Part shown: in pieces, positions 1 to 64,000 of the stretch | How positions within the stretch are numbered: the first letter of the stretch is position 1 | Layout: the number at the start of each line of letters is the position of its first letter | NCBI GenBank assembly: GCA_001296005.1 | Contig: LJHR01000005.1 | Coordinates: forward strand, 372,001 to 436,000 | DNA from: an alpha proteobacterium AAP38 | Lineage (GTDB): Bacteria > Pseudomonadota > Alphaproteobacteria > Azospirillales > Azospirillaceae | DNA: 64,000 nt | Direction of reading: 5' to 3' | Notes under the pieces: generated by a model | The model's database searches: none | Told to the model about the DNA's origin: nothing | The model's input: the letters and a program-made list of their open reading frames with translations, nothing else | Program-made: the position numbers and the translations under genes

Positions 1-1575
1 GCTGGGCGGCACATTGGGCAGGGCCACATTCGGCCCGCCGGGGCGGTAGGAACTGGCGACCCGGCCATAAAGCGTCACATCCTCATCCACGCGCAGGCGC
101 GGGCTGGCCATGAAGGTCAGCACATTTTCCGATGATTTGCCCGGCACCCGCTGCGCACCGCCCAGCAGGGCACCATCGGAAATCTGTGCGAAATCCTGAT
201 TATTGTGGGCCCAGCGCAGGCCGGCGGTGATGTCGAACCGGTCGGTCAGGGCGACGGTGGCATTGCCGAACACCGCCACCTCCTCATAGGTCGTGGGCAG
301 GCTGGCGATGGCCAGCGGGTCCAGTCCCGCAATGGAACTGCCGCTCATGGTCTGTGCGCTGGCCGTCTGAAGGTTGGTGCTGTCCTCCCAGGTATAGAAC
401 CCGCCCAGCATCCATTCAAACCCGCCGCCGCTGGGCGATGCCAGCCGCACCTCCTGCGTGAATTTCTCATGATCCAGAAGCAGGTCGAACCGCGACAGGC
501 CCGCCGGAACCGCCCCACCCGTTAGGGCCGGAAAGGCAACGCCATAGATGGCACTGGCATCCTGGGCCGTGTCCACCTTGGCCGTGGAATAGGAGGAGGC
601 CGATGTCAGGCTGGCAAAGTCCAGATCCCAGTCGATGGTGGCGGTATAGAGGTCCAGATCCTTGGTGAAGGGTTGGTCCATATAATATTGACTGTCCAGC
701 CTGCCGGCGATGGGCCGGTCGGTCGCCGCATCATAGGCGACGACGGCATTGTTGCGGCTGTCGACCTTCTGGAACAGGGCCTGCAGGCGCACCGTCACCG
801 GTTCCGCTGGACGCCACAGCAAGGCAACGCGCGCCCCCTTCTGGGTATTGTCGTTGATGTCATCGGCGCCGCTGCGGGCATTGCCGATATAGCCCTGGTT
901 CTTCTGCTTATAGAGACTGGCCTGCACCGCCAGTCGGTCCTCGATCAGCGGCAGGTTGACCTGTCCACGGACACCCCAATTGGCGCCCCCGGCGCTGTTG
1001 GTGGCCGACATGTCGCTGCCTAGCCGTATCTGGGTTTCCTTCAGGTCGGGCTTGCGCGTCACATATTTCAGCAGGCCGCCCATGGTGCTGGCACCATACA
1101 GCGTGCCCTGCGGCCCTCGCAGAACCTCCACCTGCTGGATGTCATAGGGGAACAGGTCCAGCGCATAGATGGCGGCGCGGGCATAATTGGCGCTGGACCC
1201 CAGCGGCGTGTCATCAATATAGGTGCCGACCGTGGCGCCTGGCCCCACCGGGGCGACACCGCGCAGGGCCAGCGACACCTGTCCCGGCGTGCCGCCGCTG
1301 CTGATGGCCAGACCCGGCATATAGGCGGCATAGTCGGCGACGCCGGTCGGGCTTGACCGGGCAATACGCTCACCGCTCAGAACCGATACGGAGACTGGCA
1401 CTGTCTGGAGATTTTCCAGGCGTTTCTGTGCCGTCACGATGATCTCTTCGAGCAGCAGCGGCTCCGTGATGGCCGCCTGTCCCGCTGCCGGCAACAGCGG
1501 AAGTGCTGCCAGAGCGATACCGGCCAGAAATCCCTTCCGCGCCTGTCGACGCGGTGTCTCACACCTGAAAACCAT
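1..1575 (-). CDS. TonB-dependent outer-membrane receptor, C-terminus beyond window
   Basis: The first 525 residues of a TonB-dependent receptor are visible; the barrel continues past the left edge. After a signal-peptide-like N-terminus (about residues 1-35) comes the start of the plug, with EEIIVTAQKR at 43-52 and the classic plug signature RGPQGTLYGAS near 153-163. Such proteins import large or scarce substrates across the outer membrane using TonB energy. The ATG at 1575 is preceded by AGGAAAGG at a suitable distance. The gene is divergent from the oxidoreductase/MlrC pair and shares a 545-bp control region with it, which carries two copies of the motif found throughout the locus. Its substrate is unknown; context suggests an aromatic or phenolic compound rather than a siderophore. 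Confidence 0.93.
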   Translation of the reverse strand, partial: MVFRCETPRRQARKGFLAGIALAALPLLPAAGQAAITEPLLLEEIIVTAQKRLENLQTVPVSVSVLSGERIARSSPTGVADYAAYMPGLAISSGGTPGQVSLALRGVAPVGPGATVGTYIDDTPLGSSANYARAAIYALDLFPYDIQQVEVLRGPQGTLYGASTMGGLLKYVTRKPDLKETQIRLGSDMSATNSAGGANWGVRGQVNLPLIEDRLAVQASLYKQKNQGYIGNARSGADDINDNTQKGARVALLWRPAEPVTVRLQALFQKVDSRNNAVVAYDAATDRPIAGRLDSQYYMDQPFTKDLDLYTATIDWDLDFASLTSASSYSTAKVDTAQDASAIYGVAFPALTGGAVPAGLSRFDLLLDHEKFTQEVRLASPSGGGFEWMLGGFYTWEDSTNLQTASAQTMSGSSIAGLDPLAIASLPTTYEEVAVFGNATVALTDRFDITAGLRWAHNNQDFAQISDGALLGGAQRVPGKSSENVLTFMASPRLRVDEDVTLYGRVASSYRPGGPNVALPNVPPS

Positions 1576-1752
1576 GGAAATTGCCTTTCCTGTCCGAGGC
1601 TGGGGCCGTTGGCCGACCCCTTGGCGTTGGGACGCACGAACCGGTTCCGGCCCTACCCACAGGGGGTGGGCGGCCGGTCGCGGAGGCACGTTTCATTGAT
1701 TACCAGAAAATTAAAACAGGGTTCCGCACAGTGGTCAACAAGGATTATTCCT

Positions 1753-1767
1753 ATGCGAAAATTTTAT
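1753..1767. promoter_or_regulatory. Candidate operator, copy 1 (ATGCGAAAATTTTAT)
   Basis: An A/T-rich element centred on the palindrome AAAATTTT lies about 180 bp upstream of the receptor start at 1575. It shares the core AT-R-Y-GAAAA with three other sites in the control regions of neighbouring operons. The function is inferred from recurrence only. Confidence 0.4.
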
Positions 1768-1837
1768 GATGTTGTCGGGTGTTTGCGAGGAATCCCTCTT
1801 TGGATTGGGTTTACCGTGACTCTAGGCCCCCCCTATC

Positions 1838-1946
1838 GTCATCCCGGAGAAAGCCGGGACCCAGCGTAGAGCGGCGTCCGCCGCGACATGGGTCATATCA
1901 GCGCTAACCGTGCCTCACGCTAGGTCCCGGCTTGCGCCGGGATGAC
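1838..1946. repeat. REP-like inverted repeat
   Basis: The arms GTCATCCCGG-N6-CCGGGACC (from 1838) and GGTCCCGG-N6-CCGGGATGAC (to 1946) are complementary and separated by about 60 bases, so the whole unit can fold back. Each arm also forms its own small CCCGG/CCGGG hairpin. This matches the dispersed 'GTCATCCCGG...CCGGGACC' elements I know from many alphaproteobacterial genomes. It is noncoding. Being intergenic between divergent genes, it is unlikely to be a terminator for either. Confidence 0.75.
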
Positions 1947-2057
1947 TAAGAAAACAAGTTTCTAATCAAAAGAACGCCGCTGCAGAAGGTGCCTCCAACC
2001 TCGCGAAGGCAAGCAGGCAGCCATAGAACGCCTTGTTCGCTATCCATGACATTTACT

Positions 2058-2072
2058 ATACGAAAAATATTT
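2058..2072. promoter_or_regulatory. Candidate operator, copy 2 (ATACGAAAAATATTT)
   Basis: This copy of the recurring AT-R-Y-GAAAA element lies 50-60 bp upstream of the ATG at 2121 and abuts a TTGACA hexamer, a position suited to controlling the oxidoreductase/MlrC unit. No regulator gene is assigned. Confidence 0.42.
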
Positions 2073-2120
2073 GACATATCCGCCAAGAATGCTGACCATG
2101 GCGGGCAAGGGAGGTTCCAG

Positions 2121-3260
2121 ATGCAGGAATTCGACATCGCGATCATCGGTGCCGGTATTGGCGGCGCTTCGCTGGCCGCCATGCTGGCGGATGCGGTTCC
2201 GGGCCGGCGCGTGCTGCTGGCGGAACGGGAAGGTTTCCCCGGCTATCACACCACGGGCCGGTCGGCGGCGCTGTATTCTGTCCTTTATGGAAACAGCACC
2301 GTCTGTGTGCTGACGGCGGCCAGCCGCGCCTTTTTCAACGATCCGCCACCGGGTTTTGCCGAACATCCGCTGCTGACCCCGCGCGGCGTGCTGTATATCA
2401 GCGATCAGGTGGATAGCGATGCCGTGCGCGAGGTGCGGGAATCCGCAGCCCGCACCGGCACCCGCGCCCTGCCGCTGACCCCGGGCCAAGCGCGCGACAT
2501 GGTGCCCATCCTGCAACCCGGCCCGTTGCGCGACGCGCTGCTGGAACCCGACGCCATGGATATGGATGTCCATGCCATCCATCAGGGTTTCCTGCGCCGG
2601 GCCAAGGCCGGTGGGGTGGAACTGTACAGTGACGCCCCGTTGCAGGCGGCATCCTGGGATGGTTCCGCCTGGACCCTGACCTTTCCCGGCGGGCCGGTGC
2701 GTGCCGGCAAGTTGGTGAATGCCGCCGGCGCCTGGGCGGATGATGTGGCCCGCATGGCGGGCGTGCCGACCGTTGGTTTGATGCCGCTGCGGCGGACCGC
2801 CATGATGCTGGACCCGCCTGCTGGCTTTGATATTCACCGCTGGCCCGCTGTCATCGATGCGGGCGGCTCCTTCTATTTCAAGCCGGATGCCGGGATGATC
2901 CTGGCTTCCCCCGCCGATGAAACGCCGTCACCGCCCTGTGACGCGCAGGCCGATGAATGGGATATCGCCGTCTGCATCGACCGGGTGCAGAACGCCGCCG
3001 ACCTGCCGGTGCGCCGCGTATCGCGCAGCTGGGCCGGCCTGCGCAGCTTCGTGGCCGACCGCAGCCCTGTGGTGGGTTCGCCCGCCAGTCAGCCCGCCTT
3101 CTTCTGGTTCGCCGCCCAGGGTGGGTACGGTATCCAGATGGCACCGGCCCTGGCGCGGGTGGGGGCCAGCCTGCTGGACCATGGCGTGCTGCCACCCGAT
3201 ATTGCCGATGCTGGCGTCACCATCGCCGACCTGTCGCCCGACCGCTGCCAAGGGGATTGA
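2121..3260 (+). CDS. FAD-dependent amino-acid dehydrogenase/oxidase, DauA-like
   Basis: This 379-residue flavoprotein belongs to the D-amino-acid/glycine oxidase (DAO) family. The dinucleotide-binding motif GAGIGG is at residues 10-15, followed by GYHTTGRSAALYS, and the C-terminal FAD segment AAQGGYGIQ lies near 330. The arrangement (GYHTTGRSAA, SRAFF, WAGLRSFVAD, QGGYGIQ) strongly recalls D-arginine dehydrogenase (DauA), which oxidises cationic D-amino acids to imino acids. Substrate specificity cannot be read here, and one DauA active-site His appears replaced by Leu in SAAL (from memory). I chose the ATG at 2121 because AAGGGAGG precedes it and the GxGxxG fold starts right after; an in-frame extension to 1989 would add 44 unrelated residues. 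The MlrC-type gene follows 3 bases later, so the two are co-transcribed. Confidence 0.85.
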   Translation: MQEFDIAIIGAGIGGASLAAMLADAVPGRRVLLAEREGFPGYHTTGRSAALYSVLYGNSTVCVLTAASRAFFNDPPPGFAEHPLLTPRGVLYISDQVDSDAVREVRESAARTGTRALPLTPGQARDMVPILQPGPLRDALLEPDAMDMDVHAIHQGFLRRAKAGGVELYSDAPLQAASWDGSAWTLTFPGGPVRAGKLVNAAGAWADDVARMAGVPTVGLMPLRRTAMMLDPPAGFDIHRWPAVIDAGGSFYFKPDAGMILASPADETPSPPCDAQADEWDIAVCIDRVQNAADLPVRRVSRSWAGLRSFVADRSPVVGSPASQPAFFWFAAQGGYGIQMAPALARVGASLLDHGVLPPDIADAGVTIADLSPDRCQGD

Positions 3261-3263
3261 CCC

Positions 3264-4742
3264 ATGCGCCTGTTCATGGCCGTCGTGGCCACCGAAACCA
3301 ACAGCTTCGCGCCCATGCCCACCGGCCTGGGCAGTTTCCAGGAATATGGCATCTATCATGGCGACGCCTCGCGCCGGCCGGATACGGAGGGTGGGGCCTT
3401 CCTGCGCCACTGGCACCGCCGGGCCGAAGCGGCGGGGATCGAGGTGGTGGAGGGGCTTTGCGCCTATGCACAGCCAGCGGGCCGCACCCTGGCCCCCGTC
3501 TGGGACGGGTTCAAGGCGGAGGTGCTGGACGGCATCGCCAAGGCCGGCCCCGTCGACATGGTCCTGCTGCTGCTGCACGGGGCCATGATGGCCGTGGGCC
3601 AGGATGATTGCGAGGGTGATCTTCTGGCCGCCATCCGGGCACAGGTGGGGCCGGATGTGGTGATCGGGGCCGAACTGGACCCGCATTGCCACCTGTCACC
3701 CGCCATGCTGGACAGTGCCGATATCCTGATTGCCATGAAGGAATATCCGCATACTGACGGCGTCGAACGTGCCGATGAACTGTTCGACCTGTGCCTGGCG
3801 ACGGCGCGTCGTGAAATCCGCCCCTTGATGCGCGATTTCGACTGCCGCATGATCACGCTCTACCCGACAACGGTGGAACCGATGAAAAGCTTCGTCGCCG
3901 ACATGAAGGCGGCGGAGGGTCATGACGGTATCCTGTCGGTATCGCTCGCCCATGGTTTCCCCTGGGGCGACACGCCCTGGACCGGCACGCGCATGTGGGT
4001 GGTGGCCGATGGCGATGCGGCAAAGGCCGTATCCACCGCCCGGTCCTTCGGTGAACGGCTGTACCGGCAGCGGGAAAGCCTGCGCCCCAATGTCACCAGT
4101 ATCGACACCGCCCTGGACAATGTTGTGGCCGCACCCAAGGTGCTGGGCCGCCCAGCGGTTCTGGCCGATGTTGCCGATAATCCCGGTGGTGGGGCGGCGG
4201 GCGACAGCACCTTCATCCTGCGCCGCCTGCTGGACCGGGGCATCGGCAATGCCGCCATCGGCTGTTTCTGGGATCTGGGCGCCATCAATATCTGCGTCAA
4301 TGCCGGCATCGGTTCACATTTCGATCTGCGGCTGGGCGGCAAGTGCGGCCTGGCCTCGGGCGATCCAGTCGATCTGCCGGTCACTGTCCGTAACATCGTG
4401 AACAACCATGTCCAGACGGGCCTGGACCGGGAACCGACCGCACTCGGCCTGTCGGTCTGGCTGGAAGGGCCGGGCGGCCTGCATATTGTGCTGGCCAGCC
4501 AGCGTAGCCAGGTGTTTCAGCCCGATGCCTTCACAGGCCTGGGCATCGACCTGTCGGACCTGGACCTGATCGTGGTGAAATCGACCCAGCATTTCTATGC
4601 CGGGTTCGGGCCCATGGCCTCCATGGTTCAGTATGTCTCCACGCCCGGTGCCATCGCCCCAGAATTCACCACCATCCCCTATCGCACGCGCATGCTGGAT
4701 TTCTGGCCGCGCGTGGCCGATCCGTTGGGTCTGGATACCTGA
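3264..4742 (+). CDS. M81-family metallopeptidase, MlrC-like
   Basis: This 492-residue protein matches the MlrC family in full: N-terminal DUF1485/MlrC domain (about 1-290) and C-terminal MlrC domain (about 300-480). Visible motifs are ETNSF at 11-15, LLLHGAM near 102-108, the histidine-rich ELDPHCHLS at 137-145 and EYPHTD at 160-165, which carry likely zinc ligands. MlrC of microcystin-degrading sphingomonads hydrolyses linearised peptide products, but most family members sit in unrelated catabolic clusters and have unknown amide substrates. No signal peptide is seen, so it should be cytoplasmic. It starts 3 bases after the DauA-like gene and is followed by a strong terminator, so the two form a complete operon. 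Confidence 0.9.
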   Translation: MRLFMAVVATETNSFAPMPTGLGSFQEYGIYHGDASRRPDTEGGAFLRHWHRRAEAAGIEVVEGLCAYAQPAGRTLAPVWDGFKAEVLDGIAKAGPVDMVLLLLHGAMMAVGQDDCEGDLLAAIRAQVGPDVVIGAELDPHCHLSPAMLDSADILIAMKEYPHTDGVERADELFDLCLATARREIRPLMRDFDCRMITLYPTTVEPMKSFVADMKAAEGHDGILSVSLAHGFPWGDTPWTGTRMWVVADGDAAKAVSTARSFGERLYRQRESLRPNVTSIDTALDNVVAAPKVLGRPAVLADVADNPGGGAAGDSTFILRRLLDRGIGNAAIGCFWDLGAINICVNAGIGSHFDLRLGGKCGLASGDPVDLPVTVRNIVNNHVQTGLDREPTALGLSVWLEGPGGLHIVLASQRSQVFQPDAFTGLGIDLSDLDLIVVKSTQHFYAGFGPMASMVQYVSTPGAIAPEFTTIPYRTRMLDFWPRVADPLGLDT

Positions 4743-4771
4743 CGGTAGTTCGCTCCAGTTGAGGGACTTGA

Positions 4772-4803
4772 CCCCGGACGGCCCGCCGTCCGGGGTTTTT
4801 CTT
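4772..4803 (+). terminator. Rho-independent terminator of the DauA-like/MlrC operon
   Basis: A perfect 10-bp stem (CCCCGGACGG 4772-4781, CCGTCCGGGG 4786-4795) with loop CCCG is followed by TTTTTCTTT, 29 bases after the MlrC stop codon. Confidence 0.92.
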
Positions 4804-5042
4804 TACGGGGCTGGAGTAGGTGGAAGGGGGTGTGATTGCTGACTTCCTGACCAATTCTTGCTATGATCCACCCCATCAACGCCACCCGTGTGCCCGCTCC
4901 ATCCAACGCCCCCATTTGGGGGCGCGGGCGGGGCTTGAACGGCGAAACACCCCTTTATTTTCTGTTTCATCTGGTTGCACGAAGTCGATTTTCGGTCAGA
5001 GTGGACACGCCATCACCTCCAAATGATGGGTTTGCGACCCGG
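4804..5042. other. Intergenic region, no gene supported
   Basis: This stretch lies between the + strand terminator and the stop codon of minus-strand ridA. It contains a 7-bp perfect hairpin, CGCCCCC-ATTT-GGGGGCG (4907-4924), without a U-run on either strand. It also has an extended -10-like TGC-TATGAT (4859-4867) pointing right with no obvious gene behind it. Neither is strong enough to call a promoter or RNA. Confidence 0.5.
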
Positions 5043-5393
5043 TCATCGCCGCTTGGCCACCGCCTCGATCTCCACCCTGGCGCCAGGCAGCATCAGGTCG
5101 GCCCGTACCGTGGACCGGGCCGGGCGGTGGCTGCCGAAGCTGGCGGCATAGGCGGCGTTGAACGCTGGAAAATCGGCGGTATCGGTCAGCCAGACCGTGG
5201 TCTTCACCACGTCCGACAGGTCCAGCCCGAAACCGGTCGGCACGCGGTTCAGGTTGGCCAGGACCTGTTCGGTCTGCTGGGCCACATCATCAGGCGCCAC
5301 GATGGCGCCATCGGCAGCAAAGGCCAGCTGGCCCGACAGGAAAATCAGGTCACCGGCAGGCATGGCGGGGGAAAGGGCAGGGGCGACGGACAT
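5043..5393 (-). CDS. ridA: RidA family enamine/imine deaminase
   Basis: This 116-residue RidA/YjgF/UK114 protein contains FLSGQL at about 18-23, the conserved active-site arginine in ARSTV (R93) and the C-terminal VEIEAVA (E110). RidA proteins form trimers and hydrolyse reactive enamines or imines to ketones plus ammonia. The substrate would fit the imino acids produced by the DauA-like enzyme encoded nearby, but this is inferred. It is slightly short at the N-terminus; the ATG at 5393 has only a poor ribosome site and a somewhat earlier start is possible. The upstream terminator for the serine hydrolase operon suggests ridA has its own promoter or depends on read-through. Confidence 0.88.
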   Translation of the reverse strand: MSVAPALSPAMPAGDLIFLSGQLAFAADGAIVAPDDVAQQTEQVLANLNRVPTGFGLDLSDVVKTTVWLTDTADFPAFNAAYAASFGSHRPARSTVRADLMLPGARVEIEAVAKRR

Positions 5394-5418
5394 GGGTTCA
5401 GAATTCCGCAAGGGGCAA

Positions 5419-5451
5419 AGAAAACCCCCGGACGGCATGGGCCGTCCGGGG
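5419..5451 (-). terminator. Terminator of the serine hydrolase/MFS operon
   Basis: Read on the minus strand, the stem CCCCGGACGGC pairs with GCCGTCCGGGG (11 bp, loop of 4, 5426-5451) and is followed by G-TTTT-CTTT. It sits 20 bases past the hydrolase stop codon and 25 bases before the ridA start. The stem is nearly the same sequence as the terminator at 4772. Confidence 0.88.
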
Positions 5452-5470
5452 CGGGAACGATTGAAACGGC

Positions 5471-7456
5471 TCAGTAATCCAGCGCGAAGCTGATCAGGTG
5501 GAACTGCTCGACGAAATAGAGGAAATAGGCAAAGACCAGGATCATCAGGCTGGCCCGGATACGCGCCCACCACCCGGCTGCCGGATCGGTCCACAGCTTC
5601 CAGGCGCGCCACCCCGCCGGCAGCAGGCCCAGCACACCCAGCAACCCCGCCAGTTGCAGCAACCGCAGGACCAGATCGATCTCCCCGAACATCAGCGGAT
5701 CGATGGCCAGCGTCATGACAAGTGCAAAGCCGGTCAGGCAGCCCACCATCATCAGCGCCGATCCCCGCACCAGCCGGTCAGCCAGCAGATGCTGGCCCGT
5801 CAGCGGGTGGGGCCGGCCATAGCGGCGGCGGACCAGGGCGGCCACGGGCCACCAGATGACCGCAAACAGGGCGATGGCCATGGCGATGCCCAGGGCCAGC
5901 AGGTTCCAGCCCTTGTTGATGCTCGCCGGCACCGGCTGGGCGATGAAGATGGCGGGGTAGTCATCGGTGGTAATGCCGGTAACGCGGCCATTCTCATCGG
6001 TCTTGGTGTGCATCAGGCTGTCGGTGCCCACCTCCTGCCAGCGGTCGGGCGCCACCTCGCGCCAGCGCTTGGGAATGCCGGCATAATCCCGGAACAGCGT
6101 GAAGGTGGCGGTCCCATCCTCATTGGTGATCAGGTCGCCTTGGCCGAACAGGTTGATCATGCTGACCAGCGTGCCCTCGGCCCGGCGCGACATGTAGAAG
6201 GTGCCGCCAACCGGCACCTTGCGCGTCACCGGCTCAGCCTCGGCAGGCTCCGGGGCGGCCTTGGCCGGGAAATAGCGGTCGGCGAACATACGGTGCAGTT
6301 CGTTGCGGATTGGCCCGCGCGACATGTCATCGCCGGTGCTGTTGAAGGAGATGTAAAGGCCCACCCCCTCGTCCAGCCACATGGCCAAATCGCTATGGAA
6401 CAGGGTGGTGTCGCCGCCATGGCCCATGATGCGGTAGCCATTGCGGTTCTGCTCATAGAAGCCCAGGCCCATGGCCAGTTCCTGGCCGGGCAGAGGGCGG
6501 TATTGCGGCTTCCACATCTGCGCCAGGCTTTCCGGCTTCAGGATGCGACCACCCGGCCCCTCGCCCTGGTTCAGCAGGGCGATCATGAACCGGCCCATAT
6601 CGGCCCCGCTGGCCGTCAGCGAACCCGCCGGGGCATGGTTTACAATCTCGAAGTCCTGCGCCGGTTCGCGGGAGGAGGCATAGCCCTTGGACATCAGCGG
6701 GGCCAGATGGGCGGGCAGGGGCTGCGCCATGCTGGAATGCTTCATGTTGGCGGGCGCCAGGATATGCTTGTCGATGTAATCCTCGAACTTCTCACCGCTG
6801 ACCCGCTGCACGATCAGACCGGCCAGTGCGGTGGCATAGTTCGAGTAGGCGGGAACGGTGCCCGGCTTGTAGGACCGTTCCGGGACCCAGCGCGACAGCA
6901 GCTTTTCCAGTTCCAGCGGGTGATCCTGACCGCGCACGATCAGGTCGCGCACCGTCTCGGCAAAGCCCGCCGTATGCGTCATGACATGGCGCATGGTGAT
7001 GGGTTCGGGCCAGCTATTAGGGATCTTGAAGTCCAGATACTGGTTGATATCGGCATCCAGATCGATGCGCCCCGCCTCCACCTGCTGCATCACCGCGATC
7101 CAGGTGAACAGCTTGGAGATGGAACCGGGCCTGAACAGATGCTTATCCGGGTCCACAGGCTCATTCGTTTCCCGGTCGGCAACGCCGTAGCCCTTGGCAA
7201 ACAGGATCTGTCCATCTTTGACCACCGTGACCACGGCACCTGCAATGTCCCCGCGCTTCAGCGCGTAGGGCAGGAAGCCATCGACCATCAGTTCCACATC
7301 GTCCCTGGTCAGAGGATGGGAGATAGGGGCGGCTGTCTGTGCGGTGGCGGTCGCGCCTGGGGCGGCGGGGGCCGGGTCCTGGGCCATCACCGCCGGTACG
7401 GCGGACAGCCAGGTTGCGGCCAGAAGCGGAATGATCAGGCTTTTGCGCAATATCAT
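5471..7456 (-). CDS. Class C beta-lactamase-like serine hydrolase with C-terminal membrane domain
   Basis: This 661-residue protein has an N-terminal signal peptide (about 1-26, ending VMAQ). Its serine-hydrolase domain (PF00144 type) has SxxK as S112-I-S-K115, YxN as Y204-S-N206 and HGG at 346-348 in place of KTG. After a linker domain, the last ~160 residues contain about four hydrophobic segments, so the catalytic domain should be held on the periplasmic side of the inner membrane. Such enzymes include esterases, D-aminopeptidases and amidases; beta-lactam hydrolysis is not implied. The ATG at 7456 follows CAGGGAA; an in-frame ATG at 7495 would overlap the upstream MFS gene. It is the second gene of an operon with the MFS carrier 35 bases upstream, so it may process or release the transported substrate. 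Confidence 0.88.
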   Translation of the reverse strand: MILRKSLIIPLLAATWLSAVPAVMAQDPAPAAPGATATAQTAAPISHPLTRDDVELMVDGFLPYALKRGDIAGAVVTVVKDGQILFAKGYGVADRETNEPVDPDKHLFRPGSISKLFTWIAVMQQVEAGRIDLDADINQYLDFKIPNSWPEPITMRHVMTHTAGFAETVRDLIVRGQDHPLELEKLLSRWVPERSYKPGTVPAYSNYATALAGLIVQRVSGEKFEDYIDKHILAPANMKHSSMAQPLPAHLAPLMSKGYASSREPAQDFEIVNHAPAGSLTASGADMGRFMIALLNQGEGPGGRILKPESLAQMWKPQYRPLPGQELAMGLGFYEQNRNGYRIMGHGGDTTLFHSDLAMWLDEGVGLYISFNSTGDDMSRGPIRNELHRMFADRYFPAKAAPEPAEAEPVTRKVPVGGTFYMSRRAEGTLVSMINLFGQGDLITNEDGTATFTLFRDYAGIPKRWREVAPDRWQEVGTDSLMHTKTDENGRVTGITTDDYPAIFIAQPVPASINKGWNLLALGIAMAIALFAVIWWPVAALVRRRYGRPHPLTGQHLLADRLVRGSALMMVGCLTGFALVMTLAIDPLMFGEIDLVLRLLQLAGLLGVLGLLPAGWRAWKLWTDPAAGWWARIRASLMILVFAYFLYFVEQFHLISFALDY

Positions 7457-7491
7457 GGATTGGTTCCCTGTTCGTTGGTTTCTGTTTTGGT

Positions 7492-8832
7492 TCAAGTATT
7501 TGCCGCGCGGGCCAACCGTTGGCGCACATCACGGTAATGGGGCAGCGACCGCCACATGGCGAGCGCTGACAGTGCCAGCAGCGGAATGCCGGTCACGCTG
7601 ATCGACAGGCCGACCGCCAGCGGATCGGCAAAGACATGGTCGGTGGTGACCGCCACCAGCGTCGGCCCCAGGCCCAGCCCGAAGGCCGTATAGGCAAAGG
7701 CCTGCACCGCTGTCGTCATGCCGCGCAGTTCTGATGGCACCAGATCCAGGATGGCCGCGATGCCGACCCCGGCACCGATGGCCAGCAGGAAGGCATAGGC
7801 CGTGAACAGGACCAGCGTCAGGCCGACCCCCGGCATGACCCCGAACAGCAGGCAGGGGACGCCCAGGCTGACAGCGGCGGCGGCAACCATCGGCTTGGCC
7901 GTGGAATGGCCACGTGCCTCCAGGAAATCGGCCAGCAGCCCGCCGACAATGGTGCCCAGCCCCGCCACCCCGATCAGGATGGAGCCCAGCGCTGTTCCCG
8001 TCTCTGACGGGGTGAAGTCATGCACCCGCATCAGCAGCGACGGTGTCCAGCTATTGGCCCCGTAATCGACAATCTGTGTCAGGGTCAGCCCGCCCAGCAG
8101 CAGACCGAATGCCCAACGATTATCAACCAGATAACGGCGCAGCGTATCCAAACCCGGCTTCACATCACCACCCAGGCTTTCCTGCCGCACCGGTTCACGG
8201 ATGGTGGCGACCAGAAGGGCCAGGACAACACCGGCCAGCCCCAGGGTCAGCAGCACGGCACGCCAGGGCGCTACCCCGGCGGACTGTGCCAGACCGGACA
8301 GGGCGCCCAGGCTGAAGACATCGATCAGGATACCGCCGACCAGTGTGGCCATGCCGGCCCCCATCACCATGCCACCGATAAAGATGGCAACCGCTGTCCC
8401 GCGCCGATGCGGCGGGAACAGGTCTGGCACCATGGACAGCACGGCTGGTGCCAATGCCGCCTCCCCGATCCCCACCAGGATACGCGCCCCGAACAACTGC
8501 CCATAGGACTGCGCCAGACCGCAGAGCGCGGTCGCCAGGCTCCACAGGCCAATACCGGCCAGGATCAGGTTGCGCCGCCCATGCCGGTCGGCATGCCGGC
8601 CCATGGGCAGGCCGGCAAAGGCATAGATGATGGCAAAGGCGGCGCCTTGAAGGAAACTCACCTGCGTATCGGTGATCGCCATTTCCGACCGGATCGGGGC
8701 AACCAGCAGGTTCAGGATCAGGCGGTCGGTATAGGAAAGAACGGCGGCCAAAGCGAAGATGACGATGGCGTACCAGGCGCGGGCATCGGCTTCCCGCTTG
8801 GGTCCCGGATCGGGCGGCGATGATAAGGACAT
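7492..8832 (-). CDS. MFS transporter, spinster-like
   Basis: This 446-residue major-facilitator protein has about 12 hydrophobic segments. It begins with LSYTDRLILNLLVAPI and carries the MFS loop 2-3 signature GRHADRHGRRN, the pattern I associate with spinster-type carriers found in aromatic and hydroxy-acid catabolic clusters. The ATG at 8832 follows CAGGGAGA; an in-frame ATG at 8892 would add 20 residues that overlap the A/T-rich operator region and lacks a ribosome site. It is the first gene of the operon with the serine hydrolase. It is divergent from the FAH-family gene, with the 248-bp gap holding two motif copies. It likely imports the catabolic substrate or an intermediate. Confidence 0.88.
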   Translation of the reverse strand: MSLSSPPDPGPKREADARAWYAIVIFALAAVLSYTDRLILNLLVAPIRSEMAITDTQVSFLQGAAFAIIYAFAGLPMGRHADRHGRRNLILAGIGLWSLATALCGLAQSYGQLFGARILVGIGEAALAPAVLSMVPDLFPPHRRGTAVAIFIGGMVMGAGMATLVGGILIDVFSLGALSGLAQSAGVAPWRAVLLTLGLAGVVLALLVATIREPVRQESLGGDVKPGLDTLRRYLVDNRWAFGLLLGGLTLTQIVDYGANSWTPSLLMRVHDFTPSETGTALGSILIGVAGLGTIVGGLLADFLEARGHSTAKPMVAAAAVSLGVPCLLFGVMPGVGLTLVLFTAYAFLLAIGAGVGIAAILDLVPSELRGMTTAVQAFAYTAFGLGLGPTLVAVTTDHVFADPLAVGLSISVTGIPLLALSALAMWRSLPHYRDVRQRLARAANT

Positions 8833-8859
8833 CCCAGCTCTCCCTGTTGCGCTTTTCTT

Positions 8860-8875
8860 ATATGAAAAATTTTTC
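8860..8875. promoter_or_regulatory. Candidate operator, copy 3 (ATATGAAAAATTTTTC)
   Basis: This copy of the recurring AT-R-Y-GAAAA element contains the perfect 12-bp palindrome GAAAAATTTTTC (8864-8875). It lies about 30 bp upstream of the MFS start, where a repressor could block its promoter. Confidence 0.45.
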
Positions 8876-8956
8876 CTAAAAGATAGTGCCACTTAATGTG
8901 GGTTTGATCCGAGATTGGACGTGAGGCTTACATTCTGTCTTGAAACAATATTGATC

Positions 8957-8968
8957 ATACGAAAACGT
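8957..8968. promoter_or_regulatory. Candidate operator, copy 4 (ATACGAAAACGT)
   Basis: This copy of the recurring element lies about 115 bp upstream of the FAH-family gene start (9081). A second small palindrome, CAATATTG (8947-8954), sits next to it. Confidence 0.4.
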
Positions 8969-9080
8969 CGCCGGCCCATCTATCGCTGGCGCCGATAGGA
9001 TGGATCGGCAATCCCGACTTAACGGATGGGACAGCCCATGCCTATGTCGCCGTTCAACGCTGAACGCCATGGGATTGAAG

Positions 9081-10052
9081 ATGAAGCTCGCAAGCCTTGA
9101 CCTTGGTGGCCGTGACGGACGGCTGGTGGTGGTTTCCCGCGATCTGCGCCGCGCCGTCGCCGCGACCGGCATCGCGGAAACCCTGCAGGCCGCCCTTGAC
9201 GATTGGGCGGTGGCGGAACCCAGGCTGCTGGCCCTGTCGGCAGCGCTGGAGGCCGGTACCGCCCCGGATGCCTTTGCTTTTGACCCCGCAAAGGCCCTGG
9301 CACCGTTGCCGCGCGCCTGGCAATGGCTGGACGGTTCGGCCTTCCATGCGCATGGCGAACTGATGGCCAAGGTATTCGGCATCACCAACCCGCACCATGA
9401 CAAGCCCCTGATGTATCAGGGCATGTCCCACCGCTTCATCGCCCCGACCGCACCCGTGCCCTTGCCGACCGAAGCCGACGGCATCGATTTCGAGGGTGAA
9501 TTTGCGGTGGTGACCGGTGATGTCTCCATGGGAACGGATGCCGACACAGCACGCGCCCATATCCGTCTGGTCATGCTGGTCAATGACTGGTCGCTTCGTG
9601 TCCCGGGCCGGGCGGAAATGGAGACGGGCTTCGGCTGGGTCCAGGCCAAACCCGCCTGTTCGGCGGCACCCATCGCCGTAACGCCTGATGAGCTGGGGGA
9701 AAGCTGGGCCGATGGCCGTATCCATCTGAACCTGCTGGTCGACTGGAACGGGGCGCGCTTCGGGGCGGCCAATGGCGGGGCCATGGGTTTCTGTTTCGGA
9801 CAGTTGATCGCCCATGCCGCCCGCACCCGCGACCTGTGCGCCGGTACCATCATCGGCTCGGGCACGGTATCGAACGAGAATTACCGGCAGGTCGGGTCCA
9901 GTTGCATCGCCGAACGGCGCGGAATCGAAATGCTGGATGAAGGTGCTGCCCGCACCGGCTTCATGCGTTTCGGTGACCGGGTGCGGATGGAAGTGCTGCA
10001 CGACGGGCAAAGTGTCTTCGGCGCCATCGACCAAGAGGTCGTGAAGGGCTGA
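9081..10052 (+). CDS. Fumarylacetoacetate hydrolase family protein
   Basis: This 323-residue FAH-superfamily protein begins MKLASLDLGGRDGRLVVVS, the usual N-terminal domain of the long FAH form. The metal-binding E-x-E is E138/E140 (FEGEF), with the third acidic ligand probably D169 in NDWSLR. FAH enzymes hydrolyse or hydrate beta-diketones and 2-oxo-enoic acids released by aromatic ring cleavage, so this enzyme may act late in the pathway of the downstream genes. I prefer ATG 9081; an ATG at 9069 is also in frame, and a longer form from 9000 would add a spurious leader. The next gene begins 190 bases later in the same direction, with a possible internal promoter between. Confidence 0.88.
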   Translation: MKLASLDLGGRDGRLVVVSRDLRRAVAATGIAETLQAALDDWAVAEPRLLALSAALEAGTAPDAFAFDPAKALAPLPRAWQWLDGSAFHAHGELMAKVFGITNPHHDKPLMYQGMSHRFIAPTAPVPLPTEADGIDFEGEFAVVTGDVSMGTDADTARAHIRLVMLVNDWSLRVPGRAEMETGFGWVQAKPACSAAPIAVTPDELGESWADGRIHLNLLVDWNGARFGAANGGAMGFCFGQLIAHAARTRDLCAGTIIGSGTVSNENYRQVGSSCIAERRGIEMLDEGAARTGFMRFGDRVRMEVLHDGQSVFGAIDQEVVKG

Positions 10053-10242
10053 ATGAGCTCTATCACCGTGGCCGATGCATTGTATCGGTATAAACGGCTT
10101 TGGTGATTTATTCGGCGGGCTTATGGTTGGTGGCATGGAGGTCCGCGACGGCGGCCCTCCGCCCCAATCCACGATAAAGACCCGCCGAACTGGCGGGCAT
10201 GTCCGGCTGCCGCCCCCTGGGTGGGTGGCCTGGGAGGAGCAT

Positions 10243-11364
10243 GTGTCCTTGATCCGTAATGCGCTTGTCGTTGGCGGTGGCATCGCCGGCATGTCGGCCA
10301 CTCTGGTGCTGTCACGTCTGGGTGTATCGGTTGATGTGATCGACCAGGACCCGGCCTGGCGTGTCTATGGCGCCGGTATCTCCATAACCGGCCCGACGCT
10401 GCGCGCGTTTCAGCGGCTGGATATCCTGGATGATTTCCGCCAGCACGGTTATTGCGCGGCCAGCACGCGCCTGTTCACGCCCACCGGCCACCCGATTGGG
10501 GAGGTGGCGATCCCGCCGCTGGCTGCCGACCTGCCGTCTGGCGGCGGCATCATGCGGCCCATCCTGCATGAAATCCTGGCCAGCCGCACCCGTAAGGCCG
10601 CAGCCGATATCCGCCTGGGCATCACCATCGATCACTATGCCGAGGATGCGGACGGCGCGGACGTGACGTTCAGCGATGGCCGCACGGGGCGTTACGATCT
10701 GGTGATCGGGGCCGACGGCATCTATTCCCGCACGCGCGGCCTGCTTTTCCCCGATGCGCCCAAGCCGCGCTTCACAGGTCAGGCCTGTTGGCGCGTCACC
10801 GCCCCCCGACCGGAGGGGGTGAAGGGTGTGGAGATGTTCCTGGGCGCGCCGATCAAGGCGGGCGTGAACCCCTGTTCGCCCGATCAGATGTATCTGTTCG
10901 CGCTGGAGGCCATTGCCCCCAATACCCGGCATGCCGAGGCGGACCTGCCCGGTCTTCTGCGCGCACGGCTGGCGGGGTTCGGCGGGTCTGTCGGCTTTGT
11001 CCGCGATCAGATCAGCGACCAGTCGGTGGTGAATTTCCGCCCCTTGGAGACGCTGCTGCTGCCTGGTCCGTGGCATACGCGGCGTGGCCTGCTGATCGGT
11101 GATGCGTCCCACGCCACCACCCCGCATCTGGCATCGGGTGCCGGCATGGCGATGGAGGATGCGGTGGTGCTGGGCGATGTGCTGTCGGCCAGTGACAGCC
11201 TGTCCGCCGCGCTGAGCGCCTTCATGACCCGCCGTTATGACCGCTGCGCCATGGTGGTGAACAATTCCGTCCGCCTGGGCGAGATCGAGTTGAGCGGCGT
11301 CCATAGCGACGAACATCCCCGCCTGATGAACCAGACCATGGCCGCCCTGGCCCAACCACTTTGA
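10243..11364 (+). CDS. FAD-dependent class A monooxygenase
   Basis: This 373-residue single-component flavin hydroxylase (PF01494 type) has the FAD-binding GGGIAG at 11-16, the DG motif in GADGIYSR at about 156-163 and the GD motif in IGDASHATTPHLASGAG at 285-301. Such enzymes use NAD(P)H and O2 to hydroxylate phenolic rings, typically making the catechol or hydroquinone later cleaved by a dioxygenase. I chose a GTG start at 10243: GGGAGG lies just upstream and the Rossmann motif follows immediately. The overlapping ATG at 10241 is out of frame and stops after three codons. It is the first of five closely packed genes (to 14522) that form the ring-hydroxylation and cleavage unit. Confidence 0.9.
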   Translation: MSLIRNALVVGGGIAGMSATLVLSRLGVSVDVIDQDPAWRVYGAGISITGPTLRAFQRLDILDDFRQHGYCAASTRLFTPTGHPIGEVAIPPLAADLPSGGGIMRPILHEILASRTRKAAADIRLGITIDHYAEDADGADVTFSDGRTGRYDLVIGADGIYSRTRGLLFPDAPKPRFTGQACWRVTAPRPEGVKGVEMFLGAPIKAGVNPCSPDQMYLFALEAIAPNTRHAEADLPGLLRARLAGFGGSVGFVRDQISDQSVVNFRPLETLLLPGPWHTRRGLLIGDASHATTPHLASGAGMAMEDAVVLGDVLSASDSLSAALSAFMTRRYDRCAMVVNNSVRLGEIELSGVHSDEHPRLMNQTMAALAQPL

Positions 11365-11383
11365 TATTGGGAGTGAGCTTGAG

Positions 11384-12286
11384 ATGACCCGTGTGACGGA
11401 TATCCGCTATGTCGGCTATGGCGTGACGGATCTGGAGGCCGAACGCGCCTTCTACCGCGACAAGTGGGGCCTGCGCGAGGTGGCGGCCAAGGATGGCATG
11501 GTCTATTTCGCAGCCGAGGGCGCGCGGGAACTGTATGTCGTCCGCCTGCGTGCATCGGATGTGAAGCGGGTCGATGTCATCGCCTTCGCCGCTGACAGCA
11601 ATGCCGATGTGGACGCCCTGCATGACAAGGTTGTGGCCGCCGGTTGCCGCGTGATCTTTGCACCGACGGAGCTTGCCTCCTTCGGCGGCGGCTATGGTTT
11701 CCGCTTCTTCGGGAAGGACGGCCTGACCTTTGAGATCTCCGCCGGGGTGGAGCAGGGGCCGTCGCGGCCCGTGCTGGCCAAGGAAGCCCTGCCGGAAAAG
11801 ATTAGCCACGTTGTCATGCACTCACCCGATCACAAGGGTGCGGTGGATTTCTTCTGTAATGTCCTGGGCTTCCGCGTGTCGGACTGGCTGGGCGATTTCA
11901 TGTGCTTCCTGCGCTGTAATGAATGGCACCACCGGGTGGCCTTCCTGCCGGGCCCGCCCTGCCTGAACCATGTCGCCTATGACATGCCGGACATGGATGC
12001 GATGATGCGCGGCGTGGGCAAGCTGAAAAAGGCGGAGGTTGAGCTGCGCTGGGGGCCGGGCCGGCACACGGCGGGCAACAACACCTTCAGCTATTTCACC
12101 ACCCCGTCGGGCTTTGCGGTTGAATATACGGCGGAGCTGGAGAAGGTGGATGACGCCACCTGGGTCGCCACCGTGCACAAGCCGACGCCAGAGACCATGG
12201 ATCAGTGGGGGGCCGGCAGCGGCGGGCCGCAGACCATGCCGCATCCCGCACCCGATGCCGGCCTGTTCCAGGCCGTGGGGGTCTGA
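11384..12286 (+). CDS. Type I extradiol ring-cleavage dioxygenase (two VOC domains)
   Basis: This 300-residue protein contains two vicinal-oxygen-chelate domains (about 5-120 and 140-255), the architecture of type I extradiol dioxygenases such as catechol 2,3- and biphenyl-2,3-diol 1,2-dioxygenases. The Fe(II) triad is visible in the second domain: H142 (KISHVVMHS), H196 (CLNHVAYD) and E247 (FAVEYTAE). The second-shell residues fit too: H182/H183 in EWHHRVAF, H228 and Y237. It should open a catechol-like ring meta to the hydroxyls using O2. A tail of about 45 residues follows the second domain. It lies 19 bases after the monooxygenase and 3 bases before the hydrolase, so hydroxylation, cleavage and hydrolysis are encoded in order. 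Confidence 0.88.
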   Translation: MTRVTDIRYVGYGVTDLEAERAFYRDKWGLREVAAKDGMVYFAAEGARELYVVRLRASDVKRVDVIAFAADSNADVDALHDKVVAAGCRVIFAPTELASFGGGYGFRFFGKDGLTFEISAGVEQGPSRPVLAKEALPEKISHVVMHSPDHKGAVDFFCNVLGFRVSDWLGDFMCFLRCNEWHHRVAFLPGPPCLNHVAYDMPDMDAMMRGVGKLKKAEVELRWGPGRHTAGNNTFSYFTTPSGFAVEYTAELEKVDDATWVATVHKPTPETMDQWGAGSGGPQTMPHPAPDAGLFQAVGV

Positions 12287-12289
12287 GCC

Positions 12290-13453
12290 ATGGCGCTTTT
12301 CCAGTACTTCCCCAACAATTACATCTGGAACCTGTCCGTCAACATCGCCATCGAAAGCGGTGGCCGGGTTGGTGAGATCGAGGATATGTGCCGCCCCCTG
12401 CTGGAGGCTGCGGCGCGGGGCGAGGATGCCGGCACCGGCGCCTTCCTGGCGCAATGGGTAGCCATGGGCGACAAGCTGGTCGGCCTGGCCAGTGAGGATG
12501 AGGCACGGGGCCGTGCCCTTTCCGCTGGGGCCAAGCTGCAACGCGCGTCGCTCTACTACATCACGGCGGAACGTATGCAGGGCCATGGCCATCCGGGCCG
12601 GGCAGAGACCTTCGCAAAGGGTCAGGACGCCTTCCGTCGCGGCACTTCCCTGGCGCGGGAGAACTGCGCCCGCGTGGAAATCCCCTTCGGCGACAGCTTC
12701 ATCCCCGGCCTGTTCACCAAGGCCGAAGGGGTTGACGGTCCCGCCCCTTGCGTCCTCTATGTGAACGGCCTGGACAGCTGCAAGGAGCTGCTATTCTGGT
12801 CCTGGCTGCCGCATGCCCTGGCCAAGCGTGGCATCTCCACCCTGTGTATCGACCAGCCGGGCACAGGCGAGGCACTGCGCGCCAACAACCTGTACGCCAC
12901 GCATGAAACCGAACGCTGGGCCACGCCGGTGTTTGATTATCTGGCCGCGCGACCCGACGTCATCGCTGACAAGATCGGCATGGTAGGCATCTCCCTCGGT
13001 GGATACTTCACCCCGCGTGCGGTAGCGTTCGAGCCGCGCTTTGCCAGCGGTGCTGTGTGGGGTGCCAATCATGATTGGCGCGAAGTGCAGCAGAAGCGCC
13101 TGAAGCGGGAAGGGGAGAACCCGGTTCCGCACTACTGGGGCCACGTGCGCTGGGTCTTCGGCGCCAAGGACATGGATGATTTCTTCGCCAAGGCGGAAGG
13201 CATGCATCTGAACGGGGTGCTGGACCGGATCAAGGTGCCGTTCCTGGTCACCCACGGGGCCAAGGACCGCCAAATCTCGGTCGATTACGCCCACCAGACC
13301 TATGATCAACTGGTGAACTCGCCCCAGCGTGAGCTGAAAATCTTCACCGAGCGGGAAGGGGGCGTGGAACATGTCGGGGCCGACAACATGTCGTTCGGCC
13401 GCGATTACATCGCCGACTGGTTCGCCGACACGCTGGGTGGACATACGGCGTGA
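12290..13453 (+). CDS. Alpha/beta-hydrolase, 2,6-dihydroxypseudooxynicotine hydrolase-like C-C hydrolase
   Basis: This 387-residue alpha/beta-hydrolase has a helical N-terminal cap (about 1-125) ahead of the catalytic domain. That is the layout of the nicotine-pathway C-C hydrolase of Arthrobacter and of FrsA-like esterases rather than of classical MhpC/BphD enzymes. The nucleophile elbow is GISLGG with S235; the likely acid is D326 (HGAKDRQ) and the base H361 (GGVEHVG). Placed directly after an extradiol dioxygenase, it most likely hydrolyses the ring-cleavage product, releasing an acid side chain. The exact substrate is unknown. The ferredoxin start overlaps its stop codon by four bases. 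Confidence 0.85.
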   Translation: MALFQYFPNNYIWNLSVNIAIESGGRVGEIEDMCRPLLEAAARGEDAGTGAFLAQWVAMGDKLVGLASEDEARGRALSAGAKLQRASLYYITAERMQGHGHPGRAETFAKGQDAFRRGTSLARENCARVEIPFGDSFIPGLFTKAEGVDGPAPCVLYVNGLDSCKELLFWSWLPHALAKRGISTLCIDQPGTGEALRANNLYATHETERWATPVFDYLAARPDVIADKIGMVGISLGGYFTPRAVAFEPRFASGAVWGANHDWREVQQKRLKREGENPVPHYWGHVRWVFGAKDMDDFFAKAEGMHLNGVLDRIKVPFLVTHGAKDRQISVDYAHQTYDQLVNSPQRELKIFTEREGGVEHVGADNMSFGRDYIADWFADTLGGHTA

Positions 13454-13743
13454 GTGTGACGCTGCATAGGGCGGACGGGGTGGTGACGGTCGACGTCCCC
13501 CCCGGCCATTCCCTGTTCCAGGCCATCGCCGCCCGGAACCGTGAGATGATCACGGCTCTGTGCGGCGGTTGCTGTGTTTGTGGTACCTGCCGGGTGCGGG
13601 TTCTCGATGGGGATCCCGGCCCGATGGGGCAGGATGAGGCGCATCTGCGCCGCCAGCTTGCCATCACCGACCCTGCCATTCGCCTTGCCTGCCAGATGCG
13701 GCCCGGTTGTGGGCTGCGCGTTGACATCATCCAGCCGGAGTAA
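13450..13743 (+). CDS. [2Fe-2S] ferredoxin, XylT-like
   Basis: This 97-residue plant-type ferredoxin has cluster ligands C38, C44, C47 and C81 (C-x5-C-x2-C ... C), with two extra cysteines (C41, C42) inside the loop. It starts with GTG inside the stop of the preceding hydrolase (GTGA overlap), implying translational coupling. The monooxygenase in this cluster is a single-component flavoprotein that needs no ferredoxin. The best role is therefore that of XylT-type ferredoxins: re-reducing iron in an extradiol dioxygenase inactivated by oxidation. That role is inferred from gene order. Confidence 0.87.
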   Translation: MSVTLHRADGVVTVDVPPGHSLFQAIAARNREMITALCGGCCVCGTCRVRVLDGDPGPMGQDEAHLRRQLAITDPAIRLACQMRPGCGLRVDIIQPE

Positions 13744-13748
13744 GCGCC

Positions 13749-14522
13749 ATGCCGCGCATCATCGATCTGTCGGTGCATCTGGAAAATGACGTGCCTGCCG
13801 ACCCGCCCTTCATGCGGCCCAAGATCCGTTACGCCAGCCATGCCGAAGGGGCGGCTGAATATTGTCAGATGTTCCCTGGCCTGAAGGCCGACCAGCTGCC
13901 CGATGGTGAGGGCCCGGCGGCGGAGTGGGTGGAACTGACCACCCATAACGGCACGCATATGGACGCGCCCTGGCATTACCATTCCACGATGGATGGCGGC
14001 AAACGCGCCATCACCATTGACGAGGTGCCGCTGGACTGGTGCTTCCGGCCCGGTGTGAAGCTGGATTTCCGCCACCTTCCCGACGGGCATGTCGTCACGG
14101 CGGCAGAGGTGGAGGCCGAACTGGCCCGCATCGGCCACACGCTGCAGCCGCTGGATATCGTGCTGGTCAACACCGCCGCCGGTGCTGCCTATGGCCGCCC
14201 CGACTTCCTGGCTAAGGGCTGCGGTATGGGGCGGGAGGCGACGCTGTATCTGGTTGAACGCGGCGTGCGCGTGACCGGTATCGATGGCTGGAGCTGGGAT
14301 GCCCCATTCCCCTTCACCGCCGCGAAGTTCAAGGAAACGGGCGATGCGTCCCTGATCTGGGAGGGGCATTATGTCGGCAAGGATGTCGGTTACTGCCACA
14401 TGGAAAAACTGACCAACCTGGAAAGCCTGCCCGCCACGGGCTTCACAGTAGCCTGCTTCCCCGTGAAGGTGCGGGCGGCATCCGCCGGCTGGACTCGCGC
14501 CGTGGCGATCATGCCGGATTGA
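13749..14522 (+). CDS. Cyclase-family metal-dependent hydrolase
   Basis: This 257-residue protein belongs to the cyclase family (PF04199), which includes kynurenine formamidase and other metal-dependent amide or lactone hydrolases. The signature HNGTHMDAPWHYH is at 66-78, with metal ligands expected at H66, H70, D72 and H76; a second conserved block is IDGWSWDAPF. It could open a lactone or amide arising after ring cleavage. It starts 5 bases after the ferredoxin and is the last gene of the unit, followed by a terminator-like hairpin. No signal peptide is visible. Confidence 0.88.
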   Translation: MPRIIDLSVHLENDVPADPPFMRPKIRYASHAEGAAEYCQMFPGLKADQLPDGEGPAAEWVELTTHNGTHMDAPWHYHSTMDGGKRAITIDEVPLDWCFRPGVKLDFRHLPDGHVVTAAEVEAELARIGHTLQPLDIVLVNTAAGAAYGRPDFLAKGCGMGREATLYLVERGVRVTGIDGWSWDAPFPFTAAKFKETGDASLIWEGHYVGKDVGYCHMEKLTNLESLPATGFTVACFPVKVRAASAGWTRAVAIMPD

Positions 14523-14551
14523 GTGGGAAAAGCGGACGGTTGTAACGCTCG

Positions 14552-14588
14552 CGGGGCACCAGACAGATTCCGGTGCCCCGTATTCGTT
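14552..14588 (+). terminator. Likely terminator after the ring-cleavage operon
   Basis: The stem CGGGGCACC (14552-14560) pairs with GGTGCCCCG (14572-14580), with a loop of 11, followed by TATTCGTTTT. The U-tract is imperfect. It lies 30 bases past the cyclase stop and right at the stop of the converging GH43 gene. Confidence 0.65.
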
Positions 14589-16220
14589 TTAGAGTGCCCG
14601 GTAACGGAAATCACTGAAAGTCGCTGACCCTTGCCCCGCCGCGAACAGGGCCGGGCGCAGGCTTGCCAGATCGCCGATCGTGTTGGCGTGATAGCCCGAT
14701 GTCTCTGCCCGGACACCATGCCGTATCCAGTCCGTTCCGTTCAGGCTGTAATAGTAAGTGACGATGTGGCGGTCATTGGTGATCCGCAGATGCAGACGGT
14801 TGACTGCCGGTGCCGGTTCGCGCCAATGGCTTTCCTTACCGCCATTATAGGTCTTCATGCGTTCGCCATTGATCCCCAGGCCCAGGAACAGACGGTCATT
14901 GAAGAACAGCAGCAGGCCCGCCTCGCCCTTGCCGTCCAATGCGACGGTGACCGAAATCTCATAAGCATGGTCGCCGGCCATCTGGGTCAGGGGGGAGCAA
15001 TCATGCGGCCCATTGCCCTTGCCACGCATGACAAGTCCGCCCTTGGTCAGGCTGGCCCGTTCAATTTCATTCGGACCACCGGCATAGAAACTCCACCGGG
15101 AGCCAAAGGACGGCTTTGAGAAGTCGTCGGAACGGGCCACCCCGTGGGGGGCGGACGGGATATTCAGCGGCTTTCGCAACGGATGCGCAAGGTCGCCACC
15201 CGTGGCCTTGAACCACCCATCCTCCGTCCATTCGACGGGTTCCATCAGCGTCTGCCGCCCCAGGGTGCGGTAGCCGTTTTCATAGCCGTGATAGACCATG
15301 AACCATTGGTCCCCTGGCCCACAGACCAGGGTGGCATGCCCGCGCGACATCCAGCGTTCGTTGGCGTCCGTGGTTCTGACAATCGGGTTGTGTGGGCAGT
15401 TTTCCCAGGGCCCATGGACGGACCGGGAGCGTGCGGCGATGACCATATGGCCGGTTGGCGGGCCGGCGGTGCCGCCAACAGCACTGATCAGATAGAACCA
15501 GTCCCCCCGCCGCAGCAGTTTCGGCCCCTCCAGCGCATAGGCTTCCGTGATCCAGTCATCGGGGTAGCGCCAGCCGTCATAGACCTTTTCCACCGGCCCG
15601 ATGGTGGACAAACCATCATCGGACAGGCGAACACGCCTGATACCCGAAAGGAACAGGTAGCGGTGCCCATCCTCACCGACCAGATGGCCCGGATCGATCA
15701 TGCCCCGCAGACCAAGATCAATCGGCGCACTCCACGGCCCTGTAATGCTCGGCGCATGAATGACATAGATATTGATCGGTGCCGGCAGGGTTGTGGCCCA
15801 TGGAACCTTCAAGAAGGGGATATAGATATAATACCGGTCCTTATGTTTGATCAGATCGACGGCAAAGACCATTCCAGGCGGCTTTTCCAAGGCCGTGCAG
15901 AGCGGGGTCCAGTTCACGAGATCGCGTGAATGCCAGATCAGCAGGCCCGGTGACGCTTCGAAAGACGAATGCGTCATGTAGTAATCATCCCCATCCTTCA
16001 GGATGCTGGGATCGGGGTGGTCACCGGCCAGGATCGGGTTCAGAAAGGTTCCGTCGCCAAGGTCGGCACGACGCTGCCCCTCAATCCCACGCGCCCAGTT
16101 GGTGGCCTCCGCCCTTTCCCCCGGTGTATCGGCTTTGGCTGTAAAAAGCCCAAGCGCCGAAGCCGGCATGGCCGCTGAACCGGCCAGTGCCATGCGGAAT
16201 AGGTCACGTCTGGTGCTCAT
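14589..16220 (-). CDS. Glycoside hydrolase family 43 with Tat signal
   Basis: This 543-residue protein has a twin-arginine leader (STRRDLF, residues 2-8, hydrophobic to about 30), so it is probably exported folded. The five-bladed propeller domain (about 55-390) carries GDHPDPS with the likely catalytic base D70, the pKa-modulating D176 (MIDPG) and the acid Glu in ALEGPKLL (E231). The C-terminal ~170 residues look like the beta-sandwich that accompanies many GH43 beta-xylosidases and arabinofuranosidases. It probably removes xylose or arabinose from plant oligosaccharides. ATG 16220 has a strong GGAGGAAAC site; an in-frame upstream ATG would overlap the epimerase gene. It is the last gene of a minus-strand set with the epimerase and SDR. 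Confidence 0.88.
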   Translation of the reverse strand: MSTRRDLFRMALAGSAAMPASALGLFTAKADTPGERAEATNWARGIEGQRRADLGDGTFLNPILAGDHPDPSILKDGDDYYMTHSSFEASPGLLIWHSRDLVNWTPLCTALEKPPGMVFAVDLIKHKDRYYIYIPFLKVPWATTLPAPINIYVIHAPSITGPWSAPIDLGLRGMIDPGHLVGEDGHRYLFLSGIRRVRLSDDGLSTIGPVEKVYDGWRYPDDWITEAYALEGPKLLRRGDWFYLISAVGGTAGPPTGHMVIAARSRSVHGPWENCPHNPIVRTTDANERWMSRGHATLVCGPGDQWFMVYHGYENGYRTLGRQTLMEPVEWTEDGWFKATGGDLAHPLRKPLNIPSAPHGVARSDDFSKPSFGSRWSFYAGGPNEIERASLTKGGLVMRGKGNGPHDCSPLTQMAGDHAYEISVTVALDGKGEAGLLLFFNDRLFLGLGINGERMKTYNGGKESHWREPAPAVNRLHLRITNDRHIVTYYYSLNGTDWIRHGVRAETSGYHANTIGDLASLRPALFAAGQGSATFSDFRYRAL

Positions 16221-16306
16221 GTTTCCTCCATTGTTGTAATCTGCTTGTGGCGAATTTTCAGAGTTCCGCCTTTTTCTGCGCGTGGGGCGACGATGGTGTT
16301 TCTCCA

Positions 16307-17218
16307 TCATCCCAAAGCCGCTTTGATCAGCGCGCCCACATCGCCATCGTCGCGGAAACCCGCCGCCAGTGCCTTGTCGGCATGAAGCGGCGGCTGCCGC
16401 CCGAACCGCGCTTCAACTGCCAGGTCAGGATTGTAGGTGACATTGACGGGGCCGAAGCGTTCGGCCAGGGCGCCAAGCAGTTCGGCAATGGTCAGGCGCA
16501 GGACCGGTGGCAGCCAGACGCGGCCCTGTCCGGGCAGGCTGGCGGCATGAAGCAGCGCATCCACGGCGGACGCCACCGACATCCACCAGCAGACAGCATC
16601 GGGGCCGACCGGCAGGGTCACCGGCCGCCGTTCCGCCGCCGCCCACATCACCTCGCTCATGAAGGCGGAGATCAGGCCCGACGGGGCGGGCGGACGGGCC
16701 ACGATGCCGGGCAGGCGCAGGCTGCACCCGTCGATGAAGCCACGCCGGCTATAGTCCGCCACCATCACCTCTGCCGCCAGCTTCTGTGCGCCATAGGACA
16801 GGGTGGGGCGGGGAGGGGTGGTATCATCGACCGTATCGGGTAACGGATCGCCATAGACGGCGACGCTGCTGGCGAAGACGAACCTTGCCGTCCGCCCCTG
16901 CGCCCGCAGCGCGTCCAGCAGGCCCAGCGTCCCTTGAAGGTTTACCGACATGCCCAGGTCGAACTCCCGCTCTGCCAACCCGCCCGGCACGCTGGCCAGA
17001 TGCAAGACGATGTCGGCAGGAAGCGACAAGGCATCGGTCCATAGTGCGCTGTCGGCAATGTTGCCGGCGACAGAGACCACACGTGGATCAGCGGGCAGGT
17101 CGCCAAACCGCTGATCCACCAGGGTCAAGCGGGTGAAGGCCGTATCGGTGCCGGACAGCAGACGGCGGACAAGCGCGCGCCCGACAAAGCCGTCGGCGCC
17201 GGTGATCAGGATATGCAT
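16307..17218 (-). CDS. NAD-dependent epimerase/dehydratase, DenD-like
   Basis: This 303-residue extended SDR has GxxGxxG as GADGFVG (7-13). The block around residues 70-95 (HLASVPGG, EFDLGMSVNLQGT) and SYGAQK are typical of the D-erythronate dehydrogenase (DenD)-like branch, which oxidises C4 or related sugar acids. The exact substrate is unknown; a sugar-derived acid fits the GH43 and SDR neighbours. The ATG at 17218 follows GGAGGAACGCC. It lies 20 bases after the SDR stop and 87 bases before the GH43 start, on the same strand, so it is probably in one operon. Confidence 0.82.
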   Translation of the reverse strand: MHILITGADGFVGRALVRRLLSGTDTAFTRLTLVDQRFGDLPADPRVVSVAGNIADSALWTDALSLPADIVLHLASVPGGLAEREFDLGMSVNLQGTLGLLDALRAQGRTARFVFASSVAVYGDPLPDTVDDTTPPRPTLSYGAQKLAAEVMVADYSRRGFIDGCSLRLPGIVARPPAPSGLISAFMSEVMWAAAERRPVTLPVGPDAVCWWMSVASAVDALLHAASLPGQGRVWLPPVLRLTIAELLGALAERFGPVNVTYNPDLAVEARFGRQPPLHADKALAAGFRDDGDVGALIKAALG

Positions 17219-17238
17219 GGCGTTCCTCCGGTTATTCT

Positions 17239-18024
17239 TTAATTGCCGTCGGTGATCAGGGTGCCACCATCAACGACGATATTCTGTCCCGTGATGAAGG
17301 CCCCGGCGGCAGATGCCAGCATGACGGCGACACCCGCCACCTCCGTCACTTCGCCCGGCCGGCGCAGGGGCGTCATGGCCATGCGTCGTTCCATGAAGAC
17401 CGGGTTGGACAGCAGGTCGCGCGCCAGATCGGTGCGGATGAAGCCGGGGGAGATGGCATTGACCCGGATGTTGGCTGGCCCCCATTCCACGGCCAGATTG
17501 CGGGCCAGCTGGGCATTGGCCGCCTTGGATAGACCGTAAAGGCCCAATGCCCGGTTGCCGCGCAGACCGGCGATGGAGGACATGATGATCATGCTGCCGC
17601 CACCCGCCGCCGCCATGCCGGGCAGGACCATACCGGCCAGCCACAGCACGCTTTGCAGGTTGATGGTCATTGTCACCTGCCAGTCGACGTCGCTGGCGGA
17701 GGTGACGGGACCCGCATGGGGGGCCACCCCGGCATTGCAGACCAGGATGTCCAGAGGCCCCGCTGCCGTCACCCGTTCTACCATGGCAGACAGCGCCGCG
17801 CGGTCGGTGACGTCACAGGTGACCGCCCGAACGGTCAGTCCCTGAATCCGCAACCGCTCCGCCGCATCGGCGCAACCCGCCTCTTCCTCGCTGCAAATCC
17901 AGAGATCTGCGCCGTGTCTGGCGAGGGCGGTGGCAATGCCCAGGCCAAGCCCGCGCTGCCCGCCGGTGACCAGGGCGCGGCGACCGGACAGGTCGAACAG
18001 GCGGCCGTAATCGGTCGCGTCCAT
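17239..18024 (-). CDS. Short-chain dehydrogenase/reductase
   Basis: This 261-residue classical SDR has the cofactor motif TGGQRGLG at 20-27, CNAG near 96-99, and the catalytic residues S149/S150, Y163 and K167 (YGLSK). The family oxidises or reduces sugars, sugar acids and other alcohols with NAD(P). It is the first gene of the minus-strand operon with the DenD-like and GH43 genes and is divergent from the LysR regulator (115-bp gap). The pairing suggests a short sugar-oxidation route induced by that regulator. ATG 18024 is preceded by AAGGAA. Confidence 0.86.
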   Translation of the reverse strand: MDATDYGRLFDLSGRRALVTGGQRGLGLGIATALARHGADLWICSEEEAGCADAAERLRIQGLTVRAVTCDVTDRAALSAMVERVTAAGPLDILVCNAGVAPHAGPVTSASDVDWQVTMTINLQSVLWLAGMVLPGMAAAGGGSMIIMSSIAGLRGNRALGLYGLSKAANAQLARNLAVEWGPANIRVNAISPGFIRTDLARDLLSNPVFMERRMAMTPLRRPGEVTEVAGVAVMLASAAGAFITGQNIVVDGGTLITDGN

Positions 18025-18082
18025 GAGGGTTCCTTGGCTGGGAAAGTCGATCAGATGACGATAGGGGCTGTACGTTCATCAT

Positions 18083-18093
18083 CGAAATCGTAT
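18083..18093 (-). promoter_or_regulatory. Shared motif ATACGATTTCG upstream of the SDR operon
   Basis: The 11-mer ATACGATTTCG is present here on the minus strand, and again on the plus strand at 19088-19098 in front of the receptor operon. One copy therefore lies upstream of each unit flanking the LysR gene. Confidence 0.4.
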
Positions 18094-18108
18094 TTACTGA
18101 ACCAAACT

Positions 18109-18123
18109 ATCGGTGTGACCGAT
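18109..18123. promoter_or_regulatory. LysR-type T-N11-A box
   Basis: ATCGGT-GTG-ACCGAT is a perfect 6-bp inverted repeat with a 3-base spacer that fits the T-N11-A rule for LysR-type regulators. It sits 17 bases ahead of the LysR start and within the divergent SDR promoter region, as expected for autoregulation plus activation of the divergent operon. Confidence 0.6.
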
Positions 18124-18139
18124 GGATGGGGGATGAATA

Positions 18140-19054
18140 ATGCGGTTCCAGAAACTGGACCTGAACCTGCTGGTCGTGCTGGATGTGCTGTTGGAGGAAC
18201 GCAGCGTATCGCGCGCGGCCAACCGCCTGAACCTCAGCCAGTCCGCTGTCAGCGGCAATCTGGCCCGGCTGCGCGAGTTTTTCGACGATGACATCCTGGC
18301 CCAGATCGGGCGGTCCATGGTGCCCACACCGCTGGCTGAAAGTCTGGCGGAACCCGTGCGCGATATCCTGATGCAGATCCAGGCCACTATTGAGACGAAG
18401 CCAAGCTTCGATCCCGCCAGCGCCACCCGCACCATCCGCATGCACGCGTCCGATTATGTAACGGAGGTGCTGATGGCCCGCGTGATCCGGGAGGCACGGC
18501 AACTGGCCCCCGGTATCAAGGTGGAAATCGACGGGATGGACGATCTCGTGATGGAACGCCTATCGCGGGGGCAGGTCGATTTCGTGATCACGCCGGACAA
18601 TTTCACCCATCCCGACCACCCCAAGGAGAAACTGTTCACCGATACCCATGTCGTCGTGGTCTGGGACGGGAACAAAATGGTCGGAGATACGATCAGTTTT
18701 GAGAAGTATATGGCTATGGGTCATGTGCTAGTTCGGTTTGGTATGAGGCGGGCTCCCAGCTTCGACCAATGGTTCCTGGACCGGTTCGGCTATACCCGTA
18801 ATGCCGAACTGTTCGTTGCCGATTTCACCACCGTGCCCAGCATGCTGATCGGGACCGATCTACTGGCTACCATGCATGAAAGGCTGGCGCGGCTTTACGT
18901 GCAGCGCCTTCCCCTGCGTATCCTGCCGCTTCCCATTGAGTTTCCGGTACTGACGGAGATGGCGCAATGGCATCGGCATTTTCAGCGTGATCCGGCACTG
19001 ATCTGGTTCCGTAACCTGATGCGCCGCCTTGCCGCTGAACAGGACGCCGGCTGA
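18140..19054 (+). CDS. LysR-family transcriptional regulator, NodD/LinR-like
   Basis: This 304-residue LysR regulator opens with the winged helix-turn-helix (about 5-65; LDLNLLVVLDVLLEERSVSR, then SQSAVSGNLARLREFF), of the branch that includes NodD and LinR. The rest is the ligand-binding domain, which in NodD senses flavonoids. The effector here is unknown, but a plant aromatic would match the neighbourhood. It is divergent from the SDR/epimerase/GH43 operon and upstream of the receptor/MFS/cupin operon. A T-N11-A palindrome lies in its promoter and a second shared motif precedes both flanking operons. Confidence 0.9.
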   Translation: MRFQKLDLNLLVVLDVLLEERSVSRAANRLNLSQSAVSGNLARLREFFDDDILAQIGRSMVPTPLAESLAEPVRDILMQIQATIETKPSFDPASATRTIRMHASDYVTEVLMARVIREARQLAPGIKVEIDGMDDLVMERLSRGQVDFVITPDNFTHPDHPKEKLFTDTHVVVVWDGNKMVGDTISFEKYMAMGHVLVRFGMRRAPSFDQWFLDRFGYTRNAELFVADFTTVPSMLIGTDLLATMHERLARLYVQRLPLRILPLPIEFPVLTEMAQWHRHFQRDPALIWFRNLMRRLAAEQDAG

Positions 19055-19362
19055 ACCATTGGCCAGAGCGATAGGTCGGATCGGAAAATACGATTTCGGC
19101 GATGTATTCGTCGCTGATATGGTTCCCTGACCAAAAAACATCAGACCGGCCCAGAGGCCGGCGGTCGGGGAGAGTGCCGCATTGGCGGTCGTTGGCGGCA
19201 GTGTTTCCGCCTTCATCACATGCAGGTGAGGGGGTCCGTTTACGGGTCCCTTGTACCCCCCCAATCCGCCTGCTTCTTGGTTCCTGGTCTTAATCCGGCG
19301 CGACGTCCGGAAACGCCCCCGCCTTGTCTGGGTACGGGGTACGAACCATGGAGGAAGCCAGA
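19055..19362. other. Control region of the receptor/MFS/cupin operon
   Basis: These 308 bases between the LysR gene and the receptor hold no supported gene. They contain the ATACGATTTCG motif at 19088-19098 and an imperfect GC-rich hairpin (19144-19166) that could end LysR transcription but lacks a U-run on the + strand. Confidence 0.5.
19088..19098 (+). promoter_or_regulatory. Shared motif ATACGATTTCG upstream of the receptor operon
   Basis: Second copy of the 11-mer found at 18083-18093, about 265 bp upstream of the receptor start. It is a candidate binding site for a common regulator of both operons. Confidence 0.4.
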
Positions 19363-21606
19363 ATGCGTGCCCCACTGCTTTTGTCGACCGCTGCGCTCGT
19401 GGCGATCGCGGCCATCCCGGCTCATTCACAATCCACCGATGCAGGTGTGCTGGAAGAGATCGTCGTGACCGCCCAACGCCGGTCGGAGAACTTGCAAAAG
19501 GTTGCCGTGGCGGTATCGGCCGTGTCCGCAGACGATCTGGTGACAGCCGGCGTCACGGATACGACAGGCCTGACCAAGCTGGTGCCGGCCCTGGTAGTAC
19601 AGCCGGGCGGCGGGTCCAATACCGGCTTCTATCTGCGGGGCGTCGGCACGCTGGGGCCCAACTCCTTCTCCGAAAATGCCATCGCCTTTAATTATGGCGG
19701 CGTTTTCATCGGCCGGCCCACGGCACCGGTGGGTACCTTCTTCGATCTCGCCCGCATCGAAGTTCTGAAGGGGCCGCAGGGCACACTGTATGGCCGCAAC
19801 GCCACCGGCGGTGCCGTCAACGTTATCCCCAATCGCCCCGACAGCAGTGGCAATGCTGGCGAGGCCGGGGTTGAGATTGGGAACTACAACCTGCGCAAGG
19901 CCAATGGCATGATCAATGCCGCTGTCAGCGACACGCTGGCCCTGCGCGTGGCGGGGCAGGTGGTGGACCGCGACGGCTACCTCTCGGACGGTTACGACGA
20001 TGAGGAAGGCCAAGCGGCCCGCGCCTCACTGCTGTGGGAGCCGGATGACCGGTTTAGCCTGCTGCTGTCCGGCGATTATTTTCACCAGGGTGGCAAGGGG
20101 GTTGGCGGCATTCTGGTCCCCGGCAGCCTCAGTCCGACGGCACCCGCCGTGAAGGACCGGATTGGTGGTTCGGAAGCGGCCAGCATTGCCGAACTGCGCC
20201 TGCGCTTCCCGGGCCTGATTAATCCTGGGCTGGTGGTCCCACCCAAAAATGACGGTTTCAATGACAATACCTTCTGGGGTGTGGCGGCGACGCTGGATTA
20301 CCAGTTCGATGCGGGCACTCTGACGGTCCTGCCCGCCTATCGCGACAGCCGCCCGGACTTCCTTTTCTACAGCGTCGGCTTCCAGGGCAGAGTACAGGAA
20401 GTGTCCAAGCAAAGCTCGGTGGAGGTGCGCTTCGCGTCTGCTGAAGACAGTGCCTTCCGATATGTCATTGGTGCCTTCTGGTTCCGGGATGAGGTCAATG
20501 CGCTGAACAGCTTCTTCCAGGGCGGGCTGTCTACTACAACCTTCATGCCGCACCAGGAACTGGTCAGCAAGGCGGCATTCGGCCAGGGTACCTATGACGT
20601 TGCTGAGGGCCTGCGTCTGGTTGCCGGTGTCCGCTACACGCATGAGAATAAGCAGCAGGAAACCCCTGTTCGCCAGAGTAGCGTCAGCAACCCCAACCCA
20701 CCCTTCGTGACGGCTATCGGTGACGAGAATTTCAACAGCGTCACCTGGAAAGCCGGTATCGAATATGATGCAGGGCCACAATCACTGCTCTATGCCAATA
20801 TCGCAACGGGCTTCAAGGCCGGCGGCTTCTACCCTGCAGTGGGCAAGAACAGCTTCGATCCGGAAAAGCTGACAGCCTACACGGTCGGGTCCAAGAACCG
20901 GTTCCTGGATAACCGCCTGCAACTGAACGCCGAGGCGTTCTGGTGGGACTACAAGGATCAGCAGATCGGCTATATCGGCCCTGTTGAGGTGCGCCCCGGT
21001 GTTTATGGTCAGGCCTCTGTGACGGCCAATGTCGGTCAGGCCCGCATGTATGGCATGGAGTTGGAGGCGCAGTTCCTGGCCACCCGCAATGACGAGATTG
21101 GCATCAATCTTCAATATTTGGACAGCAAGTACAAAAGCTTTGTTTACACCGCTATCTCGGCAGGCGGTGCGCCCTTGCCTAGCGGCTGTGCTGTGACGCC
21201 GAATACCTCTCTGCCGGTGGCGGCCCCGGCCCGGCTGTTCACGGTCGATTGTTCTGGCAGGTCGGCGGTGAATGCGCCGAAATGGTCGCTGAACCTTAGC
21301 TACAGCCACACGTTCGAGCTGTCGGCTGATCATGACCTGATCCTGGGCGCGCGTAGCCGCATCGAAAGCGGGCGGTTCATGTCCATCGATTACCGTCCCG
21401 AACAGCACCAGGGCGGCTACATGACGTCCGATGCCTGGCTGACGCTGGAGGCACCGGGGCAGGGCTGGTCCGTGACGGGTTATGTTAACAACCTGACGGA
21501 CAAGGATGTCTATTCCACATCCACCACCCGGCCCATCCTGAACGTCGTCTATAACGGCCTACGCCCGCCACGCACCTACGGGTTGCGCGGCTCGGTCAGC
21601 TTCTGA
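19363..21606 (+). CDS. TonB-dependent receptor
   Basis: This 747-residue outer-membrane receptor has a signal peptide (about 1-23, ending AHSQ), EEIVVTAQRR at 31-40, the plug signature KGPQGTLYGRNATGG and a C-terminal beta-barrel ending in the aromatic residue Phe (GSVSF). ATG 19363 follows GGAGGAAG; an in-frame ATG at 19348 is less well placed. It heads an operon with an MFS carrier and a cupin protein and probably imports the compound sensed by the adjacent LysR regulator. Nothing in it identifies the ligand. Confidence 0.93.
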   Translation: MRAPLLLSTAALVAIAAIPAHSQSTDAGVLEEIVVTAQRRSENLQKVAVAVSAVSADDLVTAGVTDTTGLTKLVPALVVQPGGGSNTGFYLRGVGTLGPNSFSENAIAFNYGGVFIGRPTAPVGTFFDLARIEVLKGPQGTLYGRNATGGAVNVIPNRPDSSGNAGEAGVEIGNYNLRKANGMINAAVSDTLALRVAGQVVDRDGYLSDGYDDEEGQAARASLLWEPDDRFSLLLSGDYFHQGGKGVGGILVPGSLSPTAPAVKDRIGGSEAASIAELRLRFPGLINPGLVVPPKNDGFNDNTFWGVAATLDYQFDAGTLTVLPAYRDSRPDFLFYSVGFQGRVQEVSKQSSVEVRFASAEDSAFRYVIGAFWFRDEVNALNSFFQGGLSTTTFMPHQELVSKAAFGQGTYDVAEGLRLVAGVRYTHENKQQETPVRQSSVSNPNPPFVTAIGDENFNSVTWKAGIEYDAGPQSLLYANIATGFKAGGFYPAVGKNSFDPEKLTAYTVGSKNRFLDNRLQLNAEAFWWDYKDQQIGYIGPVEVRPGVYGQASVTANVGQARMYGMELEAQFLATRNDEIGINLQYLDSKYKSFVYTAISAGGAPLPSGCAVTPNTSLPVAAPARLFTVDCSGRSAVNAPKWSLNLSYSHTFELSADHDLILGARSRIESGRFMSIDYRPEQHQGGYMTSDAWLTLEAPGQGWSVTGYVNNLTDKDVYSTSTTRPILNVVYNGLRPPRTYGLRGSVSF

Positions 21607-21618
21607 TCGGGGATGACG

Positions 21619-22788
21619 ATGGAACAGGGCGTAAAGGCGGGCTTTGCCCAGGGGTTGGCGTTGCTGTTGCCCCCCACCTCCGCTGTGATGGGCATCCTGC
21701 TGCTGGTGCCGGTGGCACCACAGATGATGCAGGCCTTTTCCGATGTGCCGGGGGTGGATTTCCTGGTGCCCATACTTCTGACCCTGCCGGGTCTTTGCAT
21801 CGCCCTGTTCTCCCCCGTGGCAGGGTTGCTGGGCGACCGGCTGGGCCGCCGGCGTCTGCTGATCGGTGCCATGCTTGTCTACGGACTGGCCGGCATGGCA
21901 CCGATGCTCCTGTCTGACATTTATCAGATCCTGGCCAGCCGCGTGGTGGTGGGGGTCTGTGAAGCGCTGATTATGACTTTGTGCACAACGCTGGTCGGTG
22001 ATCTGTTCTCGGGCCGGGCGCGGGAACGCTGGCTGGCATCACAGACGGCGGTGGCGTCGGTTTCCGCCCTGCTGTTCTTGGCGCTGGGAGGGTTGCTGGG
22101 ACGACAGGGATGGCAGGGGCCGTTCCTTATCTATGGTCTGATATGGCCCATGGCGTTGGCGGTACTTCTGCTGGTGCGCGAACCGCCACGGGTAGAGCGG
22201 CAGGTGCCGGGCTGGTCGGCCCTGCCGGGACGACATGTGGCGCTGACATCGGTCACCACTATCCTGGCGGCGACCCTGTTCTATACGATCCAGATTAATG
22301 TCAGCACAGTGCTGCCTGATTTCGGCATCACCGATCCAGCTCGTATCGGCCTGTTTTCTGCTGTGGCCAGCATCGGTACGCCGGTGGGCAGTCTGATCTT
22401 CTGGACAGTGGCGCGGCGGGATGTGCGCCTGCTGCTGGGAATGGAATTCGCGCTGATGGCTGTCGCGTTCATCGCCATGGCCCATGCCCCTGATGCAGCA
22501 TGGTTCATCGCGGGTGCCTTTGTGGGGCAGGCGGCAGCGGGTCTGCTGCTGCCGACGCTGCTAACCTGGGCTATGTCCACCCTTGCGTTTGAGGTGCGGG
22601 GACGGGGCATGGGACTGTGGCAATCCGCGTTTGCCATCGGTCAGTTCATGTCCGCCCTGGTGGTGCCGGCCCTGGCGGTTGCCACCGGCAGCACCGTTGA
22701 TGCTTTCCCCATCATTGCGGCTGGCTCCTTGCTGGTGGGGCTGATGTCGCTTCTTCTGTTGTTTCGTTCGCGTTGGAGTCCAGCATGA
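21619..22788 (+). CDS. MFS transporter
   Basis: This 389-residue major-facilitator protein has about 12 hydrophobic segments. The signature GDRLGRRRLL lies between segments 2 and 3, and FSGRARERWL follows segment 5, in the style of drug-type or sugar-type H+-coupled carriers. The ATG at 21619 has GGGG at a proper distance; an ATG two codons earlier is possible. It starts about 12 bases after the receptor and its stop overlaps the cupin start by four bases. Together they would carry a substrate across both membranes. Confidence 0.88.
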   Translation: MEQGVKAGFAQGLALLLPPTSAVMGILLLVPVAPQMMQAFSDVPGVDFLVPILLTLPGLCIALFSPVAGLLGDRLGRRRLLIGAMLVYGLAGMAPMLLSDIYQILASRVVVGVCEALIMTLCTTLVGDLFSGRARERWLASQTAVASVSALLFLALGGLLGRQGWQGPFLIYGLIWPMALAVLLLVREPPRVERQVPGWSALPGRHVALTSVTTILAATLFYTIQINVSTVLPDFGITDPARIGLFSAVASIGTPVGSLIFWTVARRDVRLLLGMEFALMAVAFIAMAHAPDAAWFIAGAFVGQAAAGLLLPTLLTWAMSTLAFEVRGRGMGLWQSAFAIGQFMSALVVPALAVATGSTVDAFPIIAAGSLLVGLMSLLLLFRSRWSPA

Positions 22789-23267
22789 CCGCGTCTTTCC
22801 GTCGTATCGTAACCTGTCATGATGATACCGGTCTGTCCGTCATCCGGTCCATCGACACGCTCACCCCCAGCCTGATCGATACCGGGGATGCCGCCTTTCA
22901 GTTGGTGTGGGCCACGCCGACGGTACCGGCGAATCTCAATGACGGGACGGACGGCTTGCTGGGGGCGGGCAAGACATTGCATGGCGGCTCGGTGATCCGA
23001 ATTGTCGACATGCTGCCGGGTCGCGCCTCACCGCTGCACCGCTCTTGGTCCATCGATTACGGGATCATCCTCTCGGGCGTGCTCGAACTGGAGTTGGATG
23101 ACGGCTCGGTGACGGCGCTGGGGGCGGGTGACATTGTGGTGCAGCGGGCCACCAACCATCTGTGGCGAAACCCGTCACCTGATCAGGCCTGCCGGATCGC
23201 CTTTGTCCTGATTGAGGCAAAGCCGGTAGTGGCAGGCGGCCGTGTGCTGCCGGAAATCCATCCGTGA
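22785..23267 (+). CDS. Cupin-domain protein
   Basis: This 160-residue single-cupin protein has a first motif region around PLHRSWSIDYGIILSG and a second around GAGDIVVQRATNHLWRN. The histidine pattern is reduced compared with metal-binding cupins, so metal-dependent catalysis is uncertain; a binding or isomerase role is possible. Its ATG overlaps the MFS stop (ATGA), indicating coupling. It ends 27 bases from the stop of the converging LacI gene. Confidence 0.82.
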   Translation: MTASFRRIVTCHDDTGLSVIRSIDTLTPSLIDTGDAAFQLVWATPTVPANLNDGTDGLLGAGKTLHGGSVIRIVDMLPGRASPLHRSWSIDYGIILSGVLELELDDGSVTALGAGDIVVQRATNHLWRNPSPDQACRIAFVLIEAKPVVAGGRVLPEIHP

Positions 23268-23294
23268 ACGACCAAAAGTATCGGATACCGAATA

Positions 23295-24335
23295 TTATCG
23301 GGCGGGTGGTGCCGTGCTCTCGCGGATGATCAGTTCATGCGCGAAAAAGGGCAGGGCCGGGGGCGTCACATCGGATCGGCTGGCCGCAACGATATAACCG
23401 GCAGCTGCCGCACCCATTGCAATGATCGGCTGCCGCACTGTCGTCAGGGATGGCCAGATGGCGGATGCCATGCTGATATCATCAATCCCGGCGATGGACA
23501 GGTCTTTCGGCACCGACAGGCCTTGTTGCTGTGCCAGGGCCATGACGCCGATGGCCATGCTGTCATTGGCTGCGAAGATGGCCGTAGGCTGATCGGCAAG
23601 CGCCAAAAGTTCCCGACCGGCGGTGCGGCCCGACTCCCGCGTATAGTCGCCGTTACGTACCAGCGCTGGGTCGAAGACACCCGCTGCCGACGTAACATCG
23701 CGAAAGGCCTGTAGACGCAGTTCGGCGGAACCGAAATTCGCCCGGCCACCGATGAAGCCGATACGGCGATGACCCAGTTCCAGCAGATGCCGTGTCATGT
23801 CGGCTGCAGCGCGGTAATCATCGATCCGCACCATGGCCGGCAGTTCCGGCAGTTCCACGCCCGGACTGACCCGGACATAATGCCCACGGCGTTCGGTCAG
23901 CACCCCCAACAGCCTTGGATCATCGGCAAGACCCGGCATGATCAGAAAGCCGTCCACGGCGGGCATTGCAATGATGCGCGCCGCCCGCTCGGCAAATTTG
24001 TCATCGACCATTTCCACCGGCTCGACCAGCAGATGAAAACCCGCCGCCCGGGCCGCCGTGACCGCTCCCACCTGCAGGCCGGCGATATACTCGTTCTGCA
24101 AGGATACGTTCGGCACGTCGGGATAGGTGCCGAACAAAAAGGCCATCATGAAGTTGCGTGAGGCGGAAAGGCTGCGGGCCGACAAGTTGGGAGAATAGTC
24201 GAGCGACGCCACCGCCGCCATCACCCGTTCCCGCGTCGCCTGACTGGCTTTCGGTTCCCCGTTCAGCACGCGCGACACGGTCTTGATCGATACACCGGCC
24301 ACGCGGGCCACGTCATGGATGGTGGGCTTGCTCAC
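23295..24335 (-). CDS. salR: LacI-family repressor of the sal-like operon
   Basis: This LacI/GalR regulator has the helix-turn-helix KPTIHDVARVAGVSIKTVSR with the hinge helix near 45-58, followed by a periplasmic-binding-protein-like sensor domain. It is divergent from the receptor/GH3/GH3 genes, the arrangement described for SalR, repressor of salCAB in Azospirillum irakense; the symbol rests on that match. I start it at GTG 24335 (346 aa), which puts the helix-turn-helix at the very N-terminus as in LacI. An ATG at 24425 gives 30 extra residues, has no ribosome site, and would place an operator-like sequence (24409-24420) inside the coding region. The ribosome site for GTG 24335 is also weak (GGAG 11 bases upstream). 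Confidence 0.78.
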   Translation of the reverse strand: MSKPTIHDVARVAGVSIKTVSRVLNGEPKASQATRERVMAAVASLDYSPNLSARSLSASRNFMMAFLFGTYPDVPNVSLQNEYIAGLQVGAVTAARAAGFHLLVEPVEMVDDKFAERAARIIAMPAVDGFLIMPGLADDPRLLGVLTERRGHYVRVSPGVELPELPAMVRIDDYRAAADMTRHLLELGHRRIGFIGGRANFGSAELRLQAFRDVTSAAGVFDPALVRNGDYTRESGRTAGRELLALADQPTAIFAANDSMAIGVMALAQQQGLSVPKDLSIAGIDDISMASAIWPSLTTVRQPIIAMGAAAAGYIVAASRSDVTPPALPFFAHELIIRESTAPPAR

Positions 24336-24408
24336 GAGAAGGGGCGCTCCGGCCAAATCCTTGTTGATACTTGCTTTTACCCTATCGGAACCGACGTGGG
24401 CAACAGAA

Positions 24409-24420
24409 GGGACAACGTTG
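24409..24420. promoter_or_regulatory. Candidate second SalR operator (GGGACAACGTTG)
   Basis: This 12-mer is identical to the first 12 bases of the palindromic operator at 24505. It lies between that operator and the proposed repressor start, suiting autoregulation. Confidence 0.6.
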
Positions 24421-24465
24421 GACATTTTTTGCTTGCGGATGGATAATTATCGATGGTAACAGATT

Positions 24466-24494
24466 TTGTGACCGGTAGAGAGACCGGCTATTTT
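24466..24494 (+). promoter_or_regulatory. Probable salC promoter
   Basis: TTGTGA (24466-24471), a 17-base spacer and TATTTT (24489-24494) resemble a sigma-70 promoter. The palindromic operator begins 11 bases past the -10 element, so a bound repressor would cover the transcription start. Confidence 0.55.
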
Positions 24495-24504
24495 CGGATT
24501 GGTG

Positions 24505-24520
24505 GGGACAACGTTGTCCC
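24505..24520. promoter_or_regulatory. SalR operator, perfect palindrome
   Basis: GGGACAACGTTGTCCC is a perfect 16-bp palindrome with the central CG typical of LacI-family operators. It lies just downstream of the probable salC promoter. Confidence 0.8.
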
Positions 24521-24757
24521 TAAAAAGCCAACCGTGAGCGAGAGCCCCATAAGGGGACGGTTCCAGGGAGATGACAATGAACCTATCCGCACGCGCCATC
24601 ACCGCCACCTGACGCTTTCCCGCGTCAGCGGCCGGTCCTTGCCTTCATCCATCCGCACGGGTCTTCCGTGACGGAAACGACCGGTCGTCGCCTGATGGAC
24701 GTCGGATGCTCTTGCTCGCTTCCCATAACGATCAAAAGACGAAAAGGGAGTGACTTT

Positions 24758-26941
24758 ATGCGCAAATCCTCTTTGATGTTCGGTGCCGCCATCGTTGCCA
24801 TGGCGCCCGGCCTTACCGCCCTGGCACAGACGGCAGACAATGCCCTGCAGCTGGACGAAATCGTCGTCACGGCACAGCGCCGCGCCGAAAACCTTCAGGA
24901 AACGCCGCTGGCCGTTTCCGCCATCACCGGCGAAGGCCTGGAAAGTGCGGGCGTGAAAAGCGTTGTCGACCTGTCGGCAACGGTCCCCAGCCTGCAGATC
25001 ACCAATACCGGTGGTGGCGCCTCGCAGATTTTCATGCGCGGTATCGGCAGCACCAACGTGACGGAGGTGGGTGATCCTGCCGTCGCCTATCACATCGATG
25101 GTATCTACATCGCCCGCGCGACGGCTACGGGCGCCCTGTTCTATGACATCGACCGGGTTGAGGTGCTGCGCGGGCCGCAGGGGACACTGTATGGCCGCAA
25201 CGCGACCGCAGGCGCCATCAATGTCATCACCAAGAAGCCGACGCAGCAGCTTGAAGGCTCTGCCGCGGTGGAATTCGGGAATTACGACGCGCTGACCACC
25301 AGTGGCGTCCTGAACGTGCCGCTGCATGACACGTTTGCGGTGCGCGCTGGTTTCCAGACGACCCGTCATGACGGCTATCAGAAGTCGATCACGCCAGGTC
25401 CCGTGGCCGGCAATGACAAGGACAGCCAGGACGACAAGTCGGCCCGTATCCAGGCCCTTTGGACGCCGGCGGAGAACCTGTCGATCAATCTGCGTGCCGA
25501 CTGGCTGGCCCGTGGCGGCAATAATGGCGGCGACGTTGCCTATCCGATGGAAACGGGTGACCCGCGCACCATCCTGTCACGCGTTAACACCTATCGCGAC
25601 AATACCTATTGGAGTGCGGGGACGGAGGTCAATTACGACCTGGACTTTGCCCAACTGACCTATCTGGTTGGCTTCAATTCGGCCAAGGATGACCGCGTGG
25701 GCGAGAACCCGTCCACCCATGCTCCGAATTACTTCTATGGTATTGATGAAACATGGTCGCATGAACTGCGTCTGGGCGGGGAAACTGACAGCCTGAAATG
25801 GGTGATCGGCGCCTACTACTTCAAGGAAGACAATGATGTCGATTTCCGTATTTTCCTGGCCGACAACCGGTATCTGAGCTTCATTCAGCCCGATGTCTTC
25901 GCCTCCACCAAGGCCGTCTTCTCCCAGGCGACGTGGTCGGCGACTGATGAGCTGCGCTTCACGGGTGGCCTGCGCTACACCAAGGATCGCAAAGGCCGCA
26001 ATGGTGGCACCTATTTCACCAATAATGTCGGCGCCATTACCAGCACTGTGACCCTGAACGTGTCGGACAATACGTGGGACCGTGTGAACTGGCGTGCCGG
26101 TGTCGACTATGATCTGGCCGAAGACAGCCTGCTCTATGCCAATATTGCCACAGGCTACAAGGCCGGTGGCTATTTCGACGGGGTGGAGCCGAATGATTAC
26201 AAGCCGGAGAGCATCACATCCTACGAACTGGGCGTGAAGAACCGGCTGCTGGATAACCGGCTGCAACTGAACGCCTCGGCCTTCTATTACGACTATCAGG
26301 ATTTCCAGATCTCGGCCATCGGCACCATCGCGGGTCAGGATGCGACCGTGACCCTGAATGCCGACAAGGCGGAAATCTATGGTCTGGAGCTGGAAACCGA
26401 CTATCTGCTGACCGAAGCCGACCGCATTGATGCCAGCGTTTCCTGGCTGCATGCGCGGTACAAGAAGTTCCTGCTGCCGCGTGGCGACGCCTTCTCCAAC
26501 AATGCCGCCAACGCCAATATCGCCCGCTGCTACAGTGCGAATTATGCCGCACCGGCACCGCGCCCGGCCGATTTCTCTGGCTGCCATATGGCGCGCACGC
26601 CGGAATGGTCGATCAATCTGGGCTATCAGCATGAATTCGCGATGGCGGACGGTGCCAGCCTGACGGCACGCTTCCAGACCCATTATGAATCTTCCAAGTA
26701 TCTGGAATATCACGGTTTCCTGGAAAACAAGCAGGATGACTTCACCCGCACCGACCTGACGCTGACCTATAAGCCGGCAGAGGGTGCGTGGACGGTCATG
26801 GCCTTTGTCCGCAATTTGGAAAATGACGACGTCCGCACGACGTCCGGCCCCAATGCGACGGCTGGTCTGGCTTCCAACGGCACCGGTGATTTCTACGCCC
26901 CGCCACGCACCTACGGCGTGCGCCTGGGTATCGACTTCTGA
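24758..26941 (+). CDS. salC: TonB-dependent receptor of the sal-like operon
   Basis: This 727-residue receptor has a signal peptide (about 1-24), DEIVVTAQRR at 33-42, the plug signature RGPQGTLYGRNATAG and a barrel ending in Phe (GIDF). It corresponds in position to SalC, the receptor of the salicin operon of Azospirillum irakense, and so may import aryl-beta-glucosides or cellobiosides; the ligand is inferred from that analogy. ATG 24758 follows AGGGAG; upstream in-frame codons (from 24668) read through the leader and are not used. It is followed by a 99-base gap with a hairpin, then the first GH3 gene. Confidence 0.9.
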   Translation: MRKSSLMFGAAIVAMAPGLTALAQTADNALQLDEIVVTAQRRAENLQETPLAVSAITGEGLESAGVKSVVDLSATVPSLQITNTGGGASQIFMRGIGSTNVTEVGDPAVAYHIDGIYIARATATGALFYDIDRVEVLRGPQGTLYGRNATAGAINVITKKPTQQLEGSAAVEFGNYDALTTSGVLNVPLHDTFAVRAGFQTTRHDGYQKSITPGPVAGNDKDSQDDKSARIQALWTPAENLSINLRADWLARGGNNGGDVAYPMETGDPRTILSRVNTYRDNTYWSAGTEVNYDLDFAQLTYLVGFNSAKDDRVGENPSTHAPNYFYGIDETWSHELRLGGETDSLKWVIGAYYFKEDNDVDFRIFLADNRYLSFIQPDVFASTKAVFSQATWSATDELRFTGGLRYTKDRKGRNGGTYFTNNVGAITSTVTLNVSDNTWDRVNWRAGVDYDLAEDSLLYANIATGYKAGGYFDGVEPNDYKPESITSYELGVKNRLLDNRLQLNASAFYYDYQDFQISAIGTIAGQDATVTLNADKAEIYGLELETDYLLTEADRIDASVSWLHARYKKFLLPRGDAFSNNAANANIARCYSANYAAPAPRPADFSGCHMARTPEWSINLGYQHEFAMADGASLTARFQTHYESSKYLEYHGFLENKQDDFTRTDLTLTYKPAEGAWTVMAFVRNLENDDVRTTSGPNATAGLASNGTGDFYAPPRTYGVRLGIDF

Positions 26942-26955
26942 TCTCCCTCCGGCGC

Positions 26956-26979
26956 GGGGGGCTGCATGGTGCATCCCCC
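26956..26979 (+). other. Intercistronic hairpin between salC and salA
   Basis: Nested arms GGGGG/CCCCC and TGCA/TGCA (loop TGG) form a hairpin with no U-run. It could protect or cut the mRNA between receptor and enzyme genes, or weakly attenuate. Confidence 0.45.
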
Positions 26980-27040
26980 TTCCATCCCACCGCAGAACGG
27001 GCCCCCCGCGCCGCTTTTTCCAACCAACCTGGAGGCATTG

Positions 27041-29239
27041 ATGAACATCCACCGCTTGATCAAGGGCGGCCTCGCTGCCGGCCTTTGCCTGACGGCGCTT
27101 GCCACCGGCATCCGCATGGCAGAGGCCAAGGACTGGCGGGACCCGACGCTGTCGCCCGATGAACGGGCGAAGCTGCTGGATGCGGAGCTGACGCCGGATG
27201 AGCGGATCGGCCTGCTGCATGGTCCCATGGCGCTGCCCTTCAAGATCGAGCGGTTGCCCGAAGGCGCCATTGGTGGTGCCGGTTATATTCCCGGTGTGCC
27301 GCGTCTTGGCATTCCGGCGCTGAAGGAAACCGACGCCAGCCTGGGCGTCACCAATCCCATGGGCATCCGCCCCGGCGACACCGCCACCGCCTTGCCGTCC
27401 GGTCTGGCACTGGCCGCCAGTTTCAATCCGAAGTTGGCCCATGATGGCGGCGCGATGATCGCCAAGGAAGCGGTCGCCAAGGGTTTCAACGTTCTGCTGG
27501 CCGGCGGCGCCAATCTGGCCCGCGACCCGCGCAATGGCCGCAATTTCGAATATCTGGGCGAGGATCCGCTGCTGGCCGGCACCCTGGCCGGTGAAAGCAT
27601 CAAAGGCATCCAGTCTCAGAACATCGTCTCCACCGTCAAGCATTTCAGCCTGAACGGCCAGGAAACCAACCGCCATTGGGCCAACTCGGTCATCGGCGAA
27701 GCGGCCCACCGCGAAAGCGACCTACTGGCCTTTCAGATTGCCATTGAGAAGGGCCAGCCCGGCTCCGTCATGTGCGCCTACAACCTTGTGAATGGCGACT
27801 ATTCCTGTGGCAGCGATCATCTGCTGAACAAGGTGCTGAAGGGTGATTGGGGCTACAAGGGCTGGGTCATGTCGGATTGGGGCGCCGTGCACGCGACCGA
27901 CTATGCCGCCAAGGGCCTGGATCAGCAGTCGGGCGAACAGTTGGATGATCAGGTCTGGTTCGGCGAACCGCTGAAGCAGGCGGTGGCCGCCGGCACCATT
28001 CCGGAGGCGCGTCTGTCCGACATGTCGCGCCGTATCCTGCGCTCCATGTTCGCTGCCGGCCTGTTTGAGGCGAAGCCGGCGCCGGCCATCGATATTGCGG
28101 CCCATGAAGCCGTTGCCAAGCAGGTGGCCGATGAAGGCATCGTGCTGCTGTCCAACAAGGGTATCCTGCCCCTGGCGCCGGGTGTGAAGAAGGTGGCGAT
28201 CATCGGCGGCCATGCCGATAGCGGCGTGCTGTCGGGTGCCGGGTCGTCACAGGTCACCAGCCATGGCGGCAACCCCACGGTGATCCCGGTGGGTGGTGAA
28301 GGCTTCATGGCCGCCTGGCTGCGTCAGGCGTTCCACAATTCCTCCCCCTTGAAGGCGCTGCGCGCGGCACTGCCGGGTGCCACGGTCAGCTTCAATGATG
28401 GCCGTTACCCGGCCGCCGCCGCCGCCCTGGCCAAGGATGCCGACGTCGTCATCATCTTCGCCAACCAGTGGATGTCCGAAGGCCTTGACGCGTACGACCT
28501 ATCCCTGCCGCAGGGGCAGGATCAGTTGATTGAGGCAGTAGCCGCCGCCAATCCCAACAGCATCGTTGTGCTACAAACCGGTGGCCCGGTTCTGATGCCC
28601 TGGCTGGACAAGGTTGGCGGCGTCGTTTCCGCTTGGTACAGCGGACAGAAGGGGGGCGAGGCCATTGCCGATGTCCTGACCGGCAAGGTCAACCCCTCCG
28701 GGCGCTTGCCCGTCACCTTCCCGGCCAGCCTGGACCAGTATCCGCGTCGCGACCTGCCCGGCTGGGGTCTGCCGGAAAAGCAGCAGTTCGATGTGGTGTA
28801 TGAGGAGGGTTCCGACGTGGGTTACCGCCGTTTCGCGGCAAAGGGCATGAAGCCGCTGTTCCCGTTCGGCCATGGCCTGTCCTACACGACCTTCACCTAC
28901 GACAAGCTGCGGGTGAAGGGTGGCGACACGCTGACCGTCAGCTTTGAAGTGACTAATACCGGAAAATTACAGGGCAAGGACGCGCCGCAGATCTATCTGG
29001 CCGGCGCCGCCGGCAAACCGCTGCGCCGACTGATCGGGTTTGAGAAGATCGACCTGAAGCCCGGCGAGCGCCGTACTGTGACAGTAAAGGCCGATCCGCG
29101 CCTGTTGGCCCATTTTGACGAGGCCGGTCGGCAGTGGCGCATCGATGGCGGCGATTACGACGTGGCCGTCGGACCGTCCGCTGCGCAGACCGTGCTATCG
29201 GGCAAGGCTCGCGTCAGCCAGCGCACGCTGAAGCCGTAA
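27041..29239 (+). CDS. salA: GH3 beta-glucosidase
   Basis: This 732-residue exported GH3 enzyme has a signal peptide at about 1-29 (ending AEA). The TIM-barrel domain carries RDPRNGRNFEYLGEDP (161-175), KHF (200-202) and the catalytic nucleophile D279 in GWVMSDWG. The second alpha/beta domain has the expected acid/base region around residues 460-490, and a C-terminal fibronectin-III-like domain starts near 620. It should release glucose from aryl-beta-glucosides or cello-oligosaccharides in the periplasm. ATG 27041 follows GGAGG. Its place after the receptor and before a second GH3 gene matches salA; the identification is positional. Confidence 0.88.
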   Translation: MNIHRLIKGGLAAGLCLTALATGIRMAEAKDWRDPTLSPDERAKLLDAELTPDERIGLLHGPMALPFKIERLPEGAIGGAGYIPGVPRLGIPALKETDASLGVTNPMGIRPGDTATALPSGLALAASFNPKLAHDGGAMIAKEAVAKGFNVLLAGGANLARDPRNGRNFEYLGEDPLLAGTLAGESIKGIQSQNIVSTVKHFSLNGQETNRHWANSVIGEAAHRESDLLAFQIAIEKGQPGSVMCAYNLVNGDYSCGSDHLLNKVLKGDWGYKGWVMSDWGAVHATDYAAKGLDQQSGEQLDDQVWFGEPLKQAVAAGTIPEARLSDMSRRILRSMFAAGLFEAKPAPAIDIAAHEAVAKQVADEGIVLLSNKGILPLAPGVKKVAIIGGHADSGVLSGAGSSQVTSHGGNPTVIPVGGEGFMAAWLRQAFHNSSPLKALRAALPGATVSFNDGRYPAAAAALAKDADVVIIFANQWMSEGLDAYDLSLPQGQDQLIEAVAAANPNSIVVLQTGGPVLMPWLDKVGGVVSAWYSGQKGGEAIADVLTGKVNPSGRLPVTFPASLDQYPRRDLPGWGLPEKQQFDVVYEEGSDVGYRRFAAKGMKPLFPFGHGLSYTTFTYDKLRVKGGDTLTVSFEVTNTGKLQGKDAPQIYLAGAAGKPLRRLIGFEKIDLKPGERRTVTVKADPRLLAHFDEAGRQWRIDGGDYDVAVGPSAAQTVLSGKARVSQRTLKP

Positions 29240-29249
29240 GGGGGCCAAG

Positions 29250-31202
29250 ATGTCGAACAGAACCACTGCCGGCATGGTCTCGCTCGGTGCGTTGCTGCTG
29301 GCCGCCGGCAGCGTTGCAGCACCGCCGCAGCCGGCCCTGCCCAGGGGGCAGCCGCAGGTGAAGGCCGATGGCCTGACCTTCCGCGACCTGAACCGCGACG
29401 GCAAACTGAACCCCTATGAGGATTGGCGCCTGTCGCCGGAGGTGCGTGCCGCCGATCTGGTGTCGCGCATGACCCTGGATGAGAAGGCAGGGGAGGCGGT
29501 GCATGGCACCGCCCCCGTTCAGGGCGGCATGATGTCGGCTGGTCCGGCCTATGATCTGGAGCCTGCGCGCGCCATGATCCTGGACCGGCATGTCACCTCC
29601 ATGATCACCCGCATGGCCGTGAAACCGGTCGAGTTCGCGACGGAGAACAACCGGTTGCAGGAGATCGCAGCCAGTGGCCGGCTGGGTATCCCCGTGATGA
29701 TCTCCACCGATCCGCGCAGCCATTTCCAGGTGACGGCAGGTGCCAGCGTTACCACCACCGGCTTCTCGCAATGGCCGGAGACGTTGGGCCTGGGGGCCAT
29801 CGACGATCCGGCCCTGACCCGGACCTTTGCGTCCATGGTGCGGGATGAATACCGCGCTGTCGGCATCTCCATGGCTCTGTCGCCCCAGGCTGACCTGGGT
29901 ACCGAACCCCGCTGGTCCCGCCTGAACGGCACCTTCGGGGAGGACCCGGCGCGGGTGTCGGCACAGGTTAAGGCCTACGTCCAGGGCATGCAAGGGGCCG
30001 ATGCCGGCCTGGCACCCGGTGGTGTCGCCACGGTGGTCAAGCACTGGGTCGGATATGGCGCCGCCGTGGAGGGGTATGACGGGCATAATTACTATGGCCG
30101 TTTCACCGACTTCACCAAGGGTGGTTTCGACCGGCATGTCGCGGCCTTCCAGGGCGCGTTCGAAGCTGGGGCCACCGGCATCATGCCGACCTATACCATC
30201 CAGAAGGGGCTGGTGCTGAACGGCAAGCCGGTGGAGCCGGTGGGTGGCGGGTACTCCCGCGAACTGCTGACCGACCTGCTGCGCGGGGTCCACAAGTATC
30301 AGGGCCTTATCCTGTCCGACTGGGCCATCACCTATGACTGCAATGAAAGTTGCCGCACGGGCACGCCAAAGCAGGCCCCGAAGGACATTGCCATGCCCTG
30401 GGGTGTGGAGGATCTGACCAAGCCGCAGCGCTTTGCCAAGGGCATGCTGGCCGGCATTGATCAGTTCGGCGGCGTCGATGACGGCACTCCGGTGCGCGAG
30501 GCGGTGGAACAGAAGCTGCTGCCCGTGTCGCGGCTTGACGCTGCGGTGGCCAATGTCCTGGCCCTGAAAATCCGGCTGGGCCTGTTCGAGAACCCGTTCG
30601 TCGATCCCGTCCGCGCTGCTGCCATCGTCGGTTCAGCGGACAAGGTTGCTGCCGGCCGCACGGCGCAGGCACGGTCGCTTGTTGTGCTGGAGAACAAGCT
30701 GGGTCCGGTGGCTCTTCCGGACAAGGGCAAACGCCTGTTCCTGCATGGTGTCGATCCGGCGGCGGCCCAGGGGGCGGGCTTCACCATCGTGGACAGTGCC
30801 GACAAGGCGGATATCAGCCTGATCCGCCTTGCCACCCCGCATGAGATGCTGCATCCAGGATATTTCTTCGGATCGCGCCAGCATGAGGGCGATCTGGATT
30901 TCAAGCCGGATGATGCGGGTTTGGCCGTTGTGAAACAGGCCGCCGCTGCTGGTCCCGTCATCCTGGCGGTGGACATGGATCGGCCGGCGATCCTGTCGGC
31001 GGTGCGCCCGCACGCGGCATTGCTGCTGACCTCCTTCGGGATCAGCGATACGGCCCTGTTCGATGCGCTGCGTGGTGTCACGACGCCGAAGGGCAAGTTG
31101 CCCTTTGAAATCCCGTCTGACATGTCCGCCGTGCGGGCACAGTCGCCGGCCCTGCCGCATGACAGCGTCAATCCGGCCTATCCCATCGGCTTTGGCCGTT
31201 GA
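29250..31202 (+). CDS. salB: GH3 glycosidase with EF-hand-like loop
   Basis: This 650-residue exported GH3 enzyme has a signal peptide at about 1-24 and the catalytic nucleophile D357 in LILSDWAIT, with KHW at 264-266. The second domain is shorter than in the preceding enzyme and there is no C-terminal fibronectin-like domain. Near the N-terminus, DLNRDGKLNPYE (46-57) has Asp, Asn, Asp, Lys, Asn and Glu at EF-hand loop positions 1, 3, 5, 7, 9 and 12. I know similar segments from a branch of bacterial GH3 enzymes. It begins 10 bases after salA with an AAGGGGG ribosome site and matches salB by position. It probably has a different linkage preference from its neighbour. Confidence 0.85.
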   Translation: MSNRTTAGMVSLGALLLAAGSVAAPPQPALPRGQPQVKADGLTFRDLNRDGKLNPYEDWRLSPEVRAADLVSRMTLDEKAGEAVHGTAPVQGGMMSAGPAYDLEPARAMILDRHVTSMITRMAVKPVEFATENNRLQEIAASGRLGIPVMISTDPRSHFQVTAGASVTTTGFSQWPETLGLGAIDDPALTRTFASMVRDEYRAVGISMALSPQADLGTEPRWSRLNGTFGEDPARVSAQVKAYVQGMQGADAGLAPGGVATVVKHWVGYGAAVEGYDGHNYYGRFTDFTKGGFDRHVAAFQGAFEAGATGIMPTYTIQKGLVLNGKPVEPVGGGYSRELLTDLLRGVHKYQGLILSDWAITYDCNESCRTGTPKQAPKDIAMPWGVEDLTKPQRFAKGMLAGIDQFGGVDDGTPVREAVEQKLLPVSRLDAAVANVLALKIRLGLFENPFVDPVRAAAIVGSADKVAAGRTAQARSLVVLENKLGPVALPDKGKRLFLHGVDPAAAQGAGFTIVDSADKADISLIRLATPHEMLHPGYFFGSRQHEGDLDFKPDDAGLAVVKQAAAAGPVILAVDMDRPAILSAVRPHAALLLTSFGISDTALFDALRGVTTPKGKLPFEIPSDMSAVRAQSPALPHDSVNPAYPIGFGR

Positions 31203-31215
31203 TCGGGAGATGATC

Positions 31216-32712
31216 ATGCGTCACCTGTTTGTTGCCTTGCTGCTGTTCATGGCACCCGCCGCCATTGCCGCCCCCGTCACTGTTGAGGGGGGAAAGGTGG
31301 AGGGTGTTGCCGATGGCGATATCGTCGCGTTCAAGGGCATTCCCTATGCCGCCGCCCCGGTCGGTCAGCTGCGCTGGCGCCCGCCGGAACCCGTCATCCC
31401 CTGGCAGGGGGTGCGCAAGGCCGATACCTATGGCCTTGACTGTCTCCAAAGCCCCTTTCCCGGCGATGCCGCCCCGTTGGGTGGCCCGATGGGGGAGGAT
31501 TGCCTGTTCGTCAATGTCTGGGCACCCAAGCCGCAGGCGGGGGCGAAGCGGCCCGTCATGGTCTGGATCCATGGCGGCGGCTTCGTGAATGGCGGTTCGT
31601 CGCCCGCCGTCTATGACGGTTCCGCCTTCGCAAAATCCGGCGTGGTGCTGGTCAGCCTGAATTACCGTCTGGGCCGTTTCGGCTTCTTCGCGCATCCTGC
31701 CCTGACGGCGGAGGCGGGGGCTGAACCGACCGGCAATTTCGGCTTCATGGATCAGGTTGCGGCCCTGAAATGGGTCCGCCGCAACATCGCCGCCTTTGGG
31801 GGCGACCCGGCCAACGTCACCCTGTTCGGGGAAAGTGCCGGTGGCCGGTCGGTGCATGTGCTGCTGGCGGCCCCAGCGGCCAAGGGTCTGTTCGACAAGG
31901 CCTTGATCATGTCAGGCGGCGGGCGTGTCACTACCCTGGGCCTGCTGCCCCTTCGGCAAGCGGAAATGCGCGGGGTAAACTTCGCGCGCAAGGCCGGCCT
32001 GACGGATGAGAGTGCCAACGGTCTGGCGGCCCTTCGCGCTCTGCCGGCGGACAGGATTGTCGATGGGCTGGATATGCGGTCCATCATGGGTGACGGCGTC
32101 GATCACTATGCCGGCCCCATGCTGGACGGCAAGTTTCTGACCGAGGAGCCGGCGAAGAGTATCGCCGACGGCAAGGCACCGCGCATGCCGATGATGATCG
32201 GCGCCACGGGCCTGGACGGTTTCCCTATTGGCGATGCGGAGACATTGTTGAAGGGGTTCGGTGCCAATGAGGCGGCAGCCCGGCAGGCTTATGCCAGCCC
32301 GACCCCGCTGCTGACCAGCTGGAAGATCGTGGGTGACCGCATCTTCATTGAACCGGCACGCTATCTGGCCCGTCACTGGTCCGAAGCGGGGTTGCCCGCC
32401 TATGCCTACCGTTTCAATTATGTCGCGGAAAGCCAGCGGGCAACCATGCCCGGCGCCACCCATGCCAGCGAAATCCCCTACGCCTTCCGCACCGTCGATC
32501 TGCGCTATCCCGGTGCAGTCAGCGCGGCGGACCAAGCCATCTCCAAGGCTTTCCACGAGCATTTCGTGGCCTTCGCCAAGTCCGGTAATCCCGGTTATCC
32601 GGCTTACCGTGCGGCGGATGACAAGCTGATGGAGTATGGGGCAGGGGGAGCGGCCTTCATCCCGGATCCGCTGCGCCAGCGTCTGGACGTGATGGAGAAG
32701 GCGCAGAAGTAA
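31216..32712 (+). CDS. Type B carboxylesterase
   Basis: This 498-residue exported esterase of the carboxylesterase/cholinesterase family has a signal peptide at about 1-19, the oxyanion-hole HGGG at 119-122, the nucleophile S207 in FGESAGG, and the base His in GATHASEIPYAF near 417. It probably removes acyl groups (acetyl, feruloyl or similar) from plant glycosides so the GH3 enzymes can act. ATG 31216 has GGGAG 8 bases upstream; ATG 31210 is two codons earlier. It lies 13 bases after the second GH3 gene and before a strong terminator, so it is the last gene of the sal-like operon. Confidence 0.88.
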   Translation: MRHLFVALLLFMAPAAIAAPVTVEGGKVEGVADGDIVAFKGIPYAAAPVGQLRWRPPEPVIPWQGVRKADTYGLDCLQSPFPGDAAPLGGPMGEDCLFVNVWAPKPQAGAKRPVMVWIHGGGFVNGGSSPAVYDGSAFAKSGVVLVSLNYRLGRFGFFAHPALTAEAGAEPTGNFGFMDQVAALKWVRRNIAAFGGDPANVTLFGESAGGRSVHVLLAAPAAKGLFDKALIMSGGGRVTTLGLLPLRQAEMRGVNFARKAGLTDESANGLAALRALPADRIVDGLDMRSIMGDGVDHYAGPMLDGKFLTEEPAKSIADGKAPRMPMMIGATGLDGFPIGDAETLLKGFGANEAAARQAYASPTPLLTSWKIVGDRIFIEPARYLARHWSEAGLPAYAYRFNYVAESQRATMPGATHASEIPYAFRTVDLRYPGAVSAADQAISKAFHEHFVAFAKSGNPGYPAYRAADDKLMEYGAGGAAFIPDPLRQRLDVMEKAQK

Positions 32713-32741
32713 GCACGATCCTGATTTCCGAAAATGTGGAT

Positions 32742-32781
32742 GGCCGATATGTCCTTCCGGGCATATCGGCCTTTTCATTTT
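32742..32781 (+). terminator. Terminator of the sal-like operon
   Basis: The 10-bp stem GGCCGATATG (32742-32751) / CATATCGGCC (32762-32771) is extended inward by three further pairs to a TTCC loop and followed by TTTTCATTTT. Confidence 0.93.
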
Positions 32782-32848
32782 AAAAATAGAAAAATATTTA
32801 ATTGCCCTGTAGCGGATTTTTGGAATTTTAACTCCCCATATTTATTTT

Positions 32849-32868
32849 AAAATCCAATGGTGGATTTT
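32849..32868. promoter_or_regulatory. Inverted repeat upstream of receptor, possible operator
   Basis: AAAATCCA-ATGG-TGGATTTT has perfect 8-bp arms and a 4-base spacer. It lies in A/T-rich DNA 74 bases ahead of the next receptor start. No U-run and no upstream gene needing a terminator point to a protein-binding site. Confidence 0.5.
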
Positions 32869-32941
32869 CCCATCATCTCCTTCTTCCTTCACGCAAAGAC
32901 AATAAGGCGGTATCGCCGCCGTTTGATGCCTGGAGGAAATC

Positions 32942-35110
32942 ATGTCATCCCGGAAGTTGCGCCGCCCCACGGGCCGCGCCATGGCCACCCTTTGCCTTCT
33001 GTCCATGACCCTGCCTGTTGGCGCACAGGAACAGACGGGCATGCTGGAGGAGGTGATCGTCACTGCCCAGAAGCGGTCCGAAAGCGTGCAGAAGACGGCC
33101 TTGGCCGTGACTGCCATGGCAGGCGAGGCGCTGGCGGAAAAGAATATCCTGTCCGCCACCGCCCTGCTGGGACAGGTGCCCAACCTGCATATCGGGCAGG
33201 CCAGCAACGAAACGGTGATTTCTATCCGTGGCGTCAGTTCCGCGGGCATCACGCCCGCCGCTGACGCATCCGTGGCCTTCCATGTCGACGGCGTCTATCA
33301 GCCGCGCCCGTCGGGTGCCAGTTCCATGTTCTTCGATCTGGAACGGGTGGAAGTGCTGCGCGGGCCACAGGGCACGCTGTATGGCCGCAATGCCACTGCC
33401 GGTTCCATCAATGTCATCACGGCCAAGCCCACTGACCGCCTGCAATCAGCGGCGGAGATCGCGGTGGGCAACCTGTCGCGCATCACGGTACAGGGGATGC
33501 TGAACGTCCCGGTGATCGAGGAGAAGCTGGCCGTGCGCGGCGCCTTCTTGTCGCATCGTCAGGCCGGCTATACCCGAAATGCCGGTAATGGCCAGCCCAA
33601 GCTGAACGACGCCGACCAGATCGCGGGCCGCCTGCATGTGCTGACCAACCCGACGGAGAATATCCGGTTCCTGCTGTCGGGTGATTATTATCATCGCGGC
33701 GGTGCGGGATCGAACAGCGTCCTGATCGGGCGCTTAAACAATGATTTCCGCGCCAATGGCACCGCCCAGCCCTGGCTGGTCGCCACCAACACCATCCCCT
33801 ATGTCGACAATGAACTGTTCGGCATTTCCGGTGAGCTGACCTGGGGGCTGGGGGCAGTCGACCTGACCTCGCTGACCGCGTTCCGCCGCGACAATGCCGA
33901 TACGACGTCGGATCAGGACGGGACCGCGACGGGGACGCAGACATCACGCTTCTTCAACTATAACCGCAATTTCTCACAGGAACTGCGGCTGGCGGCGGCT
34001 GACCCCGACCGCTTCAAATGGATCGCCGGTGCCTATTACACCTATGAGCATAATCGCGACAATCTGGACCAGTATACGAACCTGCAGCGCACCACGGGCG
34101 TCATCCTGCGCCGCCCGGAACGCTATGCAAGGTCCAAGGCCTTGTTCGGTCAGGCCAGCTACGAACTGGTGGATGATCTGAACGCGACCGTCGGCCTGCG
34201 CCAGTCCTGGGACGAAAAGGGCAGCCCCGTTGGTCTGACCCAGACCATCGGCACCACCACCAACAGCTTTCGTCCCGATTACGGCAAGTGGAACAAGTTC
34301 ACCTGGAAGGGTGGACTGGAATGGCAGGCCGATGACACGACCCTCTATTACGCTAATGTCGGTAACGGCTATAAGTCGGGTGGGTTCAGTTCCAACCGCA
34401 ATTACGGGCCGGAAAGCCTGCTGGCCTATGAGATTGGGTCGAAGAATGACCTGCTGGATCGCCGCCTGCGCCTGAACTTGTCGGGCTTCTACTATGATTA
34501 CAAGGATTTGCAGGTCACCGCCACGGTACCGGACGAGGATGGGGTTGTCCGTACCCGTACCACCAATGCCGCCGGTTCCACCGTCTGGGGCCTGGAGGCG
34601 GAATTGCAGGCCATGCTGACCCGCGATCTGCTGATCAATAGTTCCGTCGCCTATCTCGATGCCAGCTTCGACAGATATCCCGGCGCCAGCGACAGCCTGT
34701 TCCGCACGGTGCAAGACCTGTCGGGCAACCGCCTGCCGCGCGCACCGCGCTTCACCGGCAATATCGGGTTCGATTTCGACATGGGCGTTGGGGAACATGG
34801 CACCCTGACCCTGCATGGTGAGACCCGGTACCAGTCGAAGATTTTCTTCTCCGCCTTCAATGACAAGGCCTTTGTTGCCAATGGAGTAACGGTCAACCCC
34901 TATGCCATGGCCGTACAGAAAGGCTACACGGCCAGCACCGTTCGGCTGCGGTACAAGCCGGCGGAAGGTGACTGGTACGCCGAAATCTTCGCCGACAATC
35001 TGGAGAACAACGCCATCCTGACCGCCGTGACCTATGGCACGGGTGGGGAGACGTTTGGCGCTTTCGGCCCGCCGCGCACCTTTGGCGTGAAGCTGGGTAT
35101 CCGCATGTGA
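32942..35110 (+). CDS. TonB-dependent receptor (paired with alkaline phosphatase)
   Basis: This 722-residue outer-membrane receptor has a signal peptide at about 1-29, EEVIVTAQKR at 36-45, the plug signature RGPQGTLYGRNATAG and a barrel to the C-terminus. ATG 32942 follows GGAGGAAATC. Long stretches (NETVISIRGVSSAGITPAAD, the plug, and FNYNR-FSQELRL) are nearly the same in the converging receptor at 36666-39092, so the two are paralogues. It is followed after 57 bases by an alkaline phosphatase gene, suggesting uptake coupled to phosphate-ester hydrolysis. Ligand unknown. Confidence 0.93.
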   Translation: MSSRKLRRPTGRAMATLCLLSMTLPVGAQEQTGMLEEVIVTAQKRSESVQKTALAVTAMAGEALAEKNILSATALLGQVPNLHIGQASNETVISIRGVSSAGITPAADASVAFHVDGVYQPRPSGASSMFFDLERVEVLRGPQGTLYGRNATAGSINVITAKPTDRLQSAAEIAVGNLSRITVQGMLNVPVIEEKLAVRGAFLSHRQAGYTRNAGNGQPKLNDADQIAGRLHVLTNPTENIRFLLSGDYYHRGGAGSNSVLIGRLNNDFRANGTAQPWLVATNTIPYVDNELFGISGELTWGLGAVDLTSLTAFRRDNADTTSDQDGTATGTQTSRFFNYNRNFSQELRLAAADPDRFKWIAGAYYTYEHNRDNLDQYTNLQRTTGVILRRPERYARSKALFGQASYELVDDLNATVGLRQSWDEKGSPVGLTQTIGTTTNSFRPDYGKWNKFTWKGGLEWQADDTTLYYANVGNGYKSGGFSSNRNYGPESLLAYEIGSKNDLLDRRLRLNLSGFYYDYKDLQVTATVPDEDGVVRTRTTNAAGSTVWGLEAELQAMLTRDLLINSSVAYLDASFDRYPGASDSLFRTVQDLSGNRLPRAPRFTGNIGFDFDMGVGEHGTLTLHGETRYQSKIFFSAFNDKAFVANGVTVNPYAMAVQKGYTASTVRLRYKPAEGDWYAEIFADNLENNAILTAVTYGTGGETFGAFGPPRTFGVKLGIRM

Positions 35111-35167
35111 CGTGTTTTCGGGCGGGTGCCCCCGTGCGCCCGCCCGGCTTCTGCAAAGGACAATCTG

Positions 35168-36559
35168 ATGAGATTGAACCAGATTGGGCGTCGCCTTGCG
35201 GCGGCGCTGCTGTCGGCCTGCGCCCTGACGCCTGCGGCACTGGCCGCCACGAAGGCCCCCGCCAATATCATCCTGATGATCGGTGACGGGATGGGAGGGG
35301 CAGAAATCGCCGCTGCCCGCGCCTATGCCAACAAGCAGGGGGTGCCCCTGTTCCTGGAAACCTTGCCGCACCAAGCCTCCCTGATCGTGCAGGCGGCTGA
35401 AGAAGGGCGGCCAACCATCGGCGATTATGTCGGGGACAGCGCCAGTGGCGGTACGGCCCTGGCAGCCGGAAAGCGCACATCGGTTGGCCGCATCGGCACT
35501 GTACCAGGCGGGGCATCAGTGCCCAGCATCCTTGAACTGGCCAAGGCGCGCGGCCTGCGCACCGGTGTGGTCACCACGGCGCCCGTGACCGATGCCACGC
35601 CCGCCTCCTTCCTGGCCCATATCCGCATGCGCTTTTGCGAGACGCCGTCGCGCATGGGGGCCTTCATCCCCAGTCTGCCGGGTTGTGAGGGTGACCGGAA
35701 ATCGGCGGGTGGCAAAGGTTCCATCTTTGAACAGGTGGTCGATGCCGGTGCCGATCTGGTGGTGGGTGGCGGGGCCGCCATGGCGGGACAGCCGCTGGAC
35801 CCTGCCGATGCGTCCAAGGGTACGCTTGCCGATTATGCCAGGGCCAAGGGCGTGTCGCTGGTGACCGGTCCCGCCGGCTGGACCGCTGCGCCGGAGAAGG
35901 GACCGGTTCTTGCCCTGCTGTCAGACAAGGTGGTGCCCCTGGAATGGCAGGGGCCGGGCGGGCGCAAGGCGGAAAAGCCGAAGGTCACCGACCCGTCCAC
36001 GGGTGCCATCGAAAAGCCGGTTCCCGCCGCGTGCGAAGCCAACCCCAAGCGGCCTGCCGATATGCCGGACCTAGCCACCCTGACGCGGCAGGCCATTGGA
36101 CGCTTGCAGAAGGATGCCGGCCCCAAGGGCTTCTTCCTGATGGTGGAAGGGGCGGCAATCGACAAGGCCGCGCACGATGGCGATCCCTGCGGCATGATCG
36201 GCGAACTTCTGGCCTTCGACCGTGCGGTTCAGACCGCCGTGGATTTCGCCAAGCGCCAGGGCAACACCCTGCTGATCGTCACTGCCGACCACGCCCAGTC
36301 GACCCAGGCCATTCCCTCATATCTTCTGGCCGATCTGGGCCGTCCGCTGACGGTGGGCCACGTGCCGCATCGCATCCTGGCGCTGCGCACCGCAGAGGGT
36401 GGTTCCATGCTTGTGGGCCATGGCACCAGCGCCGACGGCGACCAGTATCACACCGGCGCCAATGTTTCCGCCTTTGCCATCGGTCCCGGTGCAGACGCGG
36501 TGACGGGCAGTTTCGATCAGACGGGCATCTTCGACATCATGCGCAAACATCTGCCCTGA
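35168..36559 (+). CDS. Alkaline phosphatase, PhoA family
   Basis: This 463-residue periplasmic phosphatase has a signal peptide at about 1-27 (ending ALAA). The first metal ligand is in MIGDGMGG (D40), the phosphorylated serine is S91 in GDSASGGTALAAGKRT, and further zinc/magnesium motifs include a C-terminal HDGDP block, TADHAQ, HGTSADGD and HTG. It hydrolyses phosphomonoesters, so its partner receptor may bring in phosphorylated organics. ATG 35168 follows AAAGGA; an earlier in-frame ATG would overlap the receptor's untranslated tail. It is followed by a strong terminator. Confidence 0.9.
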   Translation: MRLNQIGRRLAAALLSACALTPAALAATKAPANIILMIGDGMGGAEIAAARAYANKQGVPLFLETLPHQASLIVQAAEEGRPTIGDYVGDSASGGTALAAGKRTSVGRIGTVPGGASVPSILELAKARGLRTGVVTTAPVTDATPASFLAHIRMRFCETPSRMGAFIPSLPGCEGDRKSAGGKGSIFEQVVDAGADLVVGGGAAMAGQPLDPADASKGTLADYARAKGVSLVTGPAGWTAAPEKGPVLALLSDKVVPLEWQGPGGRKAEKPKVTDPSTGAIEKPVPAACEANPKRPADMPDLATLTRQAIGRLQKDAGPKGFFLMVEGAAIDKAAHDGDPCGMIGELLAFDRAVQTAVDFAKRQGNTLLIVTADHAQSTQAIPSYLLADLGRPLTVGHVPHRILALRTAEGGSMLVGHGTSADGDQYHTGANVSAFAIGPGADAVTGSFDQTGIFDIMRKHLP

Positions 36560-36627
36560 CCCGGTCCCTGTGATCGCCGCCGGTCCGCCGTCCTCTCTCA
36601 TCTGGGCGGGCCTGGGGCGTGCTTGAG

Positions 36628-36667
36628 GCCCCCGTGTCGTCGCGCATGGACACGGGGGCTCTTTTTT
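36628..36667 (+). terminator. Terminator after alkaline phosphatase
   Basis: An 11-bp stem GCCCCCGTGTC (36628-36638) / GACACGGGGGC (36649-36659) is followed by TCTTTTTT. The U-run touches the stop codon of the converging receptor gene. On the minus strand the same stem lacks a U-run. Confidence 0.92.
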
Positions 36668-39092
36668 AGAATTTTGCCCCTATGCGCAGGCCGAAACGCC
36701 GTGGTGCTGAATATCCTGCCAATATCTCCCCCTCCATGCCGAAGGTCGCGGACATCATCACGGCCCGATCGGTCAGATTATCGACCGAAAGTTCGGCATA
36801 GCAATCATCCGCCGTCGAATAGCGCAGCCGCGCCGCCATCACCATAACTGCCCCCTGGCTGGCCAGACGGTAAGGGTTGGACAGGCGGCCCGCGACCATG
36901 ATGGGAACGTCATTGAACGGGCTGAAGAAGATGCGCGACATGTACCGCGCCTCCCCCCGCAGACTGATATCACCACCATCCTCCAGGGACCATGAGCGGT
37001 CGGCGGCCAGATATCCGGTCCATCTGGGGGCACGGGGTAGGCGGCGGCCCGACAGGTCCTGCTGTGTCCGGAACACCGGATCGCCCGCGATGGGATAGCG
37101 GTCGAAGCTGGCTGACAGGTAGGACAAGGTCGCCTCCACCCGCCATCCCGGCGCTGGTAGCAGCAGGCCTTCCGCCTCCAGCCCCCAGACCGTGGATTGA
37201 CCGGCATTGCTGGTTCGGGTGCGGACCACCCCGTCACTGTCAGGGGCGGAACTGTTGACCTGCAGATCCCGAAAATCATAACGGAAGCCGGACAGATTCA
37301 GGCGCAGGCGCGACCAATCCAGCTTTGCCCCTGCCTCATAGGCCATCAGGGTTTCCGGGGCGTAGATCTGGTTGCTGGAAAAGCCGCCGGCCTTGTATCC
37401 ATTGCCGATATGGGCATAGAGAAGGCGTCCGTTGTCGGCTTGCCATTCCAGCCCCGCCTTCCAGGTGGTTTTTCGCCAATCGGCGTGGTCGGGTTTGAAG
37501 CTGTTGGTGGTTTCCCCCAAAGTGCGTGTTACACCCTCGGGGCTTTCCTTGTGATCCCAGGATTGGCGCAGGCCCAGCGTTGCCATCAGATCATCGGTCC
37601 AGTCCTGACGCAGGTTGGCGAACAGGGCATCCGCTCGCGCCTGCCGCTGTGGCCGGCGCAGGATGACGCCCTGGGTTCGGGCCAGATCCGTGAACTGATC
37701 CAGATTGTCATTGTTCCGTTCCTGAAAGTGATAGGCGCCAGCTATCCAGTCGCCCAACCCGTCAGTATGGCCAGACAGGCGCAGTTCCTGGGAGAAGCTG
37801 CGATTGTAGTTATAGAAACGCAGGGTACGGGTATTGACCGCGTCGCCATCCTGATCGGTGGTGTTGTCGGCATTGTCGGCCCGCCACGCGGTCAGGCTGG
37901 TCAGGGTGACATCACCCGGCGTCCAGTCCACCTGCCCCTGAACACCGTAAAGCGCGTTGTCGACGCTGGGCGTTGTATTCGTGGCCAGACGATAGGGCTG
38001 GGCAGTACCAAGGTCCAGGAAGTCCGTGTCCTTGCGACCGATCAGGACCTGTCCCGGCCCGGCACCGCCGCGATGATAATAATCCGCCGACAGCAACAGC
38101 CGCAGATCATCCGTCGGCATGGCCAGCAGCAGGGCACGGCCCGCCATCTGATCCGCGTCATTGACGTCGGGCTGTCCGGCGCCCTGGTTGTGCGTATACC
38201 CGTCCTGCTGATGGTTGATCATGGCGATACGCAGGGCCAGACGATCCTCCACCAAAGGCAGGTTGATCATGCCGCGCGCGGTCAGCCGTTGCTGCGACCC
38301 GATCGTCAGTTCCGCCGCCGCTTCCGGTATGAAGCGGGGTTTGGCCGTGATGACATTGATGGTGCCGGCGGTGGCGTTGCGCCCGTAAAGCGTCCCCTGC
38401 GGTCCACGCAGCACCTCCACCCTGTCCACGTCGAACAAAAGGCTGCCGGCACCCGAGGGTCGGGGCAGATAGACGCCGTCCAGATGGAAGGCCACGGATG
38501 TATCGGCAGCAGGCGTGATGCCGGCGGAACTGACGCCCCGGATGGAGATCACGGTTTCATTATTGGCCTGTCCCACATGCATGTTGGGCACATGGCCCAA
38601 CAGGTCGGTCGGCGTCAGGATGGATCGTTCCGCCAACTGCGCTGCGTCCAGGACCGACAGGGCCAAGGCTGTGCGCTGTGCCGCCGCTGGCCGCTTCTCC
38701 GCCGTCACAACGATGGCGGGCAGAATGGCCGTGTTCGCCGGGGCCGCTATCCGGTGGGTGGCGGGGCGCGGACTGGCAGGGGCGGGCGACAGGATGACGG
38801 CATTGCCCACCTGCTTTTCAATCCGCAGGTCCAATGCCTTCGCCGCCTGCTCCAGTGCATCCAGGGCGGTCATGCGTCCCTGGATTGCCGGCAACAGTCG
38901 GCCCGACAGCCAGTCATACGGGTATGACAGGTGCAGCCCGCCGACCCGCGCCAATTCATTCAGGCCCGCTGCGGCCGGACCCGCGGGCACGTCAAACATG
39001 ATCCGGGGTGCTTGCTCGACGGCGAGCGCGGAACCGACACCCGGATGCAGCAAGGCCAGGACGGGCAGTACCCATCCATCGCGATAAGCCAA
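36666..39092 (-). CDS. TonB-dependent transducer with N-terminal STN domain
   Basis: This 808-residue receptor differs from its neighbours by a secretin/TonB short N-terminal (STN) domain at about residues 32-102 (DVPAGPAAAGLNELARVGGL, then LDLRIEKQVGNAVIL). This is the domain through which FecA-type receptors signal to FecR. The plug starts near 124 (LPAIVVTAEKR) with RGPQGTLYGRNATAG. The start is TTG at 39092 with a strong GGGAGGGAGG site; no in-frame ATG fits. It lies downstream of an ECF sigma and FecR gene on the same strand, completing a cell-surface signalling unit. The body is a paralogue of the receptor at 32942-35110, so both may bind related ligands. Confidence 0.92.
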   Translation of the reverse strand: MAYRDGWVLPVLALLHPGVGSALAVEQAPRIMFDVPAGPAAAGLNELARVGGLHLSYPYDWLSGRLLPAIQGRMTALDALEQAAKALDLRIEKQVGNAVILSPAPASPRPATHRIAAPANTAILPAIVVTAEKRPAAAQRTALALSVLDAAQLAERSILTPTDLLGHVPNMHVGQANNETVISIRGVSSAGITPAADTSVAFHLDGVYLPRPSGAGSLLFDVDRVEVLRGPQGTLYGRNATAGTINVITAKPRFIPEAAAELTIGSQQRLTARGMINLPLVEDRLALRIAMINHQQDGYTHNQGAGQPDVNDADQMAGRALLLAMPTDDLRLLLSADYYHRGGAGPGQVLIGRKDTDFLDLGTAQPYRLATNTTPSVDNALYGVQGQVDWTPGDVTLTSLTAWRADNADNTTDQDGDAVNTRTLRFYNYNRSFSQELRLSGHTDGLGDWIAGAYHFQERNNDNLDQFTDLARTQGVILRRPQRQARADALFANLRQDWTDDLMATLGLRQSWDHKESPEGVTRTLGETTNSFKPDHADWRKTTWKAGLEWQADNGRLLYAHIGNGYKAGGFSSNQIYAPETLMAYEAGAKLDWSRLRLNLSGFRYDFRDLQVNSSAPDSDGVVRTRTSNAGQSTVWGLEAEGLLLPAPGWRVEATLSYLSASFDRYPIAGDPVFRTQQDLSGRRLPRAPRWTGYLAADRSWSLEDGGDISLRGEARYMSRIFFSPFNDVPIMVAGRLSNPYRLASQGAVMVMAARLRYSTADDCYAELSVDNLTDRAVMMSATFGMEGEILAGYSAPRRFGLRIGAKF

Positions 39093-39185
39093 TGGCGCCT
39101 CCCTCCCTGTCGCGCGCCGTCCGGCGGGTGGGTCGGGTTGATCCGCGATCCATCACCTGCCGGCATCCTGTCACCTGTTTTCTAT

Positions 39186-39197
39186 ATACGATTGTAT
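39186..39197. promoter_or_regulatory. Small palindrome ATAC-N4-GTAT before the STN receptor
   Basis: ATAC-GATT-GTAT lies in the 145-bp gap between FecR and the receptor, about 95 bp ahead of its start. It may be part of an ECF-dependent promoter or an operator; the evidence is weak. Confidence 0.3.
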
Positions 39198-39237
39198 GTC
39201 TGAAGTTTTTCCTTACAACGCCTGAACAGCGCCCTGT

Positions 39238-40185
39238 TCAGGGGCGTGCCTCCAAGGTCAGGGTGCCGTCGGCATCCCGCGTGACCTGCAATTGCAGGCT
39301 TGCGGCCACGGCTTGGGCGAAACCTTCGGCATCGGTGCTGCGGAAGATGCCGCCGACCCGGCGCTGGGCCACGGCGCCGTCCACCTTGATGCGCTGCTGG
39401 CTGTAACGGCTGACTTCCGCCGCTGCATCGGCCAGGGTTTCCCCGGCAAAGACCAACCGCCCGTCACGCCATGCCGCGCGGCGTTCCATGTCTGGCAATG
39501 CCATGGCACGGGTGACGATACGGGTCTTCGTCATATGGGCTTCATGGTTGCGGGTCAGCGGCACGGCGGCCATGGTGCCCGCACGCAGGCTGACAGTCCC
39601 CTCGCTAACCGTGACACGGGCCGCATCGGCGCCCGCAAGGATCTGGAACGCCGTACCCACGGCGGTAACACTGCCGCCGCCGGTATGAACGGTGAAGGGC
39701 CGCTGCGGATCACGAGCCACCTGAAAGTTCGCTTCCCCCTGATCCAGCCAGAGTTGCCGCGCGCCATCGGAGAAGGCAACGCGCAGACGGGAGGCAGTGT
39801 TGATCTCCACCACCGACCCGTCATGCAGCGTCAAACGCCGCATCTCCCCCTTTGCCGTTTCATAGGTGATGGCCGCCACCTGCGGGGTCGACGGCGGTTG
39901 ACCACGCCATGCCAGACCGGCAGCCAGCAGAAGCACGACCGCAGCGGCCACCGGGCCCCAGCGGCGCCAGGCTGGCACGTTCTGCACCTTTTGCCCACGC
40001 AACAGGTCCAACCGGGCGGATACGGCGCGCAGGCGGATATAGGCGCCGTGATGGCGCGCATCCAGCCCAAGCCAATGTTCCAGTTCGGCCTGCTCTGCTG
40101 TGGTCAAGGCGCGCGCATCCTCCCGTGCCAGCCAGTCGGCGGCGACCGTTTCGATCTCGGCGGCGGTCAGGCGGTCGGCCATCAT
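39238..40185 (-). CDS. FecR-family anti-sigma/sigma regulator
   Basis: This 315-residue FecR-type protein has a cytoplasmic N-terminal DUF4880 domain (about 12-55, with DWLAREDARALTTAEQ), one membrane segment at about 78-93, a periplasmic FecR domain (about 110-215) and a C-terminal STN-like DUF4974 region. It transmits the receptor's signal to the ECF sigma factor encoded just upstream. Its ATG overlaps the sigma stop codon (ATGA), so production of the two is coupled. Confidence 0.9.
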   Translation of the reverse strand: MMADRLTAAEIETVAADWLAREDARALTTAEQAELEHWLGLDARHHGAYIRLRAVSARLDLLRGQKVQNVPAWRRWGPVAAAVVLLLAAGLAWRGQPPSTPQVAAITYETAKGEMRRLTLHDGSVVEINTASRLRVAFSDGARQLWLDQGEANFQVARDPQRPFTVHTGGGSVTAVGTAFQILAGADAARVTVSEGTVSLRAGTMAAVPLTRNHEAHMTKTRIVTRAMALPDMERRAAWRDGRLVFAGETLADAAAEVSRYSQQRIKVDGAVAQRRVGGIFRSTDAEGFAQAVAASLQLQVTRDADGTLTLEARP

Positions 40186-40721
40186 TGTTTCCTCATCTGG
40201 CGGGCCGGCGGGTCATCCTGCCGGGCCGCCAACCAGGCCGCGCAGCGTTTGATGCCGGCAGCGACATGCTTTTCAACGGTGCTTTCAGACAAGCCCAGAC
40301 GGCGGGCCACCAGCTTCTGTGACAGGCCGTCGACCTTGCGTAGGGTCAGGACCTGACGGCATTTCTCCGGTAATTGCGCCAGGGCGGCGTGGAGAAGGCC
40401 GATATCCTCGCGGCTGATCAGGTCGCTTTCATGGGTTGGGGCCTCGTCGGCCACTGACAGGCTTTCCAGGTCGGGCACAGGCACGATCTTCACCACCCGG
40501 CGTTGGCGCAACTGTTCGATCACGATGGAACGTGCCACCGCGTACATATAGGCCTTGGCATCGCGGATACCGGCCTGTTCCTTGGCCAGCCGCGCATAGG
40601 TTTCCTGGATGATGTCGTCAGGGTCGATATCATTGGCATGCCGCGCCAGCCAGCCGCGAAGCCCAGGCTCCAGCGGCAGGATGCGCGTGGCGAACCAGAT
40701 GTCGAGCGTTGTCGTCCGCAC
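40182..40721 (-). CDS. ECF sigma factor, FecI-like
   Basis: This 179-residue extracytoplasmic-function sigma factor has region 2 with DIDPDDIIQETYARL (about 32-46) and region 4 with LPEKCRQVLTLRKVDGLSQK and SESTVEKHVAAGIKRC. It should direct RNA polymerase to the promoter of the STN-domain receptor once FecR is triggered. GTG 40721 has a strong GGGGAGGA site. No iron-uptake genes surround it, so the signal may be a carbohydrate or phosphate ester rather than a siderophore. Confidence 0.9.
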   Translation of the reverse strand: MRTTTLDIWFATRILPLEPGLRGWLARHANDIDPDDIIQETYARLAKEQAGIRDAKAYMYAVARSIVIEQLRQRRVVKIVPVPDLESLSVADEAPTHESDLISREDIGLLHAALAQLPEKCRQVLTLRKVDGLSQKLVARRLGLSESTVEKHVAAGIKRCAAWLAARQDDPPARQMRKQ

Positions 40722-40834
40722 CGTGCTTCCTCCCCGTCCGGCCCTTCATGGAAAGACCGGACATCGCAATACTGAAGGAAGAAGGGGTTGCCGGCAAAAT
40801 CCGCCATGCCGGAAGTAAAATTTTTTGGGTGGGA

Positions 40835-42775
40835 TCAGCGAACCGGGATTTCGAACTGTCCCGCCGGCAGTCGCGCGTCGTCATAGAGGTTGCACATGCC
40901 GCTTTCCGCCCAGCAATAGCGTACGCGGATGGCGGGATCGTCGCCGATGGGTAGGGTGACGATATCGCCCGACAGGCTGGCATCGACAAAGCGGCAGCTG
41001 TCCCAGCCGGCGCCGCACAGCTCGAAGCCAATGGGTCGGTGATGGTTCAAGGCCTTCAGCTTTCCATCGATATCGGTAAACCGGATACGAACCACATCGC
41101 CCTGCCGCTGCGCATCGACCGGGACAGGACCGGAGGCGCTGATCTTTTCACCCAGAAGCAGGCGACGGGCCGCACGGGTCAGGCGTTTTGCAACCTGCTG
41201 CTTGTTGGCAGGGTGGACATCATACCAGTCGCCAAGGCCGTTGGTGACAGCCATGGCGGCATGCGGATCGGCTGCGACCGCCATCCGCTGACTTTCGCGC
41301 AGCCTGGCCCATCCGCTTTCGATGGGCTTGTCCTGGGGATAGCCATATTCCGGCAATTGCACGACAAGGAAGGGCAGGTCGGCACCGAACTGTCGCCGCC
41401 AGCCCGACATCAGGCCCGCCAGCAGCGACTGATATTCCGGGGCCTTGGCCGTGTTGCTTTCCCCCTGGTACCAAAGGGCGGCCCGTACGGCATAGGGCCC
41501 CATGGGCGCCACCATGGCATTGCGGATCGTTGAGAGGCCATCCACAGTGCCCCAGGGGGCATGCGGGGCCGTGCCGATCTCGCCCGGCGTCACCATGTAC
41601 TGCCAGCCGCCGTCGATGGGCACGCGGGTCCCTTCGGCCAGCAGGATCGCCTGTTCATCGGCACCGCCGTAAAGCCCGCCATCGCCATAGCCGTTGATTA
41701 CGGCAATGGTGACCTGATTGACGCCGGGCTTCAGCGTCTTGGCGGGCAGCGGATAACGGCGCGGATCGCCCGGACCATAGAGGCTGCCTGCTGGCACGTC
41801 ATTGACCCAGGAGACATCATAATCATCGGCAGAACCCAGCAGCAGGGTGCCCCCCTGTTTTGCCTGCGCTTCTGTCAGGGTGAAGGTGCTGCGGTACCAG
41901 ACGATGCCGACATAGGGGTTCAGTTCCGGCACGCCCCAGGTCACGAAGGATGTCAGCGACGGTACCGCGCGCCAGCCATCGCCCGCCGCCGGCGCCGTCC
42001 GCCACGGTTCGCCCTGGCCCTTCGTCTTCCACCACCCTTCCCAAACGTCGAAATATTTGCGGATGCCGGCATGCCGGTCCTTGTCATAGGCCGACAGGAT
42101 GGCAAGGTCCTGGGCATAAAGCCCTGTCTTGGCCAAATCCGCCGAATCCATCCAGCTTTCAATGGTGGAGCCGCCCCAGGAGGAATTGATCAGTCCGACC
42201 GGCACATCCACGATCTGCCGCATTTCCCGCCCGAAGAAATAACAGACCGCAGACATGTCACCCACCGTTTCCGGCGTCACCGCACGCCAGCGTACCGGGT
42301 GGGTGAAGTCGCGCTGCGGGCCGGTATTGGTGGCGCGATCCACCGACAGGTAGCGGATATTGGGGTGCTTGGCCCGGTTGGTTTCTGTCCAGCTATCCAG
42401 CGAGCGGGCGACCTGCATTTCCATATTGGACTGCCCGGAACAAAGATAGACGTCACCGACCAGCAGGTCAGCGGCCACTTGCTGCGCGGTCGCCGTCTTT
42501 GCGGTCAAAATGACGGGGCCACCGGCGACCTGTGCCGGCAGGTCGGCGCGCCAGACGCCATCCTTGCCCGCCTTGGCCGTTGCTGTGGCACGACACAGCG
42601 TCACCGTCACCACTTCCCCCGGTTTGGCATTGCCCCAGACGGGGATGGGCCGGTCGCGCTGCAGCACCCCGTGATCCTGGAACATCGGGTGCAGAAGCGG
42701 GGCATCGGCTGCGAATGCGGTCCCGGTCAGCAGGGAAATGGCCAACAGCAGCGGCAGGCGCACGGACATCAGCAT
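40835..42775 (-). CDS. Sialate O-acetylesterase-type SGNH esterase
   Basis: This 646-residue exported esterase has a signal peptide at about 1-22 (ending AFA) and the SASA-domain nucleophile S116 in CSGQSNMEMQ. The C-terminal catalytic DxxH is in GDWYDVHPANKQQ. A jelly-roll-like insert (about 200-330) splits the catalytic domain, as in many plant-polysaccharide acetylesterases. The family removes acetyl groups from sialic acids or, in plant-degrading bacteria, from xylan or pectin oligosaccharides; the latter fits here. ATG 42775 follows CGGAG. It is the last gene of the receptor/halogenase operon, 13 bases after a halogenase gene. Confidence 0.87.
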   Translation of the reverse strand: MLMSVRLPLLLAISLLTGTAFAADAPLLHPMFQDHGVLQRDRPIPVWGNAKPGEVVTVTLCRATATAKAGKDGVWRADLPAQVAGGPVILTAKTATAQQVAADLLVGDVYLCSGQSNMEMQVARSLDSWTETNRAKHPNIRYLSVDRATNTGPQRDFTHPVRWRAVTPETVGDMSAVCYFFGREMRQIVDVPVGLINSSWGGSTIESWMDSADLAKTGLYAQDLAILSAYDKDRHAGIRKYFDVWEGWWKTKGQGEPWRTAPAAGDGWRAVPSLTSFVTWGVPELNPYVGIVWYRSTFTLTEAQAKQGGTLLLGSADDYDVSWVNDVPAGSLYGPGDPRRYPLPAKTLKPGVNQVTIAVINGYGDGGLYGGADEQAILLAEGTRVPIDGGWQYMVTPGEIGTAPHAPWGTVDGLSTIRNAMVAPMGPYAVRAALWYQGESNTAKAPEYQSLLAGLMSGWRRQFGADLPFLVVQLPEYGYPQDKPIESGWARLRESQRMAVAADPHAAMAVTNGLGDWYDVHPANKQQVAKRLTRAARRLLLGEKISASGPVPVDAQRQGDVVRIRFTDIDGKLKALNHHRPIGFELCGAGWDSCRFVDASLSGDIVTLPIGDDPAIRVRYCWAESGMCNLYDDARLPAGQFEIPVR

Positions 42776-42788
42776 TGTCTCCGTAAGG

Positions 42789-44303
42789 TCAGGCCGGATC
42801 GGCCTTGCAGAAGCGGTTGATGAAATCACCATGACTGGGCAGGCGTGCGGCTGCCTGAGCCAGGCTTTGCCGGCGCAGGCGCAGGGCCTCCAGCACTTCC
42901 CCGCGATCCTGCGCCGCCATCAGCGGGTCAAGGCGCTGCGGGATCAGGCCCAGGCCGATGAAAAGCGCCTGCCAGCTGGGCGTGACGAAGGTTTCCTCGT
43001 TCAGCAGAACCACCTGCCCGGTGGCACGGAAGGTTTCGATCTTTTCCGCCAGGGTATCGGGCAGGGGGATACGGCGGCGTTCGCGCCAGAATTCACTATC
43101 CTCACGGCCATTCAGCGCGTAGTGCAGGATGATGAAGTCGCGGATACGGTCGAATTCCAACGCCTGGATACGGTTATATTCCGCCGCCAGCCCCGGATTG
43201 AAATCCAGATCGGGCAACAGGTTGACCAGCCGCGTGATCCCGCCCTGGATCAAGGAGATGGAGGTGCTTTCCAGCGGCTCCACAAAGCCGGACGAAAGGC
43301 CGATGGCAACGCAATTGCCGATCCAGAAGCGCTGCCGCCGGCCCGTCCTGAAACGCAGCAGGCGTGGTTCGGCTAGAACCGTGCCATCCAGCCCGGCCAG
43401 CAGCCGTTCCCGCGCCGCGTCCTCCGTCACATGCGCGCTGGAGAAGACATAGCCATTGCCGGTCCGGTGCTGCAACGGGATGCGCCATTGCCACCCTGCC
43501 TCCAGTGCGGTTGCGCGGGTGAAGGGGGCGGGGGTGCCATTACCGGCGCATGGAACCGCCCAGGCCCGATCAACCGGCAGCCAATGGCTGTAATCGACCC
43601 AGGGTTCGGCCAGGGTCTTATCGACCAGAAGGGACACGAAGCCCGAACAGTCGATAAACAGATCGGCGGCCAGAATGCGGCCATCGGCCAGATGGACCTG
43701 GGTGATGAAGCCGGTTTCAGGGTGCCGGTCCACCCGCGTGATCCGTCCTTCATGCCGGACCACCCCTTCCGCCTCCGCCTTGGCACGCAGCATTCGTGCA
43801 TAAAGACTGGCATCGAAATGGAAAGCATAGCTGAAATAGGCATAGGGGGAGCGGGGATCGCTCTCCGGGGCCGCGAAACGCCCGGCGGCTGCCATCACCG
43901 CCGCCATGTGATAATCATCAAAGGGACCAACGGCGTCCTGCCCGGCCAGATGGCGGGCCACCAGCCAATGGTTCAAGGTGGAGTAGGGGCCGGCATTGAC
44001 GATGTAATCCCCAAATCCGTGGAAGAAGCTGGTGCCCTTGGCGCGCCAATCCTGAAACGCGATGCCCAGTTTGAAACTGCCCTGTGTCGCCTTCATGAAG
44101 GCGACCTCATCCAGGCCGATGGAACGGTTGAAGTCGCGGATGGTGGGCACCGTGGCCTCACCCACCCCGACAGTGCCGATCTCCTCGCTTTCCACAAGTT
44201 CGACGACCGTGCCCAGCCGCTTGACGGCTTGGTTCAGGGCGCAGGCAGCCATCCAGCCGGCTGTGCCGCCACCGACGATGAGGATGCGACGCAGGTTTGT
44301 CAT
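42789..44303 (-). CDS. Flavin-dependent halogenase family protein A
   Basis: This 504-residue tryptophan-halogenase-family (PF04820) protein has the FAD motif GGGTAGW at 11-17, the conserved active-site lysine K78 (GSFKLGIAF), the halogenase-specific WxWxIP as W271-Q-W273-R-I-P276, and EPLESTS near 342-348 carrying the second catalytic residue. All hallmark residues of an active halogenase are therefore present. In Caulobacter, Xanthomonas and sphingomonads such genes often sit beside large carbohydrate-type receptors, and their natural substrates are mostly unknown. No flavin reductase is encoded nearby. ATG 44303 follows GGGGAG and overlaps the stop of the second halogenase by four bases. 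Confidence 0.88.
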   Translation of the reverse strand: MTNLRRILIVGGGTAGWMAACALNQAVKRLGTVVELVESEEIGTVGVGEATVPTIRDFNRSIGLDEVAFMKATQGSFKLGIAFQDWRAKGTSFFHGFGDYIVNAGPYSTLNHWLVARHLAGQDAVGPFDDYHMAAVMAAAGRFAAPESDPRSPYAYFSYAFHFDASLYARMLRAKAEAEGVVRHEGRITRVDRHPETGFITQVHLADGRILAADLFIDCSGFVSLLVDKTLAEPWVDYSHWLPVDRAWAVPCAGNGTPAPFTRATALEAGWQWRIPLQHRTGNGYVFSSAHVTEDAARERLLAGLDGTVLAEPRLLRFRTGRRQRFWIGNCVAIGLSSGFVEPLESTSISLIQGGITRLVNLLPDLDFNPGLAAEYNRIQALEFDRIRDFIILHYALNGREDSEFWRERRRIPLPDTLAEKIETFRATGQVVLLNEETFVTPSWQALFIGLGLIPQRLDPLMAAQDRGEVLEALRLRRQSLAQAAARLPSHGDFINRFCKADPA

Positions 44304-45820
44304 GCTGCTCCCCGGCGGTTGCTACCAGCGTTCAGACGGGACAGATAATCCATATGTCGCGGGGCCGCCCTGGCCGTCTGCGCGATGATCTGTCGTGTCG
44401 CGTCAAATCCCTGCCGGATATCTGACAGATCCCCCGCATCGGCCAGCGGGTCGTAAGACGCCGGCTCCACCTCCTGCCCCAGCAGGACTGCCAGCCAGTT
44501 CGGTTCCTGAAACAGGGTCTGGTTGGGAAAGATGGCGCAGCCGCGCGCGCGGAACAGTGCGATCTTCTCCGCCAGACTGTCCGGCACGTCCATATGGCGC
44601 ATCCTGTCCCAGAACGGGTCCCCGACCCGTTGATTGGCGTGGTAATGCAGGATCAGGAAATCGCGAACCTGCTCCAACTCCTCCCCAATCATGCGGTTAT
44701 AGAGATTGGCGGACAGGGGATCGTCCTTGGACAGGGGGAACGTCGCCGCGAACTTGATCAGCGCATGCTGAATGAAATGGATCGATGTGCTTTCCAGCGG
44801 CTCCAGGAACCCCGATGACAGGCCCACAGCCAGGACGTTCTTATAACGCGACTGTGTCCGGCGGCCCGTGGTAAAGCGGAGGAAACGCGGATCGGCCAGC
44901 GCCTGCCCATCCAGATTGGCCAGAAGCGTCGCTGCTGCCTGATCATCATCGATATGGTCTGCGACATAGACATAGCCGTTGCCGGTGCGGTGGCGCAGAT
45001 TGATGCGCCATTGCCAGCCCGCCGATCGGGCCGTGGCCGTGGTGAAGGGCACAGGATCGCGCGTACGGGCGGATGGCACCGCTACGGCCCGGTTGGCGGG
45101 CAGCCAATGCGACCAATCCTCATAAGGCCGGCCCAGCGCCTGTCCGATCACAAGGGCGCGAAAGCCCGTGCAATCGATGAAGTAATCCCCGTCGACCCGC
45201 CTTCCATCGGCCAGGATCACGTGGCTGACAGTGCCGTCGGTTGGGTCAAGCGCCACATCCGCGACCGTTGCCTCCACCCGCGTCACGCCGCGCGGTTCGG
45301 CAATGGTGCGCAGATAGGCGGCATAAAGCCCGGCATCAAAATGATAGGCATAGGCCAGCGTGGATTTCGGCGACCTTGCATCCGGTGACGGGGTATCAAA
45401 GCGCCCTTCATCGGCCAGCTTCTCCGCCAGCCAGAAATCGGACAAGGGCACCGTGTAACCGGCGGTGCGCAGACGCAACCACCAAGCGTGAAATGAGACG
45501 CCCTTGATCGCCTGCCCCGGCTGCCCGAACGGATGCATGTAGCGATGCCCCGGTCGCACCCAATCCCGGAACGCAATCCCCAGTTTGAAGGTGCCCTCGG
45601 TTGCCCGCATGAACTCTGCCTCGTCAATACCGACGGCGCGGTTGAAGAACTGTATGGGGGGGATCGTGGCTTCACCGACGCCGACGGTCCCGATGTCCGG
45701 ACTTTCGACAAGGGTAAGACGCAACCGGTCGCGCGGCAGAACATTGGACAAGAGTGCCGCTGCCATCCAGCCGGCAGTGCCGCCGCCGACGATAACAATA
45801 TGCCGGATAGGTGCAGCCAC
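44300..45820 (-). CDS. Flavin-dependent halogenase family protein B (altered WxWxIP)
   Basis: This 506-residue paralogue of the downstream gene has GGGTAGW at 12-18, the lysine K79 (GTFKLGIAF) and EPLESTS. The WxWxIP signature reads W269-Q-W271-R-I-N274, with Asn in place of Pro. That motif is thought to keep the flavin from acting as a monooxygenase, so the change could alter activity. GTG 45820 was chosen for its GGGGAG site and because the Rossmann motif follows directly; an ATG at 45877 would overlap the receptor stop. It lies 63 bases after the receptor gene. Confidence 0.86.
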   Translation of the reverse strand: MAAPIRHIVIVGGGTAGWMAAALLSNVLPRDRLRLTLVESPDIGTVGVGEATIPPIQFFNRAVGIDEAEFMRATEGTFKLGIAFRDWVRPGHRYMHPFGQPGQAIKGVSFHAWWLRLRTAGYTVPLSDFWLAEKLADEGRFDTPSPDARSPKSTLAYAYHFDAGLYAAYLRTIAEPRGVTRVEATVADVALDPTDGTVSHVILADGRRVDGDYFIDCTGFRALVIGQALGRPYEDWSHWLPANRAVAVPSARTRDPVPFTTATARSAGWQWRINLRHRTGNGYVYVADHIDDDQAAATLLANLDGQALADPRFLRFTTGRRTQSRYKNVLAVGLSSGFLEPLESTSIHFIQHALIKFAATFPLSKDDPLSANLYNRMIGEELEQVRDFLILHYHANQRVGDPFWDRMRHMDVPDSLAEKIALFRARGCAIFPNQTLFQEPNWLAVLLGQEVEPASYDPLADAGDLSDIRQGFDATRQIIAQTARAAPRHMDYLSRLNAGSNRRGAA

Positions 45821-45883
45821 GATGATCTCCCCTGAAACAGACCCGGCGGATGGGCACATCCACCCGCCGGGGAACACATCTGG

Positions 45884-48800
45884 TCAGTAGGCCGCGCGCA
45901 GCACGAAGGTGAAGCGGCGGTCAGCGACCGTGTAATTATGCTTGAAGATGAGGTCCTTGCTCATCATCCCCTGGGTACCGTAATACCAGTTGTCGCGCTG
46001 ATCGACGGAGATGATGTTCTTGGTATTCAACAGGTTGGCGGCCTGTACCCCGACCTTCAGATTGTCGGTGATGGAATAGACCACAGACGCATCCATCTGT
46101 CCGTAATCCTCCATATAGGCCGGAGCCTGGACATTTGAGGCCGAGGCCGACATCAGGTAGCGCGAACGCCAGTTATAGGCGAAGCGGACATCGAAGCCGT
46201 ACTTCACATAAAGCAGCGCCGCGTTGAACGAGTATTTGGACAATTGCTCCAGCGGCAACTCCAGCTTGGACGCCCCGATCTGCACGCCGTCAAAGACGTT
46301 GGACGTGGTGTTATGCGTACCCTCGCTGCGCAAGATGGTGAAGTTGAAATCCGTACCCAGGCCGGAAAGGAAGCTCGGCAACTCGTCATAGAAATAGGTT
46401 GCCTGACCTTCGATACCGTAGATACGGCCCTTGCCGAAATTCTGCGGGATGGTGCCCACGACAGTCTGCGTCACACCATTATTGGTGAGTTGCAGGGCCG
46501 TCTGTTCACCCTGGATGTAATTGCGCACTTCCTTGTCGAAAATGCCGAGGGAGAACATCGAACCCGGCTTCACATACCATTCGAATGACATGTCGAAGGA
46601 ATGGGCGCGCATCGGCTTCAGGTCGGGATTGCCGGAGAAGTAGCTGAAGGCCACACCGGTATTGTACATGACGGGATTGCCGCCCGCCGCCAGCGCATCC
46701 AGTTCCGATTGGGTATAGGCACGACCGGCGGAGGTGTTGAGGACATTATCGGCTGCCGTTGCGCGACGCTGCTGATAGGTGCCGTTCATCGTGAAGGATG
46801 GCTGCAACTGATAGAAGTCTGGCCGCACGATGGAGGTGGCGGCCGCGAAACGGACCACCTTGTCATCATCCGGCTTGAACCGCAGGTTCAGGCTGGGCAG
46901 GACGTTGGTATAGTCGCTCTTGTACCGCGTCTTGGTATTGGCACCGTTGGCGAAGCGCACGGCATCGCGCGCTGCCTGGGAATAGGCGGACTGATCACCG
47001 GTGATCGACAGTGACGGGAAATGGGCGAAGCCCTTGGAAACGCTCTCCGTGCGTACGACACGCAGGCCGGCATTGCCGTCCCATTCCAGATCAGACCCGA
47101 ACAGCGTATCGGAACCGAAGCGTGCCGTGGCATAGGCGGCCTGGGTACGTTCCGTCTGATCGTTGGTGCCGATACCGGAGGTGGAGGTGGGGGCGTATTC
47201 ATAGTTGCCGTTGAACGGCACCCAGAAATTGATGTTGGAGCCGACCGGTCGCGACGGGTCCAGCAGCTTGTTGTTGGCATCCACCGGCGCACCGGCCCAG
47301 ATCGGCAGGTAGGAGGCAAGGCTGCCATTGGGGAAGGGGCTGAACTTGTCAGCATTGGCGGCCCAGGACGGAATGGTGCCGTTGCTGCAGGTGGAACAGT
47401 AATAGCCGTAATCGTTGGAGGTCGGGGCCGCCAGGCCCTTGCCCAGGTTGGGCGTGTAGAGCAGGGCCTGGATATGGTCGAACAGCTTACCCTTGTTCTT
47501 TGCCAGTTCCATGGACGGCATCCACAGGCTGGGCGGCGTGCTGCTGCCGCGGAAGAAATTATCGAAGCTGACCGTTTCCTGATACTGCGGGAACTTGTCC
47601 ACCGAAGCCGTCTGTGAGAAGGCCCACGGCGCAGTGATCAAGGCCCAGTTATACCCGCCATCCTTCTGTACCGAATGACGGTCGGTGACGCGGCCACCGA
47701 ATTTCAGCGACTTCAGGAAGTCCCCATCGACATCATAGGCGATGTCCAGCTTGCCCGTATTCTGGTTGGCGCGGTCGATCTCATTATGATCCATCGCGGC
47801 ATACAGGTTGAAGGCGCTGGTGGACTTGGTCAGGTCGCTGGCGGAGATCTTCGGCACGCTGCCGCGCAGGTCCAGGCCGATGCCGCCCGGCATGGTGACC
47901 GTATTATAGACGGTCATGTCATAAACGTCGCGCTTGGCCTCGATCCGCTGGAAATCGGCCTTCACCGACCAACGGTCGCCTTCCCATTTCACGCCGGACG
48001 AGCTGTCCCAGGTCTGCGCCTTGTCCTCGCCATAGCGGGTTCCCAGGTTCATCAGGAAGCTGTTGGCAACGCCATTGCCGCCGCCACCGCCATCAACGAT
48101 GGTGCCGGTCAGGAAATTGCCATTCTCATCATAGGTGAAACTGGTCCCCGTCGCGGGGGCGTTCATGAAATTCTGGTTGTTGGTCGCCGAACAGCAGGCA
48201 GACGTCTGGGCGAAATGGTCCTGGTTGATCAGCTTCGACTTCGACAGGAAGAAGGTCGAATAGATTTCAGTGCTTTCGCTCGGCTTCCACTGGACGGCGC
48301 TATAGACACCGTCGCGGGTCTTGTCGCGATCCTGCAGACGCCATTGTGCACCCGTCGGCACCATCACCACGTCCTGTGGCTGGCCCGTGATGCGGTTATT
48401 GCCGTTGAAGTTCAGCGTGGCGCCACCGTCGTAGGACGACTTCGTGGTTGCCGAATGCACATTATAGGGATCGACCTCGATGGCATTCAGACGGCTTTTC
48501 AGCTCTGAATGCGCGATATCCACCAGGAAGCCGATTTCGCCGATGCCGGTATCGAAACGGTTCGAGTAAAGGCCCGATGCAGACGGCGTCCATTCCTTGC
48601 GCAGGTCCCCGCGCGTGGCATCCAGCGAGGCGGCGATCTTTTCGCCAGCCCCGTCGAACGGCATCCAGGTGCGCAGGTTGACGGTACCACCCAGGCCACC
48701 CTCCACGATGTCGGCGGACGGGTTCTTGTGGACATCCACCCCAGCGGCCAGTTCGGGTGTCACATCTTCCCAGCCAAGGGCACGGCCATTCTTGGCGCCA

Positions 48801-49183
48801 AAGCTGTCGCGGCCATTGATTTCCGACCGCACCCAGGTAAGGCCACGGATCTGCACGCCGGAACCTTCGACATTTAGACGGTCGATGTCGCGCACTTCAT
48901 TGGTGCGACCGATCGAAACGCCCGGCACGCGCTGCAGCGCCTCTGTCACCGACCGGTCGGGCAGGGCGCCGATATCGACGGCGGAGATCGAGTCCACGAT
49001 CTCCTCTGCGTTGCGCTTGGTTTCCTGTGCATTGTTGATGGCCTTGCGCTGACCAACAACAATGATCTCCTCCAGCGAGGCAGCCTCATCCTTGGGCGCC
49101 GTCTGGGCCTGCGCCGTGCCGGCGGCCAATGCCAGACCGGAGGCGGAAAGCAGCGCGAATAACTTGATCTTTGTGGATGTCAT
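45884..49183 (-). CDS. Large TonB-dependent receptor (Xanthomonas/Caulobacter type)
   Basis: This 1099-residue receptor has a signal peptide at about 1-26 (ending AQAQ), LEEIIVVGQRK at 37-47 and the long plug with DIGALPDRSVTEALQRVPGV and GLGGTVNLRT, the features of the TIGR01782 family typical of carbohydrate loci. It ends in a barrel strand with terminal aromatic residues (FVLRAAY). It probably imports the oligosaccharide handled by the downstream acetylesterase. ATG 49183 has only a weak ribosome site. A near-consensus promoter lies about 450 bases upstream, giving an unusually long leader. Confidence 0.93.
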   Translation of the reverse strand: MTSTKIKLFALLSASGLALAAGTAQAQTAPKDEAASLEEIIVVGQRKAINNAQETKRNAEEIVDSISAVDIGALPDRSVTEALQRVPGVSIGRTNEVRDIDRLNVEGSGVQIRGLTWVRSEINGRDSFGAKNGRALGWEDVTPELAAGVDVHKNPSADIVEGGLGGTVNLRTWMPFDGAGEKIAASLDATRGDLRKEWTPSASGLYSNRFDTGIGEIGFLVDIAHSELKSRLNAIEVDPYNVHSATTKSSYDGGATLNFNGNNRITGQPQDVVMVPTGAQWRLQDRDKTRDGVYSAVQWKPSESTEIYSTFFLSKSKLINQDHFAQTSACCSATNNQNFMNAPATGTSFTYDENGNFLTGTIVDGGGGGNGVANSFLMNLGTRYGEDKAQTWDSSSGVKWEGDRWSVKADFQRIEAKRDVYDMTVYNTVTMPGGIGLDLRGSVPKISASDLTKSTSAFNLYAAMDHNEIDRANQNTGKLDIAYDVDGDFLKSLKFGGRVTDRHSVQKDGGYNWALITAPWAFSQTASVDKFPQYQETVSFDNFFRGSSTPPSLWMPSMELAKNKGKLFDHIQALLYTPNLGKGLAAPTSNDYGYYCSTCSNGTIPSWAANADKFSPFPNGSLASYLPIWAGAPVDANNKLLDPSRPVGSNINFWVPFNGNYEYAPTSTSGIGTNDQTERTQAAYATARFGSDTLFGSDLEWDGNAGLRVVRTESVSKGFAHFPSLSITGDQSAYSQAARDAVRFANGANTKTRYKSDYTNVLPSLNLRFKPDDDKVVRFAAATSIVRPDFYQLQPSFTMNGTYQQRRATAADNVLNTSAGRAYTQSELDALAAGGNPVMYNTGVAFSYFSGNPDLKPMRAHSFDMSFEWYVKPGSMFSLGIFDKEVRNYIQGEQTALQLTNNGVTQTVVGTIPQNFGKGRIYGIEGQATYFYDELPSFLSGLGTDFNFTILRSEGTHNTTSNVFDGVQIGASKLELPLEQLSKYSFNAALLYVKYGFDVRFAYNWRSRYLMSASASNVQAPAYMEDYGQMDASVVYSITDNLKVGVQAANLLNTKNIISVDQRDNWYYGTQGMMSKDLIFKHNYTVADRRFTFVLRAAY

Positions 49184-49634
49184 TGGATTACCCGAAGGGC
49201 CTTTCCTGGTTGTCGATCCCCAGCCCCTGTCCGTCAGCAGGGAGGGGGAGAGGCGGCAAAGAGCCACCGTTCCCCTCCCGCACTCAGGCGGGGGCGGTTT
49301 GTCGCGGGGTCTTGGCCGTCAGGTACGGAGAGGCCTATCCGGCGGTGGCCAGACGCGGCATTCCAAACGGTGGCGGCGGGTGCCCCGGTTGTAAGCAGGC
49401 GTGATTCTTCAGCAGGCGAACCCGATGCAGGGCGTCAAACACCATGCAGGAAAGGGCCTGATCTGAAATCTTTATCTAGGTCGAAGTCGCCCAGGCGGAG
49501 CCGCCGGGTGCCGCGTTCGCTGACCGCTCATATCGTCTACCTCCCCGTCACGTTCTTTTTTTTAATTTGATTTTATTATTGGCACCCACATAAGGGCGAC
49601 CGAAGCCGCCCGCCCTTTTTTACAGGTAAATAAC
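49184..49634 (-). other. Long 5' leader of the receptor/halogenase operon
   Basis: About 445 untranslated bases lie between the promoter at 49635-49663 and the receptor start. They include a hairpin near the 5' end (AAGGGCG/CGCCCTT, 49592-49617), an A/T-rich run and a possible 19-codon reading frame (49472-49531). I recognise no known riboswitch. Its length and contents suggest post-initiation control. Confidence 0.5.
49472..49531 (-). CDS. Possible 19-residue leader peptide
   Basis: An ATG at 49531 preceded by GGGGAGG with an 8-base spacer opens a 19-codon frame ending in TAA (49472). The predicted product, MSGQRTRHPAAPPGRLRPR, is rich in arginine and proline and resembles no protein I know. 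The ribosome site is stronger than that of the receptor itself. Translation is unproven, and chance occurrence in GC-rich DNA is possible. Confidence 0.35.
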   Translation of the reverse strand: MSGQRTRHPAAPPGRLRPR

Positions 49635-49663
49635 ATATTATTAATCTTGAATAGCGCTGTCAA
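49635..49663 (-). promoter_or_regulatory. Near-consensus sigma-70 promoter
   Basis: On the minus strand TTGACA (49658-49663), a 17-base spacer and TAATAT (49635-49640) match the consensus almost perfectly. This is the best promoter in the window and reads toward the receptor at 49183. Confidence 0.78.
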
Positions 49664-49709
49664 TCGCCGTTTCGGGCGGGCAACGCCCACCTGCCTGTTG
49701 TTTCAACGA

Positions 49710-50675
49710 TCATCCGCCGACACGAACTTTTCCGCTGCCGGAGTGGCGCTGGCTGACATTTCCGGTGATCTGCCGAACCTCGATATCGCCGCTGCCGCTG
49801 GTAGAAAGTTCAGCCCGATCCGCAACAATGTCCAGCCGGGCATCAGCGCTGCCAGTGGCGGAAACCTGCAGGCTGCCCACGCGGCCATCCCGGATGCTGA
49901 CACCTCCATCGCCCGAGGTCCGTATCTTCACATTGTCCGCACTGATCGTTCCCAAATTCAGGCTGCCCGACCCTGTGGCCTCAAAGGATAGAGGACCATT
50001 GACGCTTTGCGCACGAATGCCGCCGGAACCGCTGGTTTCCAGGATGGCGGCACCTGCCGCGCCTACCTCCACCCCGCCAGAGCCGGACAGGTCCACCTGC
50101 AGGTTGCCTATACGGCCCCCGACCACCATGCCACCACTGCCCGACGCCCTGATGATGGCGTCCCCGCCTTCCATCCGCGCGACCTGCCCACCGCCGGAAC
50201 CGGAGAGTGAGGCGTCAAGCCGGCCCGCGACCTGTTCCGCCGACAGGCCACCGGACCCTGACAGCCGCAAATCCAGCCGGTCAACGGGGACAGTTACCCG
50301 ATATTCTCCACTTCCGCCTTCGCGCACCGACAGGTCGCTGCCCGACGGCAGCGTGACGGTCAGGCGCAGGGTTTCCTTCTTCCGCGATTGCGACAAGGGG
50401 CAGCGATTGCCCTGCTTGGTGACCGTCACACCGTTGTCGCTATTGAAGACGGACAGGGCGTCGATTTCTTCGGGATGCTCGGCGACGGCACTGACGCTGA
50501 TCTCACCGCTGCGCGACGACGGCACGATTTCCACCTGCTTGGCGCAGGGTGTTGAAATCGCCAGTGTGCTTCCGGAAAGGTTCCAGGATTTCTCTGCCGC
50601 CATGGCAGGCAGGGTCATCGTCGCCGACAGGGCAATCAGGGAGATGCGGGCTGCGGCGATTGTCGGGCGTGCCAT
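49710..50675 (-). CDS. DUF2807 beta-helix protein with GSGG repeats
   Basis: This 321-residue exported protein has a signal peptide at about 1-26 (ending AMAA). From about residue 115 on it carries repeated SGSGG-type turns at intervals of about 19-20 residues, as in the DUF2807 'head GIN' beta-helix family. Function is unknown; such proteins are envelope-located and sometimes near ECF or stress systems. ATG 50675 follows AGGAG. It lies upstream of the receptor operon's promoter on the same strand and has no clear terminator before that promoter. Confidence 0.82.
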   Translation of the reverse strand: MARPTIAAARISLIALSATMTLPAMAAEKSWNLSGSTLAISTPCAKQVEIVPSSRSGEISVSAVAEHPEEIDALSVFNSDNGVTVTKQGNRCPLSQSRKKETLRLTVTLPSGSDLSVREGGSGEYRVTVPVDRLDLRLSGSGGLSAEQVAGRLDASLSGSGGGQVARMEGGDAIIRASGSGGMVVGGRIGNLQVDLSGSGGVEVGAAGAAILETSGSGGIRAQSVNGPLSFEATGSGSLNLGTISADNVKIRTSGDGGVSIRDGRVGSLQVSATGSADARLDIVADRAELSTSGSGDIEVRQITGNVSQRHSGSGKVRVGG

Positions 50676-50785
50676 CGGGTGGGCTCCTGTGCGTGACCAT
50701 CATACGGACCGTTTGCATACTGATCCGGTATCCGTACGGCTGCACAGGTCCATTTTCTGTCCGCCTGAAAGCACCCTCAAACAGA

Positions 50786-50815
50786 AACGCCGTCCCGGTG
50801 GTTCGGGACGGCGTT
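50786..50815 (-). terminator. Terminator of the peptidyl-prolyl isomerase genes
   Basis: A perfect 12-bp stem AACGCCGTCCCG/CGGGACGGCGTT with a 6-base loop is followed on the minus strand by TCTGTTT. The U-tract is poor, but the position 27 bases past the stop codon fits. Confidence 0.7.
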
Positions 50816-50841
50816 CCAGACTTCAGATAATGGACGAGGCC

Positions 50842-51330
50842 TCAGGCGGCTTCGACATCGGCAGCAACGCTCAACTTCACGATCTGGTCGGGATCGCGAA
50901 CCTCGCCATTCCGACCGGCGCCGCGCTTGATCTTGTCGACATTCTCCATGCCGTCCACGACCTTGCCCCAGACCGTATACTGGCCGTCCAGGAAGCGGGC
51001 ATCGGCGAAGCAGATGAAGAACTGGCTATCGGCGCTGTTCGGGTTGGACGCGCGGGCCATGGAGCAGATGCCGCGCACATGCGGCTCGCGCGAGAATTCC
51101 TGCGGCAGGTTCTGCCCGGAACCACCCATGCCGTTGCCATCGGGGCAACCGCCCTGGGCCATGAAGCCCTCAATCACGCGATGGAAGGTCAGGCCGTTAT
51201 AGAAGCCTTCACGCGCCAGTTCCTTGATGCGCGCCACATGCTTGGGCGCCAGGTCGGGGCGCAGCTGAATGGTGACGCGGCCCGAGGCCAGGTCGAGATA
51301 GAGGGTGTTTTCCAGATCCATGTCAGTCAT
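50842..51330 (-). CDS. Cyclophilin-type peptidyl-prolyl isomerase, cytoplasmic
   Basis: This 162-residue cyclophilin has no signal peptide. It contains the family signatures GLTFHRVIEGFMAQGG (catalytic Arg in FHR), SMARASNPNSADSQFFI and the C-terminal GKVVDGMENVDKI. It speeds proline isomerisation during folding in the cytoplasm. AAGGA lies about 10 bases before ATG 51330. It is downstream of a second, exported cyclophilin gene (gap 109 bases); the pair is a common arrangement. Confidence 0.93.
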   Translation of the reverse strand: MTDMDLENTLYLDLASGRVTIQLRPDLAPKHVARIKELAREGFYNGLTFHRVIEGFMAQGGCPDGNGMGGSGQNLPQEFSREPHVRGICSMARASNPNSADSQFFICFADARFLDGQYTVWGKVVDGMENVDKIKRGAGRNGEVRDPDQIVKLSVAADVEAA

Positions 51331-51439
51331 CGTCAGTCATCCTTGCCAACCGGTTGCCCCGGTTCTCGGTTGCATGTCGGCGGGCACCATAGCGGCATGT
51401 GACGCCAATGGGAACTAGGCCGGCGGGATGGCCCACCCG

Positions 51440-52051
51440 CTATTTCGGCGGGGCCGGTGGCGTGGTCTGAGGTACGGGCTTTGGTGGGTGCGGCGGATCG
51501 GATTGGATGCGCATGCTGATGATGCGGTCCGGGTCCTTCACCCATCCTTCCTTCTTCTTGTCGCCGGCCTTCAGCTTGTCGATCAGGTCCAGGCCTTTGA
51601 TGACATGGCCCCAGAGCGTGTAATTGCCGTCAAGCGAGGGGTCCTGGGCGTGGGTCAGGATGAAGAACTGGCTGTCGCCGCTATTGCGGTTCATGCCGCG
51701 CGCCATGGACACCACCCCGCGCACATGTGGTTCCTTGCTGGGTTCCAGTTCCAGCCAACGGCCCGTGCCGCCCCGGCCCGTGCCGCTGCGGTCCCCCGTC
51801 TGCGCCAGCGACCCGGCCACGACGCGGTGAAAGGCAACGCCATCATAGAATCCGCGCCGCACCAGTTGCTTGATACGGGCCACATGGATGGGTGCCAGAT
51901 CGGGCCGCATCTGGATGATGACCGTGCCGGTCTTCAACTCCATGATCAGCGTATCGTCGGGATTGGCCGGCGGGCGCGCCGCATATGACAGCGGAACGGC
52001 CAGCAGCAGGCAGAGCAGGACCAGAAGGCGGGACAGCATGGGCGGCATCAT
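51440..52051 (-). CDS. Cyclophilin-type peptidyl-prolyl isomerase, periplasmic
   Basis: This 203-residue cyclophilin has a signal peptide at about 1-24 (ending SYAA), catalytic FHRVVAGSLAQTGD, SMARGMNRNSGDSQFFI and a proline-rich tail after about 180. It should assist folding of exported proteins. ATG 52051 or an in-frame ATG four codons later could be used. It diverges from the YdbH-like gene at 52110. Confidence 0.92.
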   Translation of the reverse strand: MMPPMLSRLLVLLCLLLAVPLSYAARPPANPDDTLIMELKTGTVIIQMRPDLAPIHVARIKQLVRRGFYDGVAFHRVVAGSLAQTGDRSGTGRGGTGRWLELEPSKEPHVRGVVSMARGMNRNSGDSQFFILTHAQDPSLDGNYTLWGHVIKGLDLIDKLKAGDKKKEGWVKDPDRIISMRIQSDPPHPPKPVPQTTPPAPPK

Positions 52052-52109
52052 CTCTCAACCGTTGCGCCCGCCACGATAGCGGTCGCATCTTTGCATGGAA
52101 AGAGACCGG

Positions 52110-54341
52110 ATGCCGCGAAGGCGGCGGAATTTGCCGGATGGGGGCAACGGATTGCGCGCAGTGAAGCGGAAGGAGAAGGTTCTGCTGGTCGGCGGCCTGC
52201 TGGCGCTGGGGCTGCTGGCCTTCTGGCTGTCTTTGCCGGGCCTGCTGGCCGCGCGCTGGACATCGCAATTGCGGGCCCTGGGCTTCCCACAGGCCGAACT
52301 GGCCATCGATGATTTCGGCCTGACACAGGCTACCGGCGCCTTCTCCCTGGGGCAGGAGGATGGCGCGGACCGATTCATTGCACGCTATACACCTGCCGGT
52401 CTTTGGTCCGGGCGGTTTACCGGGCTGGAGGTGCAGGGGCTTCGGCTGTCACGTCCGCTCACCGTATCCATGACTGATCTTCCCGCCCTGAACGCCCCGG
52501 TACAGATCACCCAGGCCCGCCTGACCCTGGCCCTGCCTGCTGGTATGGGCTCCGTTCCCCTGCTGATGGATGCCGCCATCAGCCCGGCTGAAGGCGGATG
52601 GCACGCGGAGGGGCAGGGGACCCTGTCGCTTGGATCAACGGGCGTTCCCGCCCGCATCACCGCCGATTGGCGCGGGGATGGCCTGTCTGCTGCCGGCTTC
52701 ACGTTGACGCCTGCGCCCAGTGGCCCACGTCTGGGGGGGCAGGGTAGCGTCCGGCGTCTGGCCAATGGTGGCTGGACCGGTGATCTGGATGTCACCGCTA
52801 AGGCGCTGCCGCAGGGCTTGCCAGACATGGTGCTGCGCTGGAAGGCGGGGCAGGGGCAGGCATTGCTGGAATGGCCGGGTATTGCGCGTCTGGATGCCCT
52901 TCTGGACCCCGATGAAACCGGCGGGCGGCGTCTGGCCGCGACCCTGCGGGTGGATGATGTGCCCGGCTTCGCTGCCCGTCTGGGCCGTCCCGATCCCGGC
53001 CTGACCGGTGGTCCGGTTACCCTGGCCCTTTCAGCCCGCAATGTTTCAACGGACCTGCCGCCCCGCGACTGGCCCGATATTGCGGTAAGCATTGAGGCCC
53101 GCAGCCTGGGCATCGGACAGGGACCGCGTGACAATGCCCTGTCGCTGTCCGGCACCGCACGGCGCATTGATGGGGAATGGTGGCTGTCCCCCGCCGCTGA
53201 TCAACCGCCCGGCAGTCTGAGCATCCCGACCCTCGGCTTGTCGGCCAAAGGATTGCTGCTGACAGGGCGGCTTGCATGGCCGCTGGACCTTGATGTCCGT
53301 GCGGCAAATCTGCGCCTGCCCTGGCTGGCACCGGCCACACTGGCGGCCAGGCTGCGGGGCGACCCGGCGGAAGATCTGCGCCTGGAATGGAACATGGTGA
53401 CCGGCAATGGCGGGGCCAGCCTTACGGGTGCCGTGGAGCTGAACGGAGACGGAGGGCGGGCACTGGCAAAATTGGCCCCGATCAGGCTGGGGGAGGGGGA
53501 TGCCGCAGAATTATTCCCCGGCGCGCCGCTGCCGCACGCCCTGACCGGCACCATCGCGGCCCGCCTGACGGCGGCCTGGAACGGCGAGAAGGCCGATGGC
53601 ACCGCCGATATCCTGCTGGAAGAGGCGGGGGTGCGTCTTCCCGGCCTGCATCTTGCCGGGATCAATGGCGTGCTGCGCTTCGACCGGCTGTCGCCGCTGT
53701 CCATGCCACAGCAGACCCTGACCATCGGCCTTTTCGATCCCGGCATTGCCCTGACCGGCGGTGGCCTGGGCCTGTCACTGCCGACGGACGGGGTTCTGCG
53801 TCTGGCACCGGAACCGTTCAGATGGGCCGGGCAGAATGTCACCTTGCCGCAAAGCACGTTCCGCCTTGGCAATGACCATCTGGACTTGCGTCTGGATATC
53901 CCCGCCACGCCCGTTGCCGATGTGTTGGCAGCCCTGGGAATTATGGATGCCCAGGCAGAAGGCACAATGATCGGTTCGGTACCGATCCGGATTGATGCCG
54001 CCGGTGCCCATGCCAGTGCCGGCGGCTTGCAGGCGACTGGACCCGGAAGATTGTCCGTGCCGGCTGGCCCGCTGCCTTCATGGCTTGACCCTGTCCGCAA
54101 TGACAGTCTGGCGTTGGTTGGCCGTGCCCTGTCCGACTATCGCTTCCGGTCGCTGGGTATCAGTTTTGCCGCTGATGGTCCGCGCCTGACATTGGATGGT
54201 GCCAACCCGTCGCTTTATGGCGGCTATGCCATGCCCATGAACCTGATCCTAATGCCACCGCCCAAGACGCTGCCGACAGGAGGGGGGCCATCCGGCTTGG
54301 TTGCAGCCGATATGGCGGCGTTCAAGGCGCGCAAGGATTGA
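52110..54341 (+). CDS. YdbH/AsmA-like envelope protein
   Basis: This 743-residue protein has one N-terminal membrane segment (about 25-45), then a long beta-rich region without enzymatic motifs. It ends in a block around residues 590-660 (FRLGNDHLDLRLDIPATPVA, then ATGPGRLSVPAG) that resembles the YdbH C-terminal domain (PF11739). YdbH, TamB and AsmA-like proteins bridge the periplasm and move phospholipids to the outer membrane. Assignment is by overall pattern, so moderately sure. The start could be 52095, 52110 (better ribosome site, GGAAAGAG) or GTG 52161, which would place the membrane segment at the very N-terminus. Confidence 0.68.
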   Translation: MPRRRRNLPDGGNGLRAVKRKEKVLLVGGLLALGLLAFWLSLPGLLAARWTSQLRALGFPQAELAIDDFGLTQATGAFSLGQEDGADRFIARYTPAGLWSGRFTGLEVQGLRLSRPLTVSMTDLPALNAPVQITQARLTLALPAGMGSVPLLMDAAISPAEGGWHAEGQGTLSLGSTGVPARITADWRGDGLSAAGFTLTPAPSGPRLGGQGSVRRLANGGWTGDLDVTAKALPQGLPDMVLRWKAGQGQALLEWPGIARLDALLDPDETGGRRLAATLRVDDVPGFAARLGRPDPGLTGGPVTLALSARNVSTDLPPRDWPDIAVSIEARSLGIGQGPRDNALSLSGTARRIDGEWWLSPAADQPPGSLSIPTLGLSAKGLLLTGRLAWPLDLDVRAANLRLPWLAPATLAARLRGDPAEDLRLEWNMVTGNGGASLTGAVELNGDGGRALAKLAPIRLGEGDAAELFPGAPLPHALTGTIAARLTAAWNGEKADGTADILLEEAGVRLPGLHLAGINGVLRFDRLSPLSMPQQTLTIGLFDPGIALTGGGLGLSLPTDGVLRLAPEPFRWAGQNVTLPQSTFRLGNDHLDLRLDIPATPVADVLAALGIMDAQAEGTMIGSVPIRIDAAGAHASAGGLQATGPGRLSVPAGPLPSWLDPVRNDSLALVGRALSDYRFRSLGISFAADGPRLTLDGANPSLYGGYAMPMNLILMPPPKTLPTGGGPSGLVAADMAAFKARKD

Positions 54342-54374
54342 GCTATACCAGCGCGACTGAACCGGAGCCTTGCC

Positions 54375-55232
54375 TTGATCGAACTTGCCATTGATTTCGA
54401 AACCGCCAATGCCCGCCGCGACAGCGCCTGTGCCGTTGGTGTGGCGGAGGTGTTTCGACCCGAGGCACCGATCTTCCGCCGCCTGATCCGCCCGGAACCC
54501 GCCGAATTTTCCCCATTCTGTGTTGCGGTGCATGGCATTCGAGCCACCGATGTGGCCCACGCGCCGACCTTTGCCGGCATCTGGCCGGATCTGTCACGCC
54601 GGCTGGAAGGGGCCGTGCTGCTGGCGCACAATGCCAGTTTCGATTCCGGTGTCCTGACGGCCTGCCTGACCGCTGCGGGACTGCCGGTGCCCGGCATTCG
54701 CTTCATCTGTACTGTCGAACTGGCCCGCGCCGCTTTCCCCGATCTACGCAGCCACAAGCTGAACATCGTAGCCCACCATCTGGGCATTCCACTGGATCAC
54801 CATGAAGCGGGCAGCGACGCCGCCGCCTGCGCCGCCATCGGCCAGCATGTCGCCATGATGGTAGGGGCCGGTTCTGTGGCCGAAGCGGCGGAAAAGCTGG
54901 GGATCGGACAGGAAAGGCCCCGTGCCGCCCGTCCGCCATCCGCATCGCCCCGACCGGGGCTGCCCACGCCCACCCGCCGCGTGGATGGGCAAGGCTTCGT
55001 GGTGACCGGCACCCTTGCGGCCTGTTCCAGGACCGATGCCGCCCGTGCCATCAAAATGGCCGGTGGACGGTTCCAGACTTATGTCACGCAGGACACAGAC
55101 TGGCTGATTGTCGGCCTGTCGCCCGGACAGACCAAACTGACCGCCGCCCATGCCCGGCAACAGCGTTATGGTCGATTGCGCATGGCCACGGAGGCGGAGT
55201 TCCTGGCCATGCTGGGCATCAATCCGGCGTAA
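54375..55232 (+). CDS. DEDDh 3'-5' exonuclease fused to a BRCT domain
   Basis: This 285-residue protein has an exonuclease domain of the DnaQ type (about 1-165) with the DEDDh set visible as D7 and E9 (IDFET), D90 (NASFDSG), H143 and D148 (HHEAGSDA). A Pro-rich linker (180-200) leads to a C-terminal BRCT domain (about 204-283; GFVVTGTL, then DWLIVG and KLTAA) like that of bacterial DNA ligase. It probably acts in DNA repair or proofreading. TTG 54375 is preceded by CGGAG at 7 bases. It is 33 bases after the YdbH-like gene and its stop directly abuts the stop of the converging glycosidase gene. Confidence 0.88.
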   Translation: MIELAIDFETANARRDSACAVGVAEVFRPEAPIFRRLIRPEPAEFSPFCVAVHGIRATDVAHAPTFAGIWPDLSRRLEGAVLLAHNASFDSGVLTACLTAAGLPVPGIRFICTVELARAAFPDLRSHKLNIVAHHLGIPLDHHEAGSDAAACAAIGQHVAMMVGAGSVAEAAEKLGIGQERPRAARPPSASPRPGLPTPTRRVDGQGFVVTGTLAACSRTDAARAIKMAGGRFQTYVTQDTDWLIVGLSPGQTKLTAAHARQQRYGRLRMATEAEFLAMLGINPA

Positions 55233-57704
55233 TCAGGGCAGCCGGTCCACCATCAATGTTTCAATCCGGGCCTCGTTCACCGGGCCGGTCATGCCGCCGG
55301 GCCCGCTATAGCTGGCATTGGTGGAAAGCGCGCTCATATTGAAGAAATCCTCGATACTGGCCCGGTAACGACCGGCAGGCAGATCGAAGATGGCGCGGGT
55401 GGAACTGCGGGTGGAATAGCGATCCCCCTCTGGATCGATATGTGGCATCTGCAAAATGGCGCTGTACCGCTTGCCCGCCTCATCCACCAGGACCAGCCGT
55501 TTGACGGCATTGGTCACACCGGTATTCACGGCGTAGGTCCGGTTATCGTAGGTCGTGGCCAGGGCGTACCGCCCGCCACTCCCCACAACGACCTGCCCAA
55601 GGTCCAGCGTCTGGCCCAGCCGGGCCATTTTACCCACCGCAATCGTCTGTGCCGCTTCTCCACGCAAGCAGACCGGTGCCGATGGCTGTGATGCGATGTT
55701 GGTCGAAACATGCACCGCCACAATGGAATAGCAGGCGGTCATCGCCGGGGGCGGCGGTGCCTTGTCCGTCCAGCCGGACCCTGCAACACCGTCGGCAACC
55801 AGCACGCCATCACGCAGCACGCGGTACCGTAGCAGGGTCTTGTCCTTGGTCGGTCCGAAATCCAGGGCGACACTGTCCATGGTCCGCCTGGCGCCGGAAA
55901 TGCCGGGTGTCCAGGGCATGAAGGCCCGCGGCTCCAGATGACTGACCGGGTCGATTGCGGGGACCATGGTTACCCTGCTGTCCGACATCTGCGCCGTGCC
56001 GAACCGGACCTCAATCCGGTTGCGGCTGGCCGTCAATTGTTCGGGATGGATCGGACCGGTCACGGCGGTACCGTTTAGGGTGATGCTCGCCACGGGATAG
56101 ATACCGCCCGCCGCCGCCTTGGCAGGCAGGATCAGCGCGATTTCCACCGGCTTGCCCGCAAAGGACAGGCCGCCCAGCACCGCCTCGGGCTTAGTGAACT
56201 GGGCACGGGTCGCAGTTGTCAGATAGGGCGCGATACGCACACCGCCGGCACCCGGCTGCCAGCCGAAGACATCCTGAACCACGGCACCGTAATAAGCGCC
56301 GACAGACCAGAGCTGACGGCGGGAATTGATCTCAGGCCCGTCATCAAACTGTGCCCGCCCCGTCAGCCATTCCAGATTCTCCATGTTGGAGAGGTGCATG
56401 GCGGCGGCCCTTTCCAGTGCTGCAAGCCCCTGGTCGACCGCGGCCACATGGCCGGCGGCGATGGCGGCGCGCACTGCATAGGCCGTGACGAATGGCCATT
56501 GCGCACGGTTGTGATAGACAAACTCCCCCGGTGCCTGTGGCCACACGACCGAAGGACCGAACGGGGCGAAGGGATACCGATCAAATATCGACCTGGCCTT
56601 TTCCAGCGATGCCACACCCGACAGGACGGCAAGCGCATTGCCCAGCAGATCGTATTTCTCGATCCGGGCCGGCGTCGGCTCCGCCATTGTAAAGGTGGCG
56701 TACATCCCTGCCCGCGTGTCCCAGAACGTCGCATCAATGGCCTTGGTCAGGTCATCCGCCCAGCCATCATACCGGGCTGCCGTCGCCCCATCCCCCAGTT
56801 CCTTGGCCAGCCGGGCGGCAAGACGCAGGGCACGGTATTGCAGGACGTTGGTGGACAGGGCCTTGGATTGAGCCATTGCCGGTAGATGTTCACGGACCCA
56901 GGGGGCGTAGGTCTGTTCGCGCCAGTCCAAGAAGCTGTGTTCACCACCGTAAAGGCCGTTGGCTGCGTCAAACGCCGCGACACGGTCCGCCTCCACAGTG
57001 CCGCGCAGCGCTTCATAGGCCTTGCGCGCGAAATCGGCACGGGCGCTGCCCTGCAGGTTGGCCAGCGTCGCCTCTGCCCCCAGCGCCCAGGTGGTGCGGT
57101 CAGTGCTGATCGGCCAGGAACCGCCCGAGCCTGTATCCTGTACGATCTGCGTGGACCCAGGGGGAAGTTCGGCGGGCACCGTCACGCCCGCCCGGAAACT
57201 GCCGGTCTTGAACAACAGACTGTCCACCGCGCGGACCGGGTCCAGCCCCGCCAGCCCCAGGTCCAGCGCGTAGGACAGGTCCCGCGTCCAGACATAGTTC
57301 CATTTCTCGCCCGTCTCGAAACAGTTGCAGGCGATGGGCTGCCCACCATTATAGGCCCCGTCCTTGATCGAACTGACACTGGCCTGGGCGGCATCGTCCA
57401 CCGACTGCGCGAACAGCGCGTCGAACAGCAGATTGCCGGTCAGGGTGTAGGCACCGCGCTCCGTGATATCGCGCGTGCCGGGGGTATTGTCGCGTTGTGG
57501 TGCGCTGCTGGTCAGGTGGAACTGCCGCGTTCCCGGCTGCCCCTTGGCCTCCACCGTCACCCGTGCAGGCTTGGCCCCTGGCTCCAGCGCATAGGGCCGA
57601 AAGCTCCGCGTTTCCGACGCATGGGCCGCCTGTCCGGCATCCAGTGCCAGGATCGACAGGCTGGCAGCGGTAGCCAGTAGCAGCAGGCGCGGAGACGGGG
57701 GCAT
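55233..57704 (-). CDS. Six-hairpin (alpha/alpha toroid) glycosidase, exported
   Basis: This 823-residue exported protein has a signal peptide at about 1-29. Its long (alpha/alpha)6-type domain resembles GH63/GH37-like or MGH1-like glucosidases, with WNYVWTRDLSYALDL, DWREQTYAPW, GPSVVWPQAPGEFVYHNRAQWPF and the C-terminal SVGAYYG-VVQDVFGW. The acidic residues in WTRD and DWRE are candidate catalytic ones. C-terminal beta-domains follow from about 560. I do not know its exact substrate; an alpha- or beta-linked glucoside or rhamnoside is possible. ATG 57704 has a strong GGAGGAACC site. A LacI gene lies 96 bases upstream on the same strand and a GCAATTGCA palindrome lies in the gap. Confidence 0.72.
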   Translation of the reverse strand: MPPSPRLLLLATAASLSILALDAGQAAHASETRSFRPYALEPGAKPARVTVEAKGQPGTRQFHLTSSAPQRDNTPGTRDITERGAYTLTGNLLFDALFAQSVDDAAQASVSSIKDGAYNGGQPIACNCFETGEKWNYVWTRDLSYALDLGLAGLDPVRAVDSLLFKTGSFRAGVTVPAELPPGSTQIVQDTGSGGSWPISTDRTTWALGAEATLANLQGSARADFARKAYEALRGTVEADRVAAFDAANGLYGGEHSFLDWREQTYAPWVREHLPAMAQSKALSTNVLQYRALRLAARLAKELGDGATAARYDGWADDLTKAIDATFWDTRAGMYATFTMAEPTPARIEKYDLLGNALAVLSGVASLEKARSIFDRYPFAPFGPSVVWPQAPGEFVYHNRAQWPFVTAYAVRAAIAAGHVAAVDQGLAALERAAAMHLSNMENLEWLTGRAQFDDGPEINSRRQLWSVGAYYGAVVQDVFGWQPGAGGVRIAPYLTTATRAQFTKPEAVLGGLSFAGKPVEIALILPAKAAAGGIYPVASITLNGTAVTGPIHPEQLTASRNRIEVRFGTAQMSDSRVTMVPAIDPVSHLEPRAFMPWTPGISGARRTMDSVALDFGPTKDKTLLRYRVLRDGVLVADGVAGSGWTDKAPPPPAMTACYSIVAVHVSTNIASQPSAPVCLRGEAAQTIAVGKMARLGQTLDLGQVVVGSGGRYALATTYDNRTYAVNTGVTNAVKRLVLVDEAGKRYSAILQMPHIDPEGDRYSTRSSTRAIFDLPAGRYRASIEDFFNMSALSTNASYSGPGGMTGPVNEARIETLMVDRLP

Positions 57705-57772
57705 GGTTCCTCCAACTGTCATGATGGTTCTTGGGCGGCTCAGCCTTTCCGTGAAGGTGGGGTGAGGGGCAC

Positions 57773-57782
57773 TGCAATTGCA
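57773..57782. promoter_or_regulatory. Candidate LacI operator 1 (TGCAATTGCA)
   Basis: A perfect 10-bp palindrome sits between the LacI stop and the glycosidase start. The core GCAATTGCAA recurs at 58888-58897, in front of the LacI gene. Confidence 0.6.
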
Positions 57783-57800
57783 ACAAATAATCTGCAAAAA

Positions 57801-58823
57801 TCAGGCGCCGCAGGATTCCCGGACGATTAGATCGGTGCTTAGCCGTTCCGACATGGCTTGGTCGCCGGCCAGCAGGCGAAGCAGCTTGGCCACCAGCAAA
57901 CGCCCGGCCTTGGCAGTATCCTGGCGGATCGTGGTCAGGGCCGGGTGGGCATGGGCCGCAATTTCGATATCGTCATAGCCAACGATGGCGACGTCGTGCG
58001 GTACGGACAGGCCACGCCGGTTCAGCGCGCGAACGGCACCGATGGCGACCAGATCGCTGACCGCCACGATGGCATCAAATGCGACCCCCTGATCCAACAG
58101 ATCATCCACCGCCTCCACCGCCGCATCGGGCACCAGACGGCAGCGCCGGTGCAGGCTGGGGTCGGGTGCCAAGCCCACCTCCTGCAACGCGTTCACATAG
58201 CCTTGATGACGCTGTGAAAGTTCGATCGTAAGGGTTTCGCCCAGAAAGGCGATGCGTTTGCGCCCCAATCGGGCCAGATGGAGCGCGGCGCGATGTCCAC
58301 CCCGGACATTGTCACTGCCGACGGAGCAATAGTCCTGATCAGGTGCTGTCGCACCCCAGACCACGAAGCGCCGGCCATCGCGGAACAGGCGGTTCAACGC
58401 CTCGTGCAACTGGCTCTGACCCAGGAAGATCATCCCGTCGGCCTGGCTGCTGTCGAGCAGATCGGCTAGCCCGCGCTGATCAACCGGGGTGGCATGGCCG
58501 ATGGTCAGGTCCAGCCCCCGTTCGCGCATAGCAAGGCTGATCCCGCCGACCAGACCCAGGCTGAACGGGTCCACCGATTGCCCGCCGGCATGGGCCGGTG
58601 GCATCACCACCATCACGGATGGCCGGTCGCCGCCTGTCGTCTGCCGTGCGCGGCGAGGGGGCGCGTCATACTGCGCCGCCTCGGCCAGTTCACGGATACG
58701 GCGGCGGGTTTCGGCATTCACGGCACTGCTGCCGCTCAATGCCCGCGATACTGTGGAAACCGACACGCCGGCCTGCCGGGCGATATCCTGTAGCCGTGAA
58801 GCGCGCGCCTTCACATCATCCAT
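57801..58823 (-). CDS. LacI-family transcriptional regulator
   Basis: This 340-residue LacI/GalR regulator has its helix-turn-helix at about 9-30 (RLQDIARQAGVSVSTVSRAL), a hinge region around 45-60 and a sensor domain to the C-terminus (IVGYDDIEIAAHAHPALTTI). It lies just upstream of the glycosidase gene and both control regions hold a GCAATTGCAA element, so it likely represses the glycosidase and itself. ATG 58823 places the DNA-binding domain near the N-terminus; an ATG at 58928 would overlap the dehydratase-like gene. Confidence 0.88.
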   Translation of the reverse strand: MDDVKARASRLQDIARQAGVSVSTVSRALSGSSAVNAETRRRIRELAEAAQYDAPPRRARQTTGGDRPSVMVVMPPAHAGGQSVDPFSLGLVGGISLAMRERGLDLTIGHATPVDQRGLADLLDSSQADGMIFLGQSQLHEALNRLFRDGRRFVVWGATAPDQDYCSVGSDNVRGGHRAALHLARLGRKRIAFLGETLTIELSQRHQGYVNALQEVGLAPDPSLHRRCRLVPDAAVEAVDDLLDQGVAFDAIVAVSDLVAIGAVRALNRRGLSVPHDVAIVGYDDIEIAAHAHPALTTIRQDTAKAGRLLVAKLLRLLAGDQAMSERLSTDLIVRESCGA

Positions 58824-58887
58824 GCCGCAAGTCTGCCCCGTATCCGCCGAAGGAATGGTTCCCTTCTGCCTGACATCAAGGCTTGCG

Positions 58888-58897
58888 GCAATTGCAA
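58888..58897. promoter_or_regulatory. Candidate LacI operator 2 (GCAATTGCAA)
   Basis: This element, with palindromic core GCAATTGC, lies between the dehydratase-like gene stop and the LacI start. It matches the site at 57773, consistent with autoregulation. Confidence 0.55.
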
Positions 58898-58908
58898 TAA
58901 CAGGTGGG

Positions 58909-61275
58909 TTAAGTCTGAAGCCCCTCAATAAACCGGGTCACGGCACTGTCGACGGCGGCTGCATCCGCACTTTCCTGATTGTAGTTATCCAGGTCCAGGC
59001 GCAGCACAGGGATGCCCGCTTCCTCCAACGCCCGCAGCACAAACGGATCGGCGTCGGTCAGGGCGACAGCCCCGTGGACCCCATGGATGCGGGCATCGCG
59101 CACATGCCAAGCCCCGGCCCAGGTGGGCATGCGCAATTCATCGCCCATGGTAACGAAACGGGCCGCCAGGGCCCGCATGGGATCACGCCCCCGGTCGTGA
59201 TGGCGGATATAACCGTCGGCGGCCAACGACAGATACATGGAGCAGACGAAGACTGCGCCATGGCTTTCCTCCCAGCGCTGGTAAAAGGCCATGTCGCTCC
59301 ACAGGCCACGCCCCACCCACATCAGGCGCACACGCTCATTGGGGCAGGCAGCGTCACCCGCCGCCGCGCGGGCGGCCACTTCCTCATACAGCGCCTTCGC
59401 GGCATCGCGGGCCCAGACAGAGCCGCGATGCCATTGCGGCACCATAGTGGCGGGCATCGTATCGACGATGCTGACTGGGGCGGGGTGTGTGGCGGCGATC
59501 AGATCGCGGGTGCGGCGGTAGCATTCCTCCTGCTCATTCACCAGATCCATAACCTCTGCGAAACGGGCAGGATCGAACTGCTTGCCTGTCGCCGTTTCCA
59601 GCCGCGCCACATGGGCACGCAATTCCCCTTCCATCAGGTCCAGGCGTTCCGGTTCCAGATGCTGATCCCAATCGCCGGGAAGGTCTTCCCACCAATCGGT
59701 GGGGATCTGCCAGCGGCTGTCGAAACTGCGCTGATAAAGGTACAGGTCGGCCCCCGTCTCCATCGCCCAATGGCGGAAAATACGGGCGGTTGCATCCGTA
59801 CCAGTCACGGCGGCCAGGAAATCCGGCTTTGGCAGACCGCCCCAGGGGGCGTTTTCCATGTCATCATCGAATGCCGCTGCCAGCCCCTGCGCGCTGTAAG
59901 CCTCCACATCCGCCGGATAGTCACGGTCGCGCAACAGGCCGAAATAGCGACCCGATTGCTGTTTTGCGGCCACGATTGAGGCCCACCATTGGTTCACGAC
60001 GAAGGGAATATCCATGGCGCGCAGGATTTCCTGCGGCGCATTGGCATTGACGACCGCCAGCGGCGCGCCCGCCGCCACCTGTTCACGCAGGCCCGCGAAC
60101 CAGTCCCGCTGGAACTGCCCGAAGCTGGCTACAGCGGACAGCGATTTGCGGCTGCGCGTCGGGGGCTTCAGGGCCGCGCGTCCCCCACCGGCGCGGGCGG
60201 GTGACGGGGATGGCGCCAGGGGTGCTGGTGTTGGCTGTGCCATGGGATCGGCCAGGAATGCGGCCAGGGCAGCGGGCATTTCCCCGCTGCCATCCCAGGT
60301 CACGGCCAAGAAGGGTAGGCCGGCAGCGGCGCAGGCGGCACGCAACGGCTTCACATCCCAGGGGGCGGCCTCGTCACCGGGGCGCATGGTGTGCAGCAGG
60401 GCCGTTGCACCCGCAACCCTCGCGGCGGCGATAAGGGCGTTGGGATCATCGGGGCTGCGGCGGGCCAATGGCGTGACGCCACCGCACCAGGGGCGGCCCC
60501 AATCCTGTGCCTCGCCCACCACCATCGCACCTGATGCTTCCAAGCGATCATAAAGCCGGAAATCCTCCTGTGTGCTGCCGGTCAGGAACAGGGTCCGGAC
60601 GGCAACAACCGGCGGCGGCCGATCGCCCAGCAGGGCCGACAGAGATGCTTCCACCTGTTCCGGCGGCAGGATGGCGGCGGCGGCCACGATCCGTACAGCC
60701 TCCGCACCCGTCAGCTGTCCCGTCCGGCGCAGGCCCAAGGCCTGTGCCAATAGCACCCGCAGCCGGGCCTCGTCCTTCTCCGTCTGTGCCACATCGCCCA
60801 AGGGCGTGCCCAGGCTGGTCAGCCATTCCCGCAATTGTGTGAAACGGACGGCATTATATCGGGCTGCCTGTTCCCCACCGCCATGCAGCAGGTCCAGGAA
60901 ATGCACCGGCCCCAGACGCTTCCCTGCCTCCCGCGCCAGTTCGCGCAGGGCGGCGAAGACCTGCGGCTGTTCATTATCGGCACTGGTGATCAGGACCGGA
61001 TCAGGTTTGGCACCGTCCCCCACCAGTTGTTCCAGCAGCGACTTGCCCCGCACCGATAGGCCGGCCCCGCCCATCAGCGCATCCATCATCGGCGTCGGCG
61101 CCGTCGTTGGCACCAGCCGGACGGGCAGCAGCCCCGCCGCCCGCACTAAGGCGCGGGAACCATCCACGCCCAGCAGCCGCAGGGGGCGATATCCCTGACC
61201 TCGCAGCGCCTCAAGCGTTCCGGCGGGATCATCGGCGGCGGTCAGCAGCGGGGCCAGGGTGGGATGGCGGGCCAT
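58909..61275 (-). CDS. Fused 2-hydroxyacyl-CoA dehydratase-like protein lacking cluster cysteines
   Basis: This 788-residue protein reads as two 2-hydroxyacyl-CoA dehydratase (HgdA/HgdB, BcrB/BcrC) subunits joined by a Pro/Ala-rich linker (about 345-385). The halves are about 1-345 and 385-788; each ends with the AGLPFLAV/AGIPVLRL strand typical of the fold. Classical members bind one [4Fe-4S] cluster per subunit through conserved cysteines. Here the usual positions hold other residues (for example YPADVEAY at 453-460, VTGTDAT at 490-496 and LTDADPF at 739-745). Only five scattered cysteines remain: C264, C315, C585, C644 and C678. No activator (HgdC) gene is visible. Its ATG overlaps the stop of the upstream CoA-transferase gene (TGATG). 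It may dehydrate or otherwise rearrange a CoA thioester by a different route. The family call is by pattern recall. Confidence 0.65.
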   Translation of the reverse strand: MARHPTLAPLLTAADDPAGTLEALRGQGYRPLRLLGVDGSRALVRAAGLLPVRLVPTTAPTPMMDALMGGAGLSVRGKSLLEQLVGDGAKPDPVLITSADNEQPQVFAALRELAREAGKRLGPVHFLDLLHGGGEQAARYNAVRFTQLREWLTSLGTPLGDVAQTEKDEARLRVLLAQALGLRRTGQLTGAEAVRIVAAAAILPPEQVEASLSALLGDRPPPVVAVRTLFLTGSTQEDFRLYDRLEASGAMVVGEAQDWGRPWCGGVTPLARRSPDDPNALIAAARVAGATALLHTMRPGDEAAPWDVKPLRAACAAAGLPFLAVTWDGSGEMPAALAAFLADPMAQPTPAPLAPSPSPARAGGGRAALKPPTRSRKSLSAVASFGQFQRDWFAGLREQVAAGAPLAVVNANAPQEILRAMDIPFVVNQWWASIVAAKQQSGRYFGLLRDRDYPADVEAYSAQGLAAAFDDDMENAPWGGLPKPDFLAAVTGTDATARIFRHWAMETGADLYLYQRSFDSRWQIPTDWWEDLPGDWDQHLEPERLDLMEGELRAHVARLETATGKQFDPARFAEVMDLVNEQEECYRRTRDLIAATHPAPVSIVDTMPATMVPQWHRGSVWARDAAKALYEEVAARAAAGDAACPNERVRLMWVGRGLWSDMAFYQRWEESHGAVFVCSMYLSLAADGYIRHHDRGRDPMRALAARFVTMGDELRMPTWAGAWHVRDARIHGVHGAVALTDADPFVLRALEEAGIPVLRLDLDNYNQESADAAAVDSAVTRFIEGLQT

Positions 61276-62528
61276 CAGATCACCCCTTGCCGCTTCAGGC
61301 TGTCCAGCTGTTCGGCGCTGTACCCTGTCAGGCGGGCATAGACATCGCCATTATGCTCCCCGATGGCCACCGGCAGCACGGGATCGAACCCGGTACGCGC
61401 GCCGGAGAACAGGATGGGGATGCCCGCCGTGCGAAGGTCGATGTCGGAGCTGTAGCTGGGATGGGCGATGGGCATGGTCTCATTGCGGGCCATCACCCGC
61501 GGATCGACCAGCGCATCCTCCGGATGGCGCACAGGCGCCACGGGCACGCCTTGTGCCTCCAGCGCTGCCACCACATCGACCACCGGCAATTGCTTTGACC
61601 AGGCGTTGATCCGCGCCTCCAGTTCCGTGGCGTTGGCCACGCGGGCGTCGCGGGTGGCGAATTGCGGGTGCTGGAGCAGTTCCACCTGTCCCATGGCGCG
61701 GAACAGGCCGGCGGCCAGCTTGTCATGCACGGCCACCAGCGCGATATAGCCGTCGGCGCATTCGAACACGCCGAAGGGCGACAGGCGCTGCACCGTCAGG
61801 CCTGTGCGCGACGGCATGCCGGCGGCGGCCATGGCCGACCAGTTCTCAATGGCCACGAAAGAGGTCAGCGCCCCCAGCATCGAAACGTCGATATGTTGCC
61901 CCACCCCGGTGCGGTGCCTCTGTTCCAGTGCCGCCAAGATACCGATGACCGCAAAGACGGGGGCCAGCATGTCGGCCATGGGCACGCCCATGCGCACCGG
62001 CGGTTCCCCCGGCGCGCCGGATGTGTACATGGCGCCCGACAGTGCCTGGATGATCACATCCATGGCCTTGCCGCCTTCTGACCCATTGGCACCAAAGCCG
62101 GAAAGGGAGCAATAGATAACGCGCGGATTGGCGGATTTGGCGGCCTCATAACCCACACCCAGCCGGTCGGCGGTGCCGCTGGTGAAATTCTCCACGACAA
62201 TGTCACAGCCTTTCACCAGATCAGCGAACACCGCCTTGGCGTCCGGATGCTTCAGGTTCAGGCTGATGCCATGCTTGCCGCGTGCGCGGGTCAGGTGGGA
62301 AATGGAGATATCGTCTGCATGCCGGCGTTCCACCACCACCCCGTCACGTCCGACATAGGGGCTGTTCTCCCGTGCCAGATCGCCACCGATCGGGTCCTCC
62401 AGCTTGATCACTTCGGCCCCCAGTCCCGCCAGCAACAGGGTGGCGTAAGGCCCCGCCAGGGCGCGGGTCAGGTCAAGGACGCGCAGTCCTTCCAGGGGAC
62501 GCTGCTGGCTGTTCTCGGTCGTGCTCAT
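61275..62528 (-). CDS. Class III CoA-transferase (CaiB/BaiF family)
   Basis: This 417-residue family III CoA-transferase begins PLEGLRVLDLTRALAGPYAT and contains ADIVVENF-type and GxVGQHIDVSM-type blocks. The expected catalytic aspartate is D186 in VPMADMLAP. These enzymes move CoA between carboxylic acids by a ternary-complex mechanism. It sits in a minus-strand operon with two more family members and the dehydratase-like gene, with 1-4 base overlaps throughout. It probably activates the acid substrate of this pathway. Confidence 0.92.
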   Translation of the reverse strand: MSTTENSQQRPLEGLRVLDLTRALAGPYATLLLAGLGAEVIKLEDPIGGDLARENSPYVGRDGVVVERRHADDISISHLTRARGKHGISLNLKHPDAKAVFADLVKGCDIVVENFTSGTADRLGVGYEAAKSANPRVIYCSLSGFGANGSEGGKAMDVIIQALSGAMYTSGAPGEPPVRMGVPMADMLAPVFAVIGILAALEQRHRTGVGQHIDVSMLGALTSFVAIENWSAMAAAGMPSRTGLTVQRLSPFGVFECADGYIALVAVHDKLAAGLFRAMGQVELLQHPQFATRDARVANATELEARINAWSKQLPVVDVVAALEAQGVPVAPVRHPEDALVDPRVMARNETMPIAHPSYSSDIDLRTAGIPILFSGARTGFDPVLPVAIGEHNGDVYARLTGYSAEQLDSLKRQGVI

Positions 62529-63724
62529 GCTCGTGATCCTTGACGGGCGGACAGGGCGCCCTTGTCGCGCAGGGACTGGATGTCGGTTTGGGAAAGGCCG
62601 ATGCCGGCCAGGATGGTGTCGCTGTCGCCACCCGCCGGGGCCGCCGGTCGCGGCGCGGCGGCGGGAGTATCGGACAGGCGGATGGGCAGGCCGATATGCG
62701 GCGCGGTGCCGCCGCCGGGCAGCGGCACCTCGAACACCATGCCGCGCGCCCGGTTATGCGGGTCGGACAGGGCGTTGGGCAGGTCATGCACGGCTGCGAA
62801 CTGCGTATCCGCCGCCGCCAGGATGTCCAGCCATTCGGCCAGGGTCTTGGAGCGGAAGATGGCGGCCAGGGCGTCCGCGATTTCCCCCCGGCAGCTGACA
62901 TCCATCTGCAAGGCGGCGAAGTCCGGACGGCCCACGGCCACGCAGAAACGCTGCCAATAGCGGGGTTCCATGTCGGTGGTAGTGATGAAGCGCCCGTCCG
63001 CCGTTTCCCAAATGCCGCTGTCCGCACGGCGCTTGGCACGCCCCGGCACCTTCGACAGGTCGGGATTGCGGGAGATCGTGCTAGCGATCAGGGCCAGGGA
63101 GGCATCGGACATGGCGACATCGACATGCTGGCCCCGGCCCGTCACACCGCGCGCAATGATCGCGGACAGGATGCCGATGACGGCGTTCGAACCGCTCAAC
63201 AGATCGGCCACGGGCACGCCGGGGAAGCTGGGCTTGACCGGGTCTTCGCCGATGCGTGACAGGGCGCCGGCAATCGCCAGGGCCACCGGATCATGCCCCG
63301 GCTTGTCCCGGTATGGTCCTGTCTGTCCGCAAAGCGTGACCGACGCATAGACCAGCCTTGGGTTCAGTTCCAGCATGGCGGCGGCACCGTACCCCATGCT
63401 CTCCATCACGCCGGGCCGATAATCCTCCACCAATATGTCGGCCTTCGCCACCAGCGCCTCGATCACTGTTCGTGCATCTTCATGACCAGGATCGATGACC
63501 AGGCTGCGCTTGTTGCGGGCATAGATGTCGCGGGCACGCAAGTCTGCGCGGGCGTTCGCATCCAGCTTGTCCCAGCCGAAAACCTGCGCCTGTTTCGCCA
63601 ACTCGCGTGGATTCTCCACGCGGATGATATCGGCGCCCAGATTGCCCAGCATCCAGGTGCAGTAAGGGCCGGGCAAGAACTTGGAGAAATCGATGACCGT
63701 CAGGCCGGAAAGCGGACCATTCAT
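62525..63724 (-). CDS. Class III CoA-transferase (CaiB/BaiF family)
   Basis: This 399-residue family III CoA-transferase begins LSGLTVIDFSKFLPGPYCTW, with ADILVEDYRPGVMESMG at about 95-111 and catalytic D174 in VPVADLLSG. Its C-terminus carries an extra ~45-residue helical segment after the usual end. The ATG overlaps the stop of the partial gene at the window edge, and its own stop overlaps the start of the next gene by four bases. Two or more divergent copies in one operon suggest they act as heteromers or on successive substrates. Confidence 0.92.
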   Translation of the reverse strand: MNGPLSGLTVIDFSKFLPGPYCTWMLGNLGADIIRVENPRELAKQAQVFGWDKLDANARADLRARDIYARNKRSLVIDPGHEDARTVIEALVAKADILVEDYRPGVMESMGYGAAAMLELNPRLVYASVTLCGQTGPYRDKPGHDPVALAIAGALSRIGEDPVKPSFPGVPVADLLSGSNAVIGILSAIIARGVTGRGQHVDVAMSDASLALIASTISRNPDLSKVPGRAKRRADSGIWETADGRFITTTDMEPRYWQRFCVAVGRPDFAALQMDVSCRGEIADALAAIFRSKTLAEWLDILAAADTQFAAVHDLPNALSDPHNRARGMVFEVPLPGGGTAPHIGLPIRLSDTPAAAPRPAAPAGGDSDTILAGIGLSQTDIQSLRDKGALSARQGSRA

Positions 63725-64000
63725 CGCGCGTCCTCCCGGTTGGTACGGAACAGGGGGCCGGGCACCCGGATGGTGCGGCCCGACACGGGATCGTCGAAGG
63801 GGACGAAGGCGCTACGCGCCCTGTGATGGGCGCTGTTCAACACGTCTTGTGGTTCATCGATGGCCGACAGGCCCATGCCGTGGCGGTTGGATTGGTCGGC
63901 CAGGAAGGCGCGGGTCTTGGTGGCGAAGAACGCGCCTACCACCTTCTCCCACTCTTTCAGGGTTTCCTGCGGCAGATCGGCGACCAGGATATTCTCCCAC
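63721..64000 (-). CDS. Class III CoA-transferase, C-terminal part (runs off window)
   Basis: The last 92 residues of an open frame enter from the right edge. KTRAFLADQSNRHGMGLSAI, then DVLNSAHHRAR and GRTIRVPGPLFR, match the C-terminal region of CaiB/BaiF CoA-transferases. Its stop overlaps the ATG of the next gene (ATGA). It is therefore the first visible, and possibly not the first, gene of the CoA-transferase/dehydratase operon. Confidence 0.75.
   Translation of the reverse strand, partial: WENILVADLPQETLKEWEKVVGAFFATKTRAFLADQSNRHGMGLSAIDEPQDVLNSAHHRARSAFVPFDDPVSGRTIRVPGPLFRTNREDAR

Follow-up and report, generated by a model that had tools for sequence, protein, structure and literature searches.

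A fused 2-hydroxyacyl-CoA dehydratase-like protein without cluster ligands or activator: a putative oxygen-tolerant CoA-ester enzyme in an alphaproteobacterial CoA-transferase operon

The operon and its fused protein

The window, meaning the whole 64,000-nucleotide stretch analysed here, comes from a bacterium of a plant-associated type and ends inside an operon that encodes four class III CoA-transferases, a TRAP transporter, a TonB receptor and a double-length protein of the HGD-D (PF06050) type. The features are as follows.

57801-58928, minus strand: LacI-family regulator; its 20-base overlap with the fused gene depends on a TTG start
58909-61275, minus strand: fused HGD-D-like protein (beta half, linker, alpha half), 788 aa; ORF, profile, alignment
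58909-60159, minus strand: alpha-like half, residues 373-788; Cys ligand columns read E458, T493 and a deletion, Glu column Q429
59344-59346, minus strand: codon of C644
60160-60240, minus strand: Pro/Ala/Gly-rich linker, residues about 346-372; sequence, alignment
60241-61275, minus strand: beta-like half, residues about 1-345; no Cys at the five classical beta Cys columns
61275-62528, minus strand: class III CoA-transferase CaiB_d, 417 aa; PF02515 7.4e-104, Asp at the catalytic column
62525-63724, minus strand: class III CoA-transferase CaiB_c, 399 aa; PF02515 2.2e-89, Asp at the catalytic column
63721-64000, minus strand: 3' part of CaiB_b (332 aa in all, running to L003:2720); PF02515 5.3e-32, Asp present
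L003:2725-9427, upstream and outside the window: CaiB_a (PF02515 3.6e-91), DctP, DctM, DctQ and TonB receptor

An earlier note had described three translationally coupled CoA-transferases. The coupling stands, with overlapping junctions between the CaiB genes and the fused gene (ATGA at 62525-62528, TGATG at 61275), while the number rises to four, as the survey of the neighbourhood beyond 64 kb that the note proposed located a fourth CoA-transferase, the TRAP transporter and the TonB receptor. CaiB_b, CaiB_c and CaiB_d carry D, and CaiB_a carries G, at a column whose Asp we take to be catalytic in class III CoA-transferases. Gene order is the same in G068, G069 and the window. For the LacI-family regulator, an ATG 35 codons further in abolishes the overlap with the fused gene; the regulator adjoins that gene in G068 and G072 and not in G069, so it possibly regulates the glycosidase behind it rather than the fused-gene operon.

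The whole 788-aa protein matches PF06050 at E 1.5e-45, with the best stretch at residues 412-784, in agreement with the double-length protein that had been proposed. When each half was searched separately, the C half matched, whereas the N half alone scored 24.3-25.9 bits, below the Pfam cut-off of 28.4 bits. In individual scans, three other beta rows passed this cut-off (Rhizobium, 3.5e-44; G095, 2.6e-28; Novosphingobium EMRT-2, 5.2e-7), two matched below it, and two further rows had no PF06050 match at E 0.01. The beta profile aligned with cysteine-bearing beta subunits (hhalign 99.2%, 9.7e-20) and gave no match to alpha subunits, used as a contrast (0.9%). Judged by sequence, both halves are of the HGD-D type in beta-alpha order, with profile comparison and relatives as the only evidence for the N half, and the note's refuting case, halves that do not match this fold, did not arise. 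AlphaFold2 models were unusable, both for the whole fusion (three alignment rows, pLDDT 35.2) and for the alpha half (four alignment rows, pLDDT 38.4). No relative was found in the viral contigs scanned.

Loss of cluster ligands, catalytic Glu and activator

Cys95, Cys128, Cys380 and Glu65 of BzdO served as the reference alpha ligands and catalytic Glu, as given in PMC11971306. The comparison comprised a clade of 32 alphaproteobacterial alpha rows, supported at 100/100 in the tree, and seven cysteine-bearing classical alphas as controls. In the alignment, the window protein has no Cys at any of the three alpha ligand columns and Gln in place of the catalytic Glu, and it reads S, D, Q, A and D at the five beta Cys columns of the controls. 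Across the clade, the three alpha ligands are absent in 17 alphas, including all eight fused forms (G072 being scored as fused despite a contig break within the gene), while 14 keep two and one keeps three; 31 of the 32 have another residue in place of the catalytic Glu. All seven controls retain the three ligands and the Glu. The cysteines whose clade-wide absence the note proposed to check are missing in full from 17 of the 32 alphas and not from the remainder, and none stands at the aligned cluster positions of the window protein or of 16 other members. Similarly, 24 of 26 clade betas have Cys at none of the five beta columns, counted over 26 of 32 loci because G072, G607, G679, G555, G714 and G053 (broken contigs or short loci) lack a beta row; control betas have Cys throughout, except that two truncated rows lack it at the first column.

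The five cysteines reported earlier lie at exactly 264, 315, 585, 644 and 678. Their description as scattered fails for C644, a column where 16 of 17 ligand-less alphas have Cys but none of the 14 two-ligand, the single three-ligand or the seven classical alphas does. In the 14 two-ligand alphas and G095, the first and second ligand columns are Cys, each followed by a further Cys (at +3 and +2), the two-ligand alphas thus retaining CxxC and CxC motifs; at the second column, either the column Cys or the one two residues on might bind a metal. Given these motifs, metal or cluster binding may persist in the two-ligand forms. A more general version holds that the system is still a metalloenzyme, in which C644, Asp, Glu, His or the CxxC/CxC cysteines of two- and three-ligand relatives would hold another metal or cluster and support a dehydratase or reductase with a different electron source. 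The retained cysteines and the near-constant C644 agree with this, but C644 is the sole Cys common to the eight fused alphas, too few for a cluster, the beta relay ligands are lost and no activator was found, which makes it rather unlikely.

With respect to the activator, the profile search with TIGR00241 gave no match in the window's own genome, whose assembly is estimated to be 100% complete. The same profile matched 0 of 24 clade genomes, that genome included, and all 7 genomes with cysteine-bearing controls, these counts omitting the genomes behind six plasmid records. The earlier claim that an activator is missing thus extends from the window to its genome and 23 other clade genomes, and no HgdC-type activator was located outside the window by this profile. 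The only PF01869 match in the genome is flanked by a MurQ-like ORF on one side and a GntR-like regulator on the other (named by eye); it was rejected as a candidate, as these neighbours make it look like an amino-sugar kinase. An activator elsewhere in the genome was likewise rejected, given that TIGR00241 has no match. Although Pfam and the names under which relatives were deposited say dehydratase, it is highly improbable that this is an ordinary HGD-D dehydratase with a borrowed activator or one encoded elsewhere, and the absent ligands already refute it on that point. Record names such as '2-hydroxyacyl-CoA dehydratase family protein' are likely misleading.

Evolution and neighbourhoods of the clade

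The fused forms constitute one clade (100/100), consistent with one fusion event, and the two-ligand state is confined to 14 rows of one sphingomonad subclade. The tree requires three changes of ligand state; the hypothesis that the ligand-less state arose once is not rejected (p-AU 0.087, or 0.198 for the C644 rows), in groups picked after the tree was seen and with long branches present. Near-copies among the rows are EMRT-2 with G636 and ES2-1 with THN1.

In six pairs of four Niveispirillum genomes, dN/dS was 0.05-0.09 for alpha and 0.13-0.30 for beta, which indicates strong purifying selection on alpha and less on beta. In each of 325 clade pairs, conservation was lower in beta than in alpha; ten classical pairs, drawn from five of the seven control pairs, showed no such gap. 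Gene decay toward loss would fit a sister genome, G070, that keeps only a 58-aa remnant with a stop, and the lack of a match in 5 of 11 Niveispirillum genomes; with an intact long ORF, gene order kept in G068, G069 and the window, and the alpha dN/dS, this idea is scarcely tenable, and a degrading pseudogene is disfavoured by the same ratios.

Around the relatives, CaiB occurs in 27 of 28 clade loci and DctM in 21 of 28. Esterases, p-hydroxycinnamoyl-CoA hydratase/lyase (HCHL), vanillate-demethylase-like Rieske oxygenases or 4-hydroxybenzoate hydroxylase adjoin many relatives. Phenolic markers were found in 13 of 28 clade loci versus 0 of 7 control loci, the marker-bearing loci including the longest ones (up to 34 kb versus 12-20 kb for controls); the other 15 had none at the cut-offs used. 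The Rhizobium locus contains MmgE/PrpD instead of phenolic genes, and G1037 contains sugar-type genes (by eye). HCHL exceeded its cut-off in all 12 clade genomes tested versus one of six controls, and also in four of six Niveispirillum genomes without an intact copy of the fused gene. Plant-phenolic genes are common in such genomes, which weakens the phenolic link.

Comparison with known systems and proposed function

The fusion shares with HgdAB/HadBC ((R)-2-hydroxyacyl-CoA dehydratase component D) its PF06050 subunits and a class III CoA-transferase in the operon, FldA and HadA being such transferases in dehydratase operons; it differs in that the subunits are fused and the cluster Cys, catalytic Glu and activator are missing. 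Among solved structures, the alpha profile comes closest to two from the class I benzoyl-CoA reductase core, MbdO (3.9e-21) and BzdO (1.1e-20), with HadB close behind (3.9e-18), yet compared with BzdNO/MbdNO the three BzdO ligands, Glu65 and the beta cysteines have no equivalent. The phenyllactate dehydratase system FldABCI combines a class III CoA-transferase with two HGD-D subunits and has an aromatic hydroxyacyl-CoA as its substrate; the fused operon resembles it in this combination, whereas the activator and clusters of FldABCI have no counterpart. To our knowledge, every characterised HGD-D/BCR-type enzyme needs iron-sulfur clusters and an ATP-driven activator. HGD-D-type dehydratases are described as very oxygen-sensitive in PMC8473912.

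The best solved matches of CaiB_a (6.8e-65) and CaiB_b (3.7e-17) are the two chains of BbsEF, chain A being the nearest to CaiB_b, and the catalytic Asp is missing in the same subunit. No toluene pathway was seen in the 20 kb read. Unlike BbsEF, the two-ligand sphingomonad loci have the pair fused, with Asp in the second part and Glu in the first, and several clade loci lack the BbsEF-like pair.

The ligands and activator have been lost, yet the gene is under strong selection in a conserved cluster, which suggests that the fused protein probably performs new, oxygen-tolerant CoA-ester chemistry. The evidence favours the note's idea of an offshoot that would be cofactor-free or oxygen-tolerant and may have new chemistry on CoA esters. 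We place at about 0.55 the probability that it is a redox-neutral CoA-ester enzyme, putatively breaking down plant-phenolic-derived acids, from which the ATP-driven radical chemistry has gone; its catalysis and substrate are inferred from this pattern. An organic acid imported by the TRAP transporter would receive CoA from a donor such as succinyl-CoA through the class III CoA-transferases, two of them BbsEF-like. The CoA ester would then occupy what was the active-site channel of the alpha half in the fused protein, the beta half now being mainly structural, and the oxygen-tolerant, redox-neutral reaction would most likely be C-O elimination/hydration or C-C cleavage by acid-base catalysis. 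An esterified plant phenolic is the probable source of the acid, since phenolic-breakdown genes adjoin many relatives.

A non-catalytic partner, serving the adjacent CoA-transferases as a CoA-ester binding or scaffold subunit, would explain the missing ligands and Glu, the fast-evolving beta and the CoA-transferase in 27 of 28 loci, and BbsEF-like transferases already employ a subunit without catalytic Asp. Against it, the low alpha dN/dS and the Trp, Arg and Tyr residues that are invariant in, and specific to, the clade resemble a working site, and the 20 kb of G656 contain both alpha and beta yet show no CoA-transferase match; we regard this role as unlikely.

The preferred reading, a redox-neutral CoA-ester enzyme, can tentatively be taken further, to a metal-free, ATP-free, oxygen-tolerant CoA-ester lyase derived from a radical iron-sulfur family. 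The relay cluster, activator and Glu might have been lost first and the catalytic cluster stepwise (3, 2, 0 ligands), with C644 marking the ligand-less forms, and the enzyme might belong to an aerobic pathway, so far undescribed, that handles aryl- or hydroxy-dicarboxylic acids from plant phenolic esters after BbsEF-like activation. A search of open-licence PMC papers, dependent on wording, returned nothing on point. Activator-less relatives that carry 3, 2 and 0 alpha ligands offer a series for a radical metalloenzyme scaffold turning into something else, and the operon hints at an uncharacterised route, possibly of plant-phenolic breakdown.

A rosmarinic-acid (aryllactate) pathway was considered owing to the hydroxycinnamate genes and is only a possibility, because a dicarboxylate fits the BbsEF-like pair better. 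Under the lyase reading, candidate acids are eucomic, piscidic or fukiic acid, or lignan-derived benzylsuccinates.

Identity of the two halves and the operon beyond the window edge

The open reading frame of the fused gene, its length, its five cysteines and its overlapping starts and stops were borne out on re-reading of the sequence. The C half is a clear match to 2-hydroxyacyl-CoA dehydratase component D (HGD-D; PF06050, E 1.5e-45); the N half alone scores 24.3 and 25.9 bits, below the cut-off of 28.4 bits. A nine-row beta profile that includes the N half matched cysteine-bearing relatives in their beta subunits (99.2%, E 9.7e-20) but failed to match their alpha subunits (0.9%), which were matched by the alpha profile (99.6%, E 9.1e-25). 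Taken singly, the beta rows of Rhizobium (3.5e-44), genome G095 (2.6e-28) and EMRT-2 (5.2e-7) exceed the Pfam cut-off, while neither the window row nor four further rows reach it. The Pfam and profile matches therefore identify the halves, joined by a Pro/Ala-rich linker, as beta and alpha, in the order also found in unfused adjacent genes at loci L020, L041, L075, L078 and L079. The HGD-D assignment proposed for each half thus holds, for the C half by Pfam and for the N half by profile comparison and relatives. The fold family is already known, and the fused protein is a new variant within it.

The window corresponds to bases 372001-436000 of contig 45 in a 5.78 Mb genome, and at the fused-gene locus the closest named relatives belong to Niveispirillum (N. 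irakense DSM 11586 among them), a genus within Azospirillaceae, Alphaproteobacteria. The operon continues in L003, a 20-kb locus starting near the window edge (window position = L003 + 61999):

L003:1722-2720, same strand as the fused gene, upstream: CaiB_b
L003:2725-3933, same strand, upstream: CaiB_a
L003:3930-5036, same strand, upstream: DctP
L003:5009-6337, same strand, upstream: DctM
L003:6303-6800, same strand, upstream: DctQ
L003:6983-9427, same strand, upstream: TonB-dependent receptor
L003, past the receptor, divergent: MarR-type gene (named by eye)
L003, past the MarR-type gene: Rieske/VanA_C oxygenase and ferredoxin-domain reductase

Counting CaiB_a and CaiB_b, the operon has four class III CoA-transferases, PF02515 being matched in each, rather than the three counted in the earlier note.

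Cluster ligands, catalytic Glu and activator

Each dehydratase subunit is described as holding one cluster by three cysteines, with an ATP-driven activator (PMC8473912, PMC11574389). The alpha ligand columns were defined by BzdO Cys95, Cys128 and Cys380, with Glu65 as acid/base (PMC11971306). When 32 clade alphas were aligned with 7 cysteine-bearing alphaproteobacterial controls, all three cysteines and the Glu were found in 7/7 controls. HadB 84, 117 and 346, which we take to be the equivalent positions, are consistent with the profile alignment. Among the clade alphas, three ligand cysteines are kept in one (G095), two in 14 and none in 17, the last including all 8 fused proteins as well as sphingomonads outside the two-ligand subclade (G656, G670 and both G671 copies, found in the search of the G403 order). 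In the fused protein, E458, T493 and a deletion occupy the ligand columns and Q429 the Glu column, which holds Gln, Thr, Pro or Ala in 31/32 clade alphas; only G1222b keeps the Glu, and it has no Cys ligands and no C644. The beta rows carry no Cys at any of the five control Cys columns in 24/26 cases (G1056 has two, G717 one), whereas the 7 beta controls have Cys at all five, save for the first column, absent from two incomplete rows. Complete loss of the alpha ligand cysteines is not clade-wide: it holds for the window protein and 16 more alphas, but not for the 14 two-ligand alphas and G095.

The two-ligand alphas (L014:11965-13266 and 13 more) form one sphingomonad subclade (99/100), a label inferred for the G genomes from their closeness to the named plasmids. 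Their first and second ligand positions carry conserved CxxC and CxC motifs and the third is Asn, an arrangement that may be a different metal site. At L041 (7665-10027), the G095 alpha keeps all three ligand cysteines, but Gln replaces its catalytic Glu; the accompanying beta has no ligands, and the activator search gave no match in the G095 genome. G671 and G1222 each contain a second, divergent alpha-beta copy (L078, L093), that of G1222 being G1222b.

TIGR00241 (CoA-enzyme activase), searched genome-wide, had no match in 24/24 clade genomes (7/7 + 17/17), including G095 and nine two-ligand genomes and leaving out the genomes behind six plasmid records; it matched in 7/7 control genomes (6/6 + 1/1), near their HGD-D genes. 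The reported absence of an activator gene from view thus extends to the whole of the window's own genome. The one PF01869 protein there was rejected as an activator, as its neighbours are MurQ-like and GntR-like ORFs and it resembles an amino-sugar kinase (all by eye). Because cluster ligands, relay, activator and Glu are missing, the ketyl-radical route seems closed to the fused protein.

Descent, constraint and distribution

In a tree built without the ligand columns, the clade holds together as one group of 32 rows (100/100), within which the 8 fused rows also group together (100/100), requiring one fusion event. Three changes of ligand number are needed on this tree, which has long branches; the test did not reject one shared origin for the ligand-less rows (p-AU 0.087). 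Comparison of four Niveispirillum genomes in six pairs gave dN/dS values of 0.05-0.09 in alpha and 0.13-0.30 in beta. Alpha is better conserved than beta in 325/325 clade pairs, whereas classical pairs (n=10) show either near equality (e.g. 71 and 70%) or a beta that is ahead of alpha (37 against 30%). These comparisons indicate that alpha is a maintained protein and that beta appears relieved of part of its constraint. Although the five cysteines had been called scattered, the C644 column is Cys in 16/17 ligand-less alphas, against 0/14 two-ligand, 0/1 three-ligand and 0/7 control alphas. W430, W615, W719, Y689 and R706 (fused-protein numbering) are among the residues that never vary across the 32 clade alphas yet differ in most of the controls.

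Searches with the fused protein or alpha alignments covered the family, class, phylum, three orders and plasmids, the genome-contig scan reaching close relatives only, and the clade was rare. Matches were found in 8/82 genomes of the family (6 real copies, 1 remnant, 1 weak), 10/385 of the class (4 of the clade, 6 cysteine-bearing relatives) and 5/398 of the phylum (4 of the clade and cysteine-bearing G919, all within the same class), in 12/296, 1/5 and 4/195 genomes of the G403, G095 and G1037 orders, and in 7/72,556 plasmid records (hosts Novosphingobium, Croceicoccus and Rhizobium). The remnant, in another Niveispirillum genome (L010, G070:C25:176282-176455), is a 58-aa gene piece with 53% identity and a stop codon, probably a recent loss.

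Gene neighbourhoods and possible chemistry

Neighbours were hand-counted at 28 clade loci of 7.6 to 34 kb, two of them in two contig pieces, with four more two-ligand loci left out as too short. CaiB occurs in 27/28 (counting G072 and G053, where the other piece of the contig carries it), DctM in 21/28, a CocE-like hydrolase in 12/28 and a CapA/PGA_cap-type protein regularly, in 13/28 (L014:6105-7238 and 12 others). A plant-phenolic marker, meaning a VanA-like Rieske protein (query, the window genome's own gene), p-hydroxycinnamoyl-CoA hydratase/lyase (HCHL), PobA or tannase/feruloyl esterase above set cut-offs, is present in 13/28 clade loci (up to 34 kb) versus 0/7 control loci (12-20 kb); control L081 has a weaker Rieske match under the cut-off, and control L043 a PcaF-like thiolase outside the marker set. 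NCBIfam cut-offs are exceeded by HCHL of G095 and PobA of G1056, G403 and G053. HCHL above cut-off was found in 12/12 clade genomes tested and 1/6 control genomes, but also in 4/6 Niveispirillum genomes without an intact copy of the fused gene, so its presence somewhere in a genome is weak evidence.

The best solved relatives of CaiB_a and CaiB_b are chains of succinyl-CoA:benzylsuccinate CoA-transferase (BbsEF), 9fn0_B (6.8e-65) and 9fn0_A (3.7e-17), and, as in these chains, the Asp is missing in CaiB_a and present in CaiB_b. The CoA donor of BbsEF is given as succinyl-CoA (PMC10818641). Two-ligand loci differ in encoding the pair as one protein of ~700 aa, whose first part carries Glu and whose second carries Asp (11/11 rows, query included); the pair is missing from other clade loci, such as those of G095, G1056, G670 and the Rhizobium plasmid.

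Given an alpha that is strongly constrained and kept beside CoA-transferases, we think that the fused protein carries out redox-neutral acid-base chemistry on CoA esters, perhaps with C644 taking part, or else works alongside the transferases as their binding partner. Candidate substrates are aryl- or hydroxy-dicarboxylic acids that esters of plant phenolics would release, as suggested by the BbsEF-like pair and the TRAP transporter, by the phenolic genes and by the esterases that relatives carry. To our knowledge, no cluster-free HGD-D protein has been described, and no report was found in open-licence papers, itself limited evidence.

Directly downstream of the LacI gene, window 55233-57797 (-) encodes an 854-aa six-hairpin glycosidase-like protein that weakly matches the MGH1-like and rhamnosidase 6-hairpin domains; in G068 and G072, too, the fused gene is followed by this gene pair.
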